From: a virus
Reading direction: 5' to 3' (one strand)
Length of the DNA: 28,900 nt
Virus record (IMG/VR): IMGVR_UViG_3300034072_002234
Location: 1-28,900 of that record
This document shows, one piece after another, positions 1 through 28,900 of the stretch. Made by a program: the position numbers and the translations under genes. The number at the start of each line of letters is the position of its first letter. Within the stretch, counting starts at the first letter, position 1. Under the pieces are notes generated by a model. The model saw nothing but the letters and a program-made list of their open reading frames with translations. It was not told the DNA's origin and did no database searches.

Positions 1-801
1 AAAAGCTGGCTGGCCTTTGCGGTGGCTAAGCATTGTCGCTCTTTTGGCAAAGTCATTTACCTGGACTTTGACAACCCGCTAAACGTACTGAAAGACCGTG
101 GCGTATCGGAAAAGCTAATCGCTTTATCAGGTATTTATTATGTTCAGCGTTCCAAAACAACCATGACAGCACCCGAGATGCTGGACGCGTTAGACGAAAA
201 AGCTAGCGGTACTGCCTATGCAAACACCCTTGTGGTGGTGGACAGCTTGCGTAATTTTGGTGATGTAATGAATGACGCCAAAGCTATGCAGATCATGAAC
301 AAGTTTATGAACCTGCGTGAAGCCGGTGCAACAGTGCTGCTGCTGTCGCATGCCAATAAAGACGGCAAAAACTATCAGGGTAGCAACAATATTAGAAATT
401 CAGTAGACAACATGTACCGGCTTGCCAGAGCAGATGCACCGGAGGGGCAGATCAGCTTTGTGCTAACGCCAACCAAAGAGCGCGCCAGCATAGAAGAGTG
501 CGCCTTTGCGGTGGATTGTGGCAGCCTGAGCCTGCAGGGAATCAACCTGGAAACGGCCCGCTTAAATGCGGACGAGCTGGACTTTGTAACACGCGCTAAA
601 GCTATAGTCGCCGCTCAACCTGGTATCAATAAAAAAGAGCTACTGCAGGAACTGGGCTATGAGCAAGATGACAAAACAGCCAGAAACAGGCTGGACGAAT
701 TCGAAGGGATCCACTGGAAATCCAGTAAAGTTAAAGGCATTTACACCTATCAGGTGGTTTCAGATCCAAGTCTTACCAGCGTTACAAGCCCTTTGCAGTA
801 A
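1..801 (+). CDS. RepA-like RecA-fold ATPase/helicase, 5' truncated by window
   Basis: The reading frame is open from base 1, so the real start lies upstream. The first residues (KSWLAFAVAKH) look like the end of a Walker A motif (GxGKS). A hydrophobic strand with a terminal Asp (TLVVVDSL, about residues 76-83 from base 1) fits Walker B, and LLLSHANKDGKNYQGS fits the RecA-like sensor and following loop. This resembles RepA/AAA_25-type hexameric helicases used for phage and plasmid replication. The last 65 residues look like a winged helix (INKKELLQELG, then TARNRLDE), probably DNA-binding. It is the only replication-type gene seen, and a terminator (834-860) separates it from what follows. I infer a phage replication protein. 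The alternative is a gene of a neighbouring element. A GTG at 22 could be mistaken for the start, but it would remove the Walker A lysine. Confidence 0.8.
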   Translation, partial: KSWLAFAVAKHCRSFGKVIYLDFDNPLNVLKDRGVSEKLIALSGIYYVQRSKTTMTAPEMLDALDEKASGTAYANTLVVVDSLRNFGDVMNDAKAMQIMNKFMNLREAGATVLLLSHANKDGKNYQGSNNIRNSVDNMYRLARADAPEGQISFVLTPTKERASIEECAFAVDCGSLSLQGINLETARLNADELDFVTRAKAIVAAQPGINKKELLQELGYEQDDKTARNRLDEFEGIHWKSSKVKGIYTYQVVSDPSLTSVTSPLQ

Positions 802-818
802 GCCAGTTGTAAGACTTG
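767..818. repeat. Inverted repeat cluster across the 3' end of the RepA-like gene
   Basis: CAAGTCTTAC at 767-776 is matched by its exact reverse complement GTAAGACTTG at 809-818. Between and after them lie related 8-10 bp units: GTTACAAG at 781-788 and near-inverted CTTGTAGC at 815-822, then CTTGTGA at 824-830. The cluster covers the last codons and stop of the ATPase gene and ends just before the terminator hairpin. It could be a set of binding sites for a replication or regulatory protein, or an extended RNA structure. The role is unknown. Confidence 0.5.
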
Positions 819-833
819 TAGCACTTGTGAATA

Positions 834-860
834 AGCCCTCTCTGGTCGGAGGGCTTTTTT
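834..860 (+). terminator. Rho-independent terminator after the RepA-like gene
   Basis: AGCCCTC (834-840) pairs perfectly with GAGGGCT (849-855) around an 8-base loop. The right arm runs into six consecutive T residues (855-860). This is a textbook intrinsic terminator for transcription coming from the ATPase gene, and it isolates the accessory cassette downstream. Confidence 0.9.
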
Positions 861-912
861 ACATCTGATAAATAGTCTAAATTACCTGAATAACTAATAG
901 GGACATTTGGTG

Positions 913-1257
913 ATGATTAAGAGACTGATTTGGGTTGTATCTATAGCTTTGACCGCTTGCGGACAACCACCCTCAACTGAACCCTCGATAGCCGGTGCTT
1001 ATGAAGAATGTAAGGCAATGGCTCTTCAGGTCTTAAAAGCGCCTGCAACTGCAGAGTTTGCATCGCTTGATGACATTGAGGCTGTTGGTATGGATATATC
1101 TGCTCCAGATGGCCCGACAAAAAAGGAATTTAAGATCCTTGGATATGTGGACGCTCAGAACAGTTTTGGTGCAAAACTCAGAAATCAGTTTAGCTGCAAT
1201 ATTACTGGATGGTCAGGTAATGTCTGGGTAATTGACAGCTTCAAAATTTTGGATTGA
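913..1257 (+). CDS. Small putative lipoprotein, accessory
   Basis: A 114-residue protein with a short basic N-terminus (MIKR), a hydrophobic core and the lipobox LTAC, with Cys16 as the predicted lipidated residue. It is therefore probably an envelope lipoprotein. The mature part contains an LKAPATAEF stretch and later GYVDAQNSFGAKLRNQF followed by a Cys. I associate this pattern with a widespread family of small secreted proteins of unknown function; that is recognition from memory. I chose ATG 913 because AGGGA at 899-903 sits 9 bases upstream; GTG 910 and TTG 907 are in-frame alternatives with poorer spacing. The gene follows a terminator and precedes a membrane protein gene, so it is likely an accessory (moron) gene of a lysogen, perhaps altering the host surface. 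The function is not known. Confidence 0.75.
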   Translation: MIKRLIWVVSIALTACGQPPSTEPSIAGAYEECKAMALQVLKAPATAEFASLDDIEAVGMDISAPDGPTKKEFKILGYVDAQNSFGAKLRNQFSCNITGWSGNVWVIDSFKILD

Positions 1258-1300
1258 TTTTGTATACGTGGTAAATATTTATTCTTGGAGAACTGTAGCA

Positions 1301-1324
1301 ATGACATTAGGCTTTGGTGGTTAA
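1301..1324 (+). CDS. Possible 7-codon leader peptide
   Basis: ATG at 1301 begins MTLGFGG and stops at TAA 1322-1324, exactly abutting the GTG start of the membrane protein gene at 1325. GGAG at 1287-1290 is 10 bases upstream of the ATG, a usable ribosome binding site, whereas the GTG itself has only a weak GGTGG. This may be a translated leader that couples translation into the next gene. It could also be chance or a shifted remnant of the gene's original start. Confidence 0.35.
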   Translation: MTLGFGG

Positions 1325-2170
1325 GTGATAGATCAAATATTCGTTAAATTAGGTGATTTATTGGTGAGAAGAACAAAGATAAAATTGCCTACATTTGTGA
1401 TTAGAATTGCTTTTTTATTAATTTTTTCTGGTGTTCTTTTTTCAGCAGTAATTTATTTTACAAACGTTGGATTGTGCTCATTAAATGAACCCGTCCCGAA
1501 CGCTTTTATGGACAGTTTTCGATGGGCTTGTATTTCTAAAGATCCTGATTTCTGGAAGCAGTTAGGAACTTTCTTTAGTGTATTTATTAATCCGTTAGTT
1601 GGTTTAGTCACCGTCTGTTTATTGGCATTGTCTTACCAGCAAAATCAGAAGGTGTTAAATGAATCAAGAAATGATTACGCTATCGACATATCTGAAAGAC
1701 GTTTTTTGCGGTCTGCTGAGGCTTTGGGGGGGATTGCCCACAAAACGTTTCAATTTCAAATGGTAGGCACATCTTATGGCACTACGGATCTAATTAGTGC
1801 CAGCGATACATATATTAAATACTACGGAGTAAGTCAGGCTGCAAACCCCGCAGATAAGGAAATCTTAGAATTTAAAAAACGGGTAGTTAATGTCGTTGCT
1901 TTGCTAAGCGTTCTTCACCACCTTTACAGTAGGCATGACGATAAGGAATTAAAGTTCATGTTTGCAGGTTATTTACTTTCTGAAACCTCTCCAAACTTCA
2001 TAGCATCTTTGGCTCTTTGGATAATGGATATAGACAAAAGTGCTGGAGACTTCGATCAAAGAATGCTCATAGCTTCTACCTTGAACGCTTGCTTGAAGAC
2101 CTCAGGCCTTACTGAATTGATCGATCTAGTCGAAAAAAAGATGTCTACTAAAATTAGCAAAACCCTTTAA
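1325..2170 (+). CDS. Two-helix inner-membrane protein, accessory, unknown function
   Basis: A 281-residue protein with two predicted membrane segments (about residues 23-46 and 81-103), an extracytoplasmic loop between them containing two Cys, and a C-terminal, probably cytoplasmic, helical domain of about 175 residues beginning at SYQQNQKVL. The architecture recalls putative phage abortive-infection membrane proteins, but I see no diagnostic motif, so this is only an analogy. The stretch is visibly more AT-rich than the flanking head genes, which suggests separate acquisition. The start is GTG 1325, immediately after a tiny leader ORF; no better ATG exists in frame nearby. The last codons (ISKTL and stop) lie inside a 28-bp element that recurs at 12026-12053. 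Superinfection exclusion or another lysogenic function is a reasonable guess, nothing more. Confidence 0.65.
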   Translation: MIDQIFVKLGDLLVRRTKIKLPTFVIRIAFLLIFSGVLFSAVIYFTNVGLCSLNEPVPNAFMDSFRWACISKDPDFWKQLGTFFSVFINPLVGLVTVCLLALSYQQNQKVLNESRNDYAIDISERRFLRSAEALGGIAHKTFQFQMVGTSYGTTDLISASDTYIKYYGVSQAANPADKEILEFKKRVVNVVALLSVLHHLYSRHDDKELKFMFAGYLLSETSPNFIASLALWIMDIDKSAGDFDQRMLIASTLNACLKTSGLTELIDLVEKKMSTKISKTL

Positions 2171-2173
2171 TCC
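2146..2173 (+). promoter_or_regulatory. Copy A of a duplicated 28-bp element upstream of the lysis/head block
   Basis: TACTA, three variable bases, then TTAGCAAAACCCTTTAATCC. The last 20 bases are identical to 12034-12053 and the first five to 12026-12030. Copy A lies 60 bp before the DUF5675 gene that opens the lysis block and overlaps the end of the membrane protein gene. The position matches Mu Plys, so a late promoter or activator site is plausible. A weakly similar CTAA(A/G)TC follows both copies at nearly the same distance. Confidence 0.5.
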
Positions 2174-2202
2174 GTACCTAAATCAAATGCTCGCTAATCT
2201 GT

Positions 2203-2220
2203 GGTTAACACAAGTTAACC
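2203..2220. promoter_or_regulatory. Perfect inverted repeat, operator-like
   Basis: GGTTAAC-ACAA-GTTAACC is a perfect 7-bp dyad with a 4-base centre, ending 12 bases before the ATG of the DUF5675 gene. The size and position suit a repressor or activator binding site, or a small hairpin in the leader of the late transcript. There is no T-run, so it is not a terminator. Confidence 0.45.
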
Positions 2221-2232
2221 CGGATTGGCGAG

Positions 2233-2667
2233 ATGTCAGAAGCCCTTCGTCTACACCTTAAAACCCATAGTTTTTCCCACGGCACCTTTGGTGAATTATT
2301 CAACGCAACCACTGGGGAACGTATTTGCGTCACTGTCGAATGTCCTTGGCTTAATAACGCGCCAGGCAAAAGCTGCTTACCTGCTGGCGACTATATTGTC
2401 GAAGCACATGTAAGCCCTCGCTTTGGCCCATGCCTGATCATCACAGCCCCAACTCTTGGCGTCACCAAAGAAGGTCCGTCCCTTCGCACTCATTGCCTAT
2501 TTCATTCAGCCAACCTATCCAGCCAATTACAAGGTTGCGTTGCGCCAGGTAAAGCCTTTGGTGTGGTCAGTAATGAATGGGCTGTGCTGGATTCAAAAGG
2601 CGCTCTACAGAAGCTGCTGGTTATGGTCGGCAACGACAAAGTGCCATTGCGTATAGAGCGAAACTAA
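2233..2667 (+). CDS. DUF5675 family protein, candidate lysis enzyme
   Basis: 144 residues matching what I know of the DUF5675 phage family: GERICVTVECPWL followed by SCLPAGDY near the N-terminus (about residues 28-55), then a segment with HSAN (His91, Asn94) and QGC (Cys102). The His...Gly-Cys layout recalls the active site of YkuD L,D-transpeptidases, so a murein-acting cysteine enzyme is possible; this is inference. It occupies the place of the Mu endolysin gene, directly before a small protein and a holin-like gene, and no other lysozyme, amidase or transglycosylase is visible in the window. ATG 2233 is chosen because it gives the conserved-looking N-terminus; its ribosome site is weak. 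It is the first gene of the head/lysis operon. Confidence 0.75.
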   Translation: MSEALRLHLKTHSFSHGTFGELFNATTGERICVTVECPWLNNAPGKSCLPAGDYIVEAHVSPRFGPCLIITAPTLGVTKEGPSLRTHCLFHSANLSSQLQGCVAPGKAFGVVSNEWAVLDSKGALQKLLVMVGNDKVPLRIERN

Positions 2668-2669
2668 CT

Positions 2670-2927
2670 ATGGGGAAAAACTGGGACTGGAGCCGCAAGC
2701 AAGGCAAAGAAAAGCGCCTTGAGGCTGAGAAGCTATCGCATGAAAACGGTGCACAAGTTCCGGAAAAACCACCTCTGCATAGCCTTGATGGAACCATGCA
2801 GGACTTATTCGAAAAAGGCTGGTTCGGCGTTACCCCTGTCGAAATCCAGCGCCATATCAAACCACCCGCACCACTTGGTTCCGTGCTCACAGAGAACAAG
2901 CGGCTACGGGACTTATTAGGAATTTAA
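2670..2927 (+). CDS. Small hydrophilic phage protein in the lysis region
   Basis: An 85-residue protein starting at ATG 2670, two bases after the stop of the DUF5675 gene, reading MGKNWDWSRKQGKEK at the start. The N-terminal third is lysine- and glutamate-rich. The C-terminal part (FEKGWFGVTPVEIQRHI, ending KRLRDLLGI) looks like a small conserved fold. There is no signal peptide or membrane helix, so it is not an obvious spanin. The same frame is open back to an ATG at 2577, but that start would lie inside the previous gene. Position between the candidate lysis enzyme and the holin suggests a role in lysis or its control. The function is unknown. Confidence 0.7.
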   Translation: MGKNWDWSRKQGKEKRLEAEKLSHENGAQVPEKPPLHSLDGTMQDLFEKGWFGVTPVEIQRHIKPPAPLGSVLTENKRLRDLLGI

Positions 2928-2929
2928 CC

Positions 2930-3520
2930 ATGTCCATAGCCATTGCTACAGGCATTGCCTCTTTAGCCGTCGAATACGGTCCAAGCGTGATCCGAAGTAT
3001 CAGCAGCTTGTTTGGTGGCAACAAAACCGCCGACAAGGTAGCCGACATTGTGGAAAGCGTGGGCCAGCTCACTCTGAAACCGCAAGACAAAGTAGCCGCC
3101 GTAGCGCAGCAAATTGCAGCCTTACCGCCAGAAATCTTGCTGGGGCTTGAGCAATTAAAAGTTGAGCTGGAGCGAGAGCAGACCCGTCGCCAGGAGTTGG
3201 ATAACCAGCGCTACAGCGCACAGCTCAACGACCAGCAAGCCAGCCATGCGGAAACCCAAGAAACCATCCGTGGTGGTGATGGTGCAACAGATGAATATGT
3301 CCGTCGTACTCGCCCTTTAATGGCTCGCCAATCTTTCTATGCAGGCACCGCTTACGTGTTGCTTATGGCTGTAATGGAAGCCTTCGGTAAAGGCGTTGGC
3401 CCTGATTGGTACATCGCTATGACCATTTACACCCCAGCGCTGGGTTACATGGGTTTGCGCACTATTGATGGCTTTGCGCCATTCGGAAAATCAAGCAAGG
3501 ACAAGCCAACAAAACCATGA
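2930..3520 (+). CDS. Holin-like 3TM membrane protein
   Basis: 196 residues. A weakly hydrophobic N-terminal segment (about residues 3-27, ATGIASLAVEYGPSVI) is followed by a charged coiled-coil-like middle (residues 55-110, rich in Glu, Gln and Arg). Two membrane segments then lie near residues 138-155 (YAGTAYVLLMAVMEAFG) and 160-180 (WYIAMTIYTPALGYMG). This arrangement matches the 3TM-type phage holin family (GTA_holin_3TM) common in Mu-like prophages. It would form inner-membrane lesions that time lysis. AGGA at about 2917 serves the ATG at 2930. The gene overlaps the next by 4 bp (ATGA), indicating translational coupling. Confidence 0.8.
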   Translation: MSIAIATGIASLAVEYGPSVIRSISSLFGGNKTADKVADIVESVGQLTLKPQDKVAAVAQQIAALPPEILLGLEQLKVELEREQTRRQELDNQRYSAQLNDQQASHAETQETIRGGDGATDEYVRRTRPLMARQSFYAGTAYVLLMAVMEAFGKGVGPDWYIAMTIYTPALGYMGLRTIDGFAPFGKSSKDKPTKP

Positions 3521-3759
3521 GCGATTTATTAGACAGAGCCAGTGAGCTAGAACAGCGGCACCGCGAAGACGGTGTGAAAGCTGTATTAACTAAAGCCAAA
3601 GAAGCACAGGACATCGACGCTGACGGCAACCACTGCTGCGTGGACTGTGGCGAAAAAATCCCAGCACAACGCCTTATCGCTTTACCCCATGCGGTGTGCT
3701 GCATCGACTGCCAGAGCATCCGTGAATATGAAAGGAAAAAACTGTGTTCGAAGATATGA
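3517..3759 (+). CDS. TraR/DksA-type C4 zinc finger protein
   Basis: An 80-residue protein with a helical N-terminus and a zinc finger of form C-x2-C-x17-C-x2-C: Cys41 and Cys44 (CVDCGEKIP), Cys62 and Cys65 (CIDCQ). This is the classic DksA/TraR spacing. TraR-like phage proteins bind in the RNA polymerase secondary channel and mimic DksA with ppGpp, shifting host transcription. Homologous small proteins are typical of Mu-like lysis regions. The long DksA coiled coil is missing, as in TraR. It overlaps the holin-like gene by 4 bp and the next gene by 16 bp. Confidence 0.88.
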   Translation: MSDLLDRASELEQRHREDGVKAVLTKAKEAQDIDADGNHCCVDCGEKIPAQRLIALPHAVCCIDCQSIREYERKKLCSKI

Positions 3760-4091
3760 ATTACTCCGGCGCTAAGTTTTGGCTGGACGCTGGCCAGCTT
3801 TTATTCACAACCATCATTGGCCTCTATGTCTGGTTCAGCAAAGGCCCGAAAGAAAACAAAAAGGATTTGGACGCCTTAAAAGTTCAAGTGGATGAACAGC
3901 AATCCCAGATAGAAAAAATTGAGCTGAAGCTGGAATACATCCCAACTAAAGACGAATTCCACGCCCTGGACAACAAGGTCACAGGGCTGGTTGGTCAGGT
4001 GGATAGCGTGCATGGCCGTATGCGTTCTATTGAGGGCAAGCTGGATTTGCTGATTGAAAACGAATTAAGGGGAAACACCAATGCTCGGTAA
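3744..4091 (+). CDS. DUF2730-like membrane-anchored coiled-coil protein
   Basis: 115 residues. One membrane helix near residues 12-33 (WLDAGQLLFTTIIGLYVWF) is followed by a basic stretch (KGPKENKKD) and a coiled coil with heptad-like hydrophobics to about residue 108. This is the architecture of DUF2730 proteins in the Mu gp25 position. The start is GTG 3744, with AAGGA at about 3731-3735; ATG 3756 is an in-frame alternative with a poorer ribosome site. It could be a lysis accessory protein or a spanin-like partner, but no spanin lipoprotein is seen. It overlaps the next gene by 11 bp. Confidence 0.75.
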   Translation: MFEDMNYSGAKFWLDAGQLLFTTIIGLYVWFSKGPKENKKDLDALKVQVDEQQSQIEKIELKLEYIPTKDEFHALDNKVTGLVGQVDSVHGRMRSIEGKLDLLIENELRGNTNAR

Positions 4092-4371
4092 TTTAATGAA
4101 AGAACATCAGCGCTTAGTGGTGCTGCGGTTACTGGCCGAAGATACGGGCTATGACTTGAATGAGTCGATTTTGCACGACGGTATTAATGCCGTTGGCTTG
4201 AGTATCAGCCGTGACGGCCTGCGTGTTGAATTAGCCTGGCTAGAAGAGCAAGGTTTGATTGAGCTGAGTAAAGTGGGCTCTATTCAAATCGCCAAACTAA
4301 CCCAGCGCGGATTAGATGCTGCGGAAGGCCGTGTCAAAATCCCAGGTATTAAGCGCCCAAGCCCAAACTAA
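4081..4371 (+). CDS. Winged-helix phage protein (VpaChn25_0724/Mu gp26-like)
   Basis: 96 residues resembling the small winged-helix family found at the Mu gp26 position: LRLLAEDTGYDLNESIL at the start, a recognition-helix-like stretch (SISRDGLRVELAWLEEQGLI) and a wing with KLTQRGLDAAEG. It is presumably a small DNA-binding protein linked to packaging initiation or late gene control. AGGGG at about 4069 supports ATG 4081. It lies immediately before the small terminase gene, the conserved order in Mu-like heads. Confidence 0.75.
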   Translation: MLGNLMKEHQRLVVLRLLAEDTGYDLNESILHDGINAVGLSISRDGLRVELAWLEEQGLIELSKVGSIQIAKLTQRGLDAAEGRVKIPGIKRPSPN

Positions 4372-4382
4372 AAAGGTGTGCC

Positions 4383-4964
4383 ATGACGGACAAAGTAACC
4401 CGTGGCCGCCGCAGTAAAATCGACCTGCTTCCTGAAGAAATACGCCAGGAATTAGATTCAAAACTGCGTGATGGCCGCCTGACCCAGCAAGACGTTCTCG
4501 ACTACATCAACGACCTGATAGACCAAAGCCAGCTCCCCCCAAAAGACAAAGAAGAGTTAAAGCTTTCTCGCTCAGGGTTAAACCGCTATGCCAGCCATTT
4601 AGAAACTATAGGCAAAGACTTACGGGAAATCCGCGAGGTCAGCAATGCGTTGGTGGCTCAGTTAGGTGATAAGCCAACTGGGGATGTTAGCCGGATGATT
4701 TTAGAGATAGGCCGCACTCAGTTGTTCAAAGCCATGATGACCAATTCCAGCAAAGAAGAAATGGACATTGGCATGATTAAAGACGCCATGCTTGCCGCTC
4801 AGCGCCTGGAAGCTGCCGCTATGCACAGTCACAAGCGTGAAAAAGAGATCCGCCAGTTGTTTGCAGAGGAAGTAGCTGCAGCGACTGAAAAAGTCGCTAA
4901 GTCTGCAGGCTTAACAGCGGATGGTGTGGCACTTCTGAAACGTGAAATTTTGGGGATCGCATGA
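4383..4964 (+). CDS. Terminase small subunit, Mu gp27 family (DUF3486)
   Basis: 193 residues beginning GRRSKIDLLPEEIRQELD, with the helix-turn-helix region LTQQDVLDYINDLI and SRSGLNRYASHLE characteristic of DUF3486/Mu gp27. The second half is helical (EIRQLFAEEVAAATEKVAK). The family acts as the DNA-recognising small terminase subunit that feeds the packaging motor. AAGGTG before ATG 4383 is a fair ribosome site. The stop overlaps the large terminase start by 4 bp (ATGA). Confidence 0.85.
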   Translation: MTDKVTRGRRSKIDLLPEEIRQELDSKLRDGRLTQQDVLDYINDLIDQSQLPPKDKEELKLSRSGLNRYASHLETIGKDLREIREVSNALVAQLGDKPTGDVSRMILEIGRTQLFKAMMTNSSKEEMDIGMIKDAMLAAQRLEAAAMHSHKREKEIRQLFAEEVAAATEKVAKSAGLTADGVALLKREILGIA

Positions 4965-6583
4965 AGTTAAAACAGGTTGCGCAGGTAGCCGTTGCTGCAG
5001 CGGCCATAGCGATGATGCCAGTGGCTCAGGCTATCCATGACTCTGTTCAACACCATGTCAGCACCCTTGTTCAGTTCAATCCCTCAGAGGTGCTACTGGG
5101 TTACCAGAAGCGCTGGATAGCAGACGAAAGTCCGTTAAAGATTGCTGAGAAAAGCCGTCGTACTGGCTTAACCTGGGCAGAGGCAGCAGATGCTGTTTTG
5201 TGCGCTTCTACGGCACGTAGTCACGGTGGCTGCAACCACTTCTATGTTGGTTCCAACAAAGAAATGGCGCGGGAGTTTATCGAAGCAGCGGCTATGTGGG
5301 CCAAAGCCTTTGATAAGGCCGCAGGCGAGGTTTCAGAGGAAGTCTTTGTCGATGAAGGGCAAGAAGGCAAAGAAATTCTGACCTTCGTCGTGCACTTCGC
5401 CAGTGGCTTTAAAATTCAGGCGTTAAGCTCTAACCCGTCCAACCTGCGCGGTATGCAGGGCAATGTGACTATTGACGAAGCAGCTTTCCATGACCGTCTG
5501 GCTGAAGTTTTAAAGGCTGCTTTGGCTCTGACCATGTGGGGCAGCAAGGTCCGTTTGATCAGCACCCATAATGGTACGGACAACCTATTTAACCAGTTGA
5601 TCCAAGATAGTCGCGCAGGAAAAAAACGCTATTCAGTCCATACCATTACCCTTGATGACGCCTGTCGTGAAGGCTTGTATCAGCGTATTTGTCAGATCCG
5701 AAAACAGCCTTGGTCCATCGAAAAAGAAGAAGAGTGGAAAAACGGTTTACTGAAAGACACTGCCACTGAAGAAGATGCGTTAGAAGAATATTTCTGCGTG
5801 CCTAAAGCGGGCTCCGGTGTGTATGTAAAGCGGGTTCTGATTGAGCGCGCAATGGTCAAAGACCACAGCATTCCAATTGTGCGCTTTACCGCTCCCAAGG
5901 ATTTTGAACTTCAGACCGAGACAGAACGCCAGCGCATCGTCAATGAATGGCTTGAGAATAATCTTCAGTTCTTACTTGAACAGCTGCCTAAAGAATGCCG
6001 CCATGTGTTTGGCGAAGACTTTGCCCGAAAGGGTGACTTATCGGTTTTTGTGCCTCTGACCATCAAGCCGGACTTAACTAAACGTGTGCCTTTTGTGGTG
6101 GAGCTATCCAACGCCACCTATGAAGCGCAGCGCCAAATCCTGATGTTTATCCTGGATAGATTACCGCGCTTTACCGCCGCCGCATTTGATAGCACAGGCA
6201 ACGGCGGTTATTTGGCTGAAACAGCACGTCTTAAGTTCGGCACTGAAATGGTGGACTGCGTGATGCTGAGCCAAGCCTGGTATCGCGAGTGGATGCCAAA
6301 ACTTAAAGCTGAGTTTGATGACGGCTTCATCGAAATACCGCGCCATCAGGACATCATCGACGACCTTTGCAAGATCCAAATGAAAAACGGTGTGCCGCAA
6401 ATTGAGAAAGGATCCGGCAAAGGAGCCGATGGCCAGCAGCGTCACGGCGACTTTGCTGTCGCTTTGGCAATGGCTATTCGCGCCAGTTGGATGGAAGGCG
6501 GCGCTATCGACTTTACCCCAGTTACAGCACTTCACCAGGGCGATGAACCCTCTGCACATTCACACACTTCAGGATGTTGGTAA
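4961..6583 (+). CDS. Terminase large subunit, Mu gp28-like
   Basis: A 540-residue two-domain packaging motor. ATPase domain: Walker A KSRRTGLT (64-71), Walker B NVTIDEAAF with Asp172 and Glu173, and a coupling motif STHNGTDN (201-208). The RNase H-fold nuclease has acidic residues at Asp353 (GEDFARKGD), Asp410 (AAFDSTGNGG) and Asp497 (HGDFAVAL). It cuts and pumps DNA into the prohead with the gp27-like protein. Oddity: the first 24 residues look like a Sec signal peptide (MKLKQV, an alanine-rich core, then AQA at 22-24), which is unexpected for a cytosolic ATPase. GGGGA at 4953-4957 and the 4-bp overlap support this start. It ends in a TAATG overlap with the portal gene. Confidence 0.93.
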   Translation: MKLKQVAQVAVAAAAIAMMPVAQAIHDSVQHHVSTLVQFNPSEVLLGYQKRWIADESPLKIAEKSRRTGLTWAEAADAVLCASTARSHGGCNHFYVGSNKEMAREFIEAAAMWAKAFDKAAGEVSEEVFVDEGQEGKEILTFVVHFASGFKIQALSSNPSNLRGMQGNVTIDEAAFHDRLAEVLKAALALTMWGSKVRLISTHNGTDNLFNQLIQDSRAGKKRYSVHTITLDDACREGLYQRICQIRKQPWSIEKEEEWKNGLLKDTATEEDALEEYFCVPKAGSGVYVKRVLIERAMVKDHSIPIVRFTAPKDFELQTETERQRIVNEWLENNLQFLLEQLPKECRHVFGEDFARKGDLSVFVPLTIKPDLTKRVPFVVELSNATYEAQRQILMFILDRLPRFTAAAFDSTGNGGYLAETARLKFGTEMVDCVMLSQAWYREWMPKLKAEFDDGFIEIPRHQDIIDDLCKIQMKNGVPQIEKGSGKGADGQQRHGDFAVALAMAIRASWMEGGAIDFTPVTALHQGDEPSAHSHTSGCW

Positions 6584-8181
6584 TGCACCAGGATAAAAAT
6601 GGCACTCTGTACCGAGTGCGCGAAAAAGAACTTGCCACAAAACAAACCGACAACAGTCCGCGCATTATTCAACTGCGCCGGGAGTTTGCGGAGCACCCAA
6701 GCCGAGGTTTAAACCCAGCTACCTTGGCGGCTATTTTGACGGATGCGGAACAAGGCAACCTGTTAGGTCAGTGTTACCTGGCGGAAGATATTGAAGAGAA
6801 AGACGGCCATATTCACGCCGAACTCTTTAAACGCCGCATGGCGTTGACCAGCGTGCCTTTTAGCATAGAACCGCCTCGCAACGCTTCGGCACAGGAGAAA
6901 AAAGACGCTGCAAATTATGCTGACATTTTTGCCGACATCCCTGATTTTGAGGATGTGATCTTCAATATGTCAGATGCCATTTTGAAGGGCTTTAGTAATA
7001 TCGAATACTGTTGGGAAAGTTATAACAACTTTCGGATCCCAACCGCATTCGAACATCGTCTAGCCACCTGGTTTCAGCTATCACAGCACGATCAAAATCA
7101 ACTGGTGCTTCGTAATGGCACTGCAGAAGGTGAAGAACTGCAGTCCTTTAACTGGATCCAACACCGTCATGCCTCTAAGAGTGGCTACGTAGCTCGAACT
7201 GGCTTAGTGCGGCAGTTAGCCTGGCCTTTTATCTTTAAAAACTATTCGGTTCGTGACCTGGCCGAGTTTTTAGAGATTTACGGCATCCCCATTCGGATTG
7301 GTAAATACCCATCAGGCGCGACGACAGATGAAAAAAACAAGCTGTTGCAGGCGGTATGGAGTGTTGGCCATAACAGCGCTGGCATTATGCCAAAAGGCAT
7401 GGAAATGGAGTTTATCGAAGCGGCCAAAGGCGGTGGTGAGCCATTTATGACGATGGTGAGCTGGTGTGAACGGATCCAGTCCAAAGTTCTGCTGGGCCAG
7501 ACATTGACCGCCCAGGTCGATAGCACCGGCAGCCAGGCACTGGGTAATGTGCATAATGAAGTCCGTTTGGATATTCGTGATCATGACTTGCGCCAAATCG
7601 CCAGCACTCTGAACAACCATGTGTTGTGGCCAATGCACATGCTAAACGGCAAGTCATATAACGGGGATCCTCGCCGTATGCCGCGCCTGGTGTTTGATAC
7701 TCAAACGCCGGAGGATATTAAAACCTTCTCTGAAGCCCTGCCGAAGCTGGTTGGTGTGGGGATGAAAATTCCTGAAAGCTGGGCTCATACCAAATTGATG
7801 ATCCCGCAGCCAGAGAATAACGAGCCGGTATTAGGTATTCCAACTGCCGCGCCTATTCAGTCAGTGAAGCCTGAACCCAAAGATAAAACCGCATCCTTAC
7901 GTCTGGCATTGGCCTCACTCAAAGCCACCAATTCAGTCGAAGAGCCTGATACCGCGGATTTACTGGCTAAGCAGCTTAGGAGTAAAGCCGCTCCGGTGAT
8001 GGCCAAGCTAATGAAACCTATTGAAGAACTGGTGCAAAACGCTTCCAGCCTGGAAGAGCTTATGCAGCAACTGCTGGAACTGGAGGGCAAACTGGATGAC
8101 ACAGAACTTCAGGAACTGTTGCAACTGGCATTGGCTGCTGCCGAGTTGGCAGGCCGTTACGACGTTGAGCAAGGTGACTAA
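6583..8181 (+). CDS. Portal protein, Mu gp29-like (DUF935)
   Basis: About 532 residues from ATG 6583. It matches the DUF935/Mu gp29 portal family in length, order and recognisable stretches such as DAILKGFSNIEYCWES, YSVRDLAEFLEIYGIP and MVSWCERIQSKVLLGQTLT. It forms the dodecameric ring at the head vertex through which DNA enters and the tail attaches. The last 75 residues are acidic and helical. ATG 6583 overlaps the terminase stop (TAATG) and has AGGA at 6570-6573; ATG 6574 is in frame but too close to that site. The 3' end again overlaps the next gene (TAATG). Confidence 0.92.
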   Translation: MHQDKNGTLYRVREKELATKQTDNSPRIIQLRREFAEHPSRGLNPATLAAILTDAEQGNLLGQCYLAEDIEEKDGHIHAELFKRRMALTSVPFSIEPPRNASAQEKKDAANYADIFADIPDFEDVIFNMSDAILKGFSNIEYCWESYNNFRIPTAFEHRLATWFQLSQHDQNQLVLRNGTAEGEELQSFNWIQHRHASKSGYVARTGLVRQLAWPFIFKNYSVRDLAEFLEIYGIPIRIGKYPSGATTDEKNKLLQAVWSVGHNSAGIMPKGMEMEFIEAAKGGGEPFMTMVSWCERIQSKVLLGQTLTAQVDSTGSQALGNVHNEVRLDIRDHDLRQIASTLNNHVLWPMHMLNGKSYNGDPRRMPRLVFDTQTPEDIKTFSEALPKLVGVGMKIPESWAHTKLMIPQPENNEPVLGIPTAAPIQSVKPEPKDKTASLRLALASLKATNSVEEPDTADLLAKQLRSKAAPVMAKLMKPIEELVQNASSLEELMQQLLELEGKLDDTELQELLQLALAAAELAGRYDVEQGD

Positions 8182-9602
8182 TGGCCATTGGCAAAGCGCA
8201 GTATGGTTCACTGCCCTTTAAAGAGGGCATCGCGTTTTTCAGGGCAAAGCTTAATTTACCTGGTGAACGCTGGACCGATGTATGGAAGGAGCAGCATGAC
8301 ACGGCCTTTACCGTTGCCGGAGCCATGACCACCAGTTTATTGGCGGATTTACGCAAAACCGTAGACTCAGCGATAGCCGAAGGTAAGAGTTTAAACTGGT
8401 TTAAACGTGAGTTTAAAAACATCGTAAAACGCACAGGCTGGGAGCATACCGGCGATGCCGCCTGGCGGGCTGGTGTGATTTACGACACGAACATGCGTCA
8501 AAGCTACAATGCCGGACGCTATCGACAGCTACAAAACTTTGAGTTCTGGCGCTACGTGCATGGTGATAGCCGCTCACCACGACCTGCACATTTAGCCAAT
8601 CATAATAAAATACTACCCCGCACCAGTCCTTGGTGGGATGTGTGGTTTCCTCAAAATGGCTGGGGCTGTAAGTGCCGTGTGGTCGGTGAAACCAAGCAAA
8701 GCCTTGCACGGAAGAAACTGCAGGTATCACCAGAACCGGTGATTGAAATGCGCGAATGGGCCGATAAGAAAACTGGCGAAGTTCACTGGGTAGCCAAAGG
8801 TATTGATCCAGGCTTCGATTATGCACCAGGCAAAGTAAGTAGCAGCGAGATGGCCAAGCTGCAAGTAGCAGAGCAGCCGCCTTTGGCCGAGCGTTTACCA
8901 GAGCGTCTGGTGCCAACGGCCTTTAGCACAGTGCCTGGTGTGAACGTGCACCGGCTAAATGAAAAGCTGCAGGAGTTGATGGACACGTCTGCAGCACCAG
9001 AAGTAATCCAGCTCAGTGCTTTTATCAAAAAGCATGATGTGAAAACGCTGTTTATCAAACAAGCGGAAATGAACCCTAAAGCGGTTGCAGCCACCAAAAT
9101 AGTGGCTGATGTACAAAGTTATGTGGGTAAACTGCCGGGTTATCACCCGATGTCGCTAATGACCATCAAAGGTTATTTAAATGCTGATGGTTTTACATCC
9201 AGAGTCTTTAACCATGTGGTTATAAAAACAAACACTGAAATGGCTTTAAGTCGCGCTGTGATTAATGAAATGCGCCGTAGTGTGGATGCAGTTGTGCTTT
9301 TAAAACAAAGCGGCCAGCCAGCGTTTACCCTCTCAGACTTTATTAAGCGCTTTAATACGAATGGGCAAGATGCTGCTATTCTGACAAACTGGCTACATGA
9401 AATAGGCCATCAGGTTCACTACAAAGCGGGTTTACCTTATAGCCGGTTGTACGACTGGTTAACCACCTACGGCCAAACCAATAGCAAAGAATGGCATGCA
9501 GAGTTGTTTGTAATGTGGGTATTAAATCGCAAAGCGTTAGAGTCCTGGAACAAGGACATTGCGCTATACTTCGATAACTTAATGAAACAGGTACTGCAGT
9601 AA
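8181..9602 (+). CDS. MuF minor head protein with C-terminal lethal-factor-like zincin domain
   Basis: A 473-residue fusion. Residues about 60-170 are the phage Mu F/gp30-like head domain: WRYVHGDSRSPRPAH from Trp123, and WFPQNGWGCKCRVV with Cys163 and Cys165. This minor head protein sits by the portal and can be ejected with DNA in related phages. Residues about 170-300 form a linker. The C-terminal third is not part of the core MuF fold and holds HEIGH (His406, Glu407, His410), a zincin metalloprotease signature. After it comes LTTYGQTNSKEWHAELF with Tyr430 and Glu437. In anthrax lethal factor the ligands are His686, His690 and Glu735 with Tyr728, in a similar LTSYGRTNEAEFF context; the Tyr-to-Glu spacing of 7 is identical. 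I infer a MuF polymorphic toxin with peptidase activity. A maturation protease is the alternative. A small acidic gene abuts its stop. Confidence 0.9.
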   Translation: MAIGKAQYGSLPFKEGIAFFRAKLNLPGERWTDVWKEQHDTAFTVAGAMTTSLLADLRKTVDSAIAEGKSLNWFKREFKNIVKRTGWEHTGDAAWRAGVIYDTNMRQSYNAGRYRQLQNFEFWRYVHGDSRSPRPAHLANHNKILPRTSPWWDVWFPQNGWGCKCRVVGETKQSLARKKLQVSPEPVIEMREWADKKTGEVHWVAKGIDPGFDYAPGKVSSSEMAKLQVAEQPPLAERLPERLVPTAFSTVPGVNVHRLNEKLQELMDTSAAPEVIQLSAFIKKHDVKTLFIKQAEMNPKAVAATKIVADVQSYVGKLPGYHPMSLMTIKGYLNADGFTSRVFNHVVIKTNTEMALSRAVINEMRRSVDAVVLLKQSGQPAFTLSDFIKRFNTNGQDAAILTNWLHEIGHQVHYKAGLPYSRLYDWLTTYGQTNSKEWHAELFVMWVLNRKALESWNKDIALYFDNLMKQVLQ

Positions 9603-9866
9603 ATGGATATTTTAGACAAAGTCCAGCAGATGCTGGCTGATGGCACGTACCCTAAGCCGGAGCCAACACCATACAGCGATCAGGCGTTTGATGTGCTGAA
9701 GGCTGATTTATCCTTTGAGGAAAAGCTTAACCAAATTCGTGAGCTACAGAAGTTGGCCAATACCGCAGGTGGTGAAGATGCCAACCGCTTCGGTTGGGTA
9801 ATCGAATCTATTTATGCTGATGCTACCGAAGAACAAATCAAATTGATGTACCAGGACGCTGAATAA
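9603..9866 (+). CDS. Small acidic protein, candidate immunity to the MuF metallopeptidase
   Basis: 87 residues, not recognised as any conserved Mu-like head gene. It is strongly acidic (18 Asp/Glu against 8 Lys/Arg) and predicted mostly helical (SFEEKLNQIRELQKLAN, TEEQIKLMYQD). Its ATG follows directly on the stop of the MuF-zincin gene, and its stop overlaps the gp31-like gene by 1 bp, so it is co-translated with both. In phage Mu there is no gene at this place between gp30 and gp31. Small, acidic proteins encoded right after a toxin domain are typical immunity proteins, so I infer that it protects the lysogen or producing cell from the C-terminal domain. It could instead be a virion assembly factor. 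Confidence 0.75.
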   Translation: MDILDKVQQMLADGTYPKPEPTPYSDQAFDVLKADLSFEEKLNQIRELQKLANTAGGEDANRFGWVIESIYADATEEQIKLMYQDAE

Positions 9867-10312
9867 TGGCTGGCGCATTTATCCAGGTGAAGTTAAAAGG
9901 CCAAACAGAGCTGGTGGCCACGTTAAACCAACTCATAAAAAAAGGTGGCGACCTGACACCGGCTTTATCTCAAATTGGCGAATACCTGCTTGAATCACAC
10001 CACGCCCGCTTTCAACTGGAAGTGGCACCGGATGGCACGCCTTGGGAGCCATTAGCCCCTGAAACGCTAAAACGTAAAAAAGGTGAAGACAGGATCCTGC
10101 AGGACAAAGGCTATTTGCGTGATCTGCTCAGTTATGAGGCATCCATCAACCAACTGCTTTTTGGCTCTAATCTGGAATATGCAGCGACTCATCAGTTTGG
10201 CCGTGAAGAGGACGGCATAGTTCAACGCGAGTTCCTGGGATTAACTTCTGGCCCTTGGAACGATGGCGACGAAATACTGGCAATTCTGCAAGAGCATTTG
10301 CAAACGAGTTAA
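9866..10312 (+). CDS. Virion morphogenesis protein, Mu gp31/gpG-like (Phage_tail_S)
   Basis: 148 residues with the pattern of the phage virion morphogenesis family: LTPALSQIGEYLLESHHARF, DGTPWEPLAPETLKRKK, then LEYAATHQFG and REFLGLTSGPW. Family members act in head completion or head-tail joining; Mu gpG is thought to be needed for infectious particles. It starts with a TAATG overlap to the acidic gene. It is the last gene of the first head block: an accessory cassette interrupts before the protease gene that would follow it in Mu. Confidence 0.88.
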   Translation: MAGAFIQVKLKGQTELVATLNQLIKKGGDLTPALSQIGEYLLESHHARFQLEVAPDGTPWEPLAPETLKRKKGEDRILQDKGYLRDLLSYEASINQLLFGSNLEYAATHQFGREEDGIVQREFLGLTSGPWNDGDEILAILQEHLQTS

Positions 10313-10496
10313 AATCTCCAGAACGGTCTATAAGGGCTTGAATTGGTTTTATTGCGGTGTATGTATGGATTGAGCTGTATAAGGCGCTTCTTGGTCGATT
10401 TGAAGCGGCATTTAACGGTTATAGGGTGGCTTGCTGTTGATTTGTTTTCCTTTTTGAACAAATATGGGGGTGGATACTCCAAAAAAGGAACTTGAA

Positions 10497-11381
10497 ATGG
10501 CAAGAAAAAGAAAGCTCTCCTTCGGCATCATCAATATTACGATGCACCCACACACACCAGAGCGCTACGTCGAACTTTTAAAAGCTGCAGACAAAAATAA
10601 GCTTTTAACCTCGCTGGGCCACAATCAGTCAGCATTAATAAACAATGTTGGTTTCATGAATGCGGGAGACAGAGCTCCTGACTCGCCAGTTCGGGGAACC
10701 TTGATCAAGTTTAACGATATTGACGTACAGGGCGCATGGTTTGACGTTGTTAATAACAAAGAGGCTGATGAGGCAGACATTGCCAAAGTGAGCATACCAG
10801 ACCATCTGAAACCAAATATGATGAGTTTTGAGTTTGTTTTCTTTCCGAAAAAACATCTGCTGTTTTATGAGTGTTTTTACAAATCGAATAAACTATCACC
10901 GGCAATGGCAATGAAAGCGTTGAATGGAATTCTCAACAACCCATTATTGCAGGAAAGCTTTGGTGTTATCGAAATAACGCATGTGCCTGAGCAGGATGGA
11001 CTGGATACCGCTCTGGCATCAAAGCGAATTAATAACCTTGTTCTTAGAATAACTCGTCCAAACGCAGATCATTTCTCCAAAATTGAACAGCAGTATCTGG
11101 CGAAAATGAACAAGCAGAACGTGGCTGAGATAATCGAGGAGCACAAAGCGGTGAAGGGTGAGTTTCTTGTGATTGATCAGGAAACGAAGAATAAGGCAAA
11201 AATAGCAGAATCCAATGGGTATGTTGAGATGAAAGGGCTGGATGGAGACAACAAGCCTGTGCATTACTCCACCTTGAGCCACCCGCGAGTTGAGACGGGT
11301 TACTACGACATCAATATAGATACACCACTGTCATTTTTATTTAAAATGGCGCGAGACATTATCAATAAAATGAAGAATTAG
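10497..11381 (+). CDS. DUF4747 family protein, accessory cassette gene 1
   Basis: 294 residues from ATG 10497, supported by AAGGA at about 10486-10490. An upstream in-frame ATG at 10464 adds 11 residues without a good ribosome site. The N-terminus (RKLSFGIINITMHPHTPERY), GTLIKFNDIDVQGAWFD and FEFVFFPKKHLLFYE fit the DUF4747 family as I know it. No catalytic motif is visible and the function is unknown. It is soluble and charged, with no signal peptide. Only 2 bp separate it from a four-helix membrane protein gene, so the two form a cassette. The 184 bp before the gene hold no ORF and no convincing promoter. Insertion between gp31-like and protease genes, at a Mu operon boundary, suggests an accessory role, possibly in defence. 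Confidence 0.75.
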   Translation: MARKRKLSFGIINITMHPHTPERYVELLKAADKNKLLTSLGHNQSALINNVGFMNAGDRAPDSPVRGTLIKFNDIDVQGAWFDVVNNKEADEADIAKVSIPDHLKPNMMSFEFVFFPKKHLLFYECFYKSNKLSPAMAMKALNGILNNPLLQESFGVIEITHVPEQDGLDTALASKRINNLVLRITRPNADHFSKIEQQYLAKMNKQNVAEIIEEHKAVKGEFLVIDQETKNKAKIAESNGYVEMKGLDGDNKPVHYSTLSHPRVETGYYDINIDTPLSFLFKMARDIINKMKN

Positions 11382-11383
11382 AT

Positions 11384-11989
11384 ATGAATGGCAAAGCGGA
11401 AAAGACAGCTGAGAGTCTGCCGGAATCAATTTATTTAAGGTACTGGAAGGCATATGGTGGGCTATGTGCATTAGTCACGAGCGGCTATTTTTGGACGTCT
11501 GTGGTCGTAACGCTGTGCCTTTTTAATTTGTGGACAAATCAGGGTTGGTGGGACCCTGTGTTGTCTATCATGCCTAACTTATTGGGGTTTTCGTTGGGTG
11601 GATTTGCGTTATGGCTAGCAATAGGTGATGACGGATTTAGAAAGGAGATATCCAGTAAGGACAACGAAGAGCAATACTCCATATACACCAGCATCAACGC
11701 GAGTTTTGTGCATTTTATTGTGCTTCAAATTTTAGCCATTACCTGCGCATTACTTGCGAAGTCTTTCGATTTCGTTCTGTCTGCTGACAGCTGGCCCGTC
11801 AAATATTATGCAGATGAATACTATGCTCTGTGTACAGTAGGGGCCTTTATTGGTTTTTTCTTGTTTGTGTACGCCTTGTTCTCTGCATTGGCAGCTACGA
11901 TGGGCTTGTTTCAAATAACCTTTATGTACGAGCACTTTTTAAATGCCAAGAAAGATGACGAATGTCGATGTGAGAATAAAAAAACATAA
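11384..11989 (+). CDS. Four-helix membrane protein, accessory cassette gene 2
   Basis: 201 residues with four predicted membrane segments near residues 33-50 (GYFWTSVVVTLCLFNLW), 58-80 (containing PNLLGFSLGGFALWLAIG), 107-125 and 143-172. A charged loop (DDGFRKEISSKDNEEQ) lies between helices 2 and 3, and the tail is short and charged with two Cys. I do not recognise a named family. It is coupled to the DUF4747 gene by a 2-bp gap (TAG-AT-ATG), which argues that they act together, with the membrane protein as anchor or effector. The function is unknown. Confidence 0.7.
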   Translation: MNGKAEKTAESLPESIYLRYWKAYGGLCALVTSGYFWTSVVVTLCLFNLWTNQGWWDPVLSIMPNLLGFSLGGFALWLAIGDDGFRKEISSKDNEEQYSIYTSINASFVHFIVLQILAITCALLAKSFDFVLSADSWPVKYYADEYYALCTVGAFIGFFLFVYALFSALAATMGLFQITFMYEHFLNAKKDDECRCENKKT

Positions 11990-12025
11990 CTACCGCACTA
12001 CCTGAAGGAGTGCGAGTCTACAAGT

Positions 12026-12053
12026 TACTAGCTTTAGCAAAACCCTTTAATCC
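12026..12053 (+). promoter_or_regulatory. Copy B of the duplicated 28-bp element upstream of the protease gene
   Basis: TACTA, then GCT, then TTAGCAAAACCCTTTAATCC: 25 of 28 bases identical to copy A at 2146-2173, which lies 9880 bp upstream. Here the element is non-coding, 36 bp after the second accessory cassette and 58 bp before the protease ATG. This is where Mu carries its late promoter PI. CTAAGTC follows at 12060, comparable with CTAAATC after copy A. A shared late promoter/activator site or a cassette-boundary recombination site are the leading readings. Confidence 0.5.
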
Positions 12054-12081
12054 ACAAGTCTAAGTCCTATCCCCCAAAATC

Positions 12082-12111
12082 AGCCCAGTGAGTTTTTAAC
12101 CCTGGGCTTTT
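12082..12111 (+). terminator. Terminator-like or leader hairpin just before the protease gene
   Basis: AGCCCAG (12082-12088) pairs perfectly with CTGGGCT (12102-12108) around a 13-base T-rich loop and is followed by TTT and then the ATG at 12112. The short T tract makes it a weak intrinsic terminator for the cassette. If transcription starts at the 12026-12053 element, the hairpin would sit in the protease leader next to its start codon and could regulate it. Confidence 0.5.
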
Positions 12112-13245
12112 ATGTTTTCTACATCTGCTGTTGCCATTGCTGTTTTAAGTGCCACGACCACAGGCCAGATGGGCTTTGCTGTTTTAACTGGCGAGCTGAA
12201 CGGGTCTGACGGTTGGGCGCAACTGCTGCCAGATGGCGAGTTCTGCGCTATTGATGGGCGTCCGCATGATGTTCCTGGTGGCAAATGGAAAATGAGTGCT
12301 GAGATAGCGGCCAGAGTCATTGCCAAAGCCAAGCTGCGTAAAACCGATTTTGTCATCGACTACGAACATCAAACCCTGAGTACAAAAGAAGGCATCAAAG
12401 CCCCAGCTAGTGGCTGGTGGAAAGGTGCGGATATGGAATACCGCGAAGGGCAAGGCTTGTTTATTCGTCCTGTCTGGACAGCTCCTGCTCAGGCACATAT
12501 TGACGCCAAAGAATACCGCTATTTGTCCGCCGTGTTTCCTTACGACAAAGCTACAGGCGAAGTCATGGAAATCAATATGGCGGCCCTTACGAATTATCCA
12601 GGCGCTGACGGAATGGAGGCGCTGGCCTCTTTAGCTGCTCGGCACTACTCAACCACCAACCAAACCAACCAGGGAGTAACCCCTATGTCCGAAGCTATGA
12701 AAAAGCTGCTTGGGCTGCTTGGCATTACCGTTACCGACGGCAATGAACCCACTGCAGAACAAACAGCAGCAGCCACGGCAGCGCTGACCGCTTTAATGAC
12801 CAAAGCCGCCAGTGCCGATGGCCTGCAGCAAGAAGTCGCCGCATTAAAAGCCGACACAGGCAATGTGGATTTAAGCAAGTTTGTACCTGCTGCCAACTAC
12901 AACCAGGTGTTAACTGAGCTGGCAGCTTTAAAGGCGAGCAATGAGCAAATGACTGTTGGCCAACTTATCGAAAAGGCTGAGCAGGACGGCAAGATGATCA
13001 TTGCCAGCGAAAAAGACTATCTGACCTCGTTAGGCAACCAAAGCATGGCGGCTTTAAAGGCGGTGTTAGATAGCCGTCCAGTGGTGGCGGCCTTAAAGGG
13101 CAAACAAACGACCACAACTACTAAATCACCGGATGCCGACGACAAGACAGCAGTTGCTGCCCTGACGGCTGATCAGAAAACCATAGCCGACCAAATGGGC
13201 GTGTCCCATGAAGATATGGCGAAGCAATTAGGAGCAAAAGCGTAA
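12112..13245 (+). CDS. Prohead protease with C-terminal scaffold, Mu gpI-like
   Basis: 377 residues. The N-terminal half matches the Mu I protease family: GWAQLLPDGEFCAIDGRP (about residues 40-57), DYEHQT with a conserved His near residue 85, ASGWWKG, and EYRYLSAVFPYD near residues 138-149. It matures the prohead by cleaving scaffold and itself. The C-terminal half is Ala/Gln/Lys-rich and helical, as expected for scaffold. A second start inside the gene (ATG 12685) would make scaffold alone. No clear Shine-Dalgarno precedes ATG 12112; a hairpin is found there instead. An ATG at 12169 is possible but would remove a family-like first strand (AIAVLSA). It ends in a TAATG overlap with the capsid gene. 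Confidence 0.88.
   Translation: MFSTSAVAIAVLSATTTGQMGFAVLTGELNGSDGWAQLLPDGEFCAIDGRPHDVPGGKWKMSAEIAARVIAKAKLRKTDFVIDYEHQTLSTKEGIKAPASGWWKGADMEYREGQGLFIRPVWTAPAQAHIDAKEYRYLSAVFPYDKATGEVMEINMAALTNYPGADGMEALASLAARHYSTTNQTNQGVTPMSEAMKKLLGLLGITVTDGNEPTAEQTAAATAALTALMTKAASADGLQQEVAALKADTGNVDLSKFVPAANYNQVLTELAALKASNEQMTVGQLIEKAEQDGKMIIASEKDYLTSLGNQSMAALKAVLDSRPVVAALKGKQTTTTTKSPDADDKTAVAALTADQKTIADQMGVSHEDMAKQLGAKA
12685..13245 (+). CDS. Nested scaffold protein, Mu gpZ-like, from internal in-frame start
   Basis: ATG 12685 (codon 192 of the protease gene) is preceded by a strong AGGGAG at 12671-12676 with an 8-base spacer. It would produce a 186-residue protein, MSEAMKKLLGLLG onward, identical to the protease C-terminus. 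Mu and many other phages make their scaffold this way, in the same frame as the protease. The product is helical, Ala/Lys/Gln-rich and lacks the catalytic region, as expected for a core around which capsid protein assembles before being removed. Confidence 0.8.
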   Translation: MSEAMKKLLGLLGITVTDGNEPTAEQTAAATAALTALMTKAASADGLQQEVAALKADTGNVDLSKFVPAANYNQVLTELAALKASNEQMTVGQLIEKAEQDGKMIIASEKDYLTSLGNQSMAALKAVLDSRPVVAALKGKQTTTTTKSPDADDKTAVAALTADQKTIADQMGVSHEDMAKQLGAKA

Positions 13246-14174
13246 TGGCTATTGTCAACTCAGCAACCTTAAACGCTCTGCGCGTTGCGTTTAATAAAGC
13301 CTTTGAAGATGGTAAAGCCAAGGCAAAGCCTCAGTACACTGCTGTTGCTACCGTAGTGCCATCCAGTGCAAAGAGCAACACCTATGGCTGGTTAGGCCAG
13401 TGGCCGCGTTTTCGTGAGTGGGTGGGTGATCGTGTTCTGAATTCGATGAAAGAACACAGTTACGCCATCACCAACAAAGACTTTGAAAGCACTGTGGTGG
13501 TGGACCGTAACGACATAGAAGACGACACTATAGGCGTCTACAGCCCTATGTTTAACGAAATGGGCTATGCCTCGGACGTTTTCCCGGATGAACTGGTATT
13601 CCCGCTGTTAAATGCTGGCTTTACCACTTTGTGTTACGACGGCCAGTACTTCTTTGACACCGACCACCCCGTCAATGCCAAAGTGGATGGCTCTGGTGCT
13701 GTGACGTCAGTGTCCAATGCGATCATTGACGCTGGTTACACAGGGCAGCCCTGGTTCTTGCTGGATGTGAGCCGTTCCTTAAAACCTCTGATTTATCAGG
13801 ACCGCAAAAAACCACAGTTTGTGGCGATGGATAACCCGAATGATGAGCAGGTGTTTACCAAGAAGGAATTCCGCTATGGCGTAGATCTTCGAGCCAATGC
13901 GGGTTACGGCTTCTGGCAAATGGCAGTAGGTGTCAAGAAAACTCTCGGTTATCAAACGCTGTGGGATGCAATTGGCATGATGAAAGGCTTTAAAGCCGAT
14001 GGTGGCCGTCCATTAGGTCTGGGCAAAGGAAAGTTGTTGCTGGTGGTGCCTTCAAGCATGGAGCAATTGGCCATGCAGCTTAAAGAGCGCGAAAACATCA
14101 ACGACGGTACTGGCGCGACAGTTAGTAATGAGCTGCGCAACAAGTTTGACGTTCTGGTCGCTGACTTCCTGTAA
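13245..14174 (+). CDS. Major head (capsid) protein, Mu gpT-like
   Basis: 309 residues with family-typical segments: an N-terminal helix ALRVAFNKAFEDGKAKAK, NTYGWLGQWPRFREWVGDR near residues 45-63, AITNKDFESTVVVDRNDIEDD, and QYFFDTDHPV. This matches the Mu major head subunit gpT family, an HK97-fold capsid protein, in length and order. The ATG overlaps the protease/scaffold stop. A 9-bp hairpin follows the gene at 14183-14207. Confidence 0.92.
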   Translation: MAIVNSATLNALRVAFNKAFEDGKAKAKPQYTAVATVVPSSAKSNTYGWLGQWPRFREWVGDRVLNSMKEHSYAITNKDFESTVVVDRNDIEDDTIGVYSPMFNEMGYASDVFPDELVFPLLNAGFTTLCYDGQYFFDTDHPVNAKVDGSGAVTSVSNAIIDAGYTGQPWFLLDVSRSLKPLIYQDRKKPQFVAMDNPNDEQVFTKKEFRYGVDLRANAGYGFWQMAVGVKKTLGYQTLWDAIGMMKGFKADGGRPLGLGKGKLLLVVPSSMEQLAMQLKERENINDGTGATVSNELRNKFDVLVADFL

Positions 14175-14182
14175 CCATTAAC

Positions 14183-14207
14183 CGCCAGGCAATCGTTTTG
14201 CCTGGCG
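14183..14207 (+). promoter_or_regulatory. Hairpin between capsid and gp35-like genes
   Basis: CGCCAGGCA (14183-14191) and TGCCTGGCG (14199-14207) form a perfect 9-bp stem with a 7-base loop, starting nine bases after the capsid stop. No T-run follows; the ribosome site GAGGAG for the next gene begins at the stem's last base. It is best read as an mRNA-stabilising or expression-tuning hairpin after the highly expressed capsid gene, not a terminator. Confidence 0.6.
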
Positions 14208-14218
14208 AGGAGAACCCC

Positions 14219-14659
14219 ATGACTCAAGTTTTAAAAGTCTTACTGGTGACAGCGGTGGCGGAAAGTTTTCGTCGCGCTGGATTTGGATTTACCAACAAAG
14301 GCACCGCCCTGCTGCGCGAACAGTTCTCTGATGAGCAGTACCAGCAAATCGTCAATGAGCCACGTTTGTCCCTACGTGAAGTTACTGCGGACCAGATACC
14401 TGCAGGCGCTCATCTTGCGTACACGGATGCAATGGCAGCCGCGCAAGCGGCGCAAGCTGGTGGCCAGCAAGACGAAGACTTTCAGACCGTAGGCACCTTG
14501 GCTGAAGCTTTTGCACTGTTGGACCCTAGTAATCCCGACCACTTCACCAGTGGTAATAAACCGCAACTGGATCCGTTGAGCAAACTGTTAGGCCGTCCTG
14601 TGACTGCAGCAGAGCGTGACACTGCCTTTGCTGAGTTTAAAGCCCAAGCGGCTCAATAA
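14219..14659 (+). CDS. Mu gp35/HI1506-like head protein
   Basis: 146 residues. The N-terminal part (FRRAGFGFTNKGTALLREQF, then LSDEQYQQI-like and PRLSLREV) resembles the HI1506-related family that follows the capsid gene in Mu-like phages. After a Gln/Ala-rich linker comes FTSGNKPQLDPLSKLLGRPV, a stretch common to the C-termini of such proteins. The role is thought to be structural or accessory in the head; the precise function is unknown. ATG 14219 has an ideal GAGGAG at 14207-14212; a TTG at 14198 is in frame but lies inside the hairpin. Confidence 0.75.
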   Translation: MTQVLKVLLVTAVAESFRRAGFGFTNKGTALLREQFSDEQYQQIVNEPRLSLREVTADQIPAGAHLAYTDAMAAAQAAQAGGQQDEDFQTVGTLAEAFALLDPSNPDHFTSGNKPQLDPLSKLLGRPVTAAERDTAFAEFKAQAAQ

Positions 14660-14674
14660 ACGGAGCGCCCAGTA

Positions 14675-15094
14675 ATGAGTTATTGCGACCTGCCCCAACT
14701 CAAAACGCGATTCGGTGCTGACGAAATCAATCAACTGATTGACCCCGACGGTACTGGCGTGAACGAGTCGATTGCCCTGGCAGAACTGGATTCAGCCAGT
14801 GCACTGATAGATAGCTATCTGGCAGGTCGCTACCCATTACCTCTGGCCGTGGTGCCAGTCGTTCTCAATGGTGTGTGTGCTGACATCACCCGTTACAACC
14901 TCTATCGCAATGCAGTGCCTGAGCTGGTGAAAGATAAATACTTGGCGGCGATGAAGTACTTGCGCGATGTGGCAGACGGTAAGGCAACCCTGGGACTGAG
15001 CAGTGAGCAGCAAGCGCCTGATACGGAAGCGGCCATCGAAATTAAAAGCGGTGGCAATGTTTGGCACCGTGATGCAAGCAAAGGATTTATCTGA
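14675..15094 (+). CDS. DUF1320 head-tail protein, Mu gp36-like
   Basis: 139 residues beginning MSYCDLPQLKTRFGADEI, with DSASALIDSYLAGRYPLPL and a helical region DITRYNLYRNA, the standard DUF1320 (Mu gp36) layout. It is probably a head-completion/connector protein comparable to HK97 gp6-type adaptors. GGAG about 9 bases before ATG 14675 serves as ribosome site. The stop overlaps the next ATG (TGATG). Confidence 0.88.
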   Translation: MSYCDLPQLKTRFGADEINQLIDPDGTGVNESIALAELDSASALIDSYLAGRYPLPLAVVPVVLNGVCADITRYNLYRNAVPELVKDKYLAAMKYLRDVADGKATLGLSSEQQAPDTEAAIEIKSGGNVWHRDASKGFI

Positions 15095-15531
15095 TGCTGT
15101 TGCCTATTGAGCAACTGTTAAAGGCATACCAGGAAGAAGGTAAAGCAGCGTTTCCAGTCGTTGGCAGTGCCTTCAGTGTCGCTCTGGCCATGAAAGATGG
15201 TTTGAGCAAACCGCGCCAGGCCTACGTGGTGCCTTTACCCTCCAGCTACCAGCCCGGCACTAAGGATTTGGGGCCACTGCTGCAGACAGGCCAATTTGAG
15301 TTTGGCGTGGTGGTAGGGGCCAAGTTGATTGACGACCCCAGAGGCGAAAAAGGCAACAAGGTCATGGACGAGCTGAGCAAGTCGGTGATTGCAGCGCTAA
15401 TGGGTAGGCAGCCTTCAGAGTATGCAGAACGCATAGAACTGAGCCGGATTGACCCGATTGGTATCAAGGAAAACGCCATTTGGATTTTATACCGCTTTAA
15501 AACAATGGTGCGCGTGCACCAGGGAGCTTAA
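15094..15531 (+). CDS. Tail terminator-like protein (Mu gp37 position)
   Basis: 145 residues. LLPIEQLLKAYQEEGKAAF is followed by beta-strand-rich sequence (GQFEFGVVVGAKLIDDPRGEKGN, then IWILYRFKTMVRVHQ). The length, predicted alpha/beta fold and position after the gp36-like adaptor and before the tail tube are those of tail terminator/completion proteins (lambda gpU type, Mu gp37 type). It would cap the tail tube and join it to the head. The assignment rests mostly on synteny. Confidence 0.65.
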   Translation: MLLPIEQLLKAYQEEGKAAFPVVGSAFSVALAMKDGLSKPRQAYVVPLPSSYQPGTKDLGPLLQTGQFEFGVVVGAKLIDDPRGEKGNKVMDELSKSVIAALMGRQPSEYAERIELSRIDPIGIKENAIWILYRFKTMVRVHQGA

Positions 15532-15534
15532 GCA

Positions 15535-15684
15535 ATGAGTACCAAAAAACATACCGGTGGCAGTCGCTTCTTAATTGATGGCAAAGAAGTCACTAAAGAT
15601 GAATACCTGGCAGCGAAAGCGAAGGCCAAAGCAGCAAAGCCTGTCGCTAAAGCACCTGCCCAAGACAAAGGGAGTAATGGCTAA
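15535..15684 (+). CDS. 49-residue basic Lys/Ala-rich protein
   Basis: A short gene starting at ATG 15535 with GGGAG at 15522-15526, and ending in a TAATG overlap with the tail tube gene. The product begins MSTKKHTGGSRFLIDGKEV and continues with a Lys/Ala-rich tail (YLAAKAKAKAAKP). It occupies the place where Mu-like phages carry a small gp38/DUF2635-type gene, but the sequence does not clearly match that family. Good ribosome site and tight packing indicate a real gene. The function is unknown. Confidence 0.75.
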   Translation: MSTKKHTGGSRFLIDGKEVTKDEYLAAKAKAKAAKPVAKAPAQDKGSNG

Positions 15685-16634
15685 TGTCATTATCAGATAA
15701 AGAAGAGTTTATTTTATTCCAGCTCAATCCTGGTGCTTATGGCTCAGCGCAGGCGTTAACGGCTGTTCATGCAATTCCGGCAGCAGATTTGAATTACTCG
15801 CCTGAACTGCAGACTGAGCAAACCAACGAATCCAAAGGGTTTGATGGTGCGTCGGCGGCAAAAATTGTCGGCGGTTATCAACAAATCACCTTTAAGTGCT
15901 ATTTGCGTGGTTCTGCAGATAGCGAACCTGATACGCCTCCTGTTTATGGACCGCTGTTAAGAGCTGCTGGCCATCGTCAGGATATCACTCTGACAGAAGT
16001 TACTTACAGCCCTGTCAGTGAAGCGCTGGAGCACGGCACCTTGTGGTACTACGTGGGTGGTGTGAATGGCGTCCTGCACAAGCTCACTGGCGTTCGTATG
16101 TCTTGTAAGTTTATGGCCAAAGTCGGCGGATTAGCCTATTGGGAATTTACTGCAATGGGCCTGGACAACGATCCAGTTCCTGCCGGTGCTTATCCTGACG
16201 TGGATTGGTCAGGCTTAACAGTTCCACTGCATACCGCCGCAAATAATGTGCAAACCATGACACTGTTTGGTGCAGCTGTTGGTATGTCCACTTTAACCAT
16301 TACACCTGGTTTTACTGTGGGCCACATGCACGTGACCAATCAGGAAGAAATCGTGAAGACCGATGTGGGGGGCAGCGTGGATATATCCATTGTTGAGCCA
16401 GATCCAACTGTCATCAACTACTGGACTAAGGCCAAAGCCGGTGATCAAGGCGCACTGGTATTTCAGCAAGGTAAAACTGCGTCGGTTGGTGAAATTTTCC
16501 TGGCTGACATTCCAAACCTGCAGCTGGCCACAGCGCCAAGCCGCCAAAAACGGGATGGCCGTTTGTACCTCGACCTGAAGCTGACCATTGTGCCGTTGAC
16601 CAAAAATAGCGGACATACCTTCGTCACCAAGTAA
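15684..16634 (+). CDS. Major tail tube protein, siphovirus type
   Basis: 316 residues, beta-rich, with paired phrases typical of tube proteins: YSPELQTEQTNESKGFDGAS, then YVGGVNGVLHKLTGVRMSC, AYWEFTAMGLDNDPVP and later RLYLDLKLTIVPLT. Size and position before the tail chaperone and tape measure genes indicate the major tail subunit. Mu has sheath (gpL) and tube (gpM) genes here; no sheath-sized (about 495-residue) gene is present, so the tail is non-contractile. The last third may be an extra surface domain. Confidence 0.75.
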   Translation: MSLSDKEEFILFQLNPGAYGSAQALTAVHAIPAADLNYSPELQTEQTNESKGFDGASAAKIVGGYQQITFKCYLRGSADSEPDTPPVYGPLLRAAGHRQDITLTEVTYSPVSEALEHGTLWYYVGGVNGVLHKLTGVRMSCKFMAKVGGLAYWEFTAMGLDNDPVPAGAYPDVDWSGLTVPLHTAANNVQTMTLFGAAVGMSTLTITPGFTVGHMHVTNQEEIVKTDVGGSVDISIVEPDPTVINYWTKAKAGDQGALVFQQGKTASVGEIFLADIPNLQLATAPSRQKRDGRLYLDLKLTIVPLTKNSGHTFVTK

Positions 16635-16699
16635 ATAACCGAGACATGGATGTCCACTCCTTTAAATCATTTTTAAACCCCGTTTAAACAGAGGTAACT

Positions 16700-17131
16700 A
16701 TGAGTATCAAAATTAAAGTATCTGCATTAAAAGACCGCCGCTTCAAAGCTCCGGTCACTGCATTGTTAGCCAGTGATGAGCTGAATGCTGACGGTACACT
16801 GAAAAAAGACCACCTGAAGTTTGTTGGTGTGTTCCGCAGTTTGCCAGATGAGGAAGTGCGAGCGCATGTCGCACGAATAGAAGCATTGCGTAAGTCTGCC
16901 ACCACTACGCACGATCAAGTGATTGATGAAACCCGCAATCAAATCAAAAAGTACCTGGTTGCTGTTGAGAAGCACCCATCCTGCGACTACCCGTTTTTAG
17001 GTGATGATGGCCAACCAAGAGAGAGTTCTCCTGAACTTATCGACGATCTGATCTCCATCAAAGAAATTCGTGATGCAGTCGAAGACGCCTACAAGAACGC
17101 CCGTGACAGCGATGTATTAGCAAAAAACTAG
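16700..17131 (+). CDS. Tail assembly chaperone, short form (lambda gpG-like)
   Basis: 143 residues starting at ATG 16700 with AGAGG just upstream. The protein is mixed alpha/beta and charged (VFRSLPDEEVRAHVARIEALR, then VIDETRNQIKKYLVAVEKH). It lies directly before the tape measure gene and ends at TAG 17129-17131, immediately after an A_AAA_AAC slippery heptamer. This arrangement is that of the lambda G/GT pair, in which the short chaperone coats the tape measure during tail assembly. The 65 bp before the gene hold no ORF. Confidence 0.8.
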   Translation: MSIKIKVSALKDRRFKAPVTALLASDELNADGTLKKDHLKFVGVFRSLPDEEVRAHVARIEALRKSATTTHDQVIDETRNQIKKYLVAVEKHPSCDYPFLGDDGQPRESSPELIDDLISIKEIRDAVEDAYKNARDSDVLAKN

Positions 17132-17493
17132 CAGACGTAGCCGCCTGGTGGGCCGGAGGGGCAACCAATAAAAGCGAAGCGGTAAAAGAGCGCATGCAGC
17201 AGTTGGGAGCGCCTCAGGCTTTGATTGACCAGGTAGTTACAAAAGAAAGTGGTCCGCCAGAAGTGCAGCCAGCTAACCAAATCACTGCCCAGGTCTTTTT
17301 CGCGTGTGCTACGCAGTGGGTTTACGCCGGAATGGCCGGAGTACGCACCGGCCTCAATTATCCGGCAGTTGAAATCAGGGCATCAAAAATGCCGGACTAT
17401 CACCAGTTAAGCATGGAAGACCAAAACTGGGTATGGGAAGGACTGCAGCGCATGGAAGCTGCGGCGCTGAATGTGTGGAACAGCAAGGACTAA
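16700..17493 (+). CDS. Tail assembly chaperone, -1 frameshift product (gpGT-like, DUF1799 C-terminus)
   Basis: Slipping back one base at 17122-17128 joins the short chaperone to the -1 frame, which is open from there to TAA 17491-17493, giving 264 residues. The added part reads LADVAAWWAGGATNKSEAV at first and includes QITAQVFFACATQWVYAG, PAVEIRASKMPDYH and WEGLQRMEAAALNVW, which matches the DUF1799 family that forms the T part of such fusions. An ATG exists at 17194 but has no good ribosome site, so frameshifting is the likely route. The longer form would be made in small amounts and recruit tail tube protein. Confidence 0.8.
17122..17128 (+). other. Programmed -1 ribosomal frameshift site A_AAA_AAC
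   Basis: In the chaperone frame the codons run GCA AAA AAC TAG, so the heptamer is a canonical X_XXY_YYZ slippery site one codon before the stop. The -1 frame leads straight into the DUF1799 sequence. A GC-rich stretch begins about 12 bases downstream and may slow the ribosome, though I do not see an unambiguous stem. Confidence 0.85.
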
Positions 17494-17567
17494 CGTTTAA
17501 AGAGCCATACCAGGAAGGCGGCCACACACAGCGCAATCACAACAACCAACGCAATTAATAAATTCAT
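17490..17567 (-). CDS. Antisense hydrophobic micro-ORF (25 residues)
   Basis: On the minus strand, ATG at 17567-17565 opens a 25-codon frame to TAG at 17492-17490: MNLLIALVVVIALCVAAF, then LVWLFKR. It is a near-perfect single membrane helix with a basic C-terminal end, and it fills almost the whole 104-bp gap between the chaperone and tape measure genes. The ribosome site is weak. Its size and make-up resemble small membrane peptides such as type I toxins. It is the only minus-strand candidate I consider possibly real. Confidence 0.35.
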   Translation of the reverse strand: MNLLIALVVVIALCVAAFLVWLFKR

Positions 17568-17594
17568 ATCAGTACCAGAAACGGGATTTTTTCC

Positions 17595-17623
17595 AGTATG
17601 AGTGACCTGACCTTAGCGATCAA
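17595..17623 (-). promoter_or_regulatory. Possible minus-strand promoter for the micro-ORF
   Basis: Reading the minus strand, TTGATC (17623-17618) and CATACT (17600-17595) are separated by 17 bases, each matching four of six consensus -35/-10 positions. Transcription would begin about 20 bases before the micro-ORF ATG. Matches of this quality are common by chance, and the site overlaps the tape measure start. Confidence 0.2.
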
Positions 17624-20600
17624 GTTAACAACCGAAGGCGGCCAGGTGGTCGTTAAAGACTTATCGACTATTGTTCAAAGCAGCAACAAGGCGGCAGATG
17701 CTCTTTCGAGTATCAGCACCGCTGGCAATGCTGCAGGGCGCGGTTTGGATAACACGTCAGACAGCAGCGAAGTACTGGAAAAGAACCTGAAAGAACAGAA
17801 CCAAGCGCTGCAAAAAGTGATGACAGACTTGCAACGCACCGCTACCGCCAGCATCAGCACAGGCCGAGGTTTTGATGCAGCATCACTTGGTAGCAAATCA
17901 CTATCTAATACCCTGAAGCAGAACGACACTGATTTAACTCATGTCAGAAACAACATGCTGACCTTAGTTGGCGTGAGCGCTGCTTTATATGCGGGTATGG
18001 CCGCTTTTGGTCAGGTAAGGGGTTTAGCCCAGCAAGCGGATGACTTTAACGTTCTGCAGCAACGTATCAAAACAGCGACTAAAGATACCGGCGATTACAA
18101 CCTGGTCAGCGCTGAAATGTATGCTATTGCCCAGGAGAACGGTGCGGCATTAGCACCAACGGTTGAACTGTTTCAGCGCTTAAGCTCCAGTCGTAAAGAC
18201 TTAAAAGCCACTAACGAGCAGATGCTGGACTTTACCGATACCGTACAAAAGCTCGGTGTGATTGGTGGCTCAAGCACTCAGGCGATGGAAAACGGCCTGA
18301 TGCAATTGAGTCAGGGCTTATCGGGCGGTGTATTACGGGCAGAAGAATTTAACTCCATTTTAGAAAACATCCCTGAGCTGGCAGTTCGTATTGGTAAAGG
18401 GATGGATGATATTGGCAAGTCTGACAATGAGCTTGGCCTTGGCGACCTTCGCAAATTAGTGCTGGAAGGCAAACTGCTTTCTGATGATGTGTTGAAATCT
18501 ATCCTTTCTCAACTACCCGAAATATCGAAAGAATTTGCTGATATGCCTGTGAGTATGGGGCGTGCCAGTGTGATGGTTGATAATGCAATCTCTGCCGCAC
18601 TGGCGCGATTAGATGAGGCTTCAGGGGTAACAACAGTTTGGGCCGACACGTTAGTCAGCATCAGTGAAACCTTAGATGATATGGACGCTACAGAACTAAA
18701 TAATTCTGTAGCTGCATTGCTGGCTATTGCGGGTGGTGGTGCTGCGTTGATGATCCTTAGCAAATACGGCATCGGCTTAGCCAGTGTTGGCGCAGGGTAT
18801 CAGGCTTTAACTGCATGGATCAGTAGTTACCGAACTGTGCAAGTTGCTACGACGGCAACAGTCTACAATGCCGCTACCATGACCAACTTGACTGTAGCGT
18901 CGAATATGGCTGCGGCACGGTCTTTCAATATTCTCTCCGCCAGTGCCGGAGCTGCTCGCGGTGCGTTGGCTCTAATTGGCGGTCCTGTTGGCTTAGCTGC
19001 CTTGGCCGCTTGGGGCATTTACGAGTTTGCTAACAGTTCTACAGAGGCGGAAGAAAAAGCCGAGTTGATGGCCAAAGCCTTGGGTGATGTAGGCACTGGT
19101 TTTGATGAAGTAAGCAAAAAGAATGCTGCTGCAAAAATTACGGAGAATTTAGGCAAGCTATCAACAGTTAATGCAGACCTTGCCAGCTTAGAAAGCAAGT
19201 TAGCCTCTACTAAACGTCAGATGGATGCGCTTGGAACTCCACGCTCTGAGACTCAATGGCGTCAATATGATTTAGGTGTTCAAAAGTTAAGTGTTTTAGA
19301 AAACAAAATTAAAGCGACTAAGCAGCAACAACAAATTTTGATAGATGCCAACAATCAGTTAGAGCTGGTTGCAAATCCTGTAAAGCCTAGCGGTGATGAT
19401 AACAAGACTAAGGCCGACGCTTTAAACGAATCCCTATTGAAGCTCTATAACACTCAAATGCTCAATGCTCAGGCTGTTGATGCTCAGGGCCGCGCTTTAA
19501 ACGGTGTTGATTTAGAGCTGTTCAAAGCCAAATTTACCGAAGCAACAAAGCTACCTGCTGACGCAGAGGCTGCAATTCGCTCCTGGATGAAATCTGCCGA
19601 AGCTGCGGCTCAACTCGCCACCAATGACAAGTACTTAGTTGGTCTGACCGAAGAAGTACGCCTGCAGCAAATTCGCCTGCAGTTGGGTGAACAAGAGTAC
19701 GAGCTGGCCAAAGCCATATCCAGCCAAAAAATCACCGATCCAAAACAGTTGGCCACGTTAAAACAACAACTGGCACTGCAACAACAAATTAGCCAGGTGA
19801 AAACTGAGGATGATGCTTTAAAGGCACTGGAACAAGAAAACGATTTGTTGCAAATTCGCCTGGATAAAGGTGAGGCCGAGTACGAACTGCAGAAAATGGT
19901 CCGTCAGTTAAAAGTCACGGATCCGGCTACAATTGCCCTGCTGGATTTAGAAATAGACCGTCAGCGTAAGCTCAACGAGCAGTTGGACGTGCGCAAGTAC
20001 TTAACCGATGGCACTTATGACGATGTGCTGGATGGTCTGACTCAAATTGGTGATGTGGGTGGGGCCGCAGGCAATGCCCTAGTTGATGCCTTTGGCTCCG
20101 TTGCAGACCAGTTCGCTAATATGGCTGAGCAGCAGGACGAATTTACGAAGAAGTTTATTACTCTGTCCGAAGCCCGAAAAAAAGCAGAGAAGGAAACTAA
20201 CCCAGCACTGCGCACCAAAGCCCTGGAAAAAGCCGATGCTGTAGAGCGCTCTTTGATGGAAGACCAATTGCGCATGCAGATTGGTGGTTATGCAACACTG
20301 ACCAGCGCTGCCAGCAAAATGTTTAGCGAAAACAGCAAAGGCCGCCAGGTATTGCACCGGATGGAAACCACCTTTGCTGCCATTGAAACAGCCCTTGCAC
20401 TCAAAAAAGCCGCTGCCAATGCGTTAACTGCCATCACAAATCAGGGCGGTGGTGATCCTTATTCTGCATTCGCCAGGATTGCGGCAATGGCTGCATTGAT
20501 GGCTGGTCTTGGCGTATTCAGCGGAAGTACTTCAAGTGGTACAAGTGCTACAAGTCGCCAGGAATCCCAAGGCACTGGCACTATCCTTGGTGACAGCAGC

Positions 20601-23474
20601 GCAAAATCCAATTCTATTGCCAACAGCCTGGAACGTATTGAATCTTTGGAACTGGATCAATACTCAGAGCTACGTTCAATTAATGCCTCTATCCGGTCTT
20701 TAAATGCCGGTATTGCCAAACTGGCCGTAAATCTTGTAGCAAGTTATGGCCGCTTTGATGAAGGTAATTACCAGGGGGAACTTGGCAAAGATTATAAAGT
20801 GCAGTTGGGAAGTACTGCCGGTGCTTTAGTACTGGGTGGTGTGATTGGTGCTGCAGTTGACAATATGCTTGGCGGCTTGCTTTCTGGCATTACAAACAAA
20901 GTGCTTGGCGGCTTATTTGGCTCGACCAAAAAAGAGCTGGTAGACAGCGGTATTAGCTTTGCCGCACAGGAACTGGGAGACATCTTAGCCACTGGTCTGG
21001 TCGATGCCACTCTGTACGACGTGATTAAAACGACTAAAAAGAAAGCCTTTGGTTTATCTAAGTCTACCCGCGAAAACACCGAGTACCGCACTCTTGATGA
21101 GGAAATCCGTGCCGAGTTTGGCCGTGTGTTTTCTTACATCGGCAATTCAGTCACTGATGCAGTAAAACTGCTGGGCCTGACTACCACCAAAGACTTAGAA
21201 GACTTTGTGATCAAGTTGCCTAACGTGTCTTTTAAAGACCTGTCTGGCGATGAAATAGAAAAAGAGCTGCAAGCCATATTTAGCCAACAAGGCGACCTAA
21301 TGGCCAAGTACCTTATACCAGGCATTGCTGAATACCAGGCAATGGGTGAAGGGCTTTACGATACGTTAATTCGGGTTGCCCAGGAGCAAGCTGTTTTTAA
21401 CTCATCATTAGATGCTTTGGGCTTGCAGCTATCTCGTTTTGCTGGCGTAACTAAAGCGGTAGAAGTGGACGTAGCGCAGGCGCTGATAGAGCTGATGGGC
21501 GGCATTGAAGAGTTTACCAGTGCCACCAGCAGCTACTTTGAAGAGTTTTACAGCGAAGCCGAGCAGCAAGCTTACCTGGCGAAGCTTGTTAGCGATCAAT
21601 TTAAATCGCTGAATGTCGCTTTGCCTGCATCCCGCGAAGGTTTTAAAGACTTAATCGATGGCATCGATATCACCACTGAATCTGGCCAGCAGCTATTTGC
21701 CGCGCTGATGAAATTAATTGACCCGCTGGATCAATTGTATGACGCCGCAGAAGAGGCCGCTAAAGCAGCCGCAAAAGCCGCCGAAGAAGAGAAAAAGCTG
21801 GCAGCAGAGCGCAGTAAATACAACGCATCAGTGCGTAGTGATATTCAGCGCATGGGCATGAGCCCGCTGCAGATTGCTCTGGACGATATTAATAAGTGGT
21901 ATGTAGATGCAACTAAAGAAGCGAAAGAGCTGGGTGCAGATACTGGGCTGCTGACCAGCTTGTACAACAAAAAACGCGAAGCTCTGGCCACAGAATACGT
22001 CTCCAAATCCATCCAGTCGGCTGAAGCAGCCATGACGTCCCTGGTTGCTGACTATCAGCGCACTGTTGAGCAGCTGGGCCAGACGCTGGCGTCAGTGTTG
22101 GACAGCATTGCTGGCATGTCCGACACCATCCGCGGTGACATTTTAAACATCCGTAAAACGCTGCCGGAATTTGATGGCGTAGCTTATTACAGTGGTGAAG
22201 TGGCCAGCCTGTCTGCCCAGCTTGGCACCGGCACTGCAACAGCTCAGTTAGATATTATCGGCAGGTTAAAAGCGGCGATGCTTGAGCGCTATAACGCCGA
22301 GCTGGCAGCAATCGGCACTAATATGGACGCGCTGCAGGCTGAGCAAGATGCGAAGCAGGAACTTTATGAAACTCAGCTTGAGCAGTTTGAGTCACTAAAA
22401 GACGCTGCGCTTAGCCTGAAAAATGCGGCTGCATCACTCCTCTATAGCGACCTCAGCACCCTGACTGCAGGCGAACGTTTGCAGCAGTTGCAAAGCCAGT
22501 ACAACACTGCAGTTACTAAGGCCCGTGGTGGTGATGCTGAAGCTTATGCCCAAGTGCAAAGTCTGGGCGAGCAGCTGCTGCAAATGAGCAAAGACTATAA
22601 CCCCGCAACGTACAGCGGAGTTTTCGACTCTGTACTTGCGGTATTCAACGAGCTTGGCAGTAAAGAGTTTGCAGCCCCAACAGAGCCAGCCCCGCATCCA
22701 GCTGTTACAGCGTTTGAGGCCGAAAAAATCGCCCTGGCTCGGCAGACTATTGCGCAGCTGGAGGCGCTAACGGGCCGAACCGAGTCATTAAACGCAGTGG
22801 CCAACGCTGAGTACACAGCTGCGATTGATGCACTCAAAGCACAGTTCTCTGCAGATGCTGCCGGTATCACAACCACACTGCAAACCGAGCTGGCTGCAGT
22901 TCGTGCTGTGATGCCAGCGGAAACAGACCGTGTAGTTGCTAAGCTGCAAGAGTCCATAGACGCAATTTTTAATATGAGAGACGGTGTTGTCGGTGCAATT
23001 AAAGTGATCCCAACGCCGCCGCCAATTGATTGGGGTCCAATCAGGGATCCAATAATCCAATTACCACCCAAGTTAGATCGTATTTGGGAGCCGCTGCCGC
23101 ATTTGCCGCCATATTTACAGAACATAGAGACTAGTGTGCGTGATGTATCTCGCGATCAAATATTCACGCTACAAAAAATGGAAGATACGCTTCATAACAG
23201 CAACCTAAGCCTTGCAACAATAGCCAGAGCCGACTTTGTCACTAAACCGCTGATTATCCCACCAGCTCAGGTTGAAGTGAACGTTGATATGGTGTCAGTG
23301 GTAAATGAGTTGCGTGCTGTTCAGCAAAAGCAGCAACAGCAAATTGAGCAGCAAGCAGCGATAGGTAATGCAACAACATCGAAGTTGGCTGAAGTCGTTG
23401 ATTCAAACAAAAAGCTGCAAACCGAGCTGGCCGAGTTCTCTGGCCAAGCCATCGCATTGGCGAGGGTTAGCTGA
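17598..23474 (+). CDS. Tail tape measure protein, 1958 residues
   Basis: The largest gene. Residues about 115-320 match the tape measure domain of siphophages: a hydrophobic MLTLVGVSAALYAGMAAFG, then GLAQQADDFNVLQQRIKTAT, ALAPTVELFQRLSSSRKDL, MENGLMQLSQGLSGGVLRAE and EFNSILENIPELAVRIG. Further hydrophobic stretches occur near 370-410, 455-480 and 1075-1115; much of the rest is coiled coil. A roughly 60-residue unit is repeated in tandem at about 680-735 and 740-795 (LQQIRLQLGEQEYELAKAI and LLQIRLDKGEAEYELQKMV). No lysozyme or peptidase motif is seen. It sets tail length and probably helps DNA cross the host membrane. GGGA 11 bases upstream is the likely ribosome site for ATG 17598. Confidence 0.92.
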   Translation: MSDLTLAIKLTTEGGQVVVKDLSTIVQSSNKAADALSSISTAGNAAGRGLDNTSDSSEVLEKNLKEQNQALQKVMTDLQRTATASISTGRGFDAASLGSKSLSNTLKQNDTDLTHVRNNMLTLVGVSAALYAGMAAFGQVRGLAQQADDFNVLQQRIKTATKDTGDYNLVSAEMYAIAQENGAALAPTVELFQRLSSSRKDLKATNEQMLDFTDTVQKLGVIGGSSTQAMENGLMQLSQGLSGGVLRAEEFNSILENIPELAVRIGKGMDDIGKSDNELGLGDLRKLVLEGKLLSDDVLKSILSQLPEISKEFADMPVSMGRASVMVDNAISAALARLDEASGVTTVWADTLVSISETLDDMDATELNNSVAALLAIAGGGAALMILSKYGIGLASVGAGYQALTAWISSYRTVQVATTATVYNAATMTNLTVASNMAAARSFNILSASAGAARGALALIGGPVGLAALAAWGIYEFANSSTEAEEKAELMAKALGDVGTGFDEVSKKNAAAKITENLGKLSTVNADLASLESKLASTKRQMDALGTPRSETQWRQYDLGVQKLSVLENKIKATKQQQQILIDANNQLELVANPVKPSGDDNKTKADALNESLLKLYNTQMLNAQAVDAQGRALNGVDLELFKAKFTEATKLPADAEAAIRSWMKSAEAAAQLATNDKYLVGLTEEVRLQQIRLQLGEQEYELAKAISSQKITDPKQLATLKQQLALQQQISQVKTEDDALKALEQENDLLQIRLDKGEAEYELQKMVRQLKVTDPATIALLDLEIDRQRKLNEQLDVRKYLTDGTYDDVLDGLTQIGDVGGAAGNALVDAFGSVADQFANMAEQQDEFTKKFITLSEARKKAEKETNPALRTKALEKADAVERSLMEDQLRMQIGGYATLTSAASKMFSENSKGRQVLHRMETTFAAIETALALKKAAANALTAITNQGGGDPYSAFARIAAMAALMAGLGVFSGSTSSGTSATSRQESQGTGTILGDSSAKSNSIANSLERIESLELDQYSELRSINASIRSLNAGIAKLAVNLVASYGRFDEGNYQGELGKDYKVQLGSTAGALVLGGVIGAAVDNMLGGLLSGITNKVLGGLFGSTKKELVDSGISFAAQELGDILATGLVDATLYDVIKTTKKKAFGLSKSTRENTEYRTLDEEIRAEFGRVFSYIGNSVTDAVKLLGLTTTKDLEDFVIKLPNVSFKDLSGDEIEKELQAIFSQQGDLMAKYLIPGIAEYQAMGEGLYDTLIRVAQEQAVFNSSLDALGLQLSRFAGVTKAVEVDVAQALIELMGGIEEFTSATSSYFEEFYSEAEQQAYLAKLVSDQFKSLNVALPASREGFKDLIDGIDITTESGQQLFAALMKLIDPLDQLYDAAEEAAKAAAKAAEEEKKLAAERSKYNASVRSDIQRMGMSPLQIALDDINKWYVDATKEAKELGADTGLLTSLYNKKREALATEYVSKSIQSAEAAMTSLVADYQRTVEQLGQTLASVLDSIAGMSDTIRGDILNIRKTLPEFDGVAYYSGEVASLSAQLGTGTATAQLDIIGRLKAAMLERYNAELAAIGTNMDALQAEQDAKQELYETQLEQFESLKDAALSLKNAAASLLYSDLSTLTAGERLQQLQSQYNTAVTKARGGDAEAYAQVQSLGEQLLQMSKDYNPATYSGVFDSVLAVFNELGSKEFAAPTEPAPHPAVTAFEAEKIALARQTIAQLEALTGRTESLNAVANAEYTAAIDALKAQFSADAAGITTTLQTELAAVRAVMPAETDRVVAKLQESIDAIFNMRDGVVGAIKVIPTPPPIDWGPIRDPIIQLPPKLDRIWEPLPHLPPYLQNIETSVRDVSRDQIFTLQKMEDTLHNSNLSLATIARADFVTKPLIIPPAQVEVNVDMVSVVNELRAVQQKQQQQIEQQAAIGNATTSKLAEVVDSNKKLQTELAEFSGQAIALARVS

Positions 23475-24898
23475 TGACCTTTTTAAGCTGGTTAGAAGCC
23501 CAGGGTAATTTCCGGTGCGTGCTGATAGAGCTGGATTACAAGGACGCTGGAGTGATGAAAACGGCGTATTTAAGCAACGCAGCTTTTGTATCAGCGGCAA
23601 CAGATTTACCCGCGCACACTGCATACGACCCCTTTGTGATTGGCTCTGTGCAGTTTGAACGCTCATTAAACGAAGTATTTACAGGTAGCAGTATCAGCAA
23701 AACCTCAGATATAGAGTTGATTTATCACCCGCTGACCCTGGAGCTTTTAACTAAAGCAGTTTACGGCCAATCTGTCCGTATTTACCTGGGTGATAAAAGC
23801 TGGCCAAAGTCAGAATTTGTACAAATCATCGCTGGCCTGTGCGACGGCGTGATGCCAGAGCAAACAAAAGTTCGTCTTAAATTCCGTGATGCGGCTGACT
23901 CGTTAAAAACGCAACTACTCACGGAACGCTATGCCAGTGGCACTGCTGCAGGCCAGCTTAAGCCGCTTTGTCTGGGACGATGCTTCAATATTGCTCCGGT
24001 ACTGATAGATGCGGCAACTCACACCTATCAGTTTAGCCAGGGCGTAAGCCAGGCTGTAACAGCGGTACGTTTTAACGGCGCTGTTGTGCCTGACACGTAT
24101 TACACCGTAGAACTAGCGGACAGCACCATTACATTTACTACATTTCCCACTGGCGATGTAACGATGGACGTTGATGGCCTGGTTATAGGTTTAACCTGGC
24201 TGCAAACAGCAACCGACTTCATTGGCTACATTGCATCTGTGCGTGGGCTAACAGTGGATTGCAGCAGTCTCAGTGATTATCTGCTGGGGCTATATCTAAC
24301 AACTGATGTAACCGCAGATCAGGTATTAGATGAAATCTGTGCCAGCATTGGTGGGTACTGGTTTTTTGACAGACTAGGTCATTTTAAAGTCCGTGCGTTT
24401 AACGGAGTGCAGGGACTGGCTGATGCGTTTCTGACGAAAGACCAAACCGTCGCTAATACGTTAAAAGTCCGCAGGGTTATCAACCCACTGCACAGCCTGA
24501 CACTGGGTTACAAGCGTAACTGGACGCCGCTCAGCAACATTGCGGCACTCGTGCATGAAACCACTCCCGCGACAGCAGCCGAACTTGCAGCGGACGGCAA
24601 AACTGTGACGCTCACTCAGTCCTCGGTCCTGGACAATTACCCGCAGGCCGAAAGCATAAAAAGCAACACGCTACTAGTAACAGAAGCAGACGCAACAACA
24701 GAGTCATACCGACGCCTGGCGTTAGCTGCAATTCCAAGGTTTGTCTACGAGTTGCAGCAGCTCACAGCTCCATTCGCCTGGCAAATCGGTGCATCTGCAT
24801 ATCTTGAATCTGCTGGAATTAATGGTGACCGGGCGGTCATAACAAAACTAATAGAGGCCCCTATAAATGGCACCTGCACTGTGGAGTACTGGCAATGA
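23474..24898 (+). CDS. Tail hub/tail-tip protein
   Basis: 474 residues beginning MTFLSWLEAQGNFRCVLIEL, then a beta-rich domain (FVIGSVQFERSLNEVFTGS, IELIYHPLTLELLTKAVYG) and a second part with DQVLDEICASIGGYWFFD and GHFKVRAFNG, a pattern seen in phage hub proteins that thread the tube end. It lies directly after the tape measure gene (TGATG overlap), where siphophages encode the distal tail and hub proteins. The family name is not certain. It overlaps the next gene by 4 bp (ATGA). Confidence 0.65.
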   Translation: MTFLSWLEAQGNFRCVLIELDYKDAGVMKTAYLSNAAFVSAATDLPAHTAYDPFVIGSVQFERSLNEVFTGSSISKTSDIELIYHPLTLELLTKAVYGQSVRIYLGDKSWPKSEFVQIIAGLCDGVMPEQTKVRLKFRDAADSLKTQLLTERYASGTAAGQLKPLCLGRCFNIAPVLIDAATHTYQFSQGVSQAVTAVRFNGAVVPDTYYTVELADSTITFTTFPTGDVTMDVDGLVIGLTWLQTATDFIGYIASVRGLTVDCSSLSDYLLGLYLTTDVTADQVLDEICASIGGYWFFDRLGHFKVRAFNGVQGLADAFLTKDQTVANTLKVRRVINPLHSLTLGYKRNWTPLSNIAALVHETTPATAAELAADGKTVTLTQSSVLDNYPQAESIKSNTLLVTEADATTESYRRLALAAIPRFVYELQQLTAPFAWQIGASAYLESAGINGDRAVITKLIEAPINGTCTVEYWQ

Positions 24899-25731
24899 AT
24901 AAAATCAGGATGCTGGTAGTGAACGACTTTGATGAATCAACAGTGACGCTGGATACAGGTACTGAAGTACCCTCGCTACCGTGTGAAAACCTCAAAATTT
25001 ACAACAACAGCCGAATTTTTCGTGTGACTTCCACCGAGTTTGTGCTGACCGGTAACTTTAATAACATCCGGTTAATTAATGCCCTAGTGCTGTGGCGTCA
25101 CAACTGGACAGCTGCGGCAAAATTTCGTTTGGAGCTGTTTGGAAGTGTAGATCAAACAGGCGGCACATTGTTCGACAGCGGCTGGATTGATGCATTACCT
25201 CAGGTGACCTATGGAGAGTGGGACTGGCGTTTACAGCCTGTTGTGAGTTCGCTGCTGGACGGCTGGGCCACAAAATACAGTCAGCTTTGGTTTGGTGACG
25301 TATTTGCCAGCTCCTACCGATTAACTGTGCAAGACCCGCTGAACGAATCTGGCCAGCTGGATTTAACACGCATTTATATGGGCAGACATTACTCGCCCGA
25401 GGTCAATTTTTCCTGGGGCAGCACCTTCGCATTTGGCAGCAACGAAACCCAGCAGCGCACTGACGACGGTGGCCTGTTCAGCAACGCAACTGCAGCCTGG
25501 CGCAAAGTTAGCTTTTCGCTTGCCTATATAAATGAAGAGGACAGGCCTGGGCTGATTGCTGCTATACGGCATGCAAAGCTTAGCCGCGACTGGTTTATCA
25601 GCCTGTATCCAGAAGAAGGTACCCATAAGGAAATTGAACACTCGTTTGCCTGCAAATTCACTGCTTTGCCACCCGTTACATCAACCAGTTTCAACAACTT
25701 CAGCACTGCTGTGTCTGTGGAGGAATGCTAA
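24895..25731 (+). CDS. Tail-tip protein, beta-sandwich-like
   Basis: 278 residues, not matched to a named family. The sequence is beta-rich and aromatic: NLKIYNNSRIFRVTS, NIRLINALVLWRHNWTAAAK, TLFDSGWIDALPQVTYGEWD, LTRIYMGRHYSPEVNFSWG. The N-terminal 170 residues look like a galactose-binding-type beta sandwich, a fold common in distal tail and adhesion proteins; this is inference from the pattern. It sits between the hub-like and tailspike genes, so a structural tip protein linking hub to spike is likely. Confidence 0.6.
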   Translation: MNKIRMLVVNDFDESTVTLDTGTEVPSLPCENLKIYNNSRIFRVTSTEFVLTGNFNNIRLINALVLWRHNWTAAAKFRLELFGSVDQTGGTLFDSGWIDALPQVTYGEWDWRLQPVVSSLLDGWATKYSQLWFGDVFASSYRLTVQDPLNESGQLDLTRIYMGRHYSPEVNFSWGSTFAFGSNETQQRTDDGGLFSNATAAWRKVSFSLAYINEEDRPGLIAAIRHAKLSRDWFISLYPEEGTHKEIEHSFACKFTALPPVTSTSFNNFSTAVSVEEC

Positions 25732-28098
25732 ATGATTATAGAAAAATTGCCGGTGCCGGAATTTGAGTTACTGACAGAGGATGTCGGCTCAGAGTTTCAG
25801 GAGAAAATGAATGCGGCAATGTTGGGGGTAAAAAACGCGATTATTGCGTTCAACGCCCAGATTGATGCCAACGAAACATCAACCGATCGTGTCAGCCAGA
25901 TGAATTCATTGATCCAGCAGGTTGAGCTGGATAGCAACAACGCAATAGTTCAGGTTCTGACAAGCACCGATGCTGAAGTAGAAGTTGAATTTGGCGGGCA
26001 GACGCAACTTGTAGTGCCGTATGGGTATTTGCGCGAGCAAGTGGAGGGGAGTATTGATAGTGCCTTTGCATATGCTCAGTCATCGGCGGCAAGTGCAGCT
26101 GCTTCAGGGACATTAGCTAAGTTTTATCCGACAGTTGAAGCTGGATTGGCAGCGGTTGGTGAAGGCGATTATTTTCAGGTACCAGCAACTACCGCGACAG
26201 AGTTTACGATTGTTTATCAGAAAGTAGGTAGTGTAGCCATAGAGAAAAAACGGTCACCGTCAGGTGTCGCAATAACTGCGTTAGTGAATAGCATGGAGGA
26301 GTTAGCCACCGCAGCGCCACTCGTTAAAGATTGGCTTGATATTACGTTAGATAAAGACGGTTTGTTTGTAAGTGGCCGGAAAAAAGACTTGTCGTTTTGG
26401 GAGTGTCGGGCTGGAGAGTTGGTAAAAATTGCGGCTTTAGAATTTGACCCAGCGGATTTAAGTTTGCAGCTGCCGAACTGGAACTTTTTAGATACTTTTG
26501 TCCCTTTAGTTTCTGATTGGAGCGAACTCTATGTTGATAAGCTAGGCAACTTTGTAAAAGGTATCAAGCGTGATGGGTCTATTTACGAATCCAGAGAGGG
26601 GATCCTCGTTAATGTCGCTTCAAAAACGTTTTCAAAATTAACGGTTACGGATGACTTAGAGCTACCTCTATGGAGTTTTTTAGATACTTCAGTTCCTCTT
26701 GTCTCTGATTGGCATGAACTCCACGTAGATAAATTGGGGAACATCGTTAAAGGAATAAAGAGCGACGGATCAGTTTATGTCGCCAAAGAAGGCGCTCTGC
26801 AGCCACTGACGCCGACTGATGCTTCAAGTGTTCAAGGTTTACAGTCCTATTTATATAGCTATTTAGATGGAACCGCATTAAACGCAGATTCAAACATTGA
26901 CTATCTCATTATGATAAACGGCCAAAGCTGGGCGGAAGGGGGTAAGTCTGGTTTCGTATCAGATGCAACAGTGACCATAAATCCTGAACATCCGGGTTTT
27001 GCGTTAATGTTTGATGCAGGAGTGAAACCTGCCGGAGCTCCAGTTAGTAGTTTTGTTGACTTAAAAGAGACTGAAAATTATTGGAGTTATGAGACTCCGG
27101 CAAGTGGTATTGCGGATGTTTTAATGTCGCGATTAAGCGCAAAGTTTGATAGAAAACCTCGCATAATTTTCGCATCCGCAGCAATGGGTGGCCAAGCATA
27201 CCTTGATTCTAGGACGCCAACTTCAGGGTTGAAACGGGGGACAAGTACCTATTCAGAAAGCTTGCGCCTGGTTGATAGGGCAAGAAATATAAGTAGTTTG
27301 CAAGGTCGCAAACTTGTTGTATTGGCTCAGGTCATAATTCACGGCGAGCAGGACTTCACTAATGCAACTTCAAAAGCTTTTTATATGAGAGCTCTTGAAC
27401 AGTGGCAATCTGATTTTGAAGAAGATTGTCAGGCTATCACAGGGCAGCGAACTCACGTAAAGGCATATGTTACACAAGTTAATCGGGGTGGTGCTGCCAT
27501 TGGGAGTCCGGCGCAAGTCGCTTTGGCTCAGTTAGCAGTGGAAGATCGCAATTCGAAAATCAGGTGCTGCGGTCCGCTTTATCAGGCACCTGGCGGGACT
27601 GATGGTGCACATTTGCGCGCAGTCGGATATCGGATGATTGGGCGGCTTGTTGGTCACTTTATTTATAGTGATGGATTTGGTCCATATGCACAACCATTGC
27701 GGGTTATCGACTACTGGTGGGCCAGTTCAACAACCGTTCACTTGCAATACAGCATGCCGGTGTTTATTGAGACTTCTGATGAGTTGGTAACAGTGTCCAC
27801 ATTAGGTGCTGATAAAGGCATCAAATTTACTGATGGTTCAGCCATTCCGCCAACGGTTATAAACGTTGAAGTTTCATCAAGTGCTTCCAATCAAATTATT
27901 GTCACTTTGTCAGCGGTACCAACTGGCAAAAATCCTCGACTTTACATAGCAGCTCATCGCGCTGGCGGCGGTGGAAGTGGCTCTATAAATGGTGCGCGTT
28001 CTGCTATCCGCTCGGTTAGTCCTTTTGATTCAGACACATTAACAGGCATCACACAGTATTTCTGGGCATGCCAAGAACAAATTAACTTAACAATCTAA
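25732..28098 (+). CDS. Tailspike/fibre with SGNH (sialate O-acetylesterase-like) hydrolase domain
   Basis: 788 residues. The N-terminal 150 residues are a helical anchor with an Ala/Ser-rich segment. Residues about 188-375 hold three repeats of 62-64 residues, centred on DWLDITLDKDGLFVSG (from 200), DWSELYVDKLGNFVKG (262) and DWHELHVDKLGNIVKG (326). Residues about 388-640 form an SGNH hydrolase: NGQSWAEGG with nucleophile Ser399, HGEQD at 537-541, and DGAHLRAVGYRM with the Asp624/His627 pair. The GQS, GEQD and DxxH blocks fit the sialate O-acetylesterase-like group, so removal of acetyl groups from host surface polysaccharide is the likely activity. The C-terminus is beta-rich with a Gly-rich stretch (HRAGGGGSGS). 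GGAGGAA at 25718-25724 supports the start. Confidence 0.82.
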   Translation: MIIEKLPVPEFELLTEDVGSEFQEKMNAAMLGVKNAIIAFNAQIDANETSTDRVSQMNSLIQQVELDSNNAIVQVLTSTDAEVEVEFGGQTQLVVPYGYLREQVEGSIDSAFAYAQSSAASAAASGTLAKFYPTVEAGLAAVGEGDYFQVPATTATEFTIVYQKVGSVAIEKKRSPSGVAITALVNSMEELATAAPLVKDWLDITLDKDGLFVSGRKKDLSFWECRAGELVKIAALEFDPADLSLQLPNWNFLDTFVPLVSDWSELYVDKLGNFVKGIKRDGSIYESREGILVNVASKTFSKLTVTDDLELPLWSFLDTSVPLVSDWHELHVDKLGNIVKGIKSDGSVYVAKEGALQPLTPTDASSVQGLQSYLYSYLDGTALNADSNIDYLIMINGQSWAEGGKSGFVSDATVTINPEHPGFALMFDAGVKPAGAPVSSFVDLKETENYWSYETPASGIADVLMSRLSAKFDRKPRIIFASAAMGGQAYLDSRTPTSGLKRGTSTYSESLRLVDRARNISSLQGRKLVVLAQVIIHGEQDFTNATSKAFYMRALEQWQSDFEEDCQAITGQRTHVKAYVTQVNRGGAAIGSPAQVALAQLAVEDRNSKIRCCGPLYQAPGGTDGAHLRAVGYRMIGRLVGHFIYSDGFGPYAQPLRVIDYWWASSTTVHLQYSMPVFIETSDELVTVSTLGADKGIKFTDGSAIPPTVINVEVSSSASNQIIVTLSAVPTGKNPRLYIAAHRAGGGGSGSINGARSAIRSVSPFDSDTLTGITQYFWACQEQINLTI

Positions 28099-28108
28099 GA
28101 GGTTTTAT

Positions 28109-28900
28109 ATGCCAACCGTAATCCGTAAGTTACCAATTGTTATTCCTGGCGCAGTAGCCGCTAATTTGGCACCTAGTGCTCTGGAAATCGAAATTTTTAA
28201 AGATGCGCGTTTGTCCCACTGGTGGCGTGCAGCCGATGGTTTCGGCGATCCAGGTTGGGAGTGCAGAAAAACAGGTATCATACTGATGCCTGCGCGTTCA
28301 AATTTGCCTACAAAGATTTCTTTGCCAGCCTACAACAATAACGATGTTCTGGCGTTTGGTTCTGGCCTAACTAATGGTGAAATGTTTGGCGGGACTAATA
28401 ACATATTGCCTGTTGGAGCTGATTTTACTGTGATAGTTGTAGGCAGTAACTCTTCTGCCGATAACGCGTTTTTGATAAATAATGGGTTAGCTAATAGCGA
28501 CCCTAATGCAACTTACGTACAAATGGGTTCTTCTGGTTCAACATCGTTCCGGGTCGGCTCGAGCAGCGCAATTAGCTCAACCACAGGACAAACTCCGCTT
28601 GCCCCTTTTACAGACCCTCATGTGGCTATATACAGCATGGCTGACAGTTCTAATTCAGCACAAATACGCATCGATAAAGGTGAGTTTCTTTATCAGAACA
28701 ATGCAGCCGCTAACTCAAATACAAATGGCCAGTTGCGGATAGGAGCTGGAGTAACTAGCACGGGGGCGCAGACTGGATCATTCGATAACGGACATCTTGC
28801 CGAGCTGTTCATATTGAATGTTGCTGCTCATTTGCCAGCAAATGCAGATTTAGTCACAAAAATAGAATCTTACTTAAGCAATCGATACGGGCTGGCATAG
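28109..28900 (+). CDS. Tail fibre/receptor-binding protein with LamG-like lectin fold
   Basis: 263 residues, complete, its TAG being the last bases of the window. After a 30-residue N-terminal segment, a jelly-roll-like beta domain follows: LSHWWRAADG, ADFTVIVVGSN, NGQLRIGAG and GHLAELFILNVAAHL, closing with YLSNRYGLA. This layout is typical of concanavalin/LamG-like domains in tail fibres and secreted proteins. AGAGG precedes ATG 28109 by 7 bases. It is probably a receptor-binding or accessory fibre protein paired with the esterase spike. Whether it is the last tail gene cannot be seen. Confidence 0.7.
   Translation: MPTVIRKLPIVIPGAVAANLAPSALEIEIFKDARLSHWWRAADGFGDPGWECRKTGIILMPARSNLPTKISLPAYNNNDVLAFGSGLTNGEMFGGTNNILPVGADFTVIVVGSNSSADNAFLINNGLANSDPNATYVQMGSSGSTSFRVGSSSAISSTTGQTPLAPFTDPHVAIYSMADSSNSAQIRIDKGEFLYQNNAAANSNTNGQLRIGAGVTSTGAQTGSFDNGHLAELFILNVAAHLPANADLVTKIESYLSNRYGLA

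Follow-up and report, generated by a model that had tools for sequence, protein, structure and literature searches.

An antisense gene for a single-helix micro-peptide between the tail chaperone and tape measure genes of Mu-like phages

Superinfection exclusion has been reported for the small single-helix protein gp15 of the temperate long-tailed phage HK97 (PMC10883804). In the HK97 record, gp15 is annotated as a moron product; it comprises 62 aa with an N-terminal helix, and its plus-strand gene, which has a putative terminator, separates the tape measure gene from that of the G-T frameshift chaperone. No gene is annotated in this slot in the record of phage HK022. The E. coli phage mEp013 also has small membrane-associated genes immediately upstream of its tape measure gene, namely those for the lipoprotein mEp013_85 and the 59-aa membrane protein mEp013_86, both encoded on the minus strand (PP180002.1 36525-37090, corresponding to 980-1545 of locus L083). 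mEp013_86 is present in no other phage record searched. Lipoproteins from the structural cluster of mEp013's phage group gave exclusion, a result that is not tied to mEp013_85 itself (PMC11893012). In SPN3UB, the small minus-strand frame by the tape measure gene encodes a soluble product of 65 aa. Tab of JBD26 is an 83-residue moron product encoded in the late operon of a Mu-like phage, which is expressed from the prophage and acts via the tape measure protein of rival phages (PMC10884400); however, its gene is located between the terminase genes, and Tab blocks tail assembly rather than DNA entry.

The DNA analysed here, referred to as the window, is a stretch of 28,900 nucleotides that comprises most of a Mu-like phage, with a Mu portal protein (PF06074, E 8e-99), Gp27 (E 8e-51) and a major head protein (phrog_371). 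L024, a near relative, has genes for a Mu-type transposase and for an S24-type repressor that includes a Mu DNA-binding domain and is encoded on the minus strand, and the same gene order is present as a prophage in Rheinheimera sp. 4Y26; the group is therefore temperate and transposable. The phages that carry the cassette described below are Mu-like phages of Rheinheimera-type bacteria. The window also contains variable slots elsewhere. Between the gpG-like and protease genes, an accessory slot (10313-12111), for which no PADLOC match was obtained, harbours a DUF4747 gene (10464-11381, E 6.7e-59) and a gene for a 201-aa membrane protein (11384-11989); the cargo of L024 and L006 at this place is different, and AcrF2 occupies the matching slot of D3112. 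Another variable slot holds a gene for a 281-aa membrane protein without family (1325-2170), at the position of which L024 carries genes for a 499-aa protein and a probable DNA methylase, the latter judged by its N-terminal sequence.

The tail chaperone of the window is a G/GT pair with a conserved slippery sequence, A AAA AAC. Chaperones of this type are known for frameshifting, and the T part is therefore presumed to be reached via a -1 shift. At 104 nt, the chaperone-tape measure gap exceeds every other unfilled space of the tail operon and is the only sizeable one left empty there, in line with the earlier note; a second space of 152 nt (15532-15683) before the tube gene, flanked by the genes 15094-15531 and 15684-16634, holds a lysine- and alanine-rich plus-strand frame of 49 aa (15535-15684), which is conserved in L024 and L006. 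On the minus strand, the gap is filled by a frame for the peptide MNLLIALVVVIALCVAAFLVWLFKR (Table 1), and the start-to-stop hydrophobic helix ending in KR, as well as the overlap of its stop with that of the chaperone, were found as the earlier note had described them. The antisense stop TAG is the reverse complement of CTA at 17490-17492 and shares two bases with the chaperone stop TAA at 17491-17493, an arrangement that arises automatically wherever a codon ending in C or T precedes TAA or TAG. The maximum Kyte-Doolittle value of the peptide over 19 residues is 3.19, and values of at least 2.5 are reached by just 2 of the 150 ATG-initiated reading frames of 20-60 aa in the window.

Table 1. 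Features of the chaperone-tape measure junction in the window and antisense peptides of the related loci
Feature	Coordinates	Strand	Remarks
Tail assembly chaperone G	16700..17131	+	A AAA AAC slippery sequence (17122-17128) immediately precedes stop
T part of G-T chaperone (DUF1799)	17128..17493	+	PF08809, E 1.8e-9; stop overlaps antisense stop
Antisense micro-peptide CDS	17490..17567	-	ATG to TAG, 25 aa, predicted single transmembrane helix, C-terminal KR
Cassette inserted at the chaperone-tape measure junction	17494..17597	.	not in other chaperone homologues
Presumed leader with Shine-Dalgarno position	17568..17594	-	sequence just upstream of ATG
Candidate sigma-70-type promoter TTGATC-17-CATACT	17595..17623	-	overlaps first nine tape measure codons
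Tape measure protein gene	17598..23474	+	phrog_7740, E 2.8e-134; 1958 aa
L024 antisense peptide			MNLLIAVGVVIALCVAAFLVWLFKR
L007 antisense peptide			MNLLIAAAVVVGLCMAAFLVWFFKR
L006 antisense peptide			MDFLLTVFLVIGLCVAAFLVWLFKNPG
L008 antisense peptide			MNFLIAVGIVIVLLVAGLWAFIFKNPPR
L057 antisense peptide			MSFLIAVGMVIVLVVLALWAFIFKSPR
L058 antisense peptide			MSFLIAVGIVIVLVVLALWAFIFKSPR

A hydrophobic frame at this position could be a by-product of base composition, since the CAA-rich plus strand favours valine, isoleucine and leucine codons on its complement, so that a CAA/AAC-rich spacer could yield a functionless run of such codons. However, only 23 of 20,000 dinucleotide-shuffled gap sequences yielded a comparable antisense frame, and searches with the chaperone, the antisense peptide and the tape measure N-terminus recovered six more loci that share both the gap and the peptide. 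The frame is open from start to stop in all seven cassette-bearing loci, free of the stops and frameshifts that the earlier note had named as grounds for rejecting it, even at peptide identities down to about 45% and DNA identities of 56-90% (five members compared pairwise). Calculated over 24 ungapped codons of all seven sequences, the peptide frame has a pN/pS of 0.41 and the other five frames have values of 0.79-1.39, and none of 1000 column shuffles gave so low a value (mean 0.94, minimum 0.52); among the first five members, the corresponding values are 0.34 and 0.66-1.96. One plus-strand frame of the gap is likewise stop-free in all seven loci, but with a pN/pS of 0.79 it was rejected as coding. 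Length changes at the 3' end of the peptide CDS are multiples of three, whereas indels in the leader comprise 1-3 nt. All peptides are strongly hydrophobic (Kyte-Doolittle 2.7-3.2), 25-28 aa long and basic at the end, where FK(R/N/S) is conserved. Conservation thus largely refutes an origin by chance, which we regard as highly improbable. Since the frame is conserved in six relatives, its reality can be considered settled: conserved frame, purifying selection, frame-preserving indels and Shine-Dalgarno sequences all indicate that the antisense membrane micro-peptide gene proposed in the earlier note is almost certainly real.

Almost all other chaperone homologues examined have no peptide encoded at this place, and only a few to about 20 bases separate their stop from the start of the tape measure gene; in L045 and L070, the spacer measures a few tens of bases and contains no such frame. 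The cassette of approximately 105 bp is thus an insertion, an extra gene in seven loci between genes that are adjacent in relatives. A tape measure tree places its carriers in two groups, next to a third one that lacks the cassette, but does not resolve the fork at which they join; a single gain is therefore likely, not proven. Divergence in L024 is far greater in the chaperone than in the antisense peptide; the cassette thus follows the tape measure side. One 75-kb record, UViG 3300034072_002256, comprises a pair of tape measure loci, L057 and L060, both from this phage group but only one with the antisense peptide, which suggests two related prophages side by side.

Beyond these loci, neither the DNA nor the peptide had a match in phage and plasmid collections, and a profile search of 14 viral records, including those without cassette, gave no further copy. 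Assignments of the peptide to PHROGs phrog_7746 (E 0.04), Pfam DUF3149 (E 0.019; 15.0 bits versus a cut-off of 23.2) and an NCBIfam entry (E 0.88) were rejected as below-threshold matches typical of hydrophobic segments. Among 395 genomes of the host family, the only convincing match of the peptide profile is the 4Y26 phage locus; other matches lie inside long reading frames, with E values of 1.9e-4 or worse, and were discarded.

Upstream of the frame, the weak promoter-like pair with 17-bp spacing mentioned in the earlier note is present as TTGATC (17618-17623) and CATACT (17595-17600), with 8 of 12 matches and ordinary strength. TTGAnn-17-CATACT is found in all seven members, 27-31 nt upstream of the peptide ATG, and may serve as a minus-strand promoter. 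The scores (6.9-9.0) are close to the median best score of random 200-nt minus-strand stretches (6.45), so each pair by itself is ordinary. Conservation of the -35 element is only suggestive, because it sits within tape measure codons and is present also in sister phages without the cassette; the AGT completing the -10 element is part of the cassette. A good minus-strand Shine-Dalgarno sequence is found in five of the seven members (AAGG in L006, L007, L057 and L058, AAAAGGA in L008), whereas the window and L024 have only TGGT at this position. No convincing minus-strand terminator was detected; one weak terminator-like site approximately 340 nt downstream coincides with the frameshift slippery site. 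The minus-strand RNA showed no unusual fold (z = +0.98) and no Rfam match. As the predicted transcript start adjoins the tape measure start, the transcript would cover the ribosome-binding region of that gene, and the locus could encode an antisense RNA controlling tape measure translation, in which the frame is incidental. However, selection acts on the amino acids of the peptide frame only, coding indels keep this frame, most members have a Shine-Dalgarno sequence and the RNA fold is ordinary; a purely regulatory RNA, one of the functions offered by the earlier note, is thus disfavoured and appears very improbable.

Of the functions considered there, a lysogeny-expressed exclusion peptide fits best. 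We tentatively favour an inner-membrane peptide that hinders superinfection, at somewhat less than an even chance, because its slot is shared with gp15, because other small minus-strand genes lie by tape measure genes and because of a peptide encoded at locus L050. Like gp15, the window peptide is small, probably consists of a single helix with a predicted N-out, C-in orientation, and belongs to a temperate long-tailed phage in which its gene separates the G-T frameshift chaperone from the tape measure gene. However, gp15 is encoded on the plus strand and carries a cytoplasmic tail, whereas the window peptide is antisense and tail-less, and neither BLASTP nor hhalign aligned the two, a weak test for so short a peptide. 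The L050 peptide (G099:C27, 1813-1918; MLTLLAVLLMVYLFAYLVLPALWDEIIKAWRNS) is likewise antisense, a single helix, located in the same gap and with a stop overlapping that of the chaperone; however, it is a single example without detectable homology to the window peptide, and neither it nor its chaperone has relatives in the viral contigs or phages searched. The minus-strand genes of mEp013 differ in being larger, two in number and from an unrelated phage. The cassette may be classed as a moron by its insertion, though not yet by its expression signals, and its resemblance to a gp15-type moron in position and anatomy is an analogy. Morons as such are known already; the antisense placement and the size of the bare helix are new. 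The moron-type insertion, the temperate transposable phage, the minus-strand repressor of L024 and the HK97 gp15 slot count in favour of exclusion, and the weak promoter overlapping coding sequence, the poor Shine-Dalgarno sequence of the window, the lack of a convincing terminator, the absence of similarity to gp15 or any family and the narrow distribution over seven loci count against it.

A function in lysogeny other than exclusion could lie in the modulation of a host inner-membrane protein or transporter. KdpF and MgtS are small regulators of membrane proteins, and the size of the antisense peptide, its single helix and the conserved end would fit such regulators; furthermore, moron cargo often alters the host, and the peptide itself is conserved. 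However, interference with injection accounts better for a position next to the tape measure gene, and, as the sole convincing match in the host family is a phage locus, no homologous host gene points to a host role. We consider such a regulator rather unlikely. The hydrophobicity, the length and the basic end are also compatible with a small type I-like membrane toxin, whose mRNA another RNA, such as the late-operon transcript, would silence, and the gene is indeed fully antisense to another transcript. However, the late transcript, as the supposed antitoxin, would be absent in the lysogen, which would leave a toxin unopposed, and the mRNA, with its short presumed leader, lacks both unusual structure and an Rfam match. 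A dedicated antitoxin RNA was not found for the peptide, though one may exist. The toxin suggested by the earlier note has no specific support, and we regard it as improbable.

If the peptide excludes superinfecting phages, the following course of events can be envisaged. The reverse-oriented moron between the chaperone and tape measure genes would be expressed in the lysogen, in which the late operon is silent, from the weak promoter at the tape measure start, giving a short mRNA and then a single-pass inner-membrane peptide, probably with its N-terminus outside and its C-terminus inside according to the positive-inside rule. In the membrane, it would most likely hinder DNA entry of related phages, whose tape measure protein has a part in the membrane stage of injection, as for HK97 gp15. 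Upon induction, the plus-strand late transcript would switch the peptide off via occlusion and antisense pairing. It is tempting to speculate that the cassette encodes a minimal exclusion helix switched off by the phage's own late transcription, so that a single stretch of DNA would combine exclusion with self-release, and, as hinted by the unrelated L050 peptide, that the chaperone-tape measure junction is a general landing site; this combination is doubtful.

Genes of 25 codons opposite an operon escape annotation. Comparative evidence shows that the one described here is real and under selection, and it occupies a position at which another phage has an exclusion gene. Should it exclude rivals, the peptide would, to our knowledge, rank with the smallest known exclusion proteins, and one could then ask how a bare helix interferes with tape-measure-dependent DNA injection.
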